Shown: positions 1 through 64,000 of the stretch, piece after piece | Layout of the letters: every line of letters starts with the position of its first letter | Numbering within the stretch: the first letter of the stretch is position 1 | Source: Desulfosporosinus sp. Sb-LF | GTDB lineage: Bacteria; Bacillota; Desulfitobacteriia; Desulfitobacteriales; Desulfitobacteriaceae | Direction: 5' to 3' | Length of the DNA stretch: 64,000 bases | NCBI RefSeq assembly: GCF_004766055.1 | Contig: NZ_SPQR01000001.1 | Coordinates: 1 to 64,000, forward strand | Program-made: the position numbers and the translations under genes | The notes under the pieces: model-generated | The model's database searches: none | Seen by the model: only the letters and a program-made list of their open reading frames with translations | What the model was told of the DNA's origin: nothing

Positions 1-71
1 GTTGATAGGCCAGGTGTGGAAGCACGGTGACGTGTGGAGCTGACTGGTACTAATCGGTCGAGGGCTTGACC
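1..71 (+). rRNA. 23S ribosomal RNA, 3' end (partial)
   Basis: The window opens inside the last bases of 23S rRNA. The stretch ending in TACTAATCGGTCGAGGGCTTGACC is the conserved 3' end of bacterial large-subunit rRNA, including the strand that pairs with the 23S 5' end. Mature-end position is estimated to within a few bases. A 5S gene follows after about 110 bases, with no tRNA in the spacer. Confidence 0.93.
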
Positions 72-182
72 TAACATGAGCGCTCTAGGTAAGTGGCTCA
101 AATTCAATCGACAAAGACTAGATATTAGACTCTGTGCAGTTTTGAGAGAACAGCGTTCGCAAGAATGATGAAATCTCAGACA

Positions 183-300
183 TCTGGTGATCATGCCGAA
201 GGGGTTCCACCCGTTCCCATACCGAACACGGAAGTTAAGACCTTCAGGGCCAAGAATACTTGGGGCGCAGGCCCCTGGGAACGTAGGTCATCGCCAGGTA
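183..300 (+). rRNA. 5S ribosomal RNA
   Basis: The stretch has the expected length of about 117 bases. Its terminal helix pairs CTGGTGATCATG-type 5' bases with the 3' end CATCGCCAGGT. The conserved loop with CCACCCGTTCCCAT and CCGAACACGGAAGTTAAG is present. It lies directly downstream of 23S rRNA, as the last gene of the rRNA operon. Confidence 0.95.
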
Positions 301-312
301 AACCAGCAAAAG

Positions 313-339
313 GACTATCTCTAACGAGGTAGTCTTTTT
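313..339 (+). terminator. Rho-independent terminator of the rRNA operon
   Basis: GACTATCT (313-320) pairs with AGGTAGTC (327-334) around a six-base loop. Five T residues follow. It sits 12 bases after the 5S 3' end. Confidence 0.85.
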
Positions 340-376
340 GTGTTAGAACGAACGATTTTCAAGCATTTAAACGTCT

Positions 377-563
377 ATGGGGTCGGAGTTCCACCCGTTC
401 GGGTCCACATTGCCGGAGAATGCGTTACAAGCCGCAATGTGGCGAAAGTCTCGCCTTCGCCACGAAGTGTTCCTCTTGGATGGTTTACTCTCCACTGGAG
501 ACTATCGTGGCTAACGTGTACCAGAAGGGGAAGCCTTCAGGTACAAAGTACGATGGGCGTACT
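377..563. repeat. Run of consecutive inverted repeats (possible structured RNA or remnant element)
   Basis: No convincing gene lies between the 5S terminator and 691. Instead hairpins follow each other: ACCC/GGGT (393-404); CCACATTGC/GCAATGTGG (405-413 and 434-442, perfect); GTGGCGAA/TTCGCCAC (439-446 and 456-463), which overlaps and competes with the previous stem; a 5-bp stem at 489-501; TGTACC/GGTACA (517-522 and 540-545) enclosing GAAGG/CCTTC; and AGTACG/CGTACT (547-552 and 558-563). Bases 388-400 repeat a 13-base word of the 5S gene (204-216). Two short open frames overlap it but look accidental. Function is unknown. Confidence 0.5.
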
Positions 564-690
564 AAAGTAACCATTATTCATACGGACTCATTAGATGATT
601 ATGTGGTGAATATATGATACCATTGGTCAGACCATCAGACAAAAATATGCTATAATGTAGAGATATATTAGGCTGTAAAGGAGATCTAGA

Positions 691-1557
691 ATGATGGTCG
701 CGAAACTCAGTGATTTTATTGCTCAGAAAATAGTGAAATTCATCTATGAAAAGAGCGGGTTCGCTGTAATAGTCTGTGATGAGACAGGGACAATCATTGC
801 GGATTCGGCTCAAACAAGAATAGGAATTCAGCATATAGGGAGTACGAAAATATTAACGACTTCGTGTGATTCAGCTTGTGTTACAGCCTCGGAAGCAGAA
901 ACTTCTGGGGGTCTTTATAAAGAGGGCTTTAGCCTAGCCATTGTAGTGGAGGGACATAAAATCGGCACGTTTGGCATTGCTGGACCACTAGAAATTGTAC
1001 AGCCAGTTGCCACTATCGCGGCTGGTATGGTAGTTATGCTGTTAAGGGATGAGGAATTAAAGGCTATCATTCGTAATCAAGTACAGGTTCTGAGCACATC
1101 GGTGGAACAGGCTGCTAGTGCTGTAGAACAAACTGCCGCTTCTGCCCAAGAAGTCGCTTCAATCAGCCAAACTATAGCTGAAGTGGCCCTAGAAGGAAAA
1201 AATCAGCTTCATTCTACCTCCAGTATTTTGGAATTTATTCAGCGTGTGGCCAAACAAACCAATCTTTTAGGGCTGAATGCAGCAATTGAGGCCGCACGGG
1301 CAGGCGAAAAAGGGCGAGGTTTTTCAGTAGTAGCGAGTGAAGTACGCAAATTAGCCGAGGAAAGCAATCGTTCAGCCAGTGAAATAAGTAAGATTATTTT
1401 GGACTTTCAATCTATTATTGAAAAGATCGTAGAAAGTGTTCAGCATAACAGCGCCATTACCCAGCAGCAAGCACAGGCCAATCAGGAAATCGCTCACTTA
1501 GTAGAAGGGGTACAACAAGTGAGTAAGGAATTGAAGTCGCTAGCCTCTAATCTATAA
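691..1557 (+). CDS. Soluble methyl-accepting chemotaxis-type signalling protein with N-terminal sensor domain
   Basis: This 288-residue protein has no membrane segment, so it should be a cytoplasmic receptor. Residues about 5-115 resemble the sugar-diacid-recognition type sensor domain found in CdaR regulators (IIADSA, RIG.QH). Residues about 130-288 are a methyl-accepting signalling domain. Its hairpin tip at about 185-215 carries the highly conserved [18 protein letters not shown] signature that binds CheA/CheW. There is no HAMP domain. The start follows AAAGGAG with a 7-base gap; a second ATG is the next codon. It appears monocistronic. The ligand is not predictable from sequence. Confidence 0.85.
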
Positions 1558-1639
1558 TGGATAACTCATCTTCTTTCGGCTTATACTATAGAAATCATGG
1601 TAATAGGTATAAGGTTGTACTGTAAAAGGGGATGTATCT

Positions 1640-2902
1640 ATGGAAGTTAGCTTAGCGTATGGAAAAAATGGTCTGAACGTTATAGTTCCCGAGCATACGA
1701 GAATTGTTGCACCTAATCATTTGGAGTTACCAGAGGATGATCATGAACTTGTATTACAAGCTCTGCGTAATCCAAAAGGCACAAAACCGCTTAGAGAAAT
1801 GGTTAAGTCGACTGACAGGGTTGTCATTGTAATTAGCGATATTACTAGGCCAACACCAAACCATAAATTAGTTCCTTGGCTACTTGAGGAACTTACCCAT
1901 GTACCAATAGAAAACGTTACAATTATCAACGGCCTCGGGACCCACCGTGACCAAACTAGAGAAGAGTTTATTGAGATGCTAGGGGAAACGATTGTAAACA
2001 CCGTTCGAATTATTAATCATCACTGTCACGAGAAATCAGAGCTAACGCACCTTGGAAAAAGCAGCTTCGGCTGTGAAGTATACTTAAATAAGGAATATGT
2101 GGAAGCCGACTTTAGGATTGTGACAGGGTTTATTGAACCACATTTCTTTGCGGGATTTTCTGGAGGACCTAAGGGAATTATGCCTGGTATCGCGGGTATT
2201 GAAACTATTCTAACCTTTCATAATGCTAAGATGATCGGGCATCCGTTGGCCACCTGGGGTGTTTTGGACAAGAATCCTCTACAAGAAATGACTAGGGAAG
2301 TCAACACTTTTTGTAAACCGGATTTTCTTCTTAATGTGGCACTGAATGGAGAAAGGGAAATAACTAACGTCTTTACAGGAGAATTGGTTGAAGCTCATGC
2401 TATTGGATGTGCTTTTGTTAAAGAGCATGCCATGATAAAATGCGAAAAGCGATTTGATGTGGTAATTACGACGAACGCTGGTTACCCTCTTGATCAGAAC
2501 TTATATCAGGCCGTTAAAGGTATGAATGCTGCTCATAAGATTGTCAAACAAGGGGGTACAATTATTTGTGCAGCAGAATGCATCGAAGGTATGCCTGATC
2601 ACGGTAACTTTGTTAAGATACTACAGATGCGCCAGTCTCCAAAAGATCTTTTAGAAATGATTAATGACCCTTCCTTTCACATGTTTGATCAGTGGGAAGC
2701 ACAAAGACTGGCAATGATACAGGAATGGGCAGATGTTTATTTGTATTCCTTGTTACCAGAGGAATCAGTTAGAACAGCAATGCTCACTCCATCTCAGAAT
2801 ATTGAACAAACGCTCGATGATTTGAAGGCTAAATACGGTGATGAGATGAGTATTGCTGTATTGCCACTTGGACCTCTGACAATTCCTTATGTAGAAGAAT
2901 AA
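1640..2902 (+). CDS. larA: LarA-family nickel-dependent lactate racemase homologue
   Basis: This 420-residue protein is a LarA (DUF2088) family member. The enzyme class racemises 2-hydroxy acids such as lactate, using a nickel pincer nucleotide tethered to lysine. The family's key residues are all present: His102 (in GTHR), His168 (EPHFF), Lys178 (GGPKG) and His194 (FHNAK). They correspond to His108, His174, Lys184 and His200 of the Lactobacillus enzyme with a constant offset of six. The cofactor-synthesis genes larB, larC and larE are not in this window. LarA paralogues with other 2-hydroxy-acid substrates are common in clostridia, so the substrate is uncertain. The start follows AAAAGGGG. 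Confidence 0.85.
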   Translation: MEVSLAYGKNGLNVIVPEHTRIVAPNHLELPEDDHELVLQALRNPKGTKPLREMVKSTDRVVIVISDITRPTPNHKLVPWLLEELTHVPIENVTIINGLGTHRDQTREEFIEMLGETIVNTVRIINHHCHEKSELTHLGKSSFGCEVYLNKEYVEADFRIVTGFIEPHFFAGFSGGPKGIMPGIAGIETILTFHNAKMIGHPLATWGVLDKNPLQEMTREVNTFCKPDFLLNVALNGEREITNVFTGELVEAHAIGCAFVKEHAMIKCEKRFDVVITTNAGYPLDQNLYQAVKGMNAAHKIVKQGGTIICAAECIEGMPDHGNFVKILQMRQSPKDLLEMINDPSFHMFDQWEAQRLAMIQEWADVYLYSLLPEESVRTAMLTPSQNIEQTLDDLKAKYGDEMSIAVLPLGPLTIPYVEE

Positions 2903-2927
2903 ATAGGCAACTATTACAAAGTAGGTG

Positions 2928-2992
2928 TTACCATAGAAATAAGGAAAGGACGTCGTCTATTATCGATCGTCCTTTCCTTATTTCTATGGTAA
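2928..2992. terminator. Bidirectional terminator with 25-bp perfect stem
   Basis: The left arm (2928-2952) and right arm (2968-2992) are perfect inverted repeats of 25 bases around a 15-base loop. The outer ends are A/T-rich. It lies between the convergent larA-like gene and the SASP gene and can terminate both. Confidence 0.85.
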
Positions 2993-3067
2993 ATTTGGAT
3001 ACTATATTTGTAGACATCTGCGTTGGCCGTCACATTATCTACAAAATTTTAGGTCGAAGATCTAAAT

Positions 3068-3289
3068 TTAGTCAATAATATCCGAACCTTGTTCAGCCAT
3101 TTCTTTTTCTGCAAAGGTGATCATTTTCTTGACCATGTTTCCGCCGATTTGACCAACTTCGCGTGTTGTCATATTGGCAAACCCTTTCTCTTGAATATCA
3201 TCGTCTAATTCCAATTCTTCAGCTACTTCCCATTTCAGTTTGTCCAATTGTCCTTCGGATTCAGGTACTTCAGGTGTATTGCGGCTCAT
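3068..3289 (-). CDS. Alpha/beta-type small acid-soluble spore protein
   Basis: This 73-residue protein has the SASP C-terminal signature: a G..T.REVGQIGG.MVKKMI run that binds spore DNA in the dormant core. The N-terminal half holds the K.EVAEEL segment near the place where germination protease cuts family members. I start at the ATG at 3289 because GGAGG lies 8 bases upstream. A longer frame from a TTG at 3304 would overlap that ribosome site. It supports an endospore-forming host. It stands alone and converges on the larA-like gene. Confidence 0.92.
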   Translation of the reverse strand: MSRNTPEVPESEGQLDKLKWEVAEELELDDDIQEKGFANMTTREVGQIGGNMVKKMITFAEKEMAEQGSDIID

Positions 3290-3413
3290 ATGACATACCT
3301 CCAATTTTAGTTATTGAACGAAGTCGATATTATCTTATCCATCCAAAGAGACTCTATACAGAATTTAAAATCACTAGATAGTAATCATTCAATTATAAGA
3401 CGTAAGAAGGCTC

Positions 3414-4094
3414 TCAGCCTACGTCTTTCCGATAGCTCACGACCTCTTGACTAAGCCAATTCGTCCACGCCTTCAAGCCATTTCCGTTGCGACAAGAAAC
3501 CTCGAAGATCTGAATGTCTGGATTAATGGACCAAATATCTTGTTTCATAATCTCCATATTCACATCCGTGTACGGCTCAAGGTCCATTTTATTGAGTACA
3601 ACCGCCTTGGCGCTGCGGAAGATCACGGGGTATTTCGAAGGTTTGTCGTCTCCTTCGACAATACTTAACACAATGACTTTAAACGCTTCTCCAAGATCAA
3701 AATCAGCTGGGCAAACGAGATTCCCCACATTTTCAATAACCATAAGTTCCGTAGAATTCCAATCGAATTCAGGCAAAACCTTATTTACCATTTTACTGTC
3801 TAAATGACATCCACCGCCTGTATTAATCTGAATGACCGGAATCTTGTGAGCGGCTATACGATCCGCGTCTTTACTGGTAACGATATCTCCCTCAATAATT
3901 CCAACATGCAGGTTCGCGGTTAATTGGGGCAACATTTTTTCCAATAGTGATGTTTTTCCTGCGCCAGGCGAACCTATCAGATTAATGGTTAAACAATTAT
4001 GCTTGCGAAAATGAGCGCGATTTACTTCGGCTTGCATATCATTTGAACTGAGCAAATTCGCCATTACTTCAATTTCACGACGACTTGGTTCCAC
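3414..4094 (-). CDS. hypB: Hydrogenase nickel incorporation GTPase HypB
   Basis: HypB hydrolyses GTP while passing nickel, with HypA, to the hydrogenase large-subunit precursor in the cytoplasm. The 226-residue protein has the P-loop GSPGAGKT (41-48), the metal-site motif GGGCHLD with Cys96 and His97, a conserved Cys128, and the guanine-specificity motif NKMD (168-171). It lacks both the N-terminal CxxCGC site and a histidine-rich stretch, so it probably does not store nickel. It starts with GTG directly after the hypA stop. GGAGG in the end of hypA lies 8 bases upstream, so the two are translationally coupled. Confidence 0.96.
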   Translation of the reverse strand: MEPSRREIEVMANLLSSNDMQAEVNRAHFRKHNCLTINLIGSPGAGKTSLLEKMLPQLTANLHVGIIEGDIVTSKDADRIAAHKIPVIQINTGGGCHLDSKMVNKVLPEFDWNSTELMVIENVGNLVCPADFDLGEAFKVIVLSIVEGDDKPSKYPVIFRSAKAVVLNKMDLEPYTDVNMEIMKQDIWSINPDIQIFEVSCRNGNGLKAWTNWLSQEVVSYRKDVG

Positions 4095-4436
4095 TTATTC
4101 AACCTCCAGACTTTCGAGTAAAAGCTCCTGTCCCTGAATCACTTCAATACCGGCATGTTGACAGTTAGGACAAAGGAAAAACATTGTTTCCACGGTAAAC
4201 TCGTAATGACAATTTCGGCAATGACCACGCACTGAAACGCACTCCACAATTAGCTCGGCACCTTCGCAGAGGGTATCTTTGCTATAAGCCTCAAACACCA
4301 TCTGTAAGGCATCCGGATCCGCATTCGTAAGTTCTCCAACTTTTAGCTTAACCTGAAGGACTCGCTTTACTTCATGCAGAGAGAGGGTCTTTTCAATGAC
4401 TTCAAATACTCCTCCCATCAAAGACATTTCGTGCAC
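4095..4436 (-). CDS. hypA: Hydrogenase maturation nickel metallochaperone HypA
   Basis: This 113-residue protein starts with MHE, whose His2 is the family's nickel ligand. It carries a structural zinc site formed by Cys73, Cys76, Cys89 and Cys92 (CRNC...CPNC). HypA works with HypB to deliver nickel to hydrogenase precursors. The gene lies between a hycI-type protease gene upstream (125-base gap) and hypB downstream (no gap), in a leftward maturation operon. Confidence 0.96.
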   Translation of the reverse strand: MHEMSLMGGVFEVIEKTLSLHEVKRVLQVKLKVGELTNADPDALQMVFEAYSKDTLCEGAELIVECVSVRGHCRNCHYEFTVETMFFLCPNCQHAGIEVIQGQELLLESLEVE

Positions 4437-4561
4437 ACCATCTCTCCTCCGTATATGAAACTATTATCCCAAATATGAAGAATTTAGTGTTCTGATTCGA
4501 GGAATTCACAGGGTGCAAGTATCTTATAATCCAAACGTTAAAAACACTTGTAGTACTTTGA

Positions 4562-5059
4562 TTAAGCCGATAAAACCGAAGTGAAAGTCCCTTTAAGCTG
4601 GATAGTATCGATCTCTTCGAGAATTAATTCCGTAAGACGAGGAAACTGGGCTTCGATCTCTGGACTGATGTCCACTCCCCATTCTAAACTTTTGGGTTGA
4701 ACACCAAAAATTAAGGTTTTCGGGCTCTTGTCCAATAGGTTAGCAATAGCGAGTACCTCGATAATCCCTATTTCATGAAACGAAACTTCGCGATGTTCAG
4801 AAAGTGCGTGAAGATCACCCGGTTGCAAGCGAAACAATGTGCCAGGCTCAGCGTTAGCATTGAGGGCATCAACAATAATCAGAAAATCGACTTCTCGAAT
4901 TAGATGAATAAGGTCAAGTCCTGCCGTGCCTCCCTCAAGAAGTTCTACACTCTCAGGAAGGGACTTCTTCGCAAGTTGGTCCAAAAAGCGAACGCCTAAA
5001 CCCTCGTCAGATAAGAGGATGTTTCCAACCCCCATCACCATAATTCTTGGTAAAAGCAT
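4562..5059 (-). CDS. [NiFe] hydrogenase maturation protease (HyaD/HycI/HybD family)
   Basis: This 165-residue endopeptidase belongs to the family that removes the C-terminal peptide of the hydrogenase large subunit after nickel insertion. The N-terminal motif GVGN.LLSDEGLG and the nickel-sensing residues Glu19, Asp64 and His95 (SFHEIG) match Glu16, Asp62 and His93 of HybD. Such proteases are usually dedicated to one hydrogenase and encoded next to it. Here no large-subunit gene is in the window, so the client is encoded elsewhere. No strong ribosome site lies close to the chosen ATG, so the start is moderately certain. Confidence 0.92.
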   Translation of the reverse strand: MLLPRIMVMGVGNILLSDEGLGVRFLDQLAKKSLPESVELLEGGTAGLDLIHLIREVDFLIIVDALNANAEPGTLFRLQPGDLHALSEHREVSFHEIGIIEVLAIANLLDKSPKTLIFGVQPKSLEWGVDISPEIEAQFPRLTELILEEIDTIQLKGTFTSVLSA

Positions 5060-5385
5060 GATTATAGTTCCATTCCCTTCTTAAAGGTTGGTCTTGAATA
5101 GGCATTGGCCAGTGGGGATGTTCTCGAAAATATCGTGAGATGGAGTAAAAAGACATTATTATTCTTATACTTGCCAAAAAAAGAAAAGTAGAAACATATT
5201 TTTAAAGTTTATTAAGAAAAAAGTTTGGGATATTAAAATTTATAAATTTTGTTATAATAATTTGAAAATTAATTAATATTACTGGAAATAATACCCTCAT
5301 CTACTTGATGAACTTAGAGCGTGGCGTGTACAATAAGGGTTATAAGATTTAATATGAGGAAGCTTTTGAGGGCTGAACGTTTAAA
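5060..5385. promoter_or_regulatory. Divergent intergenic region between the two hyp operons
   Basis: These 326 bases separate the leftward hycI-hypA-hypB genes from hypF. The stretch at about 5150-5280 is very A/T-rich and contains TATAAT at 5253-5258 reading toward hypF. I see no good -35 at the usual distance, so an activator or an alternative sigma factor may be needed. I see no gene in it. Confidence 0.45.
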
Positions 5386-7683
5386 ATGAATCTACAAGCA
5401 ATGGTATTTTACTTCAATGGGATTGTTCAAGGGGTAGGCTTTCGGCCTTTTGTGTTTAAACTAGCAGCAGAACTGGATATTAAAGGGTGGGTGAAGAACT
5501 CAAGCCATGGTGTAACGATTCATGCAGAAGGAGATAATCTCGAACTGTTCTATCATCGTTTGCAAACTGAAGCGCCGCCTTTGGCCAACATCTTGACGGC
5601 ACGATCTGCTGGGGTAGAGCCCATGAATTATGCAACGTTCGAAATAGTTCAGAGTGAAACGGAACAAGGTGCGGACGTATTAATTTCTCCGGATGTTGCA
5701 ACATGCGGAGATTGTCTTAAGGATATGGCTGATTCCAATAATCGGCGCTATCGATTTCCTTTCGCTAATTGTACGAATTGTGGGCCACGCTATACGATCA
5801 TACGTGATGTTCCTTATGATCGAGCACAAACGACCATGTCAGATTTCCCAATGTGTGAATCCTGCGCTACTGAATATAAGAATCCTTGGGATCGTCGTTT
5901 TCATGCACAGCCTGTTGCCTGTGAGGATTGCGGACCGGAGGTTCAATTGAGGGATGCAATGGGCAACCTTCTCCCTGGTATCGGCGTTGATCAACTGGCC
6001 CAAGGTGGGATAATAGCAGTGAAAGGGCTAGGGGGGTTCCATCTCGTTTGCGATGCACGAAACACAGAGGCTGTCCACCGCTTGCGGGGACGAAAAGAAC
6101 GTGGGTCCAAGCCGTTTGCCTTAATGGCAAGATCTATTGAATTAGCCTCTAAAGAGGTGGTTATTGGCGCGAAAGAAGAGGATTTGTTACTTAGCCCGTC
6201 TGCACCTATTGTCGTTCTTGAACGACAGCGTGTAATAGGGGATTCTTTACCAGAGGATATTGCGCCCGGTATATATACGCTAGGAATCATACTTCCTTAC
6301 ACACCGCTTCATCATCTTTTGTTTGAAGGACCCTATGATTTTTTGGTTATGACAAGTGCCAACCTCAGTGGGCGTCCTCTAATTTATACAAATGAAGAGG
6401 CTTTGGTGGCATTACAGGGAATTGCTGATTACTTTTTAATGCATAACCGAGACATTTATCATCCTTGCGACGACTCGGTTGTTCAAGTGATTGGAGACGA
6501 AGCGGTTTTTCTTCGTCGAGCCCGCGGATATGTTCCGTTGCCGATTTCGTTATCGACCATACAGGTCAAGACCCCACTTCTTGGTGTAGGTGGTGAACTA
6601 AAAAATGCTTTTTGTCTTGCGTTTGGGCAGAAGGCTTTTGTCAGTCAATACATAGGAAATATGGAAGGGTATGAAAACCTCCAACGTTTTCACCAGGAAC
6701 TGGAATCTTTTCAACGAGTTATCAATATCATGCCGAGAGCTATTGCTTACGATAGCCACCCAAACTACCATTTGACACGATTTGCCCAAGAGCAGCCCTT
6801 GGCTAAGCTTTCTGTTCAACATCATCATGCCCATCTAGTCAGTGTGTTGGGGGAATGGAATCGAACAGGGCCAACTTTAGGAATTATCTGCGATGGAACT
6901 GGATTCGGAGAAGATCATCATATTTGGGGATTTGAAGTTTTATATGGTAATGCCTCAGGCTATGAACGAAAGGGACATCTTGAGTACCTACCACTTCCTG
7001 CGGGAGATACTGGTGCAAAACATCCTTTGCGAATTGCTTATGCTTATATCAAAACTCTTTTAGATAGTGAGGCGTGGAAAAAGACTGAGCCTCTCTGGAC
7101 AGCGCTTTCTGTCAATGAACGTCAGATTATAGAACGACAACTTGATACAGGAGTTCAGGTCTTTCGAACTTCGAGTGCTGGCAGGCTCTTTGACGCGGTG
7201 AGTGGATTGCTTGGTGTTTGTACAAAGGTAACCTATGAAGGGCAAGCTGCGATTGAGTTGGAAAGTATCGCTACAAGGTTTTTGAGGAAACAGCACGTAG
7301 AAGGGGGAGATCGGGGGAACGGAAATGGACAATCTCTCTATCCTTATGAAGTGAGAATGGAGGACGCGGTCCACATCCTCGGAGTCGGTCCGTTATTGAA
7401 TGAACTAACACAAGACGTTTTTCTCGGCGTAAGTCGAGGAGAAATAGCGTATCGGTTCCATATGACGATTGCTCAGGCTATGGTGGATTTAGCAATACGA
7501 GTACATATAGAAAATGATCCTTTGGTATTAAATGGGGGAGTCTTCCAAAATAAGCTTTTGACCGAAGCCGTCCTTAAAATCTGTCAAGACAAGGGGATTA
7601 AAGTCTTACGTTCCCGAACGCTCCCACCAGGAGACGGTGGGCTCGCCTTCGGACAACTATTAATTGCGAATGAGGTGTTATAA
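5386..7683 (+). CDS. hypF: Carbamoyltransferase HypF
   Basis: HypF turns carbamoyl phosphate and ATP into a carbamoyl-adenylate and transfers the carbamoyl group to the HypE C-terminal cysteine, the first step to the cyanide ligands of the NiFe site. The 765-residue protein has the complete architecture. An acylphosphatase domain (about 5-92) holds GIVQGVGFRPF. A double zinc finger follows (about 105-190, with CGDC, CTNCGPRYTI, CESC and CEDCGP). Then come a YrdC-like domain (about 200-385) and a Kae1/TobZ-like domain with HHHAH at about 478. It is the first gene of hypFCDE and stops one base before hypC. Confidence 0.97.
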   Translation: MNLQAMVFYFNGIVQGVGFRPFVFKLAAELDIKGWVKNSSHGVTIHAEGDNLELFYHRLQTEAPPLANILTARSAGVEPMNYATFEIVQSETEQGADVLISPDVATCGDCLKDMADSNNRRYRFPFANCTNCGPRYTIIRDVPYDRAQTTMSDFPMCESCATEYKNPWDRRFHAQPVACEDCGPEVQLRDAMGNLLPGIGVDQLAQGGIIAVKGLGGFHLVCDARNTEAVHRLRGRKERGSKPFALMARSIELASKEVVIGAKEEDLLLSPSAPIVVLERQRVIGDSLPEDIAPGIYTLGIILPYTPLHHLLFEGPYDFLVMTSANLSGRPLIYTNEEALVALQGIADYFLMHNRDIYHPCDDSVVQVIGDEAVFLRRARGYVPLPISLSTIQVKTPLLGVGGELKNAFCLAFGQKAFVSQYIGNMEGYENLQRFHQELESFQRVINIMPRAIAYDSHPNYHLTRFAQEQPLAKLSVQHHHAHLVSVLGEWNRTGPTLGIICDGTGFGEDHHIWGFEVLYGNASGYERKGHLEYLPLPAGDTGAKHPLRIAYAYIKTLLDSEAWKKTEPLWTALSVNERQIIERQLDTGVQVFRTSSAGRLFDAVSGLLGVCTKVTYEGQAAIELESIATRFLRKQHVEGGDRGNGNGQSLYPYEVRMEDAVHILGVGPLLNELTQDVFLGVSRGEIAYRFHMTIAQAMVDLAIRVHIENDPLVLNGGVFQNKLLTEAVLKICQDKGIKVLRSRTLPPGDGGLAFGQLLIANEVL

Positions 7684-7684
7684 A

Positions 7685-7915
7685 ATGTGTTTAGCCATTC
7701 CGGCTAAAGTTGTTACGATGGATGGATGGACTTCTAAAGTTGATATGATGGGGAATGAACGTGTTGTTAGTATCAACTTGGTACCTGAGGTCAAAATTGG
7801 TGAATACGTTTTAGTTCATGCAGGATTTGCCATTAGCATTATAGACGACGAGAGTGCCAAAGAAACTGAAGAACTCCTGCTGGAGGTAGCCCATGCCTAT
7901 GACGAAGGAGAGTAA
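7685..7915 (+). CDS. hypC: Hydrogenase maturation chaperone HypC
   Basis: This 76-residue chaperone begins MCLAIPAKV. Cys2, exposed after removal of Met, is the residue through which HypC binds HypD and the Fe(CN)2CO unit before delivering it to the large-subunit precursor. I use the ATG at 7685, not an earlier in-frame codon inside hypF, because the family invariably starts MC. The gene follows hypF after one base and overlaps hypD by 23 bases, which indicates translational coupling. Confidence 0.96.
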   Translation: MCLAIPAKVVTMDGWTSKVDMMGNERVVSINLVPEVKIGEYVLVHAGFAISIIDDESAKETEELLLEVAHAYDEGE

Positions 7916-8990
7916 GGATCGTTTGGACAAGGCGGCGAGCTATTGTTTAGAAATTGAGGGTTTGGCCCAAAGACCGTTTACAATCATGGAGGTTTGTGGA
8001 ACGCATACTGTGGCCATCGCTAAAAACGCAATTCGAGAGTTGCTGCCAGAGACGGTTCGCTTAATTTCGGGTCCTGGTTGTCCTGTGTGTGTGACAGATA
8101 GCCATGATATTGACCGCTATCTCTATTTAGCTGCCCAACCAAAGGTTATAACGGCTACCTTCGGAGACATGATTCGGGTGCCGGGGACGGAGAAAAATTT
8201 ACAGGAATTAAGAGCAGAAGGGGCGGACGTGCGAATAGTTTATTCAACCCTGGATGCATTAGAGTTAGCACGTAAAAATCCTACTAAAGAGGTTGTGTTT
8301 TTGGGAATTGGGTTTGAAACGACCGTCCCTACGGTCGCAGTAAGTTTAGAAACAGCAAAACATGAAGGAATAGAGAATTACAGCGTTTTATCTATGCACA
8401 AGGTCGTTCCCCCGGTCTTAAGATTATTAGCTGAGGATGATGAAATAAGAGTCGATGCCTTCCTTGATCCAGGGCATGTTTGCTCCATTATTGGAATTGG
8501 GCCAATTGAGTTTATGGCTAAGGAGTATGGCAAACCAGGGGTTGTGACAGGGTTCGGAGCTTTGGATATTTTGGAAGCGATTGTTATGCTCCTTCGGCAA
8601 CGTGCAGAAGGTCGTTCAGAACTTGAAATCCAATATAAACGTGTCGTTAAAGCAGAGGGAAACCTGCGTGCTAGAATGTTCATCGAACAGGTCTTTGAAC
8701 TAGTAGATGTCTCATGGCGGGGTATGGGGATGATCCATCAGAGTGGCTTGGGTATTCGTAAGGAATACAGTGCTTGGGATGCGGCTCGGAAATTCGCTCT
8801 ACCAGTTTTTCATTCGAAAGAACCCCCTGGGTGCCGGTGTGGAGAAGTCTTAAAAGGACTAATTAATCCGACCCAATGTCCGTTGTTTGGCAAGCGTTGT
8901 ACGCCGATGAAGCCTGTTGGACCCTGTATGGTGTCTAACGAAGGGTCTTGTGCTGCTTATCATAGGTACGTACAAAGGAGCGTGACTTAA
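7893..8990 (+). CDS. hypD: Hydrogenase maturation Fe-S protein HypD
   Basis: HypD is the redox scaffold on which the Fe(CN)2CO unit is built. The 365-residue protein has the conserved EVCGTHT (Cys35) and GPGCPVC (Cys63, Cys66) motifs. Its C-terminal cysteine cluster (CRCGEVL, CPLFGKRCTP, GPCMVS.EGSCAAY) binds the [4Fe-4S] centre. GGAGG inside hypC lies 7 bases before the chosen ATG at 7893. The next in-frame ATG is at 7899. The stop overlaps the hypE start (TAATG). Confidence 0.97.
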   Translation: MPMTKESKDRLDKAASYCLEIEGLAQRPFTIMEVCGTHTVAIAKNAIRELLPETVRLISGPGCPVCVTDSHDIDRYLYLAAQPKVITATFGDMIRVPGTEKNLQELRAEGADVRIVYSTLDALELARKNPTKEVVFLGIGFETTVPTVAVSLETAKHEGIENYSVLSMHKVVPPVLRLLAEDDEIRVDAFLDPGHVCSIIGIGPIEFMAKEYGKPGVVTGFGALDILEAIVMLLRQRAEGRSELEIQYKRVVKAEGNLRARMFIEQVFELVDVSWRGMGMIHQSGLGIRKEYSAWDAARKFALPVFHSKEPPGCRCGEVLKGLINPTQCPLFGKRCTPMKPVGPCMVSNEGSCAAYHRYVQRSVT

Positions 8991-9982
8991 TGGAACGCGT
9001 TATGTTAGCCCACGGAAGTGGTGGGCGGTTGAGCCACGAGCTAATTCGTACTCTTTTTCAGAGATACTTAGGAAATGATTACTTAGATCAGATGAGTGAT
9101 GCAACGGCTTTGCCGGGCAGAGAGCATATTGCTGTAACAACCGACTCGTTTGTTGTCTCACCTTTGTTTTTTCGTGGGGGAAATATCGGTAAGCTTGCGG
9201 TATGTGGTACTGTCAATGACCTTGCGGTTAGTGGAGCTGTTCCGCAGTTTTTAACACTTGCGCTTATATTGGAAGAAGGCTTTCCCATAGAAGAATTGGA
9301 ACGGATTATTAAGAGTGTTGCCGTAACTGCAGCCGAAGCAGGCATAATGATCGTTTGCGGAGATACGAAAGTCGTCGAACGAGGAAGTGCGGATAAAATT
9401 TTTATAAATACAACAGGAATTGGGTATATTACGGATCGTTCAGTGGGTCCAGAGCAGATTCGGCCAGGAGATGAGATCCTCATTACAGGAACGATTGGAG
9501 ATCATGGGATTGCTATTTTGTCTGAGCGGGAAGGGCTCGAATTTCAAACCCCGGTTATGAGTGACTGTGCGCCTTTAAATGGACTTATAGATGCTTTTTA
9601 TGTGTCTGGCGTCAGATGCATGAGGGACCCTACCCGTGGTGGCGTGGCGACGACGTTAAATGAATTGGCGCAACAAGCGGGAGTGAGTATGCTCTTGAAA
9701 GAAGAATGTTTTCCACTCTCTCCTAGCGTGGGTGGAGCATGTGAGATGTTAGGACTTGATCCCCTTTATTTGGCGAATGAAGGAAAAGCACTGGTTATTG
9801 TGGCACCAGAAGTCGCGGAGGAAGTCCTCCTAACGATGAAGGCCCATCCTTTGGGATTCCATGCGGCTCGTATTGGGCGAGTTCAACGAGGAAAGGCGGG
9901 GCTAGTGCTTTTAGAGACACCATTGGGGGGGAAGCGTATCGTGGGAATGCTTGAAGGTGAACATCTTCCCCGTATATGCTGA
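8990..9982 (+). CDS. hypE: Hydrogenase maturation protein HypE
   Basis: HypE dehydrates the thiocarboxamide formed by HypF on its own C-terminal cysteine to a thiocyanate, the cyanide donor for HypC-HypD. The 330-residue protein belongs to the PurM/AIR-synthase-like fold (GSGG near the N-terminus, CGTVNDLAVSGA). It ends in PRIC, with Cys330 as the final residue, as the mechanism requires. The start overlaps the hypD stop by one base. It is the last recognised hyp gene in the rightward operon. Confidence 0.97.
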   Translation: MERVMLAHGSGGRLSHELIRTLFQRYLGNDYLDQMSDATALPGREHIAVTTDSFVVSPLFFRGGNIGKLAVCGTVNDLAVSGAVPQFLTLALILEEGFPIEELERIIKSVAVTAAEAGIMIVCGDTKVVERGSADKIFINTTGIGYITDRSVGPEQIRPGDEILITGTIGDHGIAILSEREGLEFQTPVMSDCAPLNGLIDAFYVSGVRCMRDPTRGGVATTLNELAQQAGVSMLLKEECFPLSPSVGGACEMLGLDPLYLANEGKALVIVAPEVAEEVLLTMKAHPLGFHAARIGRVQRGKAGLVLLETPLGGKRIVGMLEGEHLPRIC

Positions 9983-10002
9983 GAAGGAGTGAGGAGAGTA
10001 GT

Positions 10003-10413
10003 ATGCGAATTGCAGTCATAGATGGGCAGGGTGGCGGCATTGGTAAACATATTGTAGAACAGTTACGCAAGCGGATTCCCGAGCTGAATATTCTTGCACT
10101 GGGCACGAATGCCCTTGCTACAGGAGCAATGTTGCGAGCCGGGGCCACAGAGGGAGCTTCAGGAGAGTCCGCGATTTGTTACAATGTCGATCGAGTAGAT
10201 ATCATTGTGGGCTCGGTTGCTGTTATGATGGTCTATGGGCTGCTGGGGGAGATCACGTCGGGGATGGCTATTGCTATTGCTTCCAGTAAAGCGGAAAAAT
10301 TGCTTCTTCCTATACAACGCGGGAATATTCTACTAGTGGGTGTTCCACGAACCCCTCTGCCCCACCAGATTGAAGCCCTGGTCATCGAAGTAGAGGAACG
10401 TATTAGAACGTAA
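10003..10413 (+). CDS. DUF3842 family protein
   Basis: This 136-residue protein starts MRIAVIDGQGGGIGK, a glycine-rich loop after a beta strand, and matches the DUF3842 pattern (ALGTNALAT.AML.AGA, VDIIVG). I know of no established function for the family. The predicted start at 10003 is preceded by GAGGAG and lies 20 bases after hypE, so it is probably co-transcribed with the hydrogenase maturation genes. An earlier in-frame start at 9976 would overlap hypE and has a poorer site. The glycine-rich loop suggests nucleotide binding, which is inference only. Confidence 0.8.
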   Translation: MRIAVIDGQGGGIGKHIVEQLRKRIPELNILALGTNALATGAMLRAGATEGASGESAICYNVDRVDIIVGSVAVMMVYGLLGEITSGMAIAIASSKAEKLLLPIQRGNILLVGVPRTPLPHQIEALVIEVEERIRT

Positions 10414-10442
10414 TACATTCTTGTCAATTGCTAAGGTTTTGT

Positions 10443-10471
10443 TTGACAAACGGCCTAGTGCTTGATAATAT
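10443..10471 (+). promoter_or_regulatory. Probable sigma-A promoter of cysK
   Basis: A perfect -35 TTGACA (10443-10448) and a -10 TAATAT (10466-10471) are separated by 17 bases, about 40 bases before the cysK start codon. Confidence 0.7.
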
Positions 10472-10511
10472 TATACCATACTAAAATGATATGAATTGGG
10501 GGAATTAAAAA

Positions 10512-11438
10512 ATGAGAGTTGTTGATTCGATTACAGATTTGATTGGGCAGACTCCATTGGTTCGATTAAATCGATTGGTTAAGCCCGGAATGGCTAATGT
10601 TTATGTCAAAGTCGAATCGTTTAATCCTGGTGGAAGCATAAAAGATCGAATAGCCCTAGGTATGATACGGGATGCTGAGGAACGTGGGGCACTTCGCCCT
10701 GGGGGAACTATCGTCGAGCCGACAAGCGGGAACACGGGTATTGGGCTAGCTATGATCGCGGCTGCTCGAGGTTATCGATTAATTGTTGTGTTGCCGGAAA
10801 CTATGAGTGTTGAACGGCGAATGCTTATGGCAGCTTATGGGGCTGAATTTGTGTTAACCCCTGGAGCAGCAGGGATGAATGGAGCAATTGAAGAGGCCAA
10901 ACGTTTGGTTGCTGAAAATCCTGACTATTTCATGCCTCAGCAATTTGAAAACCCCTCTAACCCAGAAGCGCATCGCCGGAGCACGGCCTTGGAGCTTCTC
11001 GAACAATTAAGTGTTATCGATGCTTTTGTTGCGGGGATCGGTACCGGAGGAACGATAACTGGAGTAGGAGAGATCCTGAAAGCCCGTCAACCTGAAGTCA
11101 AGGTTATAGGGGTGGAACCAGCTTCGTCTCCAGTTATTTCCGGTGGAAAACCTGGGTCGCATAAAATTCAAGGAATTGGTGCAGGGTTTGTCCCTGCAGT
11201 TTTAAATCGAATGGTAGTAGATGAGATTATTCAAGTGAGTAATGATGACGCCATGGAGATAACTCGACGTTTAGCACGGGAGGAAGGGCTTTTAGTAGGC
11301 ATTTCTTCCGGAGCGGCTGTAAGCGCAGCACTTAAGGTGGCCGCAGCCTTGGGAGATGGGAAGAACGTTGTTGTTGTTGCCCCAGATACCGGAGAGCGTT
11401 ATTTAAGCACTGAAGTTTTTGCCAATAAAGAAAAATGA
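10512..11438 (+). CDS. cysK: Cysteine synthase A (O-acetylserine sulfhydrylase)
   Basis: This PLP enzyme makes L-cysteine from O-acetylserine and sulfide in the cytoplasm. The 308-residue protein has the family motifs GQTPLVRLNRL, the PLP lysine Lys44 in GGSIKDR, the substrate loop PTSGNTGIG (69-77), the glycine-rich phosphate loop GTGGT, and GISSGAA near the C-terminus. Length and motifs match CysK rather than cystathionine beta-synthase. It appears monocistronic, with its own promoter. The start follows GGGGGA. Confidence 0.95.
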   Translation: MRVVDSITDLIGQTPLVRLNRLVKPGMANVYVKVESFNPGGSIKDRIALGMIRDAEERGALRPGGTIVEPTSGNTGIGLAMIAAARGYRLIVVLPETMSVERRMLMAAYGAEFVLTPGAAGMNGAIEEAKRLVAENPDYFMPQQFENPSNPEAHRRSTALELLEQLSVIDAFVAGIGTGGTITGVGEILKARQPEVKVIGVEPASSPVISGGKPGSHKIQGIGAGFVPAVLNRMVVDEIIQVSNDDAMEITRRLAREEGLLVGISSGAAVSAALKVAAALGDGKNVVVVAPDTGERYLSTEVFANKEK

Positions 11439-11478
11439 TAGGTGCTTTAAGAGGCGAAATTGATCTAGAAGTTCGATA

Positions 11479-11536
11479 TTGCTTTACAAGAGAAATTGCC
11501 TTATGCTAAACTATTTAATAGTGGACTAGCATAAGG
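11479..11536 (+). promoter_or_regulatory. yebC promoter with 10-bp inverted repeat overlapping the Shine-Dalgarno site
   Basis: TTGCTT (11479-11484) and TATGCT (11502-11507) form a plausible promoter with 17-base spacing. A perfect inverted repeat, CCTTATGCTA (11499-11508) and TAGCATAAGG (11527-11536), spans the -10 and the predicted transcription start. Its right arm runs into the AAGGAGG ribosome site. It could be an operator. Confidence 0.45.
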
Positions 11537-11547
11537 AGGAGTTTGTC

Positions 11548-12300
11548 GTGTCAGGACATTCAAAATGGGCAAACATTAAACATAAAAAAGGTAAGGCGGA
11601 TGCCCAAAAGGGGAAAATGTTTACTAAACTGGGCCGAGAATTGGTTGTTGCTTCCCGTGCCTGTGGTGGAGACGTTAATGACTTTCGGTTAAAGATTGCC
11701 ATTGAAAACGCCAAAGCAGAAAATGTGCCCAATGAAAATATTCAACGGGCTATTCTTAAAGGGAGTGGCGGCGCAGAAGGTGCAGTTTATGAAGAGCTGC
11801 GTTATGAGGGGTATGGCCCAGGTGGGGTTGCCGTTATGATCGACATCTTGACCGATAACCGTAACCGCACGGCCGGTGAAGTTCGCCATATCTTCTCCAA
11901 AAATGGTGGGAACATGGGTGAAACTGGATGCGTTAGTTGGATGTTTCAAGAAAAGGGCCAATTGAGAATCCTGCGTGAAGGGCTTAGGTTAAGCGAAGAT
12001 GATTTAATGATGATGACCTTAGAAGCAGGAGCTGAGGATTTCGAAGTGGATGAAGAGGGGTTTGTTGTATACACGGCTCCTGAAGCTTTAGAGGGTGTTC
12101 GTCAAGCTCTTGCAGATCAAAAAATCTCTGTTGTTGAATCTGTTGTCAGTCCGATTCCCCAAAACACAATCGAAATAACGGATGCAGACCAGGCTCGGAA
12201 GATTGTTCATTTGATGGATATCCTGGAGGAGCATGATGATTCACAAGGCGTATATTCCAATTTTGAATTAGCAGACGCCTTGGCAAGTGAAGATTTCTAA
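11548..12300 (+). CDS. yebC: YebC/TACO1 family protein
   Basis: This 250-residue protein opens with the family signature [18 protein letters not shown] and keeps the full three-domain length. Family members have been described as transcriptional regulators and, more recently, as translation factors that relieve ribosome stalling at proline runs. Sequence alone does not decide between these. The start is a GTG preceded by AAGGAGG. The following bofC-like gene and ruvCAB match the gene neighbourhood seen in many Firmicutes. Confidence 0.93.
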
Positions 12301-12344
12301 AACAAACTAAAAGCTTTTCAAAATTGCATGACGATTAAAGTAAG

Positions 12345-12392
12345 CCCTCCTGGCAAGACTAGAACAAAGAAGACAATGTCAGGAGGGTTTTT
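12345..12392 (+). terminator. Terminator-like hairpin whose 3' arm is the next gene's ribosome site
   Basis: CCCTCCTG (12345-12352) pairs with CAGGAGGG (12380-12387), and five T residues follow. The stem extends by two or three weaker pairs. The 3' arm is also the AGGAGGG ribosome site for the gene starting at 12397, so folding would both end yebC transcription and hide that site. Confidence 0.55.
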
Positions 12393-12396
12393 CATT

Positions 12397-12759
12397 ATGT
12401 CCAGATGGAAAGTAATGAGTATAGTTCTTATGATTGGATTGGGGATTGGCGGCATCGTGCCAGCTACAACGTCTTGGTGGTACGCTAAAAATCGTATCGG
12501 AAGCACTGATATAAATGCAGAGACTGCTATAGCAAAGGAAGCGCCTGCCAAGGTAATCTATCATTTTAAGATGGAGCAAGGGGTATTATCTGTTATCGAA
12601 GGAAACCTTGGATCAAGTGGTAGAGTCATCGTAACGGGCTTAAATGTTCAGACTTGGCCAAAGGAGATGGTGGACATGGCGCCGAAGGTCGAGTTTTATT
12701 CACTAGATGAAGTTCAGTCGTTTATCGACACTGCGAACGAACCTCTTTGGCAAGAGTAG
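12397..12759 (+). CDS. BofC-like membrane-anchored protein
   Basis: This 120-residue protein has one N-terminal hydrophobic segment (about 7-25), then an extracytoplasmic domain ending with an acidic tail. The C-terminal part (GVLSVIEGNLG... then TGLNVQTWP and LDEVQSFI) resembles the BofC C-terminal domain. In Bacillus subtilis, bofC, which controls the SpoIVB signalling protease in sporulation, lies just before ruvA, and this gene lies just before ruvC-ruvA. The similarity is weak, so the call leans on gene order. The start is chosen from AGGAGGG 9 bases upstream; an upstream in-frame ATG at 12328 lacks a site. Confidence 0.6.
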   Translation: MSRWKVMSIVLMIGLGIGGIVPATTSWWYAKNRIGSTDINAETAIAKEAPAKVIYHFKMEQGVLSVIEGNLGSSGRVIVTGLNVQTWPKEMVDMAPKVEFYSLDEVQSFIDTANEPLWQE

Positions 12760-12822
12760 AAGTGAGTGATGGAGAAAAGGAATCATCCGCCTTCTGTCGA
12801 ATTCTAATTAGCAGAAAGGAAG

Positions 12823-13326
12823 ATGCGTTTGATTATTTTAGGAATTGACCCCGGGACGGCGATTATGGGCTATGGACTTATTGAACAAAAAGGGAATCAT
12901 TTAAGCGCGATCGCTTATTCTTGCTGGCGAACTCCGGCTCATACCCCACTGGCAGAACGCTTATTAATGTTATATGAACAGATTAACCCTTTTCTCCGGG
13001 ATTACACTCCCGATCATATTGCGGTTGAAGAACTGTTTTTTAGCCGTAATACTACGACCGCCTTAGCCGTCGGGCACGCGCGAGGGGTGGTTTTGTTGGC
13101 GAGCGCCCAACAGGGAATTCCGGTCTATGAATATACCCCTTTGCAGGTCAAACAAGCCGTCGTTGGGTATGGAAGGGCCGAAAAGAGGCAGGTTCAGCAA
13201 ATGGTCAGAGGGTTGTTGAGACTGGAGGAAATCCCTAAGCCAGACGATACCGCAGATGCCTTAGCCATTGCGATCTGTCATGCGCACAGCTATACATTGG
13301 ACCGGAGAATGGGGGAATTCCGTTGA
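12823..13326 (+). CDS. ruvC: Holliday junction resolvase RuvC
   Basis: RuvC cuts Holliday junctions during recombinational repair. The 167-residue protein has LGIDPGT (Asp9), AVEELFF with the second catalytic acid, and [12 protein letters not shown] with the C-terminal acidic pair, all required for metal-dependent cleavage. It is the first gene of ruvCAB. Its last four bases overlap the ruvA start (TTGA). Confidence 0.96.
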
Positions 13327-13922
13327 TTGGAATGCTGAGAGGTAAGGTTTGGGAAATCCAATCAGAGCGTTTAGTGATCGATGTTCAAGGGGTTGGGTAT
13401 CTTCTTACCGTGCCTTATGGACTTCTCGCGAAGGCTGTCCCTGGGCAAGAACTTGTCGTATATACTCATGTAGTTATGCGTGAAGATGATTTGTCTCTTT
13501 ACGGTTTTTCGTCCTTAGAAGAAAAACAACTATTTCTGGAAATGTTGAGTGTTTCTGGCATTGGACCTAAGGCAGCTATATCGATACTTTCAACCTTTGG
13601 GGCAGTTCAGATTGAAAGTGCCATTGTTAGTGAAAATCTTAATTTATTGACCAAAGTACCGGGTATTGGCAAGAAAACAGCTCAACGTCTTATTTTAGAA
13701 TTAAAAGAAAAATTCAAAGGACATAGTACTTTGTCCACGCGTGAGGGAGCATTTTCTGAATCCACTCCACTCACGCACTCTGAAGCTTTGCAAACACTAC
13801 TGGCTCTGGGGTTTGGTATAGACGAAGCAAGGCAAGCACTAGGTCATGTTCTTAAAGACGGTGGGGAATTATCGACCGAAGTGCAAGTGAAAAAGGCTTT
13901 GCGGTTACTTGCCGGCGGCTAA
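13323..13922 (+). CDS. ruvA: Holliday junction DNA helicase subunit RuvA
   Basis: RuvA binds the four-way junction and loads RuvB. The 199-residue protein begins MIGMLRGKV from a TTG start, which matches the family's usual MI..LRG opening. That supports the TTG over the ATG three codons later. The helix-hairpin-helix motifs VSGIGPKAA and [11 protein letters not shown] are present, and the C-terminal RuvB-contact domain follows a variable linker. It overlaps ruvC by four bases. Confidence 0.96.
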
Positions 13923-13965
13923 TTCAGGGTTAAATCACGAAATGCGGATGAGGGAGGGCTAGAAA

Positions 13966-15000
13966 ATGGAAGAACGTTTAGTTGCTCCACAAGAACAACT
14001 AACAGATCATGAAGGGGAAGTACTTCGTCCTCATCGCATGAACGACTATATTGGTCAGAGAAAAGTCAAAGAAAATTTAGGAATCTTTATTCAAGCTGCA
14101 TCGACGCGTGGAGAGGCTTTGGATCACGTCTTATTATATGGACCACCTGGTTTGGGAAAAACAACGCTTGCCAATATTATTGCTGCGGAAATGGGCGTGA
14201 GTATTCGCACTTCTTCTGGTCCAGCGATTGAACGACCTGGGGACCTAGCTGCCATACTTACTGGCCTAGAGCCTAGGGATGTTCTTTTCATCGATGAAAT
14301 ACACCGTTTGAACTCAACGACAGAAGAAATTCTCTATTCGGCTATGGAAGATGGATGTCTAGATATTGTGATCGGAAAAGGGCCAAGTGCCCGTTCAATT
14401 CGTCTGTCCCTTCCTCCGTTTACATTAGTGGGGGCCACAACACGGGCTGGACAGTTAACGTCTCCTTTGCGGGATCGTTTTGGAGTTATTAGCCGCTTAG
14501 AATTCTACGAGGTTGAGGATTTAAAGGAAATTGTTTTACGGGCAGCTGGTATTTTGCGCTTGGGTATCACTGACGAAGGTGCGGAAGAAATTGCCCGCCG
14601 TTCCCGTGGAACGCCAAGAATTGGCAATCGTTTGCTAAAACGAGTTAGGGATTTTGCCTTAGTATGGGGAGACGGTGTCGTTACGCAAACAATTGCACGT
14701 GAAGCGTTAAATCGGCTGGAAGTGGATCCGGTGGGCTTGGATAATATTGACCAGAAAACCCTGAGAACTATTATCTTAACGTTTGCAGGAGGACCTGTGG
14801 GCTTGGAAACACTAGCAGCAACCATCGGAGAAGAATCAGAGACCTTGGAAGATGTTGTGGAACCGTACTTGCTTCAAATGGGTTTTCTGCAACGTACTCC
14901 CCGCGGACGAATGGCGACAGCAAGGGCCTATCAACATTTAGGATATTCGCTTCCCCAGAATCGGGCGGAATGCGGACTTTTCACGGAGGAACGTACGTAA
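13966..15000 (+). CDS. ruvB: Holliday junction branch migration ATPase RuvB
   Basis: This AAA+ motor drives branch migration with RuvA. The 344-residue protein has Walker A GPPGLGKT, Walker B LFIDEIH, sensor GATTRAG and the arginine-finger region PLRDRFG. A winged-helix domain ends the protein (RTPRGRMAT). It lies 43 bases after ruvA with a GAGGGAGG-type ribosome site and completes a ruvCAB operon. Confidence 0.97.
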
Positions 15001-15173
15001 GAAGAAAAATCAACAGCATATAAGCCGAGAAAAAAGGGCACTCTGAGCATAAAGAAAGAAAGCTAGGATGGCGTGCAAAGTTGCACTCAGAAGAGTTCAT
15101 AGGTGTGTCGAGAACTTCTGATTTCAAGTGCGTTCTTCGAGCATAAGCATACGAGAAAGTAGGTGTGCAGGCT

Positions 15174-16508
15174 ATGCTTCGGTTTGTGTATCGGTTATCC
15201 TTTTTATGTATGGCATTATTTGTGCTCGTGGTGATTCTGGCTACGCCGTGTCAAGCAAAAGAGATATCAGTTGAGCTTTTATGGAAATTAGGCCAGGCGG
15301 GGTGGGCCGAAATAAATGTTGATAAAGGGGAATATCAGCTCATCGTGAATAAAACATCTCTCCATTTCCCGACGGGTTCTACTCTTCAAGTGAGCTGGGG
15401 AGGGTGGACCCCAGTGTTAAGAATTAATCATGGAGAATTCCAAGTTTTTGACGGGTCTCTTTTGGAATTGAAGGGGATCAATCCGGGAGGGCTGCGCGTT
15501 AAAACGCCTGAGGGCCAAGATGTCGTATATCGTGGAGGACTACAACTTAGTTGGCAGGATAGTCATTGGCGGTTTATTAATCGTGTAGACAGTGAAGACT
15601 ATCTTAAAGGGGTTGTACCGATCGAAATGAGTAATGAGTGGGCTAAAGGTGGAATGGAAGGGCTCAAGGCTCAAACAGTTGCAGCTCGAACCTTTCTTAT
15701 TAAACATACGGAGAATGGCCGAAAGACGATCACGGACTCTCCCGATATTGATCAGGCCTACGGAGGTAAAAATGCTGAGGGGGAAGCTTCAGTTGCAGTT
15801 GAAGCAACTCGAGGAGAAATTCTGGTGGATGCCCAGAGTAAGTTGCCGATCGAAGCGCTTTATTCTTCGCATAGTGGTGGCTTCACAGAAGATGCTAAAA
15901 ATGTTTGGGGAAATGCAGATACCAACAACGTGTCTCATCCTGACCCTTATTCACAAGGAGTTGGGGGTGCAGTAAATCATTGGAGGTTTATTGTCTCTGC
16001 CCCGATCCTGGGCACAACCTTTGGCTTGGGGCCAGTGCGCAGCGTTGAACTTGACAAATTCCCCTCAGGTAGGGTAAAAAGTGTAAGGATGGAAGATGGG
16101 ATCGGGCATTCTAAGACTGTAACAGGACGGGCATTTGTCAAAGCGTTTTACCCGTTTGGGCAGCCGATTCGGACGGCCGCTTTTTTGGGGAATTTATTTG
16201 AGGTTAAGCCGTTCGCTCCAAACCTAGATTCGTTCGGAAAACCCGGCCCAACCATGTTTCGCGGATCACAAGATTTCTCTGGATTTTCTTATCCAAAAGA
16301 GCAGGGGCCTTTACTCTCCAAAGTTCTCAGTTCTTCGCTTGGAACGAGTCCTGTTTCTCAGCCGTTTGGCGTCTTTCTATTTGAGGGACGGGGTTGGGGT
16401 CATGGAGTGGGAATGTCCCAATGGGGAGCATATCATATGGCCCAAATGGGGTATAATTATCAACAAATATTAACGTACTATTATCACAATACGATCATTT
16501 CCGAATGA
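15174..16508 (+). CDS. SpoIID/LytB domain protein
   Basis: This exported protein of about 444 residues has an N-terminal signal peptide (hydrophobic residues about 5-25, ending near CQAKE) and a SpoIID/LytB domain. The conserved motifs VDSEDYLKGVVP.EMS, KAQTVAARTF and the C-terminal GRGWGHGVGMSQWGA are visible. SpoIID is a lytic transglycosylase that degrades peptidoglycan during engulfment; related proteins enhance amidases. Whether this is SpoIID itself or a vegetative relative is unclear. I chose the ATG at 15174, after AGGTG; a GTG at 15165 is possible. Confidence 0.88.
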   Translation: MLRFVYRLSFLCMALFVLVVILATPCQAKEISVELLWKLGQAGWAEINVDKGEYQLIVNKTSLHFPTGSTLQVSWGGWTPVLRINHGEFQVFDGSLLELKGINPGGLRVKTPEGQDVVYRGGLQLSWQDSHWRFINRVDSEDYLKGVVPIEMSNEWAKGGMEGLKAQTVAARTFLIKHTENGRKTITDSPDIDQAYGGKNAEGEASVAVEATRGEILVDAQSKLPIEALYSSHSGGFTEDAKNVWGNADTNNVSHPDPYSQGVGGAVNHWRFIVSAPILGTTFGLGPVRSVELDKFPSGRVKSVRMEDGIGHSKTVTGRAFVKAFYPFGQPIRTAAFLGNLFEVKPFAPNLDSFGKPGPTMFRGSQDFSGFSYPKEQGPLLSKVLSSSLGTSPVSQPFGVFLFEGRGWGHGVGMSQWGAYHMAQMGYNYQQILTYYYHNTIISE

Positions 16509-16592
16509 TTATTATACGGAAATGACCTCGAATCGGGTCAAGCTTTGTGCCCGTTAGATTAAATTGTGTGATTTAAAAAGGAGAATGAAGGA

Positions 16593-17615
16593 TTGAACGT
16601 TTCGGATTTTGATTTTAATTTACCGGAAACGTTAATTGCGCAACATCCTGTAGAGCCTCGGGATGCTTCCCGTTTGATGGTAGTCAATCGAGACAGTGAA
16701 GGGATTGAACATCATACGTTTCGGGATCTTGTGTCCCTTTTGAAAACGGGCGATGTACTTGTGCTAAATAACACCCGCGTTATTCCCGCGCGTTTGATAG
16801 GGGAAAAAGAGGGCACTGAGGCCAAAATCGAAGTCCTACTTCTAAGAAGGCTTGAACTTGATGTTTGGGAAGCCTTGGTTAAACCAGGAAAACGCCTTAA
16901 GGTGGGGCAGAAGGTTCGCTTCGGTAATGGACTATTGATAGCAGAACTTCAGGATATTTTAGCAAATGGAAACCGTAGGATTCAATTTACGTACTCAGGA
17001 GTTTTTGAGGGGATTTTAGACCAGCTGGGGGAGATGCCCCTTCCACCGTATATTACAGCTCAATTGGAAAACCAAGAACGGTATCAGACAGTGTACTCAA
17101 AGGAGCGAGGGTCCGTGGCCGCCCCTACGGCAGGACTGCATTTCACACCTGAACTTTTGAGTAGACTACAGGAAAAGGGCATAGAAATTGTGGAGATCCT
17201 TCTTCATGTAGGTTTAGGTACCTTTCGTCCCGTTAAAGTAGACGATATTCGTGAACACACTATGCATTCGGAGTATTACCGTGTGGATACGGAGGCAGCA
17301 GAACGAATTAATCGAGCAAAACTAGAGGGACGTCGAGTCATCGCAGTGGGGACAACAGCGGCTCGTACCTTGGAATCTGTCGGTAATAAAGGAAGGGTGG
17401 TACCTGGTGAAGGATGGACGGATATTTTCATCTACCCAGGCTATTCTTTTCAGGTTGTGGATGCCCTCTTGACGAATTTTCACTTTCCAAAGTCAACACT
17501 GGTCATGCTAGTTAGTGCTTTGGCGGGGCGTGAACTCATTTTAAAAGCCTATGAAGTGGCTGTTTTAGAACGATATCGGTTCTATAGTTTTGGAGATGCT
17601 ATGCTCATCGTCTAA
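16593..17615 (+). CDS. queA: S-adenosylmethionine:tRNA ribosyltransferase-isomerase QueA
   Basis: QueA transfers the ribosyl part of SAM to preQ1 in tRNA, giving epoxyqueuosine. The 340-residue protein starts from a TTG (SD AAGGAG) with the standard opening [15 protein letters not shown]. It keeps [12 protein letters not shown], the [13 protein letters not shown] substrate motif and [18 protein letters not shown]. It is directly followed by tgt, the preceding step of the pathway, so the two probably form one operon. Confidence 0.96.
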
Positions 17616-17644
17616 TCATAATAAATCACTAAAGTTATTTATAG

Positions 17645-18784
<1,140 letters not shown>

Positions 18785-18874
18785 TCTGGGTCTGCAAGGT
18801 TTTCTCTCAATAAGAGAAGGATTTTGCCATGATATGGGGAATAGTTTAGAGATGAAATAAAGGAGGATCTTAAT

Positions 18875-19231
18875 ATGACTCAATCGACAATGTCTTTAGT
18901 CCTGTACTTTGTGGTCTTTTTTGGTATTATGTATTTTCTCATGATTCGTCCTCAACAAAAACAGGCCAAACAACGTCAGACGTTGCTCAGTAGTCTCCAT
19001 GTCAAGGATCGGGTAATTACTGCCGGAGGAATTTATGGTAAAATCATGAAAGTGAAGGACAATTCCGTTATTCTGCAAATTGCAGATAAAGTAGAGATTG
19101 AAGTCGCCAAATCCGGAATTACAAGCGTGGAAAATCGCGATATCAATGCCGAAAAGGACAAAAAGAACGACAAGAATGATAAAGGAATAAAGCTTGCTAA
19201 AGAAGAAACTGACGTTAAATCGGAGTCTTAA
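18875..19231 (+). CDS. yajC: Preprotein translocase accessory subunit YajC
   Basis: This 118-residue protein has a single N-terminal membrane segment (about 6-24) followed by IRPQQKQAKQRQ and the YajC core (LHVKDRVITAGGIYGKI). YajC associates with SecDF in the Sec translocase. The C-terminus is a lysine/aspartate-rich tail. AAAGGAGG precedes the start. secD and secF follow about 1.3 kb downstream, separated by a remnant gene and an HD-domain gene. Confidence 0.93.
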   Translation: MTQSTMSLVLYFVVFFGIMYFLMIRPQQKQAKQRQTLLSSLHVKDRVITAGGIYGKIMKVKDNSVILQIADKVEIEVAKSGITSVENRDINAEKDKKNDKNDKGIKLAKEETDVKSES

Positions 19232-19316
19232 ACTAGGGGCTATGTGATAGATTAAGTTTTAATCTAGGCTCTTAGTGGATCAAGCGGATACATAACGGAT
19301 ATGTAAGGGCATTCTT

Positions 19317-19344
19317 AAAAGCAAGTGGTAATCCACTTGCTTTT
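19317..19344 (+). terminator. Terminator downstream of yajC
   Basis: AAAAGCAAGTGG (19317-19328) pairs perfectly with CCACTTGCTTTT (19333-19344) around a four-base loop. It lies about 85 bases after yajC and before the EcsC remnant. Confidence 0.75.
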
Positions 19345-19378
19345 AAGCTTAATGTGAGACGAAAGAAACACTGGGGGT

Positions 19379-19783
19379 GAACAACTGTTCCTCATCTTTG
19401 AGCTAGCACATCTTTATGGGTTTTCCACCAGTAATTATCGGGAGCGACTGTTTTTGCTGTATGTTTTCCAATTGGCCTTTTCCAGTCAAGAGAAACGTCC
19501 GGATTTATATAAGATCATTATAGAATGGGAGAGAAACAGAGAGAATTGGCCAACAGAGGAAGGGTATTTACAGCAAGTTGATTGGGATCAGTTTCAACGT
19601 GAATATCGGGATGCTATTGATTTTCGAAAGACACTTTAGCTAATACCGGGTTTGGGTACGGTTGTGGGTGCATGGGCAAATTACGGACTTGTGGATGATT
19701 TAGGGACAGTCGGAATGAATTGCTATCGATTACGAATTGCAGGAGGGGATTGTTTTGACAAAGGTCACTCTGCAAGATATTAA
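19379..19783 (+). pseudogene. EcsC-family protein remnant, N-terminally truncated and interrupted by in-frame TAG
   Basis: Read in one frame from about 19379, this gives the C-terminal half of an EcsC-family protein: a FELAHLYGF segment, FQLAFSSQEKR, DWDQFQREYRDAIDFRKTL, then TAG (19637-19639). The same frame continues as LIPGLGTVVGAWANYG and GMNCYRLRI to a stop at 19783. In relatives I recall, the interrupted position reads LLQL.PG, so a CAG to TAG change explains the stop. The N-terminal half is absent: the terminator region lies where it should be. The first in-frame usual start is a TTG at 19454. It is probably a decaying gene; UAG read-through is a less likely alternative. Confidence 0.72.
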
Positions 19784-20417
19784 AGCAGATACTTATGTTC
19801 AAGGGCTAATTGATGCCGGAAACCGACATCTGGCAGCAATTGGGTATACAGAACATGGGCTCAGGCATGTGGGTCTGGTTTCCCATATTGCCTCGAATAT
19901 TCTGGAGAAGATGGAACATCCTGAAAGGGAGTGCGAACTAGCAGCTATTGCAGGTTACTTACATGACATAGGGAACGCTGTTAACCGCGTTTCTCATGCT
20001 CAGACAGGAGCGATTCTCGCTGCTGGAATTTTGGAACGGCATGCTATGATACCAGAAGAAATTGCAAGCATCATTGGTGCGATTGGAAACCATGATGAGA
20101 TGGATGGGAACCCGGTCAATAACATATCTGCCGCCTTGATCCTTGCAGATAAATCGGATGTGCATCGTTCTCGTGTCCGAAATTCCGACCTTGCGACGTT
20201 CGACATACATGACCGGGTTAACTATGCCGTTAAACGTTCCTTTCTGCGTGTTTATCCGAAGGAACGCATTGCTTTGGAACTCACAATTGATACCGAAATT
20301 TGCCCTGTAATGGAGTACTTTGAGATATTTCTGGCGCGGATGCTTTTATGCCGCAAGGCAGCCCAATTTCTGCTTACTAAATTTGAATTGAAGATCAATG
20401 AGGTCAAGCTGCTCTAA
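19755..20417 (+). CDS. HD-domain phosphohydrolase-like protein
   Basis: This protein of about 220 residues has an HD domain, with HGLRHV early and the metal-binding pair in GYLHDIGN, then GNHDEMDG. HD proteins hydrolyse phosphate esters, often of nucleotides. The substrate is unknown. The C-terminal third (from about residue 135) is family-specific. I chose the TTG at 19755 because GGAGGGG lies 6 bases upstream; the earlier frame start at 19737 overlaps that site. The gene overlaps the tail of the EcsC remnant and sits between yajC and secD. Confidence 0.85.
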   Translation: MTKVTLQDIKADTYVQGLIDAGNRHLAAIGYTEHGLRHVGLVSHIASNILEKMEHPERECELAAIAGYLHDIGNAVNRVSHAQTGAILAAGILERHAMIPEEIASIIGAIGNHDEMDGNPVNNISAALILADKSDVHRSRVRNSDLATFDIHDRVNYAVKRSFLRVYPKERIALELTIDTEICPVMEYFEIFLARMLLCRKAAQFLLTKFELKINEVKLL

Positions 20418-20437
20418 TTCCATTGTTTTCCCTCGGA

Positions 20438-20467
20438 TTGACATTGCAATCCTTAAAGTTTTATAAT
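20438..20467 (+). promoter_or_regulatory. Probable sigma-A promoter of secDF
   Basis: TTGACA (20438-20443) and TATAAT (20462-20467), both perfect consensus, lie 18 bases apart and 49 bases before the secD start. Confidence 0.75.
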
Positions 20468-20515
20468 GATTGTTGGCATGGGCAAGTCCCAGCATATTGA
20501 AAGGGAGGAAAGCAG

Positions 20516-21748
20516 ATGAGACGGGGAAACATCATCAAACTGGTAACGCTTGTGATACTTGTAGCTGTAGCTGTAGCGTTATCGATTAAACCCCTCGTGG
20601 ATCCCGCGAAGGGCATCCCGTTGGGGCTTGACCTACGCGGTGGAGTGCATTTGGTGCTACAGGCCGAGCCTGATAAGAATGGCACTCCAATTACAAGAGA
20701 TGATATGGACAAAGCTAAAGCGATTATTTCTAAGCGGGTTAATGATCTGGGAGTGTCTGAACCCATAGTGCAAGCAGATTATGATAAGAAACGGATGGTC
20801 ATTGATTTAGCGGGTGTCACCGACCCTGATAAAGCAGTGGATATTCTAAAGACAACTGCCAAGTTAACGTTCAGGGATCCGCAAGGTAATGTTGTGCTCC
20901 AGGGAGATGAATTGAAGGATGCCAAGGGAGGGCAAGGCCAAAATCAAGGATTTGTCGTTAACTTAACATTTTCGGCTGACGGCGCCAAAAAATTCGGTGA
21001 TTTAACGACCAAATTTATTGGTCAAAGAATTGGAGTTTATCTCGATGACAAACTCTTGACAAATCCAACGGTTAATACCCCGATTCTCAACGGACAAGCG
21101 GAGATCACCGGATACGCGACTCTAGAGGAAGCAGCAAGTAATGCCGTTCTCATGCGTTCGGGATCGTTACCCGTGAGCATGAGCATCTCTGAGAAACGTC
21201 AGGTGGGTGCATCGTTGGGGATTGACTCTTTACACAAAAGCATTCAGGCCGGAATTTACGGTCTCATCTTTATATTTCTCTTTATGCTTGTTTTTTACCA
21301 TTTACCTGGGGTTGTGGCTGATTTCTCATTGGTCGTATACTCCCTTGTTGTGCTTTGGGTTTTCTGGATGTTCCGAGTCGTACTCACACTTCCGGGCATC
21401 GCTGGTTTTATTCTTTCCATTGGGATGGCCGTGGACTTTAATATTATTATTTATGAACGGGTTAAAGAGGAAATTCGTGCTGGAAAATCGTTGCGGGCTG
21501 GGGTAGAATCTGGGTTTAGCCGAGCCTTTATTACAGTTATCGATGCCCACGTGACGACGTTCATTGCTGCGATGACTCTTTACTTCTTTGGAACTGGTTC
21601 CATTAGAGGATTTGCGCTGACGTTAGGTGTGGGGATTGTTGCTAGCTTGTTCACCGCGATTACGTTTACTCGGCTCGTGTTACGATTGACTGTGGGAATT
21701 AACCCAAAAATGAAGACAACATGGTTTGGCGTTAGGAGGGATGTATAA
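20516..21748 (+). CDS. secD: Protein translocase subunit SecD
   Basis: SecD uses the proton gradient to help pull exported proteins through SecYEG. The 410-residue protein has a first membrane helix (about 6-25), the GLDLRGGVHLVL motif, a periplasmic P1-type domain and five C-terminal helices with GMAVDFNIIIYERVKEE. It is at the short end for SecD, as in other Firmicutes with separate secD and secF. It overlaps secF by one base (TAATG). Confidence 0.96.
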   Translation: MRRGNIIKLVTLVILVAVAVALSIKPLVDPAKGIPLGLDLRGGVHLVLQAEPDKNGTPITRDDMDKAKAIISKRVNDLGVSEPIVQADYDKKRMVIDLAGVTDPDKAVDILKTTAKLTFRDPQGNVVLQGDELKDAKGGQGQNQGFVVNLTFSADGAKKFGDLTTKFIGQRIGVYLDDKLLTNPTVNTPILNGQAEITGYATLEEAASNAVLMRSGSLPVSMSISEKRQVGASLGIDSLHKSIQAGIYGLIFIFLFMLVFYHLPGVVADFSLVVYSLVVLWVFWMFRVVLTLPGIAGFILSIGMAVDFNIIIYERVKEEIRAGKSLRAGVESGFSRAFITVIDAHVTTFIAAMTLYFFGTGSIRGFALTLGVGIVASLFTAITFTRLVLRLTVGINPKMKTTWFGVRRDV

Positions 21749-22698
21749 TGGAAAAAACCGGGCATCCAGCGACTTACGTTGAAGTGCAAAAATTACACCC
21801 ACTTTATTTTAATATTGTGAAGAAACGGTATTGGTGGTTTGCTATTTCGTTACTGATTATTATTCCGGGAATCATCTCCCTCTTCATGCAGGGCCTGAAT
21901 TTAGGGATTGATTTCAAAGGTGGAACAATGCTTGACATGACCTTCAAGAAGGCAGTGACGCAAACTGCTATCACGGATACGATGAAATCAGTGGGGCTTG
22001 AAGGACCTGTGCAATTGTCTAATGGAAACACAACCGCGTTGATTCGAACTGCGGCACTTGAAGAAACAAAACGAAATGAATTACTGACAGCCTTGCAAAC
22101 CAAGGTCGGAGAGTATGATAAAACGACTCTTAAAGAGGATAAAGTAGGTCCAGCGATGGGGCAAGAGCTAACCCGAAATGCATTTTATGCATTAATCATT
22201 GCCATGGGTTTGATGATTGCCTATATCACGATTCGTTTCCAGTTTGTCTTTGCAATCTCCGGGATTATCGCCCTATTGCACGATGTTTTAGTGGTCGTAG
22301 GTCTTTTCTCGCTGTTTAGATGGGAAATTGATTCGACGTTTGTGGCAGCAGTCTTGACCATCTTCGGCTACTCCATTAATGATACCGTCGTGATATTTGA
22401 CCGGATTCGAGAAAATGAAGCCAAGATGAAGCGTGGAGATAGCTTTGAAGACATGGTGGATAAATCCGTTTGGCAAACCATGCGTCGCTCGATCAATACC
22501 GTCGTTACGGTACTAATCGCCCTATTTTCGGTGTATATCTTAGGTGGGGAATCAACTAAGGTATTTTCGTTGGCCATGTTGATAGGAGTATTCAGTGGAG
22601 CCTATTCTTCAATTTTTAATGCCAGCCAAATCCTTGTGGAAATCAAGACTCATCTGAAGCCGAAGCACCGTAAAGGCGGCAAGGTTGTTCGCACTTAA
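21748..22698 (+). CDS. secF: Protein translocase subunit SecF
   Basis: This 316-residue partner of SecD has a first membrane helix (about 29-50), the GIDFKGGTMLD motif and a C-terminal five-helix domain with GYSINDTVVIFDRIREN. The ATG overlaps the secD stop, so translation is coupled. A terminator follows at 22723. Confidence 0.96.
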   Translation: MEKTGHPATYVEVQKLHPLYFNIVKKRYWWFAISLLIIIPGIISLFMQGLNLGIDFKGGTMLDMTFKKAVTQTAITDTMKSVGLEGPVQLSNGNTTALIRTAALEETKRNELLTALQTKVGEYDKTTLKEDKVGPAMGQELTRNAFYALIIAMGLMIAYITIRFQFVFAISGIIALLHDVLVVVGLFSLFRWEIDSTFVAAVLTIFGYSINDTVVIFDRIRENEAKMKRGDSFEDMVDKSVWQTMRRSINTVVTVLIALFSVYILGGESTKVFSLAMLIGVFSGAYSSIFNASQILVEIKTHLKPKHRKGGKVVRT

Positions 22699-22722
22699 TT
22701 TTTAAATAGACCTCATTAACTT

Positions 22723-22757
22723 AAAGAGATCTCGAGAATTATTCTTGAGGTCTCTTT
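22723..22757 (+). terminator. Terminator after secF
   Basis: AAAGAGATCTCGAGAAT (22723-22739) pairs with ATTCTTGAGGTCTCTTT (from 22741) with few mismatches and leads into T residues. It lies about 25 bases after the secF stop. Confidence 0.75.
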
Positions 22758-22904
22758 TGGCGTTTTCAGAATCGTATAAATGGCTTTGGCTCACTTAATT
22801 ATTGAAAGGAATGAATTATATGGTAAGATAGGGCTAAAAATAAGGTAATAGAGCATGAACAATTACCATAAATTGACAGACTTTCAAGCGTGAAGGAGTT
22901 TACG

Positions 22905-23789
22905 ATGCTGAAGAAAATAGTTTCTCTTCTTATTATCTGCTTGCTTATCATGGGAGCCAGCGGTTGTACTGGGACAAAATCTCCAGAAAAAGTCCCAGAG
23001 GATTCTTTACCATCAATGTCATCACACCTTATATCTGAAAATCAATTTGCTGCAACGAATTCTGCAGATGAGACAAATCGTGTTTCGGCGAACAACACGC
23101 CCGGAACTTCAAACGTGTCAAGAGCCCAAGCGGTTCCCGTTTTGTATTATCATTCGGTCATGCAAGAAACTGGAAACGAAGTAAGAATGCCTCCGGACCA
23201 GTTCGATGCTCAGATGGCTTACCTGCTGGCACAGGGGTATCAATGTATTACCTTAGATCAGTTATACCAGACCTCTGCTCAGGAAGATATTCTTCCAGCA
23301 AAACCTTTTGTAATCACCTTTGATGACGGTTACTTAGATAATTATACGATTGCTTATCCTATCTTGAAAAAATACGGGTTTACTGCAACAATTTTTATGG
23401 TTTCGAGTTATATAAATGGAGAGGGATTTATGTCCTGGTCTCAACTCAGAGAACTAGATTCCAATGGATGGAAAATTGAAGGCCATACAGTTAATCATCC
23501 ATATTTGTCAAAACTGGACGCCGTTACAATGTTAAACGAACTTAAAAGTTCTAAGGATTTCTTAGAAAAGGGTCTAGGTCATACGGTTAATTTTTTCGCC
23601 TACCCCTACGGAGACGTCAATGATCGTGTTGCCCTGGCGGTTAAAAACTCAGGGTATGTGATGGCTTTTACCACAGAAAGAGGATGGGCCGATCCAAGAG
23701 CAAATGCATGGCATCTACAACGTGTATATTGCTTTGCCTCTATGGGTCTGAATGAATTTTCACGACGCATTCAGAACTCAAACTACTAG
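22905..23789 (+). CDS. Polysaccharide deacetylase-family lipoprotein
   Basis: This lipoprotein of 294 residues has a signal sequence with lipobox GASGC (Cys about 22). A Ser/Thr/Asn-rich linker (to about residue 80) leads to a carbohydrate esterase 4 (NodB-like) domain. Catalytic features are visible: TFDDGYLDNY with the base and metal aspartate, HTVNHPYLS with the metal histidines, and FAYPYGD. Such enzymes remove N-acetyl groups from peptidoglycan or other surface glycans. AAGGAG lies just before the chosen ATG; an in-frame GTG at 22890 overlaps it. It is followed by its own terminator. Confidence 0.9.
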   Translation: MLKKIVSLLIICLLIMGASGCTGTKSPEKVPEDSLPSMSSHLISENQFAATNSADETNRVSANNTPGTSNVSRAQAVPVLYYHSVMQETGNEVRMPPDQFDAQMAYLLAQGYQCITLDQLYQTSAQEDILPAKPFVITFDDGYLDNYTIAYPILKKYGFTATIFMVSSYINGEGFMSWSQLRELDSNGWKIEGHTVNHPYLSKLDAVTMLNELKSSKDFLEKGLGHTVNFFAYPYGDVNDRVALAVKNSGYVMAFTTERGWADPRANAWHLQRVYCFASMGLNEFSRRIQNSNY

Positions 23790-23803
23790 AATTCACCTGA
23801 TTG

Positions 23804-23829
23804 CTCTCTGAATTAATTCGGAGAGTTTT
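23804..23829 (+). terminator. Terminator after the deacetylase gene
   Basis: CTCTC (23804-23808) pairs with GAGAG (23821-23825), extended by GAA/TTC, and T residues follow directly. Confidence 0.65.
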
Positions 23830-24015
23830 CTATTGTCCAATATGGTTCACTCATTTTAATCCTCCGCTAGTTATAGCGAGGAGATCTAGTTCAGGAAAAG
23901 TGCTATTTCTAGCGGAAAATAGTTTATGGTAAAATTTAACATTTATAGAGATTTAACATATCTTAAAGTGAGCCCAGAAAAATACAGAGTTTTGATAAAT
24001 AGGAGGTTGTTTGAT

Positions 24016-24135
24016 ATGGCATATGGCGTAGGTGTGGACGGTGTTGAAGGCGTTGGATGTAAAAACTTTTTACCTGGAATTGCAGTTGTGGTTGTGATTA
24101 TCCTACTGTTAATCGCAATGGGAATAGTGTTCTAA
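24016..24135 (+). CDS. Tiny glycine-rich single-span membrane protein, type A, copy 1 (YjcZ-like)
   Basis: This 39-residue protein opens MAYGVGVDGVEGVGCK, continues NFLPG and ends in a hydrophobic helix (VVVVIILLLIAMGIVF). The layout resembles the YjcZ family of short sporulation-associated proteins, but the match is by composition and layout, not a recognised signature. The start is fixed by AGGAGG 9 bases upstream. It differs from copy 2 (24789) mainly by lacking three residues (a GC and a Q) around the cysteine region. No function can be assigned from sequence. Confidence 0.78.
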   Translation: MAYGVGVDGVEGVGCKNFLPGIAVVVVIILLLIAMGIVF

Positions 24136-24191
24136 ACCAAATAAGAGTAACAATTTTGATAAACTAAAGGTTTATGAAGGGAGGGCATTTC

Positions 24192-24305
24192 ATGTACGGA
24201 TACGGAGCAGGGTGTGGTATGCCAGTAGGTGTAGGTCGTGGCGTGGGAGTTGGCATTATTGTTATCGCAATTTTAATCTTAATTGCCTTGGGAGTTATAT
24301 TTTAA
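24192..24305 (+). CDS. Tiny glycine-rich single-span membrane protein, type B, copy 1
   Basis: This 37-residue protein opens MYGYGAGCGMPVGVGRGVGV and ends in a hydrophobic helix with the terminus ILIALGVIF. It has one cysteine and one arginine. GAAGGGAGGG precedes the ATG. The helix sequence is of the second type, shared with type D and distinct from A and C. It is 56 bases after gene A and is part of the duplicated block. Confidence 0.78.
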   Translation: MYGYGAGCGMPVGVGRGVGVGIIVIAILILIALGVIF

Positions 24306-24350
24306 CCTCGAAACAGCGAAAAACTAAAAAGATTAAAGGGGGTTAAAACA

Positions 24351-24443
24351 ATGTTTGGAGCAGGCGGAACCGGAGTTGGTGCAGGGATTGCTGTGGTTGT
24401 CGTGATTATTCTTTTGCTCATCGCAATGGGAATCGTATTCTAA
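24351..24443 (+). CDS. Tiny glycine-rich single-span membrane protein, type C, copy 1
   Basis: This 30-residue protein opens MFGAGGTGVGAGIA. It is followed by the same helix as type A (VVVVIILLLIAMGIVF). It is essentially a type A protein without its N-terminal DGVEGVG segment. AAAGGGGG precedes the ATG. In copy 2 (25122) the third to seventh residues change to GACRT, which introduces a cysteine. Confidence 0.76.
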   Translation: MFGAGGTGVGAGIAVVVVIILLLIAMGIVF

Positions 24444-24480
24444 CTTGGAAACAGGTTATACAGTAATTGGAGGTGATCTT

Positions 24481-24582
24481 ATGTACGGGTACGGTGCAGG
24501 CATGGGTGTCGGTGGATGTGCAGGAATCGGAATTATTGCTGTTGCAGTTTTGATTCTAATCGCCTTGGGAGTAATATTCTAA
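24481..24582 (+). CDS. Tiny glycine-rich single-span membrane protein, type D, copy 1
   Basis: This 33-residue protein opens MYGYGAGMGVGGCAGIG and ends LILIALGVIF, the same helix end as type B. GGAGGTGA precedes the ATG. It is the last gene of copy 1, 22 bases before the terminator stem. Confidence 0.77.
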   Translation: MYGYGAGMGVGGCAGIGIIAVAVLILIALGVIF

Positions 24583-24604
24583 AATAGTTGGCAAAGTAAC
24601 TTCT

Positions 24605-24629
24605 GAGGATCCCATGTAATGGGATCCTC
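24605..24629 (+). terminator. Terminator closing mini-protein block copy 1
   Basis: GAGGATCCCAT (24605-24615) pairs perfectly with ATGGGATCCTC (24619-24629) around GTA, followed by TTT. Confidence 0.8.
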
Positions 24630-24788
24630 TTTACGTACTTGGTGCTAAATAGACAAACAGTACTATTGCAAAAAAGAACTCAGATTAGCTCGAAAATATA
24701 ATGGAAAATATTAACATATATAAATCTCCTGAATATCTTAAAGTAAGCCCAAAGAAATACAGAACATGGAAACAGGAGGTTGTTTGAT

Positions 24789-24917
24789 ATGGCATATGGC
24801 GTAGGTGTGGACGGTGTCGAAGGCGTTGGATGCGGATGCAAGCAAAATTTCTTACCAGGAATTGCAGTCGTAGTTGTAATAATTCTTCTGTTAATCGCAA
24901 TGGGAATAGTATTCTAA
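24789..24917 (+). CDS. Tiny glycine-rich single-span membrane protein, type A, copy 2
   Basis: This 42-residue protein opens like copy 1 (MAYGVGVDGVEGVG), followed by CGCKQNFLPG and the shared helix. The CGC pair gives it two cysteines. From the ribosome site to codon 13, its DNA is nearly identical to copy 1, with a silent third-base change, so the duplication is fairly recent or under strong selection. Confidence 0.78.
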   Translation: MAYGVGVDGVEGVGCGCKQNFLPGIAVVVVIILLLIAMGIVF

Positions 24918-24959
24918 ACATTTACGATTCTTATATTTGAGAAATAAGGAGGGTATACC

Positions 24960-25073
24960 ATGTACGGTTATGGAGTAGGTTGTGGTGCACCAGTAGGTAT
25001 AGGCCGTGGCGTAGGAGTTGGCATCATTGCCATCGCAATTCTGATTTTAATTGCTCTTGGAGTTATCTTCTAA
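24960..25073 (+). CDS. Tiny glycine-rich single-span membrane protein, type B, copy 2
   Basis: This 37-residue protein opens MYGYGVGCGAPVGIGRGVGV and ends ILIALGVIF. It has the same length as copy 1 and only conservative changes (A/V, M/A, V/I). AGGAGGG precedes the ATG. Confidence 0.78.
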   Translation: MYGYGVGCGAPVGIGRGVGVGIIAIAILILIALGVIF

Positions 25074-25121
25074 ACAAAATAAGTCAGAAAATAGACTAAA
25101 AGATTAAAGGGGGTCAAAATA

Positions 25122-25214
25122 ATGTTTGGAGCATGTAGAACTGGTGTTGGTGCAGGTATCGCAGTGGTTGTTGTGATTATTCTTTTGCTTATCGCAATGG
25201 GAATCGTATTCTAA
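25122..25214 (+). CDS. Tiny glycine-rich single-span membrane protein, type C, copy 2
   Basis: This 30-residue protein opens MFGACRTGVGAGIA and has the type A/C helix. Its single cysteine and arginine are absent from copy 1. AAAGGGGG precedes the ATG, as in copy 1. Confidence 0.76.
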   Translation: MFGACRTGVGAGIAVVVVIILLLIAMGIVF

Positions 25215-25251
25215 CTTGAAACCATGATTATGGAATTACGGGGGTGATTTT

Positions 25252-25353
25252 ATGTACGGTTATGGTGTAGGCATGGGCGTTGGTGGATGTGCAGGTGTAG
25301 GGATTATTGCTATTGCAGTATTGATTCTGATTGCCTTAGGGGTAATCTTCTAA
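25252..25353 (+). CDS. Tiny glycine-rich single-span membrane protein, type D, copy 2
   Basis: This 33-residue protein opens MYGYGVGMGVGGCAGVG and ends LILIALGVIF. Compared with copy 1 it has only conservative substitutions. GGGGGTGA precedes the ATG. A terminator follows 25 bases later. Confidence 0.77.
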   Translation: MYGYGVGMGVGGCAGVGIIAIAVLILIALGVIF

Positions 25354-25378
25354 AAGAAAACCAAAATTCATCTTGTTG

Positions 25379-25401
25379 AGGATCCCTAAATTAGGGATCC
25401 T
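25379..25401 (+). terminator. Terminator closing mini-protein block copy 2
   Basis: AGGATCCCT (25379-25387) pairs with AGGGATCCT (25393-25401), followed by TTT. It is homologous to the terminator at 24605. Confidence 0.78.
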
Positions 25402-25533
25402 TTTAACGTTTTGAGTTTATTAGTGTCATTTTGCTTTGCAGGATACAGTGTGATGTAGTTGCTTAAAAATATCCGATTTCATTTGTGTGGTATCGATTAC
25501 CAAGTAAAAGATTTAAGGCCGTGCGCTTAAACG

Positions 25534-25572
25534 AAAAAGGGTGCTGGCATTATGAATCCAGCGCCCCTTTTT
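25534..25572. terminator. Hairpin terminator between the mini-protein block and the Trp-rich gene
   Basis: AAAAAGGGTGCTGG (25534-25547) pairs with CCAGCGCCCCTTTTT (25558-25572) with one mismatch around a ten-base loop. It has A residues on one side and T residues on the other, so it may work in both directions. The remaining bases between 25402 and 25664 show nothing I can name. Confidence 0.65.
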
Positions 25573-25664
25573 GGCAGTGCTATTGAAATAAAAGCCAATA
25601 TCTTAGAATGGTGATCATAAGAAAAATCACGTTTATTGAGGATCAGATTTAAAGCCGTAAAGGC

Positions 25665-25763
25665 CTACCACCACCAGCGACGAAAGCCCCACCATGGGCC
25701 AAATCCAAAACCGCCGAAGCCCCCCCACCAAGGAAGACCCCAACCAAAACGACCCCACCACAT
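25665..25763 (-). CDS. 32-residue Trp/Gly/Phe-rich protein of unknown function
   Basis: On the minus strand an ATG at 25763 is preceded by a perfect AAGGAGGT with 7 bases between. It opens a frame reading MWWGRFGWGL and PWWGGFGGFGFG, ending RRWWW. Of 32 residues, 10 are Trp, 10 Gly and 5 Phe, with three Arg and no acidic residue. I recognise no family. The composition suggests a membrane-interface or coat-like peptide, which is inference. It lies convergent to the duplicated mini-protein block and may belong to the same developmental set. Confidence 0.7.
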   Translation of the reverse strand: MWWGRFGWGLPWWGGFGGFGFGPWWGFRRWWW

Positions 25764-25985
25764 AGACAAAACCTCCTTAAATTATCATCTTTGCTAACAC
25801 ATAGGTCTGTAGCTGTGTGATTTCTGCTACCTAATATAGAATATGAACGCTAAAGGATAGATGTTCTATAATTAGAAAATAATGGGTTTTTTATTTATGC
25901 GCGAAGAAAGCAATCTTCAAAAAGGTTAGATTATAGATTATTGGGCTATAATAGCAGAAAAGTATGGGTAGGGGAGAGAGGTTGC

Positions 25986-26432
25986 TTGGGATTCATTCAA
26001 TTAGTATTACTGGAGGGACTGCTCCTTCTTTCAGCAGGCATGATTTTCTTCGGCGGGATTCGGGGAACAGTTGCAGCAACTGTTGCTTTGAGCGGAATTA
26101 ACTTATTAGTTCATGATCCGGTTCAGTTTTGGCGCTGGGAAATCCCCCTTCTGCTTGGAGGCGTGGTAGGAATGTCACTATTACTTATAGTCGGTAGAAT
26201 TGCCAATAGGGGTAAAGTGGTGAGTGGTTTGGTCGGAGGGGTGATCAGTTTAGTTCTTTTTGGTGCCTTTTTCACACCCATCATAGCCATTATCTTATGG
26301 GGTTTGGTATTCGGAACAGGTATTATCCCTAGATACAAACGAAGTGAGGTTTTGTGGAGCTTTGCCCCGACAATTTCACGGTTGATCTTGGGCCTTGGAT
26401 GGATTATTTACGGAAATTTCTTAACTTTATAG
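25986..26432 (+). CDS. Integral membrane protein of unknown function
   Basis: This protein of about 148 residues is mostly hydrophobic, with four or five likely membrane helices (from about 6-25, 30-50, 55-75, 85-110 and 130-147). It has no recognised motif. The chosen TTG at 25986 follows a GGGGAGAGG ribosome site. An earlier in-frame TTG at 25941 lies upstream of a TATAAT (25945-25950) that looks like the gene's own -10, so it is less likely. The gene stands alone before the riboswitch-controlled exporter. Confidence 0.6.
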   Translation: MGFIQLVLLEGLLLLSAGMIFFGGIRGTVAATVALSGINLLVHDPVQFWRWEIPLLLGGVVGMSLLLIVGRIANRGKVVSGLVGGVISLVLFGAFFTPIIAIILWGLVFGTGIIPRYKRSEVLWSFAPTISRLILGLGWIIYGNFLTL

Positions 26433-26493
26433 CCAAAGCAAAATAAATCTTGCTTTCAGGTGCAGTATTTGGTATCTTATACATAAACTATCA

Positions 26494-26577
26494 TTGTCAG
26501 GCAGTATGGCTGGGCTTCAGAACATGGGGCAGCGGAGGAATCCGCGGGACTTCCTTTTATTAGAGGAGTCCTATTTT
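26494..26577 (+). ncRNA. NiCo-type (czcD) riboswitch with terminator platform
   Basis: The leader contains CAGGCAG (26498-26504), then GGGGCAGCGG (26526-26535) followed by a short GCGGA/TCCGC stem and GGGAC. These are features I associate with the Ni/Co-sensing czcD riboswitch class. GGACTTCC (26547-26554) can pair with GGAGTCC (26565-26571), which is followed by TATTTTT, giving an intrinsic terminator. It lies 48 bases before a cation-efflux gene, the usual target. High metal would be expected to turn the exporter on. Confidence 0.75.
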
Positions 26578-26624
26578 TGTGTACTTTAGCAACTAGTTTT
26601 ATGGAAGGTGAGGAGAGTTGAATC

Positions 26625-27581
26625 GTGGATGAGAAGACGCAGGTGGCCTCATTATCCGTCATTTCAAATACGTTTTTGACCTTAGCGAAAGTCGTAATCG
26701 GGTTAGCCAATGGTTCGGTGAGTATACTGTCCGAGGGAATCCATTCCGGTATTGACTTGGTGGCATCCTTTATTGCACTTTTTGCGGTGAGAGAGTCAGG
26801 AAAACCAGCAGATACGCGCCATGCTTACGGACATGGAAAAATAGAAAATGTTTCAGGCACAATTGAGGCTGTTTTGATATTTGTCGCCGCTATTATGATT
26901 ATCTTTGAAGCAATTCAGAAGGTTTATAATATTATTGAGGGAGAGGGAGGCCATGTCGGAGACCTAGGATTAGGCATGGTCATCATGGGAGTATCTGCAA
27001 TCATGAACTTGATTGTTTCGACACGACTTATGAAGGTCGCGAAACTTACCGATTCTGTAGCACTCGAAGCCGATGCGTTACATTTAAGGACAGACGTATA
27101 TACCTCATTGGGTGTTTTTAGCGGCCTTCTCTTGATTAAGCTGACGGGTTGGGCTATCTTAGATCCGATTATCGCGCTTGGTGTAGCCTTAATGATCCTC
27201 AAGGCCTCTTTTGACTTGACAAAGGAAGCTTTCTCGCCACTCGTTGATGTTAGCTTACCTGATGAGGAGCGTGAAATTATTGCCGAAGTCCTTCTAGTCC
27301 ATGCGGATGAATTTGTCGAATTCCACAAACTTCGGACTCGTAAGGCTGGAGCGGAAAGGCATGTTGATTTACATCTCGTCGTTGCCAAGTACACTTCAGT
27401 TGTTGACGTTCATGAACTGTGCGACATGATTGAGCAGGAGATTAATGAGAAATTGCATGGAACCCATATTCTAATTCACGCCGAACCATGTAGTAGTAGG
27501 GATACGGCATGTCCAGCTGAGGAAGGCCTAGCTTCCTCGTGTCAGGGTTGTGAGATAAGGAATCCAAAACAAGAACCGTAA
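26625..27581 (+). CDS. Cation diffusion facilitator metal exporter
   Basis: This 318-residue membrane transporter exports divalent metals in exchange for protons. It has the family signature: SEGIHSGIDLVAS in the second helix, RHAYGHGKIEN after it, and EADALHLRTDVYTS in the fifth helix. A cytoplasmic C-terminal domain follows. An unusual tail of about 30 residues contains four cysteines (CSSRDTAC, CQGC) and could bind metal. The start is GTG after GGAGAG. The riboswitch upstream suggests Ni/Co as relevant metals rather than only zinc. Confidence 0.92.
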   Translation: MDEKTQVASLSVISNTFLTLAKVVIGLANGSVSILSEGIHSGIDLVASFIALFAVRESGKPADTRHAYGHGKIENVSGTIEAVLIFVAAIMIIFEAIQKVYNIIEGEGGHVGDLGLGMVIMGVSAIMNLIVSTRLMKVAKLTDSVALEADALHLRTDVYTSLGVFSGLLLIKLTGWAILDPIIALGVALMILKASFDLTKEAFSPLVDVSLPDEEREIIAEVLLVHADEFVEFHKLRTRKAGAERHVDLHLVVAKYTSVVDVHELCDMIEQEINEKLHGTHILIHAEPCSSRDTACPAEEGLASSCQGCEIRNPKQEP

Positions 27582-27607
27582 GATTTTCGAATTCCAAATA
27601 ATAAACG

Positions 27608-27636
27608 TTGCTGCTGTTTTCGCTCTGTTTTATAAT
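27608..27636 (+). promoter_or_regulatory. Probable sigma-A promoter of recJ
   Basis: TTGCTG (27608-27613) and a perfect TATAAT (27631-27636) are 17 bases apart. The recJ ribosome site GGGAGGAG follows within 15 bases. Confidence 0.65.
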
Positions 27637-27659
27637 GAAGGTCTGGGAGGAGTATAAAC

Positions 27660-30101
27660 ATGAAAAAAACATGGTCAATTCAGCAGCCTTTTGAACGTAC
27701 GTCAGCAACACTTTGCGACTCCCTGGGAATTTCTCCGGTCGTAGCGGATATTTTAGCTCAAAGGGGTTTTCGCCGACCTGAAGAGGCTATTGAATTTTTG
27801 CGCCCAACACTCTTGAATCTGTTCTCGCCCTTTTGTTTTCGAGATATGTTAAGTGCCGTTGATCGATTGTCCCTGGCCTTAGAGCAAAAAGAAAAGGTGC
27901 TTGTCTATGGTGATTATGATGTGGATGGTGTGACTAGTACTACTTTGCTATATAAAATCCTGACTGATCTGGGCTTTAAGGCTGTGGCCTATATTCCACA
28001 TCGCCAAGATGAGGGGTATGGTTTACATTCTGAATCGATTGAACGTGCCGCTAAATCGGGTGTGAGTGTTCTTATTACGGTTGACTGTGGGATCACTGCG
28101 GTTTCCGAAGTGGATCTTGCCCGAACGCTAGGGATCGATGTCATTATCACAGATCACCATGAACCACCCGAGATTTTACCGAAGGCTTTCGCTATCGTAA
28201 ATCCCAAAATGGAGGATTCAGGCTATCCCTTTCGTGATTTGGCTGGAGTTGGCGTAGCGTTTAAATTGGCCCAGGCCTTATTGCAATCTCTGGGAACTCG
28301 TGAAATGGGTATACACTCGGAAATAGAAATGTTAGATTTAGTTGCTTTAGGGACAATTGCGGATCTAGTCCCTTTAACAGGAGAAAACCGAATTTTTGTC
28401 CATTATGGACTTTTGCAAATGGAAAAAACTCGTCATACTGGATTAGAAGCTTTACTCGAGGAGTGCGGGTTAAGGCAAAAAACTCTTAAAGCCGGTCAAA
28501 TTGGTTTTATGGTTGCGCCACGCATTAACGCTGCGGGACGAATGGACAGTGCTAAAGCTGGCTTAGAACTTCTTTTAACGGAGGATCCTGCACGAGCGAG
28601 TGAGCTTGCTCGCCTCTTGACTGAGGAAAATCTGTCGCGCCAAGAAACTGAGAAAGAAATTCTCGAGGAAGCAATTGCTTTAGTGGAGCGGGGACCCCTA
28701 CCGAGGGTGCTTGTGCTTTCCTCAAATCACTGGCACCACGGGGTTATTGGGATTGTGGCTTCTCGTTTAGTAGAACGTTATTATCGTCCAGTATTTATGA
28801 TTGCCGAGGATGGGGAAGAGGCCAAGGGCTCGGCACGTGGAATTTCTGGTTACCCTGTGTTAGAGCAGTTGACCACTCAAGCTCATCTTTTAACAAAGTT
28901 TGGGGGGCATAGCCAGGCTGCGGGATTCTCGCTCCTGACAGAAGATATCGAACGATTGAGAGCAGGTCTGAATGAGGAAGCGTTGGTTTTTGAGGAAAGC
29001 CTTTATCAAGAAGTCTTAAGAATTGATCGTCAAGTTTCCTTGGATACGATCACGGGAGATTTGCTCCGCGACCTCGAAAAAATGGCTCCGTTTGGCTTCG
29101 GAAACCCCGGGCCGATCCTTGCCTGCCGAGAGATTCCAGTGCATTCAGTTAGTGCGGTCGGCAAAGAACGAAGTCATCTTAAATTTCGGTTTGGTTCTCA
29201 GGGGGAAAAAGAAGGAATCGCTTTTCGACTAGGAGAACATTTGAATGAACTGAATCGAGAAAAAAGATTAGATGTTGCGTTCAGTTTAGATTGGAATACC
29301 TTTCGAGGGCGAGAGGATGTTCAATTAATGATCAAAGATATTCGAGCGGAAGCAGATTGGCGCGAGCAATCGTCTCTAATAGGGGATTGTTTAAATGCAT
29401 ATCGTGAGGTTGCGATTGCACAAGATGACGCAGAAGTCGAGTGGCTGGACTGGCGGAACTTAACTCGAGACGAGTGGCCTTTACCCAGAGCTAAAGAACG
29501 ACTATGGGTTTGGGACACGACTGGGAGCGAGCCGACGCTTCGGCAATGTAACGATTTTAGTGATGACAGCCATACTCAAGAAGACCCTCTAGGTAAGCCT
29601 TCGAATCTGAAACAGGGTGAGGATGGGGATCTTGGTTTGATTCATGGCCTCCCGCTTACGGAAGAAGATTTTAGCGAAGGGGTAGAAAAACTACGACGAT
29701 TAGGTATCAATCGCATAGCCCTTGCAGGATTTCAAAGCGTTAATGAGGAAAGGATTCGACTGCGGTGTGGATCTTTGACACGCGAAGAACTCATTAGAAT
29801 CTATCGGGATTTGTTAGCCAAGGCAAAAGAAGGCAATCCTTTTCACTATCGGTTTAACCCGGAAATCTCGAGTAATGTTCGAGTGGCCTTTAAGATTTTC
29901 GAAGAATTAGGGCTCATCCGTTGTCAGGGGGGAACTGAAGAGATCTCGTTAGAGTGGGTTCCAGCCCAGAGCAAGTTAGATCTCGATTCTTCTTTACGCT
30001 ATCGGTTCGCGAACGATTGGTTCAATAGGGCTAAGAAATTTCAGTATGGACTATTGAAAGCTAAGTTGGATAAAACTAGTACTAATTGGAATAGTTTATA
30101 G
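27660..30101 (+). CDS. recJ: Single-stranded-DNA-specific exonuclease RecJ
   Basis: RecJ degrades single-stranded DNA 5' to 3' in repair and recombination. The 813-residue protein has the DHH-family motifs: [23 protein letters not shown], and the DHHA1 motif GGHSQAAGF, followed by an OB-type domain. A C-terminal extension of about 240 residues follows, as in other long Firmicute RecJ proteins. Its function is unclear, and it contains a winged-helix-like end. apt follows after 17 bases, so the two are probably co-transcribed with the stringent-response gene. Confidence 0.95.
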
Positions 30102-30118
30102 GAAGTGGGGATAAGATC

Positions 30119-30631
30119 ATGGATTTTAGGGATCATATTCGCGTTATTTCTGACTTTCCCAAAGAGGGAATTTCGTATAAGGACATAACGACTTTGCTCA
30201 AAAACGGCGAAATGTATAGGGCTGCTATTGATGCGCTTGTCGAAAAGATTAAACCGTGGAAGCCCGACGTGATCGTCGGTCCAGAAGCCCGTGGTTTTTT
30301 ATTCGGTGCCCCCGTTGCCTACGCCTTAGGAATTGGTTTTGTTCCCGTGCGAAAGCCTGGCAAGTTGCCTTCAAAAACTATTAATGAAACATACGCTTTA
30401 GAGTATGGGTTTGATACGTTAGAAGTCCATGCAGACGCTATTGCACCCGGTCAAAGAGTCGTTGTCGTTGATGATCTTTTGGCAACGGGTGGAACTATGC
30501 TCGCAACTGCAAATCTCATGAAAAAAGTTGGGGCAGACGTGATCGGAATGGGTTTTTTGATCGAGTTGTCATTCTTGAACGGAAGAGAAAAATTAGCCAA
30601 TTATCCCGTTTTTTCCTTGGCCGAGTATTAG
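30119..30631 (+). CDS. apt: Adenine phosphoribosyltransferase
   Basis: Apt salvages adenine to AMP using PRPP. The 170-residue protein has the standard length. It shows [13 protein letters not shown] near the N-terminus, GPEARGF, and the PRPP-binding loop [14 protein letters not shown]. It lies between recJ and the (p)ppGpp synthetase gene, an arrangement conserved in Firmicutes (recJ-apt-relA). Confidence 0.96.
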
Positions 30632-30698
30632 AATGCTGCAAGCTTGTTCGGGCAAATGATCGATAGAGCGTTATATCGCTGATGAGAGGAGTTCGCCA

Positions 30699-32918
30699 AT
30701 GTCCTTCGCGGAATTAAGGATAAAACTGCAAAAGACATCTACACCGTCACGGCTAGCCATTGTGGACAAGGCCTATCAATTCGCTGAAGTTGCCCATCGT
30801 AACCAACTTCGCAACTCCGGGGAGGACTATATTCTTCATCCTCTAGAAGTTGCGCAGATTTTGGTTGAACTGGAAATGGATGAAGCAACCATTGCGGCCG
30901 CTCTGCTCCACGATGTTGTGGAAGATACGGCGTTTACCATTGCGGTTATTGAGAAGGAATTTGGGCCAGAAGTGGCTTTGCTGGTCGATGGGGTGACCAA
31001 GCTCGGACGGATCGAGTACAAGAGTAAGATGGAGCAGCAAGTGGAGAATTTGCGCAAGATGTTCTTGGCTATGGCTAAGGACATCCGTGTAATTCTTATT
31101 AAACTTGCTGATCGCCTCCATAATATGCGAACTTTGAAATATCATTCAGTCGAAAAACAAAAAGAAATTGCCAAGGAAACCCTTGAGATCTTTGCACCTC
31201 TAGCGAACCGTCTTGGGATTTTTCGGATCAAATGGGAGTTGGAAGATCTTTCGTTTCGGTATCTTAAGCCTCAGGAATACTATGATTTAGTGGAAAGAAT
31301 TGCTCTGAAACGTCGGGAACGAGAAGCCTATATCAAAGAAGTCATCGTGCAAATGCGCGAACGATTGGATGAAGTAGAAATCTATGCGGATATTGCGGGC
31401 CGTCCTAAACATTTTTACAGTATTTATCGTAAAATGATCACTCAGCACAAAGAACTGAGTGAAATTTATGATCTGATTGCGATTCGAGTGGTTGTCGAAT
31501 CTGTGAATGATTGTTATGGGGCACTGGGAATTATCCACACTTTATGGAAGCCGATACCGGGGCGTTTTAAAGATTATATCGCCATGCCTAAGCCCAATAT
31601 GTATCAATCTCTACATACTACTTTGATCGGAGCTCACGGAGAACCCTTTGAGATACAGATTCGGACTTGCGAAATGCATCGTACATCAGAATATGGTATT
31701 GCGGCACATTGGAAGTACAAAGAAGGCGGTCATAAAGAAAGCACCAACAAAGAAAACGGTAACAAGGTAGAGAGCGTAAACTTTGAGCAAAAGCTTTCTT
31801 GGTTGCGTCAATTGTTGGAATGGCAACATGATTCCCGGGATGCCGGAGAGTTTATGGAATCTTTAAAGATCGACTTATTTGCGGATACAGTTTTTGTATT
31901 TACCCCCAAAGGGGATGTCGTAGAATTACCGGCAGATTCATGTCCGATTGATTTTGCCTACCGGGTTCATACCGATGTAGGACACCGCTGTATCGGCGCA
32001 AAGATTAATGGACGGATCGTTCCGCTTGAGACAAAACTAGTTAATGGGGATATTATCGAAATTTTGACGTCCAAGCAAGGTGGCGCACCTAGCCGGGATT
32101 GGTTAGCTTTTGTTAAAACTTCGCAAGCTAAGAGTAGGATTCGCCAATGGTTCAAGAAGGAGCAACGAGAGGATAACATCGTCCGTGGACGTGAAAGTTT
32201 GGAACGCGAGGTTCGTAAACTTGGTCTTGACCCTGCCAGCGTCCTCAAACCGGAAAGTCTCTTTGCGATCGGCAAGAGTCACAACTTCGTAGGGCTTGAT
32301 GATTTGTATGCCGCCATAGGGGATGGTGTACTGACTGCCAATAAAGTCCTCATGCGCTTACGTGAGGATTTATCGAAAGATGAACGTGAAAAGCTGCAAC
32401 TTGCCGCACTGCAACAAACGGAAGGGAAAACACCAACATCGAGCGCATATGGCAAAGCCTCCCACGGGGTACAGGTTAAAGGCGTTGATAATGTATTGAT
32501 CCGTTTTGCACAGTGCTGTAATCCACTTCCGGGAGATGCGATTATTGGCTATATTACCCGTGGCCGTGGAGTTTCCATTCATCGCGGGGATTGTGTCAAT
32601 CTCATCAGTCACTCTCAAGAAGAACGTGAGCGGGTCGTGGAGGTCAAGTGGGCAGAACAGATGGATTCCACTTATCATGTGGATATTCAAATTTACGGAG
32701 TGGACAAGCCGCGTTTGGTTACCGAGGTCATGAATACGGTTTTGGATACACGTACACATATTTTAGGTATTAATGCTCGGGTGGGAAAAGATAGTATTGC
32801 ACATATACAATTGCGTATCGAGATACGAAACCTGGAACAACTCAAAATGGTGATGAATAAAATTCGTAAGGTCAAGGATATAACAGAGGTCAAGCGGATT
32901 CACTCAGGAGGAAGTTGA
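30699..32918 (+). CDS. relA: Bifunctional (p)ppGpp synthetase/hydrolase (RelA/SpoT homologue)
   Basis: This 739-residue enzyme makes and degrades the alarmone (p)ppGpp in the stringent response. An HD hydrolase domain (about 25-180) retains HPLEVAQIL and [10 protein letters not shown] synthetase domain (about 230-345) retains [13 protein letters not shown] (about 395-455), zinc-finger-like CCNPLPGD and ACT (C-terminal) regulatory domains follow. Both catalytic sets look intact, so it should be bifunctional. It is followed by dtd after one base. Confidence 0.96.
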
Positions 32919-32919
32919 T

Positions 32920-33369
32920 ATGCGCAGTGTTGTCCAGCGCGTTAAACGCGCATCGGTGACTGTTAATGGAGAAACTGTGGGGAACATATCCGCCGGACTC
33001 TTGGTCCTGTTGGCTGTTGGGCAGAAGGATGAAGTTGACGATATAACCTGGATGGTTGATAAACTCGTAGGTTTGCGTGTCTTTGAAGATGAAGGGGGAA
33101 AAATGAACTGTTCTGTCTTAGATGTAGGCGGAGAAATCCTCTTGGTTTCTCAGTTTACCCTCTATGGTGATTGCCGAAAGGGAAAACGACCTAGCTTTTC
33201 GACCGCCGCATCTCCTGAACTGGCTAAGGGCATGTTTGATCGTTGTGTGGAAACGATTCGTAGCCGTGGCCTGAGGGTGGAAACTGGGGTCTTTCAAGCG
33301 GAGATGGACGTTGAGTTGATTAACGATGGGCCTGTCACGTTACTCTTGGACAGTGAGAAAAAATTCTAA
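32920..33369 (+). CDS. dtd: D-aminoacyl-tRNA deacylase
   Basis: Dtd removes D-amino acids mischarged on tRNA. The 149-residue protein has the family motifs SQFTLYGD (active-site threonine region) and [10 protein letters not shown] (Gly-Pro motif that rejects L-amino acids). GGAGG at the end of the preceding gene is its ribosome site. relA-dtd is a widely conserved gene pair in Firmicutes. Confidence 0.96.
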
Positions 33370-33384
33370 GGGGGGGTATTGTTC

Positions 33385-34005
33385 GTGATTGAGGGGCGAG
33401 CTATGGGCGCAATGGCGGCAAATTGTTACTTGTACGCCTGTATGGAGACTAAAAAGGCAGTAGTTATCGATCCTGGAGCTGACGGGAAAAGGATTTATCG
33501 CTGGATTTTGGAGAAGGGTCTCAAAGTAGATTACATTCTGTTGACCCATGGACATGTGGATCATATCGGTGCGGTGGATGAACTCAGAGGCCTCATAGAG
33601 AATGTTACAGTAGGGATTCATGCGGGTGATGCGGGGATGCTTACAGATGGCAAGAAGAACCTTTCAAGTTATTTTGGTCCAGGTCTCGCCCTTGAAAAAG
33701 CAGACTTTCTACTACAAGATGGGCAAGAACTAACCGTCGGAAAAGAAGTTATGAAAGTAATTTCTACGCCTGGACACTCTCCAGGAGGCGTGTGTTTTTT
33801 GAGTTCTGAAGGGTTGTTTAGCGGGGATACGCTTTTTGCCGGGTCGATTGGCCGCACCGATTTTCCAGGAGGATCTATGGAACAACTTCTTGAGGGAGTC
33901 AAGAAAAAGCTTCTAATCCTTCCTGAGGATACCCGGGTTTTCCCTGGGCATGGAGAAGAGACTAGCATTGGAGAAGAGAAGCGAGATAATCCTTTCTTGG
34001 TATAA
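33385..34005 (+). CDS. Metallo-beta-lactamase-fold hydrolase (glyoxalase II-like, YqgX type)
   Basis: This protein of about 206 residues has the metal-binding THGHVDH motif, then TPGHSPGG, LFSGDTLF and FPGHGEET, the set typical of glyoxalase II-like hydrolases. The exact substrate (thioester of glutathione, bacillithiol or other) cannot be told. The chosen GTG at 33385 has GGGGGGG 8 bases upstream; a TTG at 33379 is too close to that site. It follows dtd after 15 bases and is probably the last gene of the recJ-apt-relA-dtd operon. Confidence 0.88.
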   Translation: MIEGRAMGAMAANCYLYACMETKKAVVIDPGADGKRIYRWILEKGLKVDYILLTHGHVDHIGAVDELRGLIENVTVGIHAGDAGMLTDGKKNLSSYFGPGLALEKADFLLQDGQELTVGKEVMKVISTPGHSPGGVCFLSSEGLFSGDTLFAGSIGRTDFPGGSMEQLLEGVKKKLLILPEDTRVFPGHGEETSIGEEKRDNPFLV

Positions 34006-34065
34006 AGATATATGAGTAAGCTAAAACCCTATATTATGACACTCGTCTTCAAGACCTCAGAACAG

Positions 34066-34095
34066 TTGACAAATGATGATTAACTTTGATAGAAT
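34066..34095 (+). promoter_or_regulatory. Promoter of the T-box hisS-aspS transcript
   Basis: A perfect TTGACA (34066-34071) is followed after 18 bases by TAGAAT (34090-34095). The T-box leader starts just downstream. Confidence 0.7.
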
Positions 34096-34114
34096 AGTAG
34101 CTAAACATAAAAAG

Positions 34115-34350
34115 ATATCTAAATACCCACAACATCTTTTGGAAAAATTCCGCGTTACTCTTTCTTCAGGGAGGGCTAGCAAGACTGGAACTAGCCTGTG
34201 AGACTCTCGGTTGGACACTCTAAAAGGGGTATTTTGTTACGGATGGTCTCGTTAACGACTGGAAAGTGGGCGGAAATAATTCCGTCAATTAGGGTGGCAC
34301 CACGAGAAGTTCTCGTCCCTTGCGCAAAGCAAGGAACGAGAACTTTTTTT
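34115..34350 (+). ncRNA. T-box riboswitch of hisS-aspS
   Basis: The conserved T-box AGGGTGGCACCACG is at 34291-34304. A terminator follows with arms AAGTTCTCGT (34307-34316) and ACGAGAACTT (34336-34345) ending in T residues. The base of Stem I is visible as AAATACCC (34121-34128) pairing with GGGTATTT (34227-34234). Just before that 3' strand lies GGACAC (34213-34218), in the specifier-loop position. It contains both GAC (Asp) and CAC (His), the two synthetases encoded downstream. Uncharged tRNA binding would favour antitermination. Confidence 0.88.
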
Positions 34351-34437
34351 AACGAAGTGAAAAAACACTTCTGGAGACATAAGGAAGCTGGTCAAGCTTG
34401 CTTGGAGTAACATTAATGGATCAAGGAGGAATTTACT

Positions 34438-35709
34438 ATGGGAATTCAGCGGCCAAAAGGGACTCAGGATCTTTTGCCGGGTACGGTGGAACAATGGCAA
34501 TATCTCGAAGAAACAATTCGCTCAGTTTGCCGCGAATTTGGGTATGATGAAATTCGGACACCGATGTTCGAAGCGACCGAACTTTTTCAGCGGGGGGTTG
34601 GACAAACGACTGATATTGTCCAGAAGGAAATGTATACCTTCTTGGACAAAGGGGATCGTTCGATGACTTTGCGTCCGGAAATGACGGCTTCCGTTTGCCG
34701 TGCTTATGTTGAGGACAAGCTTTTTGGACAACCCCAACCAGTTAAGCTCTACTATATGGGCCCTATGTTTCGCTATGAACGACCACAAAGTGGACGTTTT
34801 CGTCAGTTTCATCAATTCGGAGTTGAAGTGTTAGGTGCTGAACAACCGCTTGTTGATGCAGAGGTGATCAGCTTAGTCTGGAATTTATTCCAACGTCTCG
34901 GACTGAGTGGACTTGAAGTCCATGTTAACTCGGTCGGCTGTCCGATTTGTCGAGCGAAACATCGTGAACAACTCCAGGAATTTCTGGCCACGCGGCGTAA
35001 TGAACTTTGTAAGGATTGTCAAGATCGTTATGAACGCAATCCCTTACGTATTCTCGATTGCAAGAATCCGTCCTGTCAAACACTTACTGCAGGAGCTCCG
35101 ACAACAAAGGATACTCTTTGTGAGGAGTGTAGTACCCACTTTGAGAGAGTTCTTGCTTTATTAGGTGTAGCAGGAGTGGCCTATCGAGTTAATCCGCGCT
35201 TGGTTCGAGGACTTGATTATTACACAAAAACTGCTTTTGAAGTTATGGTGGAAGAAATCGGAGCTCAAAGTGCCATTTGTGGAGGGGGTCGGTATGACAA
35301 GCTGGTCGAAGAAATCGGTGGATCACCAACCCCAGGTATCGGATTTGCCATGGGAATCGAGCGCGTCTTAACAGCACTTCAAGTTCAAAACAAACTTCCT
35401 GAAGAAAAACCCAGGTTGTTCGCTATGCTGATTGCCCTAGGCGAGAAGGCACAGAACGAGGGTTTTGCGTTACTAAGTGCCTTAAGAACTCAGGGTATCT
35501 CTGTGAGTATGGATCTGCAGGGGCGTAATTTAAAAGCTCAACTTAAAGCCGCTAATCGCCAAGGAGCTCACTATGCCCTCATTCTTGGGGAAGAAGAGCT
35601 GGAGAAAAACGTGATCCTTATTCGAGATCTAACGTTAGGGGAACAAAGTGAGATTCCACTGGTGGACGCGGTCGAGGAAATAAACAAGAATTATCAGAGA
35701 GGTGTTTAG
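34438..35709 (+). CDS. hisS: Histidyl-tRNA synthetase
   Basis: This 423-residue class II synthetase charges tRNA-His. It opens with the family motif [11 protein letters not shown]. It has motif 2 ([20 protein letters not shown]), the histidine-binding [15 protein letters not shown], and motif 3 [14 protein letters not shown]-terminal anticodon-binding domain follows. AAGGAGG precedes the ATG. It is transcribed from a T-box leader with aspS, one base apart. Confidence 0.97.
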
Positions 35710-35710
35710 C

Positions 35711-37492
35711 ATGACGATGTTTTCAGAGCGTGTTGAAAATGAAGAATTAGGGTTAGGAAAAGTAGGAGAAGTCGTTCGTTTGCTGGGATGGGTTCAGCGC
35801 CGTCGTGACCATGGAGGACTGATTTTTGTCGATCTGCGGGATCGTTCGGGTATTGTTCAAGTTGTCTTTGACCCAGAGAAGATGGGCGATGGTTTTGTTC
35901 TTGCGGAAAGCCTTCGTTCTGAGTTTGTAGTCTCTATCCAAGGCCTCGTGATCGCCCGACCAGAGGGGATGATCAATCCGAACTTAGCGACGGGAGAAAT
36001 CGAGATCGTGGCAAGGTCCTTGGAGATATTAAACGGAGCTAAAACTCCTCCTTACTATCTTGTCGATAATGTCGATGTGGATGAAACAGTGCGATTAAAA
36101 TACCGCTATCTGGATTTGCGTCGCCCAGAGATGCAGGCTGTGTTCAAAATCCGACATCAAGTCATGCAGATTATGCGGAATTACTTTGACAGTCGGGGCT
36201 TTTATGAAATCGAAACCCCGATGCTCACTAAATCTACCCCGGAAGGGGCTCGAGACTACCTTGTTCCAAGTCGTGTTCGCCCCGGGGAATTTTATGCATT
36301 ACCCCAATCACCCCAAATATATAAGCAACTCCTCATGGTAGGAGGTATGGAAAAGTATTTCCAAATCGCTCGCTGTTTCCGAGACGAAGATCTAAGAGCG
36401 GATCGCCAGCCGGAGTTCACACAGCTTGATGTTGAGATGTCCTTTGTTGAGGTGGAAGATATTCTTCCTATGATGGAACAATTGATGGTGCGGATTTTCT
36501 CCGATACTATTGGAAAATCTATAAAGACGCCTTTCCTTCGTTTAACCTATAAGGAAGCCATGGAACGTTTTGGGTCCGATAAACCGGATACACGCTTCGG
36601 AATGGAACTCATCGATGTGGGGGACCTTGTGGGCAAGGCTGGATTTAAGGTGTTTGCTAATGCAGTGGCTAACGGCGGGAGTGTGAAATGCATTTGTGCC
36701 AAAGGATGCGCAGGGTTACCACGTCGCGAGATTGATGACTTAGGCAAGTTCGTGAGTACTTATCGAGCGAAGGGCTTGGCTTGGATTGTTTTGGCCGAGG
36801 AAGGGATAAAATCTCCTATTGCCAAATTCTTCACAGAAGAGGAAATGAAGGCCTTAATTGAACGTATGGCTGCTGAGACAGGAGATATTTTGTTCTTCGT
36901 CGCTGATACCTACCCCATTGTCTGCGATGCACTGGGACATCTTCGTTTGGAGTTGGGTAAACGATTAGGACTGATTCAGGAAGATGCACTTAATTTCTTA
37001 TGGGTTACGGAATTCCCACTTTTAGAATATGATGAGGAACAACAACGGCATATCGCTATACACCATCCATTCACAGCACCCATGGATGAAGATCTTCAAC
37101 TTTTGGAGACCGAACCGCTTAAAGTTCGGGCCAAAGCTTACGACATGGTACTTAATGGAACCGAACTTGGAGGCGGAAGTATACGGATTCATCGACGAGG
37201 AGTTCAGGAACGGTTATTTAGCTTGCTGGGATTCACTGAGGAAGAGGCGGTAGCGAAGTTCGGTTTTCTCCTGGAAGCTTTTGAATACGGTACACCACCT
37301 CATGGTGGAGTTGCTTTTGGGCTTGACCGGATGATTATGCTTTTATCAGGAAAGGATAATATACGAGACGTGATTGCCTTCCCAAAAACACAAAGCGCGT
37401 CAGATTTAATGGCACAGGCTCCTTCGACAGTAGCAGATAAACAATTAAAGGAATTGCATATTAAGACGGATTTAGGAGAGTCGGTGTCTTAG
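35711..37492 (+). CDS. aspS: Aspartyl-tRNA synthetase
   Basis: This 593-residue class II enzyme has an N-terminal anticodon-binding OB fold ([22 protein letters not shown]). The catalytic motifs are [44 protein letters not shown] and GLDRMIMLL. The bacterial GAD insertion domain is present, as expected for this length. Whether it is discriminating (Asp only) cannot be told. The start ATG at 35711 has GAGAGGTG upstream; earlier in-frame codons lie inside hisS. Confidence 0.97.
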
Positions 37493-37598
37493 CCGACTTG
37501 CCTCGCCATTCGTTTAAGTGCAGCAGGCTATGGAATTTTTGATATGTCCTTACTTGGTGAGTTGGGTATTATTATTTTTGGTTCATCTCGAAGGGGAG

Positions 37599-37653
37599 TT
37601 GACAGAGGAGAGGGTATTGGCTATAATAGCATTGTATCTACCCCCTCGGGGTA
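37599..37653 (+). promoter_or_regulatory. csoR promoter with CsoR-type operator
   Basis: A consensus promoter, TTGACA (37599-37604) and TATAAT (37622-37627) with 17-base spacing, is followed by TACCCCCTCGGGGTA (37639-37653). This G/C-centred palindrome matches known CsoR operators and covers the expected transcription start region, so autorepression is likely. Confidence 0.78.
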
Positions 37654-37669
37654 TCGGAGGAAGCATAAG

Positions 37670-37951
37670 ATGATGAATTCGACCCCATATTTGGAATCCA
37701 AAGAGGATCTCATTCGCAGGCTGAAAAAGATTGAAGGCCAAGTCAAAGGGATTCAACGTATGGTGGAAAATGACAAGTATTGTGTTGACGTGTTAATTCA
37801 AGTGGCCGCAGTTCGTGCCGCGATTAACAGAGTTGGTACCATTGTCTTTGAACACCATTCACGTGGATGTATGCGAAACGCTGTTGAAAGCAAGGATCAC
37901 GAAGCCGCGATTGAAGAACTTATCGGAGTGCTTACTAAATTCATTAAATAA
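37670..37951 (+). CDS. csoR: CsoR-family metal-sensing transcriptional repressor
   Basis: This protein of 93 residues is an all-helical DUF156 family repressor. The copper-binding triad is kept: Cys in DKYCVDVL, His 25 residues later and Cys 29 residues later (EHHSRGC). That is the Cys-His-Cys spacing of CsoR rather than of the persulfide sensor CstR, which lacks the His. Copper(I) binding should release the operator. No copper pump or chaperone gene is adjacent; thioredoxin follows after 21 bases. The start at 37670 follows CGGAGG; longer frames would start upstream of the promoter. Confidence 0.88.
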   Translation: MMNSTPYLESKEDLIRRLKKIEGQVKGIQRMVENDKYCVDVLIQVAAVRAAINRVGTIVFEHHSRGCMRNAVESKDHEAAIEELIGVLTKFIK

Positions 37952-37972
37952 GTTAGTTAGGGAGGAATAGTT

Positions 37973-38302
37973 ATGGCAGGTGCAAATGTTAAAACCTTTA
38001 CTACTGAGAACTTTGAGTCAGATGTTTTGAAGTCTGAAAAAGCAGTTTTGGTGGATTTTTGGGCTCCTTGGTGTAGTCCATGCCGCATGGTTGCTCCGAT
38101 TGTAGAAGAACTTGCGGATGAATATGTTGGCAGAATTGTTATTGGAAAAGTCAATGTAGACGAGAATGGCCCAATTGCCGGTCAATATGGGGTCATGAGT
38201 ATTCCAACACTCGGTATTTTCAAAGGGGGCAAGATGGTTGACAAAATCGTTGGCTTCCGTGGAAAAGCTGATCTTGTCAAAATGCTTGACGCACAGATCT
38301 AA
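37973..38302 (+). CDS. trxA: Thioredoxin
   Basis: This 109-residue disulfide reductase has the thioredoxin fold. Its active site is [10 protein letters not shown]: the dipeptide between the cysteines is Ser-Pro instead of the usual Gly-Pro, which may shift its redox potential. The cis-proline loop [11 protein letters not shown] is present. It lies 21 bases after csoR, before a terminator. It is probably transcribed from the csoR promoter and thus metal-responsive, which is inference. Confidence 0.93.
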
Positions 38303-38356
38303 GTTTTATCTGGGCTTATCTAGCTCTTTCGTATAGCTCTTAATAAATACAGACAG

Positions 38357-38386
38357 AAGCGATGCCCCTTAAACTGGGCATCGCTT
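38357..38386 (+). terminator. Terminator after trxA
   Basis: AAGCGATGCCC (38357-38367) pairs perfectly with GGGCATCGCTT (38376-38386) around an eight-base loop, followed by TCTT. Confidence 0.82.
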
Positions 38387-38482
38387 TCTTAATTAACTAG
38401 TTTTAATTTCCTGGGAGTTCACAAGTATCCTGCCTTTGGGAGTATTTAACTTAGAAGATTGATAAGAAGGGGAGTAGGGCAA

Positions 38483-39532
38483 ATGGAGCATTTCTACAAA
38501 AGGTTCGATTTTCGTAGTGACACGGTGACCGTGCCGACTCAGGTGATGCGCGAAGCGATGTACAAGGCTGAAGTGGGGGATGATGTCTTAGGAGAGGATC
38601 CGACCATTCAACGATTGGAACGCTTAGCGGCTGATAAAGTGGGCAAAGAAGCTGCACTTTTTGTGACGAGTGGGACGCAGGGGAACCTTGTCGCGGTTCT
38701 AACCCATACTAAACGCGGGGATGAAGTAATTCTGGAATCAGAGGCTCATATTTATTATTATGAAGTTGGTGGGATGGCTGCTTTAGGTGGTGTGATTCCT
38801 CGTCTCATCGAGGGAGAAGCTGGGATAATCACTCCAGAAGCTCTGAAAAAAGCGTTGCGGGGAGAAAATATCCATTTTCCTAGCGCTTCGTTGCTTTGCC
38901 TTGAAAACTCTCATAACCGAGCTGGAGGGGCGATTTGGACCCCCAATCAAGTAAAATCGGTTGCTGAGGTCGCCCAAGAACGAGGGCTTCATGTGCACGT
39001 AGATGGCGCTCGCTTGTTTAATGCGGCTATCGCTCAGAACTGTGAGGCTTCAGACCTGGTGGCTCCAGTTGATTCGGTGATGTTTTGCCTTTCCAAAGGA
39101 CTAGGGGCACCGGTGGGGTCCATGCTTGCTGGAAGTGCAGAGTTTATTAATCGTGCAAGGAAAATGCGTAAAATGCTGGGCGGAGGGATGCGCCAAGCTG
39201 GGATTTTGGCTGCTGCTGGGATCGTAGCTTTGGAAAGCATGACTGAAAGATTAGGCGATGATCATTCGTTGGCCTTGAAAATTGGACAAGCACTTTCTGA
39301 CATCCCGAATGTAAGTGTTGATTTGGAACGGTTAAAGACTAACATTGTACTAGCCGAGATCGATCCGGCTTGGGGTTCGGCTGAAGAACTTGTCCAGGCT
39401 TTAGAAGCCTCGGGAGAGATTTTAGCCGCGGATTTCGGACCGCAGACTGTCCGATTTGTAACTCATAAGGATGTTGGGGAACATGACGCTGCAAAGTTGA
39501 TTGAGACAGTTAAGCAGATTATGGAAGGTTAA
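38483..39532 (+). CDS. ltaE: Low-specificity L-threonine aldolase-like PLP enzyme
   Basis: This protein of about 349 residues belongs to the beta-eliminating lyase/threonine aldolase family, which splits L-threonine or L-allo-threonine to glycine and acetaldehyde. It opens DFRSDTVTVPT and has EVGDDVLGEDPT. HVDGARLFNAA holds the PLP aspartate, and FCLSKGLGAPVGS the PLP lysine. The start at 38483 is chosen from AGGGGAGTAGGGC upstream. Its last 14 bases overlap the end of rarA, which runs the other way. Confidence 0.92.
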   Translation: MEHFYKRFDFRSDTVTVPTQVMREAMYKAEVGDDVLGEDPTIQRLERLAADKVGKEAALFVTSGTQGNLVAVLTHTKRGDEVILESEAHIYYYEVGGMAALGGVIPRLIEGEAGIITPEALKKALRGENIHFPSASLLCLENSHNRAGGAIWTPNQVKSVAEVAQERGLHVHVDGARLFNAAIAQNCEASDLVAPVDSVMFCLSKGLGAPVGSMLAGSAEFINRARKMRKMLGGGMRQAGILAAAGIVALESMTERLGDDHSLALKIGQALSDIPNVSVDLERLKTNIVLAEIDPAWGSAEELVQALEASGEILAADFGPQTVRFVTHKDVGEHDAAKLIETVKQIMEG

Positions 39533-40865
39533 CCTGAAATTTAAACGTTTTTTCGGTTTCTTTAGTGTTGTTAGGTTTTTTAAGGGATCGGTCTGACTCC
39601 TTTCCCATGTCAGAGGGGTTATAAAAAGTTTGACCTTGAACATGGGGGGGGAGGTAGGTCTGGTCGACCCAGTGATTGGGGTAGGAATGTGGGTAAAGAT
39701 ATCCTTGACCATTCCCCAATTTTGTCGCATCAGGGTAGTGGCTGGATTTAAGATGGGCAGGCACTTCCCCAGTGGGGTAGTTTTTTACATAAGAAAGGGC
39801 GAGGTCCATGCTTTGGACGGCGCTGTTGCTTTTTGGAGCGGTCGCGATAGCCAGTACAGCTTGAGCCATGGGGATCCGTGCCTCAGGCAGTCCAAGCCAT
39901 TCGAGAGCATTGGCGGCTGCATGAGCCTGGAGCATGGCCAATGGATCTGCGAGCCCAACGTCCTCAGACGCGTGGACTATTATACGACGCATGATGAAAC
40001 GTGGGTCCTCACCAGCCTCTAGTAAAACGGCTAGCCAGTAGAGCGCGGCATCCGGGTCTGAGCCACGCATACTTTTGATAAATGCGGAAATGATGTCATA
40101 ATGATTGTCTCCTGCTTTGTCAAAACGGATGGCTCTTTGCTGTATCGATTCTTCTGCTATGGCGAGGGAGATAAGGCGAATCCCGTTTTCAAGTGGAGTG
40201 GTGAGAACGGCCAATTCTAAGGCATTAAGAGCCCTTCGTAAATCCCCGTTGGCATAATTGACCCAGTGTTCCCAGGCTGGAGGGAGGATTTCCACCTTAT
40301 ACTGTCCTAGGCCTCGTTCTGTATCCGTTAAAGCGTTTTCAAGTCCAAGACGGATTTCTGGAGGGCTAAGAAGCTCTAAACGGAAAAGCGTGGATCGGCT
40401 AAGGAGTGCGGAGTTAAGTTCAAAGAAGGGGTTTTCTGTCGTGGCCCCGATGAAGGTGATGGTGCCGTCTTCGACGGCAGGAAGAAGGGCATCTTGTTGC
40501 CCCTTATTAAAGCGGTGAACTTCATCACAGAAAACTAAGGTGCGTTTCCCGTAAAGGTGTAGGTCATCAGTAGCTTGTGTGATGATTGCGCGGATGTCTT
40601 TGACACCAGAGGTGACCGCATTGATGCGAATAAAACTTGACGTTGTCTTGGCCGCGATGACCTGTGCTAGAGAGGTTTTGCCTGTTCCAGGTGGGCCATA
40701 GAGGATTAGTGAAGAAACACGGTCAGCGTCAATAGCCCGTCTCAGGAGTTTTCCAGGTCCAAGTATATGACTCTGGCCGATGTATTCGTCGAGTGTTCTA
40801 GGGCGCATACGTTCAGCAAGAGGCGCGACCTGATGCTGATCAAATGAGGCGGAAAAAAGATCCAT
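39519..40865 (-). CDS. rarA: Replication-associated recombination protein A (RarA/MgsA AAA+ ATPase)
   Basis: This 448-residue clamp-loader-like ATPase acts at stalled replication forks. It has the family opening PLAERMRPRTLDEYIGQ, Walker A GPPGTGKTSLA, Walker B VFCDEVHRFNK, sensor GATTENPFFELN, and the MgsA C-terminal domain ending YPHSYPNHWV.QTYLPP. The last 30 residues or so are a Lys/Asn/Thr-rich tail not typical of the family, encoded where the gene approaches and overlaps ltaE. It may be a harmless read-on after loss of an earlier stop. Confidence 0.95.
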   Translation of the reverse strand: MDLFSASFDQHQVAPLAERMRPRTLDEYIGQSHILGPGKLLRRAIDADRVSSLILYGPPGTGKTSLAQVIAAKTTSSFIRINAVTSGVKDIRAIITQATDDLHLYGKRTLVFCDEVHRFNKGQQDALLPAVEDGTITFIGATTENPFFELNSALLSRSTLFRLELLSPPEIRLGLENALTDTERGLGQYKVEILPPAWEHWVNYANGDLRRALNALELAVLTTPLENGIRLISLAIAEESIQQRAIRFDKAGDNHYDIISAFIKSMRGSDPDAALYWLAVLLEAGEDPRFIMRRIIVHASEDVGLADPLAMLQAHAAANALEWLGLPEARIPMAQAVLAIATAPKSNSAVQSMDLALSYVKNYPTGEVPAHLKSSHYPDATKLGNGQGYLYPHSYPNHWVDQTYLPPHVQGQTFYNPSDMGKESDRSLKKPNNTKETEKTFKFQVNLP

Positions 40866-41266
40866 GTTGATGTTCCTTTCTGGAGAGGAAGTGTCTTAGC
40901 ACGTTCGCAATCGCTCCTTGTGAAGTTGGTCGTGGCCCCTTCACTTATGCCTGAGAAAAAGGTCCCCAGCTTGCATACAATTTTGCTCGTACAACTTGAT
41001 CCTGTTAGTGATAATAATACATGACCTTACCGCAAAAAGCACTACTGCGAAGAACGGACGTTAGGGGAATATGCCTGTGCGATTAAGAGTACTTTCGAGC
41101 TTCGACAGCAGAATTAGACATAGAGAAACAAAATACTAGTATAGAAAAAAGAGAAGTAAATGAGTTGGATATACTCTTGACAAATCCCGAGTGTTTTTAT
41201 AAGATATGTTCGAAAGATAAAATAGAGTTCAAGAAGGATTTAACTCTTGGAAAAGAGGTGAGGGTG
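40866..41266. promoter_or_regulatory. Intergenic region with the rrf2 promoter
   Basis: These 401 bases separate the divergent rarA and rrf2 genes. A good promoter toward rrf2 is present: TTGACA (41177-41182), 17-base spacer, TAAGAT (41200-41205). It lies about 60 bases before the chosen start. I saw no gene, tRNA or repeat in the rest. The promoter overlap with the 5' part of a longer rrf2 frame argues against that longer start. Confidence 0.65.
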
Positions 41267-41719
41267 TTGAAACTCTCGACCAAAGGTCGGTATGGTGTAA
41301 AGGCCATGTTTGACTTAGCTCAACATATGGGTGAAGGCCCGACTTCTTTGAAAAGCATCGCAGAGAGACAGGGCATTTCCGAACATTATTTGGAGCAACT
41401 CGTTTCGGGTTTGCGTAAAGCGGGACTTGTAAAGAGCGTTCGTGGGGCGCAGGGTGGTTATTTATTGGGAAGAGAACCTGGTAAAATAAAAATTGGGGAT
41501 ATCATTCGCGTGTTGGAAGGGCCAATTGCTCCTGCTGATTGTGTTTCCGAGGAGGATCCGGAATGTTGCGCTAAGGCGGAATATTGCGTTACCCGGACAA
41601 TTTGGGAGAAAGTGCGAGATTCCATTGCTGATGTACTCGATTCCATCACGCTTGAAACGATGCTAGAAGATGCTAAGAAACTTGAATCAGAGCGAAGTTT
41701 ATACATGTATTATATTTAA
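41267..41719 (+). CDS. Rrf2-family (IscR-like) regulator of Fe-S cluster genes
   Basis: This 150-residue regulator has a winged-helix DNA-binding domain (MKLSTKGRYGVKAMFDLA opening, recognition region EHYLEQLVSGLRKAGL). A cysteine-rich segment with Cys92, Cys100/101 and Cys107 resembles the cluster ligands of IscR (Cys92, Cys98, Cys104). It sits at the head of the cysteine desulfurase-IscU-MnmA operon, so it probably senses Fe-S status and controls it. I use the TTG at 41267, after GAGGTGAGGG; the in-frame start at 41165 precedes the promoter. Confidence 0.88.
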   Translation: MKLSTKGRYGVKAMFDLAQHMGEGPTSLKSIAERQGISEHYLEQLVSGLRKAGLVKSVRGAQGGYLLGREPGKIKIGDIIRVLEGPIAPADCVSEEDPECCAKAEYCVTRTIWEKVRDSIADVLDSITLETMLEDAKKLESERSLYMYYI

Positions 41720-41767
41720 TCAAATACTTCGCTTCAAAGAAATTCTTATATAAGGGAGGGAGCCCCC

Positions 41768-42955
41768 ATGCGGCGAGTTTATTTAGACCATAGTGCTACG
41801 ACCCCGGTTGATCCGGAAGTGGCTGCCTTAATGATGACGTATTACACTGAGAAATATGGTAACCCGTCAAGTGTTCACAGTTTTGGTAGAGAGGCTAAAC
41901 AAGCTTTAGAGGAAGCCCGAAATCAAGTAGCAGAGTTGATTGGAGCTAACCCTAAAGAAGTGACGTTTACCAGCGGTGGAACGGAAGCGGATAATCTAGC
42001 AATTCTAGGTACAGCAGAGGCACTCCGCAAAAAAGGTAAACATATTATTACCTCTTGTATTGAACACCACGCTGTGCTAGAAACCTGTGAGTACTTAGAA
42101 AAGAACGGATTTGACTTAACGGTTATTCCTGTGGACGAAGAGGGAGTCCTTTCTGTCGAGGACGTGAAGAAGGCTATCCGGCCTGATACGATTTTGATTA
42201 GCGTGATGCATGCCAATAACGAAGTCGGTGCGATTCAGCCAGTTTCTGAAATTGGTGCATTGGCGAAAGAACATGGCATAACGTTCCATGTCGATGCGGT
42301 TCAATCTCTTGGTAAGATTCCCGTTAATGTCAATGACATGAATGTAGACCTTTTGACGGTATCTAGTCACAAAATATACGGTCCTAAAGGGGTAGGAGCA
42401 CTCTATATTCGTCAAGGTGTACGTGTTGTGCCTTTGGTTCACGGGGGAGGTCAAGAAAAGAAGCGCCGTTCGGGAACAGAAAATACACCGGGTATCATTG
42501 GATTTGGTAAAGCTTGTGAGCTTGCTGGGAAACGGATGGCGGATGATGCAAAGCATCATAAAAACTTACGTGATAAACTCATGAACGGTATTCAGGAACG
42601 TATTGACTTTGTGAAAGTTAACGGGCCTATCGGAGAAAAACGTTTACCGAATAACGTTAATGTCAGTATTAGGTTCGTCGAAGGAGAGGCTTTGTTACTC
42701 TCGCTAGATATGCTAGGAATTGCCGCATCAAGTGGTTCGGCTTGCACCTCAGGTTCTTTAGATCCTTCTCACGTGTTGCTTGCAATGGGGCTTATTCATG
42801 AGATTGCTCACGGTTCTCTTCGTTTCTCTTTGGGACGCCAGAACACGGAAGAAGAGGTCGATTATGTCCTTGAACAATTACCAAAAATCGTCGATCGTTT
42901 ACGTATGATGTCTCCCCTTTATGATCAAGTCACTCGTAGTAAACAGGCACAATAA
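41768..42955 (+). CDS. iscS: Cysteine desulfurase (NifS/IscS)
   Basis: This 395-residue PLP enzyme takes sulfur from cysteine for Fe-S clusters and thiolated tRNA. It has SGGTEADN, SCIEHHAVL, HVDAVQSLGK, the PLP lysine in SSHKIYGPKGVG, and the catalytic loop SSGSACTSGSLDPSHVL with the sulfur-carrying cysteine. The loop and length are of the IscS/NifS group I type. It lies between the Rrf2 regulator and the IscU-like scaffold, and mnmA follows, which points to a combined Fe-S and tRNA thiolation unit. Confidence 0.96.
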   Translation: MRRVYLDHSATTPVDPEVAALMMTYYTEKYGNPSSVHSFGREAKQALEEARNQVAELIGANPKEVTFTSGGTEADNLAILGTAEALRKKGKHIITSCIEHHAVLETCEYLEKNGFDLTVIPVDEEGVLSVEDVKKAIRPDTILISVMHANNEVGAIQPVSEIGALAKEHGITFHVDAVQSLGKIPVNVNDMNVDLLTVSSHKIYGPKGVGALYIRQGVRVVPLVHGGGQEKKRRSGTENTPGIIGFGKACELAGKRMADDAKHHKNLRDKLMNGIQERIDFVKVNGPIGEKRLPNNVNVSIRFVEGEALLLSLDMLGIAASSGSACTSGSLDPSHVLLAMGLIHEIAHGSLRFSLGRQNTEEEVDYVLEQLPKIVDRLRMMSPLYDQVTRSKQAQ

Positions 42956-42968
42956 GGAGGACTAAGAA

Positions 42969-43346
42969 ATGTATACAGAAAAGGTAATGGATCATTTTTC
43001 AAATCCGCGTAATGTTGGAGAAATTGAAAACCCAGCTGGTGTTGGTGAAGTTGGAAATGCAAAATGTGGAGACATTATGCGTATTTATTTAGATATTGAG
43101 GGAGACATTATTAAAGATGTGAAGTTCAAAACGTTTGGTTGTGGCGCTGCAGTCGCGACTAGCAGCATGGTCACGGAAATGGTCAAAGGGAAAACGATTG
43201 ATGAGGCTATGGTGATCTCGAATGCGGCTGTGGCGGAGGCCTTAGGAGGGCTTCCTCCGGCAAAAATGCATTGTTCTAATTTGGCCGCGGATGCACTTCA
43301 TGCGGCGATTAAAAATTACAAAGAAAAACCGCAAAGTAAGGAATAG
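42969..43346 (+). CDS. iscU: Fe-S cluster scaffold protein IscU/NifU N-terminal type
   Basis: This 125-residue scaffold assembles clusters with sulfur from the desulfurase encoded just upstream. The three ligand cysteines are visible as Cys33 (AKCGD), Cys58 (FGCGAA) and Cys102 (MHCSN), with the conserved Asp35. It lacks the C-terminal domains of full NifU. AGGAGGA precedes the ATG. It is 13 bases after iscS and 7 bases before mnmA. Confidence 0.95.
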   Translation: MYTEKVMDHFSNPRNVGEIENPAGVGEVGNAKCGDIMRIYLDIEGDIIKDVKFKTFGCGAAVATSSMVTEMVKGKTIDEAMVISNAAVAEALGGLPPAKMHCSNLAADALHAAIKNYKEKPQSKE

Positions 43347-43353
43347 ATGAAGC

Positions 43354-44463
43354 ATGGGTCAAACCACGAAAACTAAGGTAGTTGTGGGTATGAGCGGCGG
43401 TGTGGATAGTTCCATGGCCGCCGCTTTGCTCAAAGAAGAAGGTTATGATGTTATTGGGATAACCTTACAGATTTGGAGTTCCGCAGGTCCAGAGGTGGAA
43501 GGGGGTTGCTGCTCCATCTCGGCCATCGATGATGCTAGGCGGGTTGCCTTTCAGTTGGGAATTCCCCATTACGTCATGAATTTCCGATCGTATTTTGAGG
43601 AGACTGTGGTGGATTATTTCACGCAGTCTTATTTAGCTGGGGAAACTCCGAATCCTTGCTTGGCTTGTAATAAGCATGTCAAATTCTCAGAACTGTTGCG
43701 TAAAGCACGAGGACTGGGAGCAGAGTACATAGCAACGGGCCATTATGCACAAGTGGTACGGGATCCTGCCAGTGAACGATTTCTCTTGAGTAAGAGTGCA
43801 GATGGTCGCAAAGATCAGACCTACGCGCTTTATATGTTGACTCAGGAGCAACTTGCGCATACTCTTTTTCCATTGGCAGATCACCAAAAAGAGCATGTAC
43901 GAGAAATGGCTAGAGCACGAGGTTTAGGGGTAGCCAATAAACCTGAAAGCCAGGAGATTTGTTTTGTACCAGATGATGATTATGCTTCGTTTGTTCGGCA
44001 ACGATCAACCGTGCCGATAGAACCCGGGAATTTTGTTGATCTATCAGGAAATAGTCTGGGTAGGCATGAGGGGATTATTAACTTTACGGTTGGACAACGT
44101 AAGGGACTTGGAGTTACTTTTGGAAAGCCGATGTTTGTCGTAGGTATTAATCCCGATCGCAATGAGGTTGTTTTGGGAGAAGACCGAGATGTGTATACGG
44201 ATACACTTTGGGCAGTTGATCTAAACTGGATTGCTATTCCGGATTTGAAACAGCCATTAAAAGTGGAAGCGAAGATTCGGTATAACTCGCAAGGAGCGCC
44301 CGCAACTGTTTATCCTGGTGAGATCGGGGCAGATTATGGAGTAATGGTTCGTTTTGATGAACCACAGCGTGCAGTAACCCCAGGACAAGCCGTTGTTTTT
44401 TATCAGGGAAACTTAGTGGTTGGTGGGGGAATCATTATTTCGGATCCTCGAGGGCGCCGCTAA
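43354..44463 (+). CDS. mnmA: tRNA-specific 2-thiouridylase MnmA
   Basis: MnmA adds the 2-thio group to the wobble uridine of Lys, Glu and Gln tRNAs, using sulfur relayed from a cysteine desulfurase. The 369-residue protein has the PP-loop GMSGGVDSSMAA. The catalytic cysteines are in NPCLACNKHVKF and in ESQEICFVPDDDY. The MnmA C-terminal barrel follows (GQRKGLGV). Its place behind iscS and iscU supplies the sulfur donor. Confidence 0.96.
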   Translation: MGQTTKTKVVVGMSGGVDSSMAAALLKEEGYDVIGITLQIWSSAGPEVEGGCCSISAIDDARRVAFQLGIPHYVMNFRSYFEETVVDYFTQSYLAGETPNPCLACNKHVKFSELLRKARGLGAEYIATGHYAQVVRDPASERFLLSKSADGRKDQTYALYMLTQEQLAHTLFPLADHQKEHVREMARARGLGVANKPESQEICFVPDDDYASFVRQRSTVPIEPGNFVDLSGNSLGRHEGIINFTVGQRKGLGVTFGKPMFVVGINPDRNEVVLGEDRDVYTDTLWAVDLNWIAIPDLKQPLKVEAKIRYNSQGAPATVYPGEIGADYGVMVRFDEPQRAVTPGQAVVFYQGNLVVGGGIIISDPRGRR

Positions 44464-44581
44464 TTCAAGTTGATTAACAATTGGCAGAAAGTATGAATGA
44501 TTCTGCTAAAACCATGAATGAATTTTGGAGTAGTCGGGCAGAGTATAGTTAGAATTCTTTTTTAGCGAGGTGGAAGACGAA

Positions 44582-45076
44582 ATGCGACGCACACGAGAGA
44601 TTGTAGGATTACCTGTTTTGGATCTGAAAAGCGGAAACTCGATTGGTTGGGTACAGGATTTGGTTCTGGACAATGACAAAGATGAGGTTGTTGGGATTCT
44701 CTTAGAAGGCGGACATTTCTTCCAGTCGACTAAAGGAATTCCTCGAAAAGCCGTGGCAACGGTTGGCAAGGATGCGATAACCGTTCATGAAAAAACGGTC
44801 GAAGAACTTAAGGGGACAAGATGGTCTGATAAAGTGGGGAATGAAGTTTATACCCAAGGTGGAGACGCTAGAGGCACGATTAAGGATGTTTTTCTCGATG
44901 ACTCTGTTGAGAAAATGGTAGGATTCGAGGTTTCTGACGGGCTCTTTGCTGACCTTCTACACGGACGGGGAACTATACTTAGACCACGTGTCATTATCGA
45001 TGGGCAAGATATTTTAATTGTTGATAACCAAGTATCCCCCTTGGATCAAACAGATGAAGGGGGTTTACTATCATGA
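44582..45076 (+). CDS. PRC-barrel domain protein (two repeats)
   Basis: This 164-residue protein contains two PRC-barrel-like domains: residues about 3-75 (REIVGLPVLDLKSGNSIGWV) and about 85-150 (GNEVYTQGGDARGTIKDV). PRC barrels bind RNA or serve as adaptors in several bacterial proteins. No specific role is evident. The ATG at 44582 follows GAGGTGG; a GTG at 44570 overlaps it. It overlaps the next gene by four bases (ATGA). Confidence 0.8.
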   Translation: MRRTREIVGLPVLDLKSGNSIGWVQDLVLDNDKDEVVGILLEGGHFFQSTKGIPRKAVATVGKDAITVHEKTVEELKGTRWSDKVGNEVYTQGGDARGTIKDVFLDDSVEKMVGFEVSDGLFADLLHGRGTILRPRVIIDGQDILIVDNQVSPLDQTDEGGLLS

Positions 45077-45267
45077 ATTGTCCAGTATGTTCAGGTCGTT
45101 CTACTGGTAAGGTAGGAGTGGAACAATTCTATTGTTGGGATTGTTGTGTTGAATTCGCGACTCAAACTGACAAAGTTGTTATTTATGATTTAGCAGAAGA
45201 TGGTTCTTTGGTTGCTTGGGATGAGCCAACCTTTGATGAAGGTGTTTCCTGTGCTGCTCTGGAGTAA
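45073..45267 (+). CDS. Small zinc-ribbon-like protein
   Basis: This 64-residue protein has a CPVC (Cys3, Cys6) and CWDC (Cys21, Cys24) pair, a likely zinc ribbon, followed by an acidic C-terminal half. It overlaps the PRC-barrel gene by four bases (ATGA), which supports translation and a linked role. I do not recognise a named family. A long terminator follows at 45345. Confidence 0.75.
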   Translation: MNCPVCSGRSTGKVGVEQFYCWDCCVEFATQTDKVVIYDLAEDGSLVAWDEPTFDEGVSCAALE

Positions 45268-45344
45268 TTTCCTTTTTCAAATTTTGTTACTTGTTAAAGG
45301 TGGTATTCCTTTGTAAGGGATGACATTAACGGAATGCTTTAATA

Positions 45345-45391
45345 TTGATCATCAAGAAAAGCGCGCCTTGCGCGCTTTTCTTGATGATCAA
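45345..45391. terminator. Long perfect-stem terminator
   Basis: A 22-bp perfect inverted repeat (45345-45366 and 45370-45391) with loop CTT has GCGCGC next to the loop and TTTTC after it. It lies about 77 bases after the zinc-ribbon gene. Confidence 0.82.
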
Positions 45392-45441
45392 ACAAATAGT
45401 ATCCGTCGCATTAACACTAGGAATCTCGGGAAGGTGATACG

Positions 45442-46473
45442 ATGAACCATAAAAATTGGAAATGGATTTTCGTGGGAATTTGTCTGCTCCTAGGAATGCT
45501 TCTTCTATTTAAAGTGAGAACGATTTTAGGCCCTTTTTTCCTTGCTTTTGTACTGGCCTATCTTTTGGACCCCTTGGTTGAAGTATTGGAGCGACATGGG
45601 ATTAGTCGGAATCGGTCAATCGCGATAATTTTTATCTTGATTATTGCAATACTGGCTACCACAGTTTTTCTTGTTCTTCCAATAATCTATAATGAACTTA
45701 GCAAATTAGCGGTAATTTTACCGAATACGATTCAGTCTGTCACCGAAAGGATTGAGGGATTCCGCGAGCAGTTTAAGGCTACTGGTTTGCCAAGCCGTGT
45801 TGCGCTGGTCGTTGATCAACATTTAGGGCAGGGCGAAGTGATTGTCGCAGAGCAACTTAATCTGTTTTTAGAAAGTTTACCAAAGGCATTGTCTTCAGTC
45901 TCCCTTTACATATTGTCTCCTGTGATTGCTATTTATTTTTTAGCCGATTGGAAAGGGTTAGGGAATGGATTTTTTCGAATTATCCCCCAACGCTGGCGGA
46001 TGGAATGGCGACGATTGTGGCAAGACGTTAACCATGTGATCCGGCAATTTGTACGTGGAGATTTAGTAGTTGCAGTAATTGTAGGGGCACTGATCGGGAT
46101 TGGCGTAAAGTTGGTGGGTATGGAGTATGCTCTGCTGATTGGTTTGATCTGCGGGGTATTTGACCTTATTCCGTACTTTGGCCCAGTGATTGGTGCAGTG
46201 CCTGCAGTTTTGCTAGCATTAACGAAGTCCCCAGTTATGGCATTGAAGGTCGCCTTGATCATTTTAATCGTGCAACAGCTGGAAGGAAATATCATCTCGC
46301 CCAAGCTCATGGGGGAAAGTGTGGGGCTGCATCCGTTATGGGTTGTGTTTGCCCTATTAGCATGTGGTGAAATTGCCGGATTTTGGGGTATGTTTTTGGC
46401 TGTTCCTTTAGCTGCTGTGATCCGAGTTGTTTTCAATCATATATATTTCAGGTTAGTTTCGTCCAAGGTGTAA
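45442..46473 (+). CDS. AI-2E family membrane transporter
   Basis: This 343-residue membrane protein has about seven or eight helices and the typical layout of the AI-2E (PerM/YtvI) family. Two helices open it, then comes an extracellular part, and a C-terminal block follows with FDLIPYFGPVIGAVPA and EGNIISPKLMGESVGLHPLWV. Family members have been linked to export of autoinducer-2 or Na+(Li+)/H+ antiport; the substrate here is unknown. GGAAGGTG precedes the ATG. The gene is upstream of alaS, as in many Firmicutes. Confidence 0.9.
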   Translation: MNHKNWKWIFVGICLLLGMLLLFKVRTILGPFFLAFVLAYLLDPLVEVLERHGISRNRSIAIIFILIIAILATTVFLVLPIIYNELSKLAVILPNTIQSVTERIEGFREQFKATGLPSRVALVVDQHLGQGEVIVAEQLNLFLESLPKALSSVSLYILSPVIAIYFLADWKGLGNGFFRIIPQRWRMEWRRLWQDVNHVIRQFVRGDLVVAVIVGALIGIGVKLVGMEYALLIGLICGVFDLIPYFGPVIGAVPAVLLALTKSPVMALKVALIILIVQQLEGNIISPKLMGESVGLHPLWVVFALLACGEIAGFWGMFLAVPLAAVIRVVFNHIYFRLVSSKV

Positions 46474-46478
46474 TACGG

Positions 46479-46508
46479 TTGACAAAGAAGACATTCCCTG
46501 TATATACT
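46479..46508 (+). promoter_or_regulatory. Promoter of the alaS leader
   Basis: TTGACA (46479-46484) and TATACT (46503-46508) are 18 bases apart; TATATA (46501-46506) is an alternative -10. Transcription should start near 46515. Confidence 0.7.
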
Positions 46509-46514
46509 TTATAA

Positions 46515-46676
46515 ACATAGAACTTAGACTAGGATAGTAGCTCCCTCATACACCCCTAATGAGGTTGGGGGTTGGGCGGAGTTTTTGATTAAACGTTTTT
46601 TTAGCCCTTTAGATATGCAGGGTGGTACTCAAGAAATCTCGTCCCTGACAATTAATGTAGGGTGAGATTATTTTTT
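46515..46676 (+). ncRNA. Short T-box leader of alaS, apparently without a full Stem I
   Basis: The conserved T-box AGGGTGGTAC is at about 46619-46628. It is followed by TCTCGTCCCT and a terminator (AATCTC/GAGATT arms, then a T run ending near 46677). Upstream is a Stem IIA/B-like pseudoknot: CCTCAT (46544-46549) with ATGAGG (46559-46564), and ACCCC (46552-46556) with GGGGT (46568-46572). From the predicted transcription start to the pseudoknot there are only about 25 bases, too few for a normal Stem I that reads the anticodon. A GCT (Ala) triplet occurs at 46540-46542. Confidence 0.75.
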
Positions 46677-46701
46677 TTAATACTATTAAAGGAGTGTTCG
46701 C

Positions 46702-49335
46702 ATGTATACAGGCAATCAGTTGAGGGACATGTTTCTTAAGTATTTCGAGGCAAAAGGGCACAAGATTTTGCCAAGTGCTTCGCTTATTCCCAAAGATGAT
46801 CCGACTCTTTTATTAACGGTTGCGGGTATGGTCCCCTTCAAACCTTATTTTCAGCGCCGGGTTGAACCTCCCTTTCCGCGAGCAACGACCGCGCAAAAAT
46901 GTGTTCGAACTCCTGACCTTGAAGTAGTGGGGAAGACGGCTCGTCACCATACATATTTTGAAATGTTGGGAAACTTTTCGTTTGGGGATTATTTTAAGTC
47001 TGAAGTGATTCCCTGGGCATGGGAGTATATTACAGAGGTTTTAAAAATCCCTGAGGAAAAACTCTGGGTGACGATTTACCCAGAAGATGTGGATGCGAAA
47101 AACCTATGGATTGAGAAAGCCGGCGTCAAACCGGAGCGTATTATAGGGGACCCAGAAAATTTTTGGGCAGCTGGTCCGACTGGTCCATGTGGTCCGTGTT
47201 CAGAGATTTATGTTGATCTCGGAGAAGCTAGAGGGTGTGGTGAGCCAGGCTGTGGCGCGGGTAGTTGTGAATGTGATCGTTTCTTAGAAATCTGGAATTT
47301 AGTATTCATGCAGTATAATCGTGATGAAGCGGGAGTATTGACCCCATTGCCAAAGCAAAACATTGATACAGGTATGGGTTTAGAGCGAATTGCCTCGGTT
47401 ATGCAAGGGGTGGAGACTAATTTCGATACCGATTTATTCCGTCCTGTTATTGATCATGTGGCAGGACTCGGAGGAATCAACTATAAAGATAGCCCCAAAA
47501 GTGATTTGGCACTAAAAGTGGTGGCAGATCATGTCCGGGCGGTATCGTTTATGTTGGCAGACGGAATTCGTCCCAATAATGAAGGTAGAGGATATGTCCT
47601 TCGCCGGATTCTACGCCGCGCTGTCCGTTATGCTAAACTTTTGGGGATTGACAAGCCATTCTTAGAATCCGTCTTTCGGATTATTCAAAGGGACTATGCC
47701 CATGCCTATCCGGAACTTAAGGAAAATGAGAATTTCATTTTGAATCACTTGAGTTTGGAAGAAAAGAATTTCCAAGCAACTCTTGAACAAGGAACACAGC
47801 TTTTGCAGGAAAAAGTTAAGGAACTTCAAAAACAAGGCGTTAAGGTTCTAAGTGGAACGGATGCTTTTTATCTCTATGAAACTTACGGCTTTCCTGTAGA
47901 GCTGACGGAAGAAATGCTTGAAGAACAAGGGCTATCTGTCGATATGGAGTCTTTCCAAACGGCGGCCGAAGAGCACCGTCTTCGGGCGAAAGAACATTCT
48001 CAACAAATGCGTGCTACGGTTGAAAGCCCAGAACTGATCGGAAAGGCAAAAAGTCTAGGAGTGACACCTTTTGTGGGATATGAGCGGGTCTCGGCAACAG
48101 CTCGAATTGAAGGACTGTTTGTGGATGGTTCGGAGATTCAGGATGCGGGTGAGGGTGAAGAGGTGATAGTCTTCCTTTCTGAGACTCCGTTTTATGCTGA
48201 AAGTGGAGGTCAAGTTTCAGATGTGGGAGTGCTCAAAACGCCCCGTGCAGAGGCACGAGTGTTGGAAGTGAAAAAAGGGGTGACGGGAACCCTTTATCAC
48301 CGTGTTCAAGTTACGACCGGGGTATTCCATGTCGGGGAAATGGTGGAAGCAGAAATCAGTAACGCTGACCGTCAGGCAACGACTCGTCATCATAGTGCGA
48401 CTCACCTTCTACAGGCGGCTCTTCGTTCTGTACTTGGGGAACATGTTCAGCAAGCAGGGTCTTTGGTGACACCAGAACGCTTGCGTTTTGACTTCACCCA
48501 TTTTTCTCCGCTAACGCCGGATGGACTTAGAGCGGTCGAGGGTCTTATCAACGAAGCTGTGCTAAAGAATATGCCGATACAAGTAACGGAAATGTCGTTA
48601 AATGAGGCCAAACTCAGCGGTGCTACAGCACTTTTTGGTGAGAAATATGGAGAGACTGTACGGGTCGTCCGTATGGGAACATTCAGTCAAGAATTGTGTG
48701 GCGGTACCCATGTCAAAGACACTGGAGAAATTGGGTTGGTTAAAATCCTCAGCGAGGGTGGGATTGGGGCTGGCTTACGCCGAATTGAAGCAGTTGCCGG
48801 ATTAGAAGCATTGGCTTATCTCCGCACCCTTGATGACCAGGTGATGGAGGTCGCCCAAATGCTTAAATCACAACCTTTAGATGTGGGTAAGCGTGTGAAT
48901 GGGTTGATGGCCCAAGTGAAAGACCTCGAACGGGAAATAGGCCAACTTCAGGCAAAACTCGGTAAGAATGAAGTCGAGGGATTGCTAAAACGTGTCGTGG
49001 AGATCGACGGAATTCAGGTAATCGCAGCCCAAGTGCATGCCGCTGATATGGAAGGCCTTCGTCAAATGGCAGATCTTTTAAGGGTGAAGATTAAATCCGG
49101 AGTCATTGTCTTGGGGGCAGTGAGCGAAGGAAAGGTCAACTTCGTAACGGCTGTCAGTCCAACGGGTTTAAATGGACTTCATGCCGGACAGATTATAAAA
49201 GAAGTGGCTAAAATAACGGGTGGTGGTGGTGGCGGTCGACCGGATATGGCCCAAGCTGGCGGGAAAGATCCCAGCAAATTGGGAGAGGCTATTGATCGTG
49301 TCCCAACCATTCTTCGTGGATTTCTTAAAAAATAG
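46702..49335 (+). CDS. alaS: Alanyl-tRNA synthetase
   Basis: This 877-residue class II synthetase has the full bacterial architecture: catalytic core ([19 protein letters not shown]...[11 protein letters not shown]), tRNA-recognition helices, editing domain with HHSATHLLQ and [13 protein letters not shown] metal ligands, and a C-Ala domain with [23 protein letters not shown] precedes the ATG. It is controlled by the leader upstream and followed by ireB, as in other Firmicutes. Confidence 0.97.
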
Positions 49336-49412
49336 AGGAAAACTCCTGGGATATAAAGAATAATATCATTAATCAAGCCTATGTAAGTGGATGGCAGAAG
49401 GGGGACAGGAAA

Positions 49413-49667
49413 ATGGATCGCATGGAAGAAACCATGATGTTTAAGGCAGTAGGAGAAGAAGACGTTTCTGCTCACGATGTTTTACAGAAGGTGTATGCAG
49501 CTTTACAGGAAAAAGGCTATGACCCTATTAATCAGATGGTGGGTTATCTCATGTCCGGCGACCCCGTATATATCACCAGCCACAATCAAGCGCGGGCGAT
49601 GATTCGTAAATTTGAACGCTTTGAGCTGATCGAAGAACTGGTTCGGAACTATCTACAAGCGAAATAA
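49413..49667 (+). CDS. ireB: IreB/UPF0297 family regulatory phosphoprotein
   Basis: This 84-residue protein matches the UPF0297 pattern ([37 protein letters not shown]). In Enterococcus, IreB is phosphorylated on N-terminal threonines by the PASTA kinase IreK and affects cephalosporin resistance. One threonine (Thr7) is in the matching N-terminal region here. alaS-ireB-yqgF-DUF1292 is a conserved Firmicute gene order, interrupted here by an aldo/keto reductase gene. Confidence 0.93.
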
Positions 49668-49681
49668 GGGTGCAATATTAT

Positions 49682-49708
49682 AACCCTCACTGGCATGCGG
49701 TGAGGGTT
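49682..49708 (+). terminator. Terminator after ireB
   Basis: AACCCTCAC (49682-49690) pairs with GTGAGGGTT (49700-49708) around a nine-base loop; a T run follows shortly (CGCCTTTTTT). Confidence 0.75.
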
Positions 49709-49871
49709 TCGCCTTTTTTGGATATGTGAAACTGACTTAGTGAGTTGACAGAATTCCATCTGTAAGTTTAATTGGAATTATCGTGAGGATAAATGAACGA
49801 AGAGTGATATGCGATATTTTGATACATAATATTTTTAGGCTCGGACTTCGAACCTTGGAAGGAGAATAGGT

Positions 49872-50816
49872 ATGCGGCAGGTTAAACTTGGCTTATGGGG
49901 GCCTGAAGTTTCAGAAGTTTGTTTTGGAAGTTTAGCCATATCCCCATTACAAGGGCGTGTAACTGAAGCCGATGGGGTTTCTGTTCTGCGGTATGCCCTC
50001 GACCAAGGGGTCAATTGGATTGACACTGCGGAAATTTATGATAACTACTCGCAAATTTCTCAAGCGATTAAGGATCATCCGGACGTTCGTTTGGTTAGCA
50101 AATCTTACTCTGTTACCGCTGAAGAAATGCGCCAAAGTCTAGAAAAGGCTCGATCTGCCCTTAATCGAGAGACTCTTGATTTTTTCCTACTTCACGAACA
50201 GGAAAGTGCCTTAACACTAAGTGGCCATGCAGGGGCTTGGGAAGAGCTTTTGCGGGCCAAGGAAAAGGGTATTGTGCGCTGGATTGGCATCTCGACGCAT
50301 GCTGCTGCGGGGGTTCGTGCTGGAGCACTCCAACCAGGGCTAGATGTGATCCATCCTATCTTAAATTATCAAGGATTAGGGATTATCGATGGAACTTTAG
50401 AGGATATGCTCGAAGCCATTTCCTTTGCCACAGAATTGGGAATTGGGATTTATGCAATGAAGGTTTTTGGGGGTGGGCATTTAGCTCATGACCCAGAGAA
50501 GGCTTTGACTTTTGTCAGGAATGTTCCGGGTGTAGGGGCTTTGGCCTTAGGAATGTCTAGCCAGGACGAAGTGGATTACAATCTTCTTTTGCTGTCTGGA
50601 AAGGAGATTCCCGAAGACTTGCGGGGAAGAGTTAAACACAGAGAACGGAAATTATATATAGCTGATTGGTGCCAGGGGTGTGGGCGTTGTATAGCAGCTT
50701 GCCAGCAAAAGGCCTTATATATTGAAGAAAACTCGGCAATGGTAGATGCTAAGGCTTGTGTGCTTTGCGGGTATTGCGGGAGAGTTTGTCCGCATTTTTG
50801 CCTCAAAATTGTGTAG
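49872..50816 (+). CDS. Aldo/keto reductase fused to a two-cluster ferredoxin domain
   Basis: This 314-residue protein combines an aldo/keto reductase barrel (residues about 1-255) with a ferredoxin-like C-terminus. The barrel has the catalytic tetrad region: WIDTAEIYDNY (Asp, Tyr), SKSY (Lys) and LLHEQ (His). The tail has two [4Fe-4S] motifs: CQGCGRCIAAC and CVLCGYCGRVCPHFC. Such fusions occur in anaerobes and may take electrons from Fe-S carriers instead of, or besides, NADPH. The substrate is unknown. Its own terminator upstream and its position inside the alaS-ireB-yqgF order suggest insertion. Confidence 0.88.
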   Translation: MRQVKLGLWGPEVSEVCFGSLAISPLQGRVTEADGVSVLRYALDQGVNWIDTAEIYDNYSQISQAIKDHPDVRLVSKSYSVTAEEMRQSLEKARSALNRETLDFFLLHEQESALTLSGHAGAWEELLRAKEKGIVRWIGISTHAAAGVRAGALQPGLDVIHPILNYQGLGIIDGTLEDMLEAISFATELGIGIYAMKVFGGGHLAHDPEKALTFVRNVPGVGALALGMSSQDEVDYNLLLLSGKEIPEDLRGRVKHRERKLYIADWCQGCGRCIAACQQKALYIEENSAMVDAKACVLCGYCGRVCPHFCLKIV

Positions 50817-50978
50817 CTTAGTAGGAGGAAGACCGAGGGCGAATGGAACGAGGGTGTGCAGGTCGGGGAAAGGGAAAATTGTTCCGTTCTAGTTTGAGTG
50901 GAGAAGGCCTAGGCTTCTCTAACTGCTGAGCTTTATTAATCGTAATAAGTTAGGTAAGGTTGGTTTGGAGGAAACAGT

Positions 50979-51401
50979 ATGCGGATTATGGGATTAGATT
51001 TCGGGTCGAAAACAATTGGTGTGGCTGTAAGTGATTCTTTATTTTGGACGGCCCAGGGGGTTAAGACGATTAGGCGTTCCAAGAAGGAGATCGATGAGTT
51101 GCGTGAACTCATTCGCGAGTATGAAGTTATGGAAATTGTTATTGGCTATCCAAAGAATATGAATGGAACATTGGGACCCCGTTGTGAGTCGACCGACGAG
51201 TTTGCCGAGCTTTTACGTTCGGAGTTCGGACTTCCAGTAGAGTTATGGGATGAGCGTTTAAGTACGGTGGCCGCACAGCGAACGCTTTTGGAAGCGGATG
51301 TGTCGCGCGCGAAACGTAAACTTGTGATTGATAAAATGGCGGCTGTTTTTATCTTGCAGGGTTATCTCGATCGTCGGCAGACGAAAACTATTCCGGGTTG
51401 A
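50979..51401 (+). CDS. yqgF: YqgF/RuvX-type nuclease (pre-16S rRNA processing)
   Basis: This 140-residue RNase H-fold protein opens [18 protein letters not shown] and has IGYPKNMNG and WDERLST. These are the motifs of the YqgF family, implicated in maturation of the 16S rRNA 5' end and related to Holliday-junction resolvases. Length is normal. GGAGGAAACAG precedes the ATG. Confidence 0.93.
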
Positions 51402-51405
51402 TTAT

Positions 51406-51434
51406 TTGACAATCATTACCTACAATAGTACAAT
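51406..51434 (+). promoter_or_regulatory. Probable promoter of the DUF1292 gene
   Basis: TTGACA (51406-51411) and TACAAT (51429-51434), 17 bases apart, begin five bases after yqgF, so the next gene can be expressed separately. Confidence 0.6.
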
Positions 51435-51463
51435 GACAATATTCTTGATAAGAGGTGAATTAT

Positions 51464-51781
51464 ATGACTGAACATCCACATGATCACAACCATGATGAAC
51501 ATGATGCTGAAGAATTTGACACAGTTGTTCTGACAGATGATGAGGGCAAAGACCACGAGTTTCTTCATCTAGATACTTTGGAACTTGATGGCTCGACATA
51601 CTTTGTCTTGATGCCTATTTCGGAAGACGATTCCGAAGATGAGGATGCCGATGAGGCTATTATCCTTAAGCTAGGTAAAGATGCTGAGGGAGGCGAAATG
51701 CTGCTTGACATCGAAGACGATGAAGAGTGGGAAAAAGTAGCTGACGCTTGGGAGAACTTAGTAGAATCTGAAGAAGAATAA
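51464..51781 (+). CDS. DUF1292 (YrzB-like) acidic protein
   Basis: This protein of 105 residues is strongly acidic, with a His/Asp-rich start (PHDHNHDEHDAEE) that may bind metal. It has the DUF1292 pattern (TVVLTDDEGK.HEFLHLDTLELDG..YFVLMP, then EAIILKL). Function of the family is unknown. In Bacillus the homologue follows yqgF, as here. The ATG at 51464 has AGAGGTG upstream. Confidence 0.9.
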   Translation: MTEHPHDHNHDEHDAEEFDTVVLTDDEGKDHEFLHLDTLELDGSTYFVLMPISEDDSEDEDADEAIILKLGKDAEGGEMLLDIEDDEEWEKVADAWENLVESEEE

Positions 51782-51811
51782 GAATACCCTGACATTTATG
51801 GATGGGTAATT

Positions 51812-51850
51812 AAGAAGAACTCGTTGAGGTCAACTCAACGAGTTCTTCTT
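51812..51850. terminator. Terminator after the DUF1292 gene
   Basis: A perfect 17-bp stem (51812-51828 with 51834-51850) around GTCAA is followed by TTTTT and preceded by A-rich sequence. Confidence 0.85.
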
Positions 51851-51963
51851 TTTGCACGTATACGTTTTTTTATCCAGCAAATTTGATTACAAGTTAAAAA
51901 TATCTGGCGATAAACCTCGATTACTAAGGAAATACTAACGCTATAAAAGTGGAGGTGAAGGTG

Positions 51964-53322
51964 ATGATGAAGCAATACGAACAAACATTTATGCTAACTT
52001 TTAAATGTTTTACATTTCTCCTTCTAATATTAGTGATTAGCGGATGCACTCCTTCTACCCGTACTCCTGAGCCAAATCATCTTCCTCCACAAGCGTTAGC
52101 GAATGAAGGTGGGGCTTCAGGTGGAGTTCTACCAGAAGGAACAAAAGTCGATGATTTGGATTTAAGCGGTATGGTAGTCCCAGAAGCGTCTCTGAAACTA
52201 GAGGAATGGGCAAAGGACAAGCTGGAAGAAACGCGAGTACTGTTGTACAATAATACTGAGATTCCGATTACGTTAAAAGATCTAGGTATTGATGTGGATC
52301 ATCAGAAGACGATGGAAGAGGTAGAGAATACTCCCGGACAGACATTGCCCAGCGTTCTTAAAGCAGATTCATTAAAAGCTAATCAAACACTTCAGGAAAA
52401 ATTAGTAAAAATTGCTCGACCAGCCAAAGATGCGTCATATAAGATAGAAAATGATAAATTTGTCATCAATCCGGCAGAGAGCGGCCGTACAGTTGTGATC
52501 GATCGGTTGATTAGAGACATTCAAAAAATCTCTCTTAGTGATGTGCCGAAACGTTTAGACATCCCAGTGGTAGAGGTCCCTGCATCAGTCACCACAGAGT
52601 CTATTAATACCTTAGCGTTCGATACGGTCATTGGTGAGTCTACGACTAAGTTTTCTGTAAGCGAAGGAAATCGATCTGCGAATTTGACAGCGGCTGCTAA
52701 AGCCTTAGATCGAAAAGTCATTCGCCCGGGAGAAACATTTTCCTTTAACGATACAGTGGGTCCACGCGAGCCTGAGACAGGGTACAAAGAGGCCTACGTG
52801 ATTATTAATGGGGAGTATGTCAAAGGCACTGGAGGGGGCGTTTGCCAGGTGTCATCGACCCTATATAATGCCGTATTACTGAGCAATCTAAAAATCGTGG
52901 AACGGATGCCACATGCGGTAGCCGTGAGTTATGTTCTACCCGGTCAAGATGCAACCGTTAATTATCCTAATATTGACTTTAAATTTAATAATGATACCTC
53001 AAACTTACTTTATCTACGGTCAAATGTAAAATCTGGTGTTTTAACCCTTCAGATTTGGGGCAAAAAGTTGGGCAAATCCGTACGCATTGAACGTCAAGTT
53101 GAAAAAATAATGAACTACAAGACTGAGAAACGTACTGATCGTAAGCTACCTGCAGGTCGTATTGTACAAGAACAAAAAGGATCGAAGGGAGTTGTCGTCA
53201 ACACCTGGAGAGTCATTCGTGATGGGAATGGTAATGAGACTAAGCAGTTTCTGGGTCGTGATTTGTATGCTCCAGCTAATCGTATTTTACGTGTAGGGAG
53301 TCGAGGACTTTCTGAAACGTAG
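51964..53322 (+). CDS. VanW-family lipoprotein with peptidoglycan-binding-like domain
   Basis: This protein of about 452 residues has a signal sequence with lipobox VISGC (Cys28), so it is a membrane-anchored extracellular lipoprotein. A repeat-like N-terminal region (EGTKVDDLDLSGMV) of the type found before VanW domains leads into a VanW domain with FSFNDTVGPREPETGYKEA and GGGVCQVSSTLYNA. The C-terminal part is basic and may be G5-like. VanW occurs in some vancomycin-resistance clusters but has no proven activity. The ATG follows GGAGGTG. mltG follows with overlap or a short gap. Confidence 0.88.
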   Translation: MMKQYEQTFMLTFKCFTFLLLILVISGCTPSTRTPEPNHLPPQALANEGGASGGVLPEGTKVDDLDLSGMVVPEASLKLEEWAKDKLEETRVLLYNNTEIPITLKDLGIDVDHQKTMEEVENTPGQTLPSVLKADSLKANQTLQEKLVKIARPAKDASYKIENDKFVINPAESGRTVVIDRLIRDIQKISLSDVPKRLDIPVVEVPASVTTESINTLAFDTVIGESTTKFSVSEGNRSANLTAAAKALDRKVIRPGETFSFNDTVGPREPETGYKEAYVIINGEYVKGTGGGVCQVSSTLYNAVLLSNLKIVERMPHAVAVSYVLPGQDATVNYPNIDFKFNNDTSNLLYLRSNVKSGVLTLQIWGKKLGKSVRIERQVEKIMNYKTEKRTDRKLPAGRIVQEQKGSKGVVVNTWRVIRDGNGNETKQFLGRDLYAPANRILRVGSRGLSET

Positions 53323-53336
53323 TGGAAAGAGAGAGT

Positions 53337-54362
53337 GTGAATGTGTCCAGGAAAAAAAAGACCGTGGGCATGCTAATAAAGATTATTCTTGTTCTCTTAG
53401 TCGGGGGCTTAGGATTTATGTCCTGGTGGACTTGGGCGACAAAGCCCTACTCTTCTACAGGCGTTAGTGAAAAAATCACCATTTCCCCTGGAACAACGGC
53501 AACTCAACTGGCCGAGGAATTACAACAGCGTCATCTTATACGCAGCGCGTGGATGTTTAAGTATTTAGCACGTTCACTGCAGGCAAATTTTAAACTATAT
53601 GCTGGCGATTATCAGTTAGCTCCACAAATGACTCCTAATGAAATGATTAGTCGTTTGATTAAAGGTGCGACGCCGATGGCCAATAATCTTGTGACCATTC
53701 CAGAAGGGTACAGCACAGAACAAATCATCGATCTTCTGGTACAGAAGGGAATTGGAAGCAAAGCAGAGCTTGAAAAAGTTGTTGAGGAAGATGAGTTCCC
53801 GTACGAATTCCTCAAAAACGCACCCCCAGGCATTCACCGTTTGGAAGGGTTTTTATTTCCGAGTACCTATGCCATTGATACAAAAACAAGCCCCCATGCA
53901 GCCCTTAATTTGTTTCTACAACAATTCGCGAAAGAACTTACACCGGAGGTTCAGAAAAACCTCGATACTATGAAGCTTACCGTCTCACAGTGGGTAACCT
54001 TGGGTTCACTAGTTGAAAAGGAAGCGAAGATGGAATCGGATCGACCACTAATTGCTTCAGTGTTTATGAACCGATTAAAAATAAAACAACCTCTTCAATC
54101 ATGTGCAACAATACAGTTCCTGCTCGGCACACCCAAGTCAAAACTCTATGATAAGGATCTTCAGATCCCGTCCCCGTATAATACCTATCTTCACCCAGGA
54201 TTGCCGCCAGGGCCGATTGCAAATCCCGGACATGCCTCACTGCAAGCCGCCTTGCACCCTGCCCAAACGGATTTGTTGTACTTTGTAGCGAAAAGCGACG
54301 GCTATCATGCATTCGCCAAAACGTATGCTGAACATTTGAAAAACGTAAAACTTTATCAGTAA
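53337..54362 (+). CDS. mltG: Endolytic transglycosylase MltG
   Basis: MltG cuts nascent glycan strands at the membrane. The protein of about 341 residues has one N-terminal helix (about 12-30), a LysM-like region (ITISPGTTATQLAEELQQRHLI) and the YceG catalytic domain with LGSLVEKEA, whose Glu is catalytic, and SPYNTYLHPGLPPGPIANPG. The start is uncertain among GTG codons at 53322, 53337 and 53343; I use 53337 for its GAAAGAGAG upstream. It follows the VanW gene, and both act on the envelope. Confidence 0.93.
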   Translation: MNVSRKKKTVGMLIKIILVLLVGGLGFMSWWTWATKPYSSTGVSEKITISPGTTATQLAEELQQRHLIRSAWMFKYLARSLQANFKLYAGDYQLAPQMTPNEMISRLIKGATPMANNLVTIPEGYSTEQIIDLLVQKGIGSKAELEKVVEEDEFPYEFLKNAPPGIHRLEGFLFPSTYAIDTKTSPHAALNLFLQQFAKELTPEVQKNLDTMKLTVSQWVTLGSLVEKEAKMESDRPLIASVFMNRLKIKQPLQSCATIQFLLGTPKSKLYDKDLQIPSPYNTYLHPGLPPGPIANPGHASLQAALHPAQTDLLYFVAKSDGYHAFAKTYAEHLKNVKLYQ

Positions 54363-54441
54363 CCATCTCTGCTTTGGGGAACAGCAAGGTTTGTGATAGT
54401 ATAAAGTTGTTTGCGAAAGTTAAAAAGTTAGGGGAATTGTC

Positions 54442-55704
54442 ATGAAAAAACCTGAGTTATTGGCTCCTGCTGGAGATTGGGAAAAGTTAAGATATGCGTT
54501 AGCTTATGGAGCGGATGCAGTTTATATGGGTGGTCAGGCCTTTGGTCTGAGGGCATATGCTGGGAATTTTGGCTTTGAGGAAATGGAGAAGGCGGTTGCA
54601 TGGACACATGGGCTGGGGAAAAAGATTTATATCACTGTGAATATCTTCGCCCACGAAGCGGATTTTGAGGAACTTCCAGCTTATCTTAAACAGCTAGAAG
54701 AGCTAGGTGTGGACGGTGCTATTGTCTCTGATCCGGGCGTTATTGCAATAGCGATGGAAGTGGCTCCCGGTTTGCCCCTGCATTTAAGCACCCAGGCTAA
54801 TAACACGAATTCGTATTCGGTTCGTTTTTGGCTAAAGCAAGGGATAGAAAGGGTCGTCCTTGCTCGGGAGTTGACGCTTGAGGAACTACGGGATATGCGT
54901 TCCAAAGTGGAGGGAGGGCTGGAAATCTTTATCCACGGAGCGATGTGCATGTCCTATTCTGGGCGGTGTTTACTGAGTAACTATTTGACAGGGCGGGATG
55001 CCAACCGTGGAGAATGTACTCAGCCCTGTCGTTGGGGATATGCCCTAGTTGAGGAGAAACGGCCAGGGGAAGTTTTTCCGATTGAAGAAGATGAGCGAGG
55101 GACCTATGTCTTTAACTCGCATGATTTATGCCTTTTGCCGCATCTGCCCCTGTTAAAGCCTATCAACCTTGATAGCTTTAAGATTGAAGGGCGAATGAAA
55201 AGCGTTCAATACGTCGCAAGCACTGTCAAGGTGTATCGGGAAGCGATCGATACTCTGTGGGATGAAGGAGAAAAAGCTTTTCAAGCAAAACTCCCTCGGT
55301 GGTTGGAAGAGATGGATAAAGTCAGCCACCGGGATTATTCGGCAGGGTTCCTCTTTGGAAAGCCAGGGGCAAAGTCACATAATTTAGAGTCCTCCCATTA
55401 TGTCCGGGATTATGATTTCGTAGGGGTAAGTTTGGATGACGAGGTAACTGCAAACTATTCCGCAGACGCTACAGATAAAAAAACGACTTGGATTGAGCAG
55501 CGAAACCACTTTAAACGGGGAGAAGTGTTGGAAGTTCTAACTCCGCATGGGATTTCTTGGTCATTCGAAGTTGCGGAGATGTGGGATGCTGAGGGAGAAC
55601 CTCTTGACGTTGCGCGTCATGCACAACAAAAGATCAGGCTAACGGTACCAGAGGAGATCCTCCCGTATAGCATTTTGAGACGGGCAAAAAACGAGAAAAA
55701 ATAG
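54442..55704 (+). CDS. Peptidase U32-family protein (TrhP/YrrO-type tRNA hydroxylation)
   Basis: This 420-residue protein opens ELLAPAGDWEKLRYALAYGADAVY and has the U32 signature region (EIFIHGAMCMSYSGRCLLSNYLTGRDANRGECTQPCRW). The cysteines there probably bind an Fe-S cluster. Bacterial relatives TrhP (tRNA wobble-uridine 5-hydroxylation) and RlhA (23S rRNA hydroxylation) use prephenate-linked chemistry. The genomic setting downstream of alaS-yqgF-mltG matches Bacillus yrrN/yrrO, so TrhP is the likeliest role. Proteolytic activity is doubtful despite the name. Confidence 0.88.
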   Translation: MKKPELLAPAGDWEKLRYALAYGADAVYMGGQAFGLRAYAGNFGFEEMEKAVAWTHGLGKKIYITVNIFAHEADFEELPAYLKQLEELGVDGAIVSDPGVIAIAMEVAPGLPLHLSTQANNTNSYSVRFWLKQGIERVVLARELTLEELRDMRSKVEGGLEIFIHGAMCMSYSGRCLLSNYLTGRDANRGECTQPCRWGYALVEEKRPGEVFPIEEDERGTYVFNSHDLCLLPHLPLLKPINLDSFKIEGRMKSVQYVASTVKVYREAIDTLWDEGEKAFQAKLPRWLEEMDKVSHRDYSAGFLFGKPGAKSHNLESSHYVRDYDFVGVSLDDEVTANYSADATDKKTTWIEQRNHFKRGEVLEVLTPHGISWSFEVAEMWDAEGEPLDVARHAQQKIRLTVPEEILPYSILRRAKNEKK

Positions 55705-55748
55705 GCAGGATAAAAGCTAAACTGTTGAAATTGAAGGTGGACGAGTGG

Positions 55749-56009
55749 ATGGATTCTATTTCCATGGTTAAGAGGGAACCTCAAGCAAGCTCTCTGTTTT
55801 CAGATGCCGATATTATCGTTAAAGCGCGCTTAGAACGGGTGGACATGCAAATGTTAGATAAGCTTGTCGAGGGCTTAGGTCATCTAGGCATCGTGACAAC
55901 AACTAACAAGGCATTAGGAGAAGTTATGATCCAAACTACAAAGCATTGTTGGCCAGATTTAAAGATGGCCATAGAGGCCATGCCGTTTGAGATAGAGTTT
56001 TTTGGGTGA
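55749..56009 (+). CDS. DUF4911-like small protein, paralogue 1
   Basis: This protein of 86 residues has a variable N-terminus, then DADIIVKARLERVDMQMLDKL and VEGLGHLGIVTTTNK.LGEVMIQTT, a pattern I associate with DUF4911. Function is unknown. The ATG at 55749 has AAGGTGG 8 bases upstream; an in-frame TTG at 55725 is possible. A close paralogue follows directly at 56085. Confidence 0.68.
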   Translation: MDSISMVKREPQASSLFSDADIIVKARLERVDMQMLDKLVEGLGHLGIVTTTNKALGEVMIQTTKHCWPDLKMAIEAMPFEIEFFG

Positions 56010-56084
56010 ATTTAGAGGAATTATCTTTTGAACTTTTACATCTGATAAAACTAAGAAATAGTTGAGATTAAGGGAGCATAGCTG

Positions 56085-56339
56085 ATGAATTTTCCGGAAG
56101 TACAGAAGAACCTTAATGTAGATTCTATATATGCAAATACTGACCTTGTTATCAAAGCCCGCATAGATCGGTCTGAGATCCAAATGTTATGTAAACTCGT
56201 TGAAGGTTTAGGCCATCTGGGCATTGTGACAACGACGAACAAAGAGTTGGGCGAAGTGATGATTCAAACGACGAAGGATTGCTGGGTGGAGTTGAAAAAG
56301 TTAATTGAGAAGATGCCGATTGAGATAGAATTTATATGA
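56085..56339 (+). CDS. DUF4911-like small protein, paralogue 2
   Basis: This 84-residue protein shares most residues with the preceding gene from about residue 18 on (VIKAR.DR.EIQML.KLVEGLGHLGIVTTT), including the C-terminal MP.EIEF end. The N-terminus differs. AGGGAGCATAGCTG precedes the ATG. The pair arose by tandem duplication and ends at a terminator. Confidence 0.7.
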   Translation: MNFPEVQKNLNVDSIYANTDLVIKARIDRSEIQMLCKLVEGLGHLGIVTTTNKELGEVMIQTTKDCWVELKKLIEKMPIEIEFI

Positions 56340-56345
56340 TACTCT

Positions 56346-56372
56346 AGAGAAGGAACCTCGCGTTCCTTCTCT
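56346..56372 (+). terminator. Terminator after the DUF4911-like pair
   Basis: AGAGAAGGAAC (56346-56356) pairs perfectly with GTTCCTTCTCT (56362-56372) around CTCGC, followed by TTTT. Confidence 0.85.
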
Positions 56373-56570
56373 TTTATTCGTGTCATATGACAATTCACAT
56401 GAAATCTAGTCTTGGCCATCGGATAAAGGTTACAACTCTTACAAAATGGCGACATTTTATACAAGCGTTGTAGTCTATTGTTGTGACGAAGTTGGTACGG
56501 TTATGAAAGGGTTAGAAACTAGAATTATTAATTGAAATATTATCGCCTTGTCGGAAAGAAGCGATAGACT

Positions 56571-56616
56571 TAATTAAAATGGAGCTCTACTTCTCAGTAG
56601 AACTCCATTTTAATTA
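56571..56616 (-). terminator. Terminator of the CWB2/LRR surface-protein gene
   Basis: Arms 56571-56591 and 56596-56616 pair in 20 of 21 positions around TCTC. It is about 90 bases beyond the minus-strand stop, with T-rich sequence on the exit side. I see nothing else in 56373-56706. Confidence 0.75.
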
Positions 56617-56706
56617 TCTGCAGACTAGTTTAGCGTTGTTGGGACGCGGAGGAAGGCTAACCGAACGGGAATTTATCGGGTAGAGTAAAATCAAGGGAGT
56701 CATAGG

Positions 56707-58575
56707 TTAGAGAAGGAAATCCCTTCCAATGAGGTTCTTATAATATGACCTGACAGGGCTGTAATCTAACGTTTTATTATTACTTAGATACAGCGAGGTA
56801 AGATTAGTTAATTGTCTTAAAGGAGAAAAGTCATTAATATTATTCGATGCTACGTCCAGATAGGTTAGGGAGGTTAATCCAGTTAAAGAGTTAAGATCCT
56901 TAAGTCCACAGTTCCTTAACTCTAAGCATTTTAGATTAGTTAGCGTTATCAGTGGAGTTGTTAATGTAAGGTTATTACCGCCAAGATAAAGAGTTTTCAA
57001 ATTCGTAAAATACTCTAACCCGGTTAAATCTGTAATCCCAGAATTGTTGTAATATAACGAACTAATATTAAGGACATCACTCTTATAAATTGTGGCGTCT
57101 GTGGGTTTTCCTAATGTCCGGCAAACCGCAGTTTTAAGAGCGAGATCTGGGAAATAGATTTGACTGTCTTCGGAAACTTTAAGCGTTAAGGTAACGGTTT
57201 GGGTTAAGTCTTTAACCGTTCCTTCAAAGGTGTAAGTACCTATATTATTGATATTAATAAGATTAATATTCCAGGTAACGGGAAGCGACTTGACAGTATT
57301 ATTACTCATAGGTACCTCAACGGTCTGTGGAAAATTGAAGTATCCATTTCGAACGGTTTCAGCTGTAATTTTGTTCCAAACCGGAGTAACGGTCAAACTA
57401 AGGTGAACTATTGTGCTATAGTTCTTAATCTTTCCTTCAAATTCATAAACTCCTGATCTTAATGAATAAATAGAGGTCATACTCCAAGTTACCGGAACCT
57501 CCTCTGTTAACCCGTTTGTTGTGGTTACAGTGACGGTTTTTGGCGGTACGTATTGGTCTCCTTCTTGGACACTGTCAATGATATCAGCAACTGAGGCAAT
57601 ATGAGGGGGCTGTGTTACGAGTGATGATTCAGTTAAAGCACTGATAACACTGTTGCCTCCCATGATGTAAAGCTTGGAAATAATATTAGAGCTTATGAAC
57701 GAAAGTGCAGCGTTCGTTAGGGTATCACCCTTTAGCAAAAGAATCGGATTATTGTTCTTGGGGGCTAATGCGGAAGCGGCAAGGGCATCGGCGAAAATCT
57801 CACCTGTTGCAACATAAACCGTATCTAGATTAAGATTATCGGCAAATCTTGCGATCAATTTGGTATTTCGTTCGTAAGGATCTGCTCCTTCAATTATTTC
57901 GTAATTTGGAAATTGGGCTATCACTTTTTCACTTAGTTCTGAGTTACCAGTTACGATAAAACTAACAGGAATTTTATTACTAACTACAAGGATTTTTTGA
58001 CTATCCGTTAGATCATTGGGAGGTACGAGAAGCAGGGGCATCTCTTTTGCTGCGGCAATGGGACCAATGGACAAGGCATCAGGAAAAGCCGTACCAATCG
58101 CTACAAAAATCCCCTTACTTAATCCAATTCTTTGAGCCACTTTAAGTGCAGTTTCGTAACGATCCTGACCAGCTATTCGCTCAACAGTAATATTCATTGA
58201 GTAAAGTCGATTTTCCACATCTTTTGAAACAACAGCATAGCCTCCAATGATGTAGACTTTACTGACTTTTAGACGTTTCAACTCGACAGCAGTGTCGTTA
58301 TTTAGATCGGAGGCACCTGTTAATAATATCGGGGCATTATATTTATGAGCTAATGGCCCAGCACTTAAAGCGTCTGGAAAATCCTCACCATAAGCTATGA
58401 TGGCCGTACTTGCTCCTTCAGGCCAGCCACTTTGGCTAGCGGCAACGGCAGTTTGATATCGATCATAACCTGCAATTCGTTCTGTAGATGTAGATGCACT
58501 AGCCTTAGGTGCGTATATTAAGACAAGGATACTAATAAGAAAAAAGCTTAAAATGAAGTGTTTCTTTGTAATCAA
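56707..58575 (-). CDS. Surface protein with CWB2 repeats, two Ig-like domains and a leucine-rich repeat tail
   Basis: This exported protein of about 622 residues has a signal peptide (to about residue 27, ending near KASAS) and three cell-wall-binding-2 repeats. Those repeats (about 30-125, 130-225 and 225-320) show TERIAGYDRYQTAVA, VERIAGQDRYETAL and VYIIGG or LYIMGG. Two Ig-like segments (about 330-400 and 405-470, each with VTW) follow, then leucine-rich repeats (about 490-615). CWB2 triplets anchor clostridial surface proteins to the wall polymer. The LRR part could bind a partner. I use the TTG at 58575, 8 bases after AAAGGAGG. It faces the pilus operon divergently. Confidence 0.9.
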   Translation of the reverse strand: MITKKHFILSFFLISILVLIYAPKASASTSTERIAGYDRYQTAVAASQSGWPEGASTAIIAYGEDFPDALSAGPLAHKYNAPILLTGASDLNNDTAVELKRLKVSKVYIIGGYAVVSKDVENRLYSMNITVERIAGQDRYETALKVAQRIGLSKGIFVAIGTAFPDALSIGPIAAAKEMPLLLVPPNDLTDSQKILVVSNKIPVSFIVTGNSELSEKVIAQFPNYEIIEGADPYERNTKLIARFADNLNLDTVYVATGEIFADALAASALAPKNNNPILLLKGDTLTNAALSFISSNIISKLYIMGGNSVISALTESSLVTQPPHIASVADIIDSVQEGDQYVPPKTVTVTTTNGLTEEVPVTWSMTSIYSLRSGVYEFEGKIKNYSTIVHLSLTVTPVWNKITAETVRNGYFNFPQTVEVPMSNNTVKSLPVTWNINLININNIGTYTFEGTVKDLTQTVTLTLKVSEDSQIYFPDLALKTAVCRTLGKPTDATIYKSDVLNISSLYYNNSGITDLTGLEYFTNLKTLYLGGNNLTLTTPLITLTNLKCLELRNCGLKDLNSLTGLTSLTYLDVASNNINDFSPLRQLTNLTSLYLSNNKTLDYSPVRSYYKNLIGRDFLL

Positions 58576-58882
58576 ATACTCGTCCTCCTTTGCCAACTAT
58601 TTCTCGAAATATTGATTAAAACCCTGCTTTTATAAGAAAAATAATACGAAAGGAAAGTCAATGCTCTTGGTCGATAAATAGAATTAAGTTGCGATTGTTA
58701 TACTTGAACACCATTTTTTTGCTGCTATGTTGCCAAAAGATTATTATGAGAAAGCTTTGTAAATTCATCAACTTTTAATAGACAAAAACTTTTATCAAAT
58801 CCTTAGGGGGTGGTCCTCGGCAGAGTCGGAATATCTAAAACCGTATTATATTATGAATAAACGATTTGAAACTTTCACCCTA

Positions 58883-58911
58883 TTGACGAACAGTAATAAA
58901 ACCGATAATAT
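58883..58911 (+). promoter_or_regulatory. Probable promoter of the pilus operon
   Basis: TTGACG (58883-58888) and TAATAT (58906-58911), 17 bases apart, lie about 88 bases before the pilin start. The leader contains a small hairpin AGTCC (58942-58946) with GGACT (58957-58961). The rest of 58576-58882 is A/T-rich and shows no gene. Confidence 0.65.
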
Positions 58912-58998
58912 GTGTATAAAGAAAATAGTCAATAGGATGATAGTCCCAAAGTACTAGGACTCATGGGAATAAGTTCACAAAATAAGGGGATGAATGAG

Positions 58999-59559
58999 TT
59001 GAAGGAAATGATCATGCGGAGAAAAGATGAAGGTTTCACCCTAATTGAACTTATGATTGTTATTGCGGTAATTGGAATTTTAGCGGTTGTGTTGATGCCG
59101 AAGATGACAGGACTTAAGACTGGAGCTAAGATTACTGGAGTACAAACCAATGCAGTATCAGTTCAGGCTTATGTCGTTAGTGGAATGGATAAGTGGATAA
59201 ATAAGAATTTGAGTGATGCTGCAATAACTACCGCAATTTCTGCCCAATTTAGCGGGGATAATGCATTGAAAAATCCTTTGAGTGGATTAACTACACATTC
59301 TACTGATATCGTTGCTGCTAGTACATTGCTTACACAAACTAATTCAAGTGGAGTTGCTCAAACTCCCGCGATCACAGGAACAGTGGCCAAAACTGATGCT
59401 CTTCAAATCTTATCGGCAGCCCCTACTGCTACTCCTTATACAGCAGGGGCTGGTACAGTCGTTGTAGTAGTTTCTTCTCCCGCTACCAATGGAATTCAAA
59501 TAATTGGCTATGATGATAAAGGGAATGTGGTAGATTCAGCATTGAAGGTAAATCCATAA
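58999..59559 (+). CDS. Type IV prepilin-like major pilin
   Basis: This protein of 186 residues has a type III signal: a short basic leader (MRRKDEG), then the prepilin cleavage site G/F TLIELMIVIAVIGILAVVLMP, with Glu at mature position 5. The remaining part is Ala/Thr/Ser-rich with no cysteine. Its position as the first gene of a pilB-pilC operon with its own promoter suggests the main pilin or pseudopilin. The start is uncertain: TTG 58999 has AAGGGG 9 bases upstream, while ATG at 59008 and 58990 are alternatives. Confidence 0.85.
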   Translation: MKEMIMRRKDEGFTLIELMIVIAVIGILAVVLMPKMTGLKTGAKITGVQTNAVSVQAYVVSGMDKWINKNLSDAAITTAISAQFSGDNALKNPLSGLTTHSTDIVAASTLLTQTNSSGVAQTPAITGTVAKTDALQILSAAPTATPYTAGAGTVVVVVSSPATNGIQIIGYDDKGNVVDSALKVNP

Positions 59560-59657
59560 ATTATCTATTTGCCAGAGAATATGATCACTTAACAAAGGGT
59601 GTTTTCCAAAACACCCTTTTCTTATATCCTGAGGTAGAGGAAAAAGGAGGAAAACCA

Positions 59658-61364
59658 ATGGCCCTACGCCAAGAACGCAAACGTCTCGGTGAAATTTTAA
59701 TAGCAGGCGGTGTTATTACTCCTGACCAACTTCAGGAAGCTCTGGTGTTGCAAAAGAGCCTTGGCCTTCGTTTAGGCGAGGTTTTCATCAAACGGGGACT
59801 GGTTACCGAAGATGATATTTTGCGTACTATGCAAAGCCAACTTGGGTTGCCGACGGTTGATTTAGATAGGGTGACGATTCATGAGCAGATCTTGAATTCG
59901 GTGCCGGAAGCGGTTCTGCGCAAATACTCAGTGTTACCGGTAGAGATTACTAATAACCAACTCCATTTAGCGACCAGCGATCCTACGGACTATTTTGCTT
60001 TGGAGGATGTCCGTTTGGCCTCGGGGTTAATGGTCAAGCCGTGTTTAGCAAAGAAATCGGACATCCTGCGGGTGTTAGATCAATGGTACGGACGGGGTGA
60101 GGCAGAAAAGGCTGCTCGCCAGTATGTGCAACAAACGGGTTTGGCCCCGGTGGCTGCTGCCGCTCAGGCGGCCAGTATGCTTACAGACGCAGCTGAGGAA
60201 GAAGCTAATCCGGTCGTTAAGTTCCTTAACAATATTATTGAGACGTCGGTTAATAATAAAGCAAGTGACGTTCATATTGAACCTATCGAAGAGGAATTAA
60301 GGGTGCGCTTTCGGATCGATGGAGTTTTAAGAGAGGTTATGCGGACCCCGATAGCGATGGCTGGACCTATAGTCAGTCGAATAAAGATTATGGCGGACTT
60401 GAATATTGCCGAAAAGCGTCTTCCTCAGGATGGGCGTATCTCCTTCCTAGTTGGAGGAAGACCGATAGATCTACGGGTATCCACGACTCCGACCATGTAT
60501 GGAGAAAAAGTGGTTATGCGTATCCTCGATAAATCAGGGGTTGTTCTAAAGAAGGAGGCGCTCGGCTTAAACGAACGAGATGCCCACGCCTTCGATGAAC
60601 TTATTAAGAAGCCCTATGGAATAGTTCTTGTCACAGGTCCGACCGGAAGCGGTAAGACAACGACTCTTTACACTGCAATAAATGCCTTAAATACCCCGGA
60701 AAAAAATATTGTCACCTTGGAAGATCCAGTGGAGTTCAATTTTAAGGGTATTAACCAAACTCAAGTGAATCCTAAAGCTGGGCTAACCTTCGCCACCGGA
60801 CTGCGTTCCTTACTCCGGCAAGATCCAGATATCATCATGGTCGGGGAAATGAGAGATGCCGAAACAGCAGAGATTTCAATGAGGGCAGCGCTTACTGGAC
60901 AACTAGTACTTTCGACAATTCACACTAATGATGCTGCAAGTGCCATTAATCGGTTGATGGATATGGGCATTGAACCCTTTCTTATTTCTGCTTCACTGGT
61001 GGGAATTATTGCTCAACGGCTAATGCGCAGAATATGTCCTGTATGTGTGAGTGAGTATCAGGCTAGTACGAACGAAATTCATCTTTTGGGATTAGATGAT
61101 GACCAAGCTTTGACTTTAAAAAAGGGTAAAAAATGCCCGGCCTGCCACGATACAGGCTATCGCGGACGAATTGCAATTTTTGAAATTATGCCTATTACAA
61201 GTGGCCATCGGAGTTTGATTGATTCTAAGGTAACCACAGACAAGTTCCGTGAGTTTGCGGTTGAACAGGGTATGGCTTCGCTAAAGCAAGCGGCCATAGA
61301 ACTGGTATTGCAAGGCACTACAACAATAGAGGAACTACTAAGGGTTACCTATGCAAATGAATAA
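59658..61364 (+). CDS. Type IV pilus/type II secretion assembly ATPase (PilB/GspE)
   Basis: This 568-residue hexameric ATPase drives pilin polymerisation. An N-terminal MshEN-type domain (about 1-150, LGEILIAGGVITPDQLQEAL) can bind c-di-GMP in some relatives. The motor domain has Walker A GPTGSGKTT (about 327), an Asp box, Walker B IIMVGEMRD and a His box STIHTNDAASA. A zinc site is formed by CPVC (about 460) and CPAC (about 493). It lies between the pilin and pilC-like genes. Confidence 0.94.
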   Translation: MALRQERKRLGEILIAGGVITPDQLQEALVLQKSLGLRLGEVFIKRGLVTEDDILRTMQSQLGLPTVDLDRVTIHEQILNSVPEAVLRKYSVLPVEITNNQLHLATSDPTDYFALEDVRLASGLMVKPCLAKKSDILRVLDQWYGRGEAEKAARQYVQQTGLAPVAAAAQAASMLTDAAEEEANPVVKFLNNIIETSVNNKASDVHIEPIEEELRVRFRIDGVLREVMRTPIAMAGPIVSRIKIMADLNIAEKRLPQDGRISFLVGGRPIDLRVSTTPTMYGEKVVMRILDKSGVVLKKEALGLNERDAHAFDELIKKPYGIVLVTGPTGSGKTTTLYTAINALNTPEKNIVTLEDPVEFNFKGINQTQVNPKAGLTFATGLRSLLRQDPDIIMVGEMRDAETAEISMRAALTGQLVLSTIHTNDAASAINRLMDMGIEPFLISASLVGIIAQRLMRRICPVCVSEYQASTNEIHLLGLDDDQALTLKKGKKCPACHDTGYRGRIAIFEIMPITSGHRSLIDSKVTTDKFREFAVEQGMASLKQAAIELVLQGTTTIEELLRVTYANE

Positions 61365-61421
61365 TGTGATAAACTAAATCGAAGGACTTGAATTTAGCAT
61401 AATCAGTAGAGGGGAACATCA

Positions 61422-62630
61422 ATGCGTTTTCGATATAAAGTTATCGATGAACAATTTAAATTAATTGAAGGAACGCTTGAAGCGCATAACTATGAAGCTG
61501 CTCGCCGAGTGGTATTTGATAATCATTGGCAACTCATTAGCCTGTCTAAAGTGTCTAACTGGACTCAGCGGCTTAATTCGGTGGTTCAGAATAAGATTAA
61601 GTATGCAGCCATTGCTTCATTATGCAGTCAACTTGCGATGATGATTCGCTCGGGGACCAATATAGCAAAGGGTCTAAACATTATCTTGCAATCTTCAATA
61701 GAGGACAAGCGTCTGAGACCCGTGATTGAGACGGTTTTCAATAGTGTGAGCGAAGGAAGCTCCTTATCTGAAGCTATGAAGGAAACGGAGGGGGCCTTAC
61801 CGGAACTGCTGGTGAACCTTATCTCTGTAGGAGAGGAAAGTGGCAATCTAGATTTAGTACTGACTAGCATGGCTGAATATTATGAACGGGAGAACTTTAT
61901 TCGTAAGAAAATAGTGAGTGCTGCTATCTACCCGATTATTCTAGTAGGCGTTTTAATAGCCTTAGTTATTTTTTTCTTGGGCTTTATTTTACCTCAATTA
62001 ACTGACCTCATCACCAGTAATGGACAACAATTGCCAGTAATAACTCAAGTGGTAATTAATCTATCCGATTTTATAAGAACTAGAGGTTGGCTACTTGTTT
62101 TGTCTTTTGGGGGAATGGGCGTAGCTTTCTATCGGTTAATTAAAATTCCGCGCTACAGGTTGTTTTGGCATCAGTTTTTACTTGGCATTCCAATCTTAGG
62201 TAGAAATATGAAGGATGTTGTTATTGCTCGCATCTCTCGTTCTTTGGCTCTTTTTCTTCATTCTGCTGTACCAATTGTTCAAATTTTATTCTCGCTCGAG
62301 AAAATCGTAGACAATGAAGTAACTAAACAAGCTATGGGACGTATTAGAGATAAAGTCATTAAAGGGGAATCGATAGCGGGTGCTTTCGGTCAAGAACCTT
62401 TCTTCGACGCCCTGCTTATCCAAATGATGTTAATTGGCGAAGAAACGGGAAGATTGGAGGAATTGATGATTGAAGTAGCGAATAGTTATGATAAAAGGGT
62501 CGATTTAGGTATTTCAAGGCTGGTAAGTTTAGTCGAACCAGTGTTCACACTTATTATCGGAGGTTTTGCTGCATTGATTATTGTTTCCATTGCGGTGCCG
62601 ATCTTTAATATGTCTACCACAATAAAATAA
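61422..62630 (+). CDS. Type IV pilus/type II secretion inner membrane protein (PilC/GspF)
   Basis: This 402-residue platform protein has two GspF domains, each with conserved LCSQLAMMIRSGTNIAKGL- and SRSLALFLHSAVPIVQIL-type helices. Three membrane helices are visible (about 165-190, 215-235 and 375-395). The motif GEESGNLDLVL and its repeat GEETGRLEELM are typical. It anchors the PilB motor. The start follows GAGGGG. Confidence 0.93.
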   Translation: MRFRYKVIDEQFKLIEGTLEAHNYEAARRVVFDNHWQLISLSKVSNWTQRLNSVVQNKIKYAAIASLCSQLAMMIRSGTNIAKGLNIILQSSIEDKRLRPVIETVFNSVSEGSSLSEAMKETEGALPELLVNLISVGEESGNLDLVLTSMAEYYERENFIRKKIVSAAIYPIILVGVLIALVIFFLGFILPQLTDLITSNGQQLPVITQVVINLSDFIRTRGWLLVLSFGGMGVAFYRLIKIPRYRLFWHQFLLGIPILGRNMKDVVIARISRSLALFLHSAVPIVQILFSLEKIVDNEVTKQAMGRIRDKVIKGESIAGAFGQEPFFDALLIQMMLIGEETGRLEELMIEVANSYDKRVDLGISRLVSLVEPVFTLIIGGFAALIIVSIAVPIFNMSTTIK

Positions 62631-62647
62631 CTAGGACTGGATGAAGT

Positions 62648-63205
62648 ATGGAACTTGAAAATATAGGTTTGCTCTATCCAACTAATACTAGTCAAAACGA
62701 GTTAAGGAAACGGAATCATAAAAATGCTGGATTTACCTTAATCGAAGTAGCTTTGGTTTTAGCGGTTATTGCAATTTTAGTGGTAGTTACAGCACCAAAA
62801 TATTCAGTTTTAATGAAACACTATCGTTTAGAAAGCTCCGCCCTTAAGGTATTAGGGTATGCGGATTACGCTAAACAATTAGCTATTGACCATCGGGAAA
62901 ACTATGGCGTAGGGATTACATCTGACAAAAGGGTAGTGGTACTCCAAATAATATCACCTTTAACTGAATTTTGCAGTATCCCTCTTGACATAGGAATTCA
63001 ATCGGGGGGTACCACTACTAATGTTTACAATAGTCCTTTAAACGGAATTACAACAAACTATATCTACTTTGACTACCGGGGCTTTGTGCACTTACCTGAT
63101 TCTTCGTTAGACAGTCGATTAGGATTGGCAATCGTAGGAGGCGGTGAAACGATAGGGGTTAACTTCTCTAAAACGTTAGGCAATGCATCGCTGATTTGGC
63201 CATAA
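62648..63205 (+). CDS. Prepilin-type pseudopilin (GspH-like)
   Basis: This 185-residue protein has a long leader of 27 residues ending AG, then the N-methylation motif FTLIEVALVLAVIAILVVV, with Glu5 present. The rest is a globular domain without a family name I recognise. The leader is longer than usual, and no ribosome site is obvious besides GGATGAAG. It is 17 bases after the pilC-like gene, in the same operon. It probably primes or caps the pilus. Confidence 0.82.
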   Translation: MELENIGLLYPTNTSQNELRKRNHKNAGFTLIEVALVLAVIAILVVVTAPKYSVLMKHYRLESSALKVLGYADYAKQLAIDHRENYGVGITSDKRVVVLQIISPLTEFCSIPLDIGIQSGGTTTNVYNSPLNGITTNYIYFDYRGFVHLPDSSLDSRLGLAIVGGGETIGVNFSKTLGNASLIWP

Positions 63206-63274
63206 TGAAATTGTTTTAGCTGTTCATTAAAAAACTTCTAAAATAGGAACGACTGGAATGGGCAGGTGTTATTA

Positions 63275-63676
63275 ATGTATATCAGCAAGTATAATAGAGA
63301 TAATGGCATGACGATACTAGAGGTGGTACTAGCTATTACTTTGTTAATGATTTGTGTGACATATATACTGCGATCAAACTTTGCTGCGTACAAATATACT
63401 GTCCAAATAGATGTTCAGCAACAATTGACTTATTACGCACAGGGAGCGATCGAGGCAGCTCTAATCAATCCGGATTATACATTTGTTAGTAATTCCATAA
63501 GTGATATGTCAGCGCCATATAATTCATTCTCAATACTGCCCTCGGATCAACCGTTGGGGTATAGTGTCGAGGATGTTAATCCTTATCTTCAAAAGATTCG
63601 AATTACTGTTAAATCATCGTTGGCAAATATTAACCAAGTAACGCTTTATACTTACCGCTTGAAGCCGGAGTCGTGA
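63275..63676 (+). CDS. Prepilin-type pseudopilin (GspI-like)
   Basis: This protein of 133 residues has a short leader ending NG, then MTILEVVLAITLLMICVTYIL. The position after the cleavage site is Met rather than Phe, which is tolerated. Glu5 is present. The ATG at 63275 follows CAGGTG. It overlaps the next gene by four bases (GTGA), indicating translational coupling. Confidence 0.8.
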   Translation: MYISKYNRDNGMTILEVVLAITLLMICVTYILRSNFAAYKYTVQIDVQQQLTYYAQGAIEAALINPDYTFVSNSISDMSAPYNSFSILPSDQPLGYSVEDVNPYLQKIRITVKSSLANINQVTLYTYRLKPES

Positions 63677-64000
63677 ATAAAATGAGGCAATTAGCTATCA
63701 GGAGAAATGTTGTAGATGAAGCGCAAAAAATAGGAGGGTTTACCTTCTTAGAAGTCATTATTGCCATGATGCTCTTTGGGTTTCTAATGCTTTATGTTTC
63801 CCAGTTGATGAATAGCCAACTCCGTCTTTATAACACCGCTACTCAGAAGAATAGTCTTGAGCAAAAGGTCAGGGCTGCCACAGCTAAGATAGTAGATCAA
63901 GTGAGGTATTTCCCTAAAACCTATTACTCCTATAAACAAGGGCAAAAACCTAGTTTGCCAACGACTACACCTTCTGATGCGGGGGTTTACTCAAAGGATC
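63673..64000 (+). CDS. Prepilin-type pseudopilin (GspJ-like), partial
   Basis: The frame starts at GTG 63673 (or ATG 63682) and runs open to the window end, giving at least 109 residues. A leader ends in GG, followed by FTFLEVIIAMMLFGFLML, the prepilin motif with Glu5. It then shows LEQKVRAATAKIVDQVRY, typical of GspJ/PilW-like minor pilins. The gene is cut by the end of the window. Confidence 0.82.
   Translation, partial: MNKMRQLAIRRNVVDEAQKIGGFTFLEVIIAMMLFGFLMLYVSQLMNSQLRLYNTATQKNSLEQKVRAATAKIVDQVRYFPKTYYSYKQGQKPSLPTTTPSDAGVYSKD

Follow-up and report, generated by a model that had tools for sequence, protein, structure and literature searches.

A stretch of 64,000 nucleotides (the window) of the Desulfosporosinus sp. 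Sb-LF genome harbors an array of eight genes for tiny peptides, which is probably a locus of order-specific, paired membrane peptides that are driven by sigmaK, made late in sporulation and anchored by a helix. It represents a local amplification within a family of gene pairs that recurs order-wide. The genome-wide extent of this family, to which the array contributes 8/39 matches, is not visible from the window alone. The array genes are real, and so is their family, which none of the models tested covers.

The array is flanked on one side by a polysaccharide deacetylase gene (PF01522) and on the other by the frame of a membrane protein that no Pfam model matches; its Pfam-named neighbours are two, the polysaccharide deacetylase and a cation-efflux protein. 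An earlier note on this DNA had described eight short frames, each with its own ribosome site, in two A-B-C-D blocks that both end in a terminator and repeat with a period near 771 nucleotides. This description is borne out (Table 1): all eight open frames (30-42 aa) lie on the plus strand, GGAGG or GGGGG stands 7-9 nt 5' of the ATG in 8/8 genes, corresponding genes of the two blocks (A1/A2, B1/B2, C1/C2, D1/D2) start 768-775 nucleotides apart, and a hairpin closes each block. Together with their flanks, the hairpins fold at -23.8 (block 1) and -24.0 kcal/mol (block 2); an automated terminator scan listed neither the D1 nor the D2 hairpin. The sharing of one helix by A and C and of another by B and D, also proposed in the note, is evident from the C-termini, which read ...LIAMGIVF in A and C and ...LIALGVIF in B and D. 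The start of the block, placed by the note at 23926, has to be corrected. A 69-codon frame from the in-frame ATG at this position was considered as the true A1 and rejected: the region ahead of A1 contains the promoter with its conserved AC/CATATCTTA element, and copy 2 shows an interruption of the frame.

Table 1. Features of the array and of the adjacent Trp-rich peptide, in window coordinates (stop codons included for the array genes).
Feature	Position	Strand	Details
SigmaK-type promoter, block 1	23939..23965	+	AC - 16 nt - CATATCTTA; found in 19/19 genus loci
A1, alpha-type peptide, 39 aa	24016..24135	+	helix GIAVVVVIILLLIAMGIVF
B1, beta-type peptide, 37 aa	24192..24305	+	helix GVGIIVIAILILIALGVIF
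C1, alpha-type peptide, 30 aa	24351..24443	+	
D1, beta-type peptide, 33 aa	24481..24582	+	predicted helix, residues 11-29
Hairpin ending block 1	24605..24629	+	11 Watson-Crick pairs, 3-nt loop, then TTT
Promoter-like copy, block 2	24714..24740	+	AC - 16 nt - AATATCTTA; first -10 base differs from that of CATANNNTA
A2, alpha-type peptide, 42 aa	24789..24917	+	
B2, beta-type peptide, 37 aa	24960..25073	+	
C2, alpha-type peptide, 30 aa	25122..25214	+	
D2, beta-type peptide, 33 aa	25252..25353	+	
Hairpin ending block 2	25378..25402	+	10 Watson-Crick pairs, outer G-U, 3-nt loop, then TT
Trp/Gly-rich peptide, 32 aa	25665..25763	-	MWWGR...GFRRWWW; beside the array
SigmaK-type pattern 5' of the Trp-rich peptide	25837..25864	-	AC - 17 nt - CATATTCTA

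A profile of the eight proteins yields 39 matches in the genome, all of them open frames (38 at E <= 0.001), which comprise the 8 of the array, 28 arranged as 14 alpha-beta pairs, and 3 single genes. The alpha type follows the form MAFG...GAACGCG..FGAGIAAVVVIILLLIAMGIVF (20 aligned) and the beta type the form MYGMGYGG..ACCPPPV..VGVGIIAIAILILIALGVIF (18 aligned). Neighbours were counted by searching with profiles through every frame of at least 20 residues in the window and in 56 loci fetched from this genome and its relatives, among them one control stretch (L078). The 181 profile hits give 83 alpha-beta, 36 beta-alpha, 3 alpha-alpha and 2 beta-beta neighbours, counts that retain one beta-like protein (L098) typed as alpha by the profile and one beta hit with 48 residues past the match. 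Alpha leads 54 of the 57 gene runs. Two betas with no alpha between them occur in L069 and L070, and no partner is seen for L035 nor for the short alpha of L029. The recurring unit is the pair, not the four-gene block, and the alternation of helix types noticed earlier is supported.

The helices of both types are near-invariant. At least 0.9 conservation is reached by 17/19 helix columns in alpha (91 distinct proteins) and by 16/19 in beta (84 distinct), and the profile match extends to the last residue in 92/93 alpha and 81/88 beta hits. The part preceding the helix, 7-48 residues long in 85 alpha and 80 beta proteins collected by sequence pattern, consists of about 30% Gly; beta tails also contain 11% Tyr, 11% Pro and 8% Cys. 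At least one Cys is present in 71/80 beta tails and in 58/85 alpha tails. For D1, AlphaFold2 predicts one helix (mean pLDDT 76). Alignment of the 19-column helix profiles of alpha and beta scores 30.0, a value reached by 0/200 column shuffles, and the two types are clearly related.

The eight array genes are under purifying selection. Copy 1 and copy 2 differ by 48.7 synonymous changes over 109.8 sites and by 11.3 nonsynonymous changes over 307.2 sites (pN 0.037, pS 0.443; JC-corrected dN/dS 0.056), and the helices alone show 30 synonymous and 4 nonsynonymous changes between the copies. Because synonymous sites differ at 44% and the proteins have hardly changed, the blocks are not a fresh duplication. 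Neutral substitution between the copies, named in the note as an argument against functional genes, is not what is observed; a dN/dS of about 0.06 and the order-wide occurrence of the proteins speak for function instead of chance. The view that the alpha/beta split predates the duplication of the block is supported as well.

At E <= 0.001, the family is present in 67/73 genomes of the whole order, and it occurs in 56 of a set of 60 genomes (source genome included). Absence from all relatives, considered in the note, for the block, to speak against functional genes, is not found for the family. The family is present in 12 genomes of a phylum sample of 398, all of them members of the order, and in 0/386 elsewhere. 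The six order genomes without the family are the five of genus g15 and G454. A profile scan of contigs with the beta alignment returned only 4 loci, and the carriers named by scanning are Desulfosporosinus fructosivorans and Desulfitobacteriaceae and Peptococcaceae MAGs. Within the genus, 19 loci were obtained from 19/28 other genomes, picked because the array appeared among their hits; they hold 3 to 7 genes in a single array (six genes in 10 loci, four in 6), at a location common to all 19. Upstream of the array, a secF-labelled gene is found in 19/19 and the polysaccharide deacetylase in 18/19 of these loci (not found in L068), and downstream the membrane gene, the cation-efflux gene and a recJ-labelled gene are found in 18/19, the sequence of L066 being short there; the labels secF and recJ are our own. 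The gene order is A-b-a-D or A-b-a-b-a-D in 11/19 loci, or in 12/19 when a beta missed by the pattern in L062 is added. The array of the window reads AbaDAbaD. L068 (G002) reads AbaAbaD, and no other locus among the 19 has two A-type genes.

The distribution of the family was set beside that of two sporulation genes in the 73 order genomes, some of which are incomplete assemblies, with SpoIVA defined by TIGR02836 (E <= 1e-10) and SpoIIP by PF07454. All six genomes lacking the family (6/6) are without spoIVA and without SpoIIP. A spoIVA match is present in 66/73 genomes (55/60 and 11/14, G054 being in both sets) and in 66/67 family carriers, with G054 as the exception; the match of G453 is only partial and below the cut-off. 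SpoIIP is found in 62/73 genomes and is absent from five family carriers (G010, G017, G031, G447 and G453). A Fisher test of the family against spoIVA gives about 4e-8 on counts alone, with g15 constituting one lineage. G454 was scored as family-negative before its sporulation genes were examined, and in its congener G033 the family occurs together with spoIVA and SpoIIP. The co-absence amounts to two apparent joint losses, with one exception for spoIVA. In this exception, G054, 6 family matches and SpoIIP are present, and the lack of a spoIVA match reflects an assembly gap or a real loss. Two genomes of genus g4 (G031 and G447), at least 97% complete, have spoIVA and the family and no SpoIIP match. 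Since 335/398 genomes of the phylum sample have spoIVA and only 12 the family, the latter is not needed for sporulation generally.

The upstream regions of the family are rich in the pattern AC-N14-18-CATANNNTA, which we take to be the sigmaK consensus. It occurs in 25/51 upstreams compared with 1.07 expected and a maximum of 4 in 200 dinucleotide shuffles, where the 51 upstreams are not independent, given an ungapped redundancy filter and the shared ancestry of the 19 genus loci. SigE-, SigG/F- and SigA-type patterns stay at background (2, 1 and 14 observed vs 1.8, 1.4 and 12.9 expected). Real control upstreams (ORFs of about 200 codons, first ATG) contain the full sigmaK pattern in 0/201 cases and CATANNNT alone in 21/201; among the family upstreams, CATANNNT alone is found in 51/56. 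The full pattern precedes the array in 19/19 genus loci, which differ in their spacers and keep both promoter elements despite common ancestry, and it is found in 4/16 upstreams of the source genome (window included), 2/8 at the level of the taxonomic family, 4/11 in the rest of the order and 0/2 in the named MAGs. Besides the window and the 19 genus loci, 36 upstreams remain, with the full pattern in 9/36 and CATANNNT in 31/36. Both strands of the 64-kb window together contain six occurrences of the full pattern, two of these belonging to the array and to the adjacent Trp-rich peptide, and the source genome has a sigmaK gene that scores above its family's cut-off. In B. subtilis, the -35 and -10 blocks of sigmaK promoters are reported to be separated by 14-16 nt (PMC517825). 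The link to spores that had been suggested for the array gains support from this promoter type and from the co-absence with sporulation genes.

Further elements accompany these promoters. The sequence GTGAGCCC at 23968-23975, 3' of the -10 and near the expected transcript start, is kept in 16/19 genus arrays. Several alpha genes of the source genome (L022, L026-L028, L030, L031 and L033) share a second upstream element, ACCATATTGTTMCA or a near variant, 28 nt 5' of the nearer CATA element; this could be a site for a regulator or an additional promoter.

From these observations, the timing of expression, the location, the hetero-packing and the role in the coat can be inferred as follows. The sigmaK-type promoters would switch on the alpha-beta pairs in the mother cell, and the C-terminal helix of each peptide would insert in a membrane, probably the outer forespore membrane. 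The flexible N-terminal tail, rich in Gly, Cys, Pro and Tyr, would project towards the site of coat or outer-layer assembly. With two matched helix types whose genes alternate, packing in the membrane may be mixed, and diversified tails in many copies may provide surface variety. The molecular role would then be the anchoring or building of an outer spore layer.

The closest described counterpart is the YjcZ family (PF09680), to which the earlier note had seen a likeness by composition only. This holds for the lack of profile membership and falls short in that the layout and the multi-copy tandem pairs are alike, too, and that the register of the alpha helix and the promoter type may be. Both groups consist of peptides of about 26-70 aa with a variable N-terminus rich in Gly, Tyr and Cys and one near-invariant hydrophobic helix near the C-terminus, and in the array family a Gly-rich variable N-terminus followed by one such helix is indeed found. 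Both occur in many copies (up to 14 YjcZ matches per genome) and in tandem pairs, and the sigmaK-type pattern before the array family has its parallel in yjcZ, which PMC517825 places in the B. subtilis sigmaK regulon from earlier gene-specific evidence. Confinement to spore-formers, a further trait of YjcZ, is borne out for the array family, with a spoIVA match in 66/67 carriers of the order and in none of the six non-carriers. The array family, however, has another helix sequence, two alternating helix types, Cys-Pro-rich beta tails and a chain that nearly always ends at the helix, and it is found in another order. Helix profiles of 19 columns, from helices collected by pattern, were compared with the YjcZ helix FALIVVLFILLIIVGA: alpha aligns end to end with a score of 20.2 against 13.7 +/- 2.6 for column-shuffled profiles (reached by 2/200), whereas beta scores 14.5, which is reached by 40/200 shuffles and equals chance. 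This is suggestive, as far as helix sequences go, of an origin common to YjcZ and alpha only. That the peptides are distant true members of YjcZ, in the sense of one ancestral spore peptide family from which the branch of this order has diverged too far, is conceivable in view of the shared layout, copy number and pairing, of the sigmaK control of yjcZ and of the alpha alignment, but on balance rather unlikely. PF09680 has no match at E <= 10 in the source genome; in the phylum sample, where it matches 7/398 genomes, it finds none of the 12 that belong to this order at E <= 0.001. A search of plasmids with a YjcZ consensus, by a tool that filters low-complexity queries, gave no hit. The window's eight proteins and the family members scanned yield nothing over the Pfam cut-offs, and the window's eight together with 18 beta and 20 alpha proteins yield nothing over those of NCBIfam, including TIGR01732, which we take to describe YjcZ family sporulation proteins. 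By YjcZ's own profile test the family is thus no member, though it probably works in a similar way. A Gly-rich stretch followed by a hydrophobic helix is also the layout of DUF3309 (PF11752), to whose C-terminal part D1 matches with 19.2 bits (E 0.0013); D2 reaches 15.9 bits. Both scores are below the curated cut-off of 22.3, and 2/18 beta members match at E <= 1. SscA and SpoVM of Bacillus are very small spore-envelope proteins that act at the forespore surface; by description, the array family resembles them in its very small size. The family is named nowhere in the accessible portions of the open-access literature searched, including PMC517825, PMC8313275, PMC11796252, PMC3533761 and PMC3306737.

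Two further readings depart from a structural role in the spore. Tiny hydrophobic peptides with sigmaK-type promoters could act as holin-like or pore-forming peptides that lyse the mother cell or disrupt a membrane at some other late step, but 39 matches per genome, variable tails and two conserved helix types better suit a structural role, and the two Pfam-named neighbours, deacetylase and cation-efflux, are not lysis genes; such a function is very improbable. Vegetative membrane peptides, be they subunits or regulators of complexes or toxin-like, with only an indirect link to sporulation, would be compatible with G054, where the family is retained and no spoIVA match is seen. This is improbable as well, for it is opposed by the sigmaK promoter type and by the co-absence with two sporulation genes in 6/6 negatives. 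Moreover, no Rfam family reaches the gathering threshold in 22500-27000, and hence no known antisense RNA is present there. Helix-anchored peptide pairs of late sporulation are the preferred reading.

A possible third component, which is a lead and not a result, is the Trp-rich peptide beside the array. This peptide (MWWGRFGWGLPWWGGFGGFGFGPWWGFRRWWW) is preceded by a ribosome site and has no Pfam match at E <= 0.1. Similar frames stand beside the array in 13/19 genus loci, and a profile built from 13/14 sequences matches, at E <= 0.01, 21/73 order genomes, 20 of them within the genus (n=29) and only one outside (G033, weak at 0.007). The sigmaK-type pattern is present in 6/14 of the upstreams and absent from 8/14. 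In a deep-branching relative (L098, G038:C7, 2633-3631), two tandem triads of alpha, beta and a Gly/Trp/Arg-rich peptide occur, and these Gly/Trp/Arg-rich peptides differ in sequence from the Trp-rich peptide.

Little is known of spore envelopes beyond Bacillus and Clostridioides, and none of the tested Pfam and NCBIfam models names these peptides. The family offers sporulation marker genes for Desulfosporosinus and relatives and a testable case of parallel versus common origin with YjcZ. Its helices are kept almost letter for letter order-wide with diverging tails, which raises the question of what the helix pair holds together. A bolder and doubtful extension is a membrane layer specific to the spores of this lineage, composed of paired alpha and beta helices, dozens of interchangeable Cys/Pro/Tyr-rich tails and a Trp/Arg-rich third component. 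If true, this layer would anchor the coat in a combinatorial, cross-linkable manner for which Bacillus offers no described counterpart.
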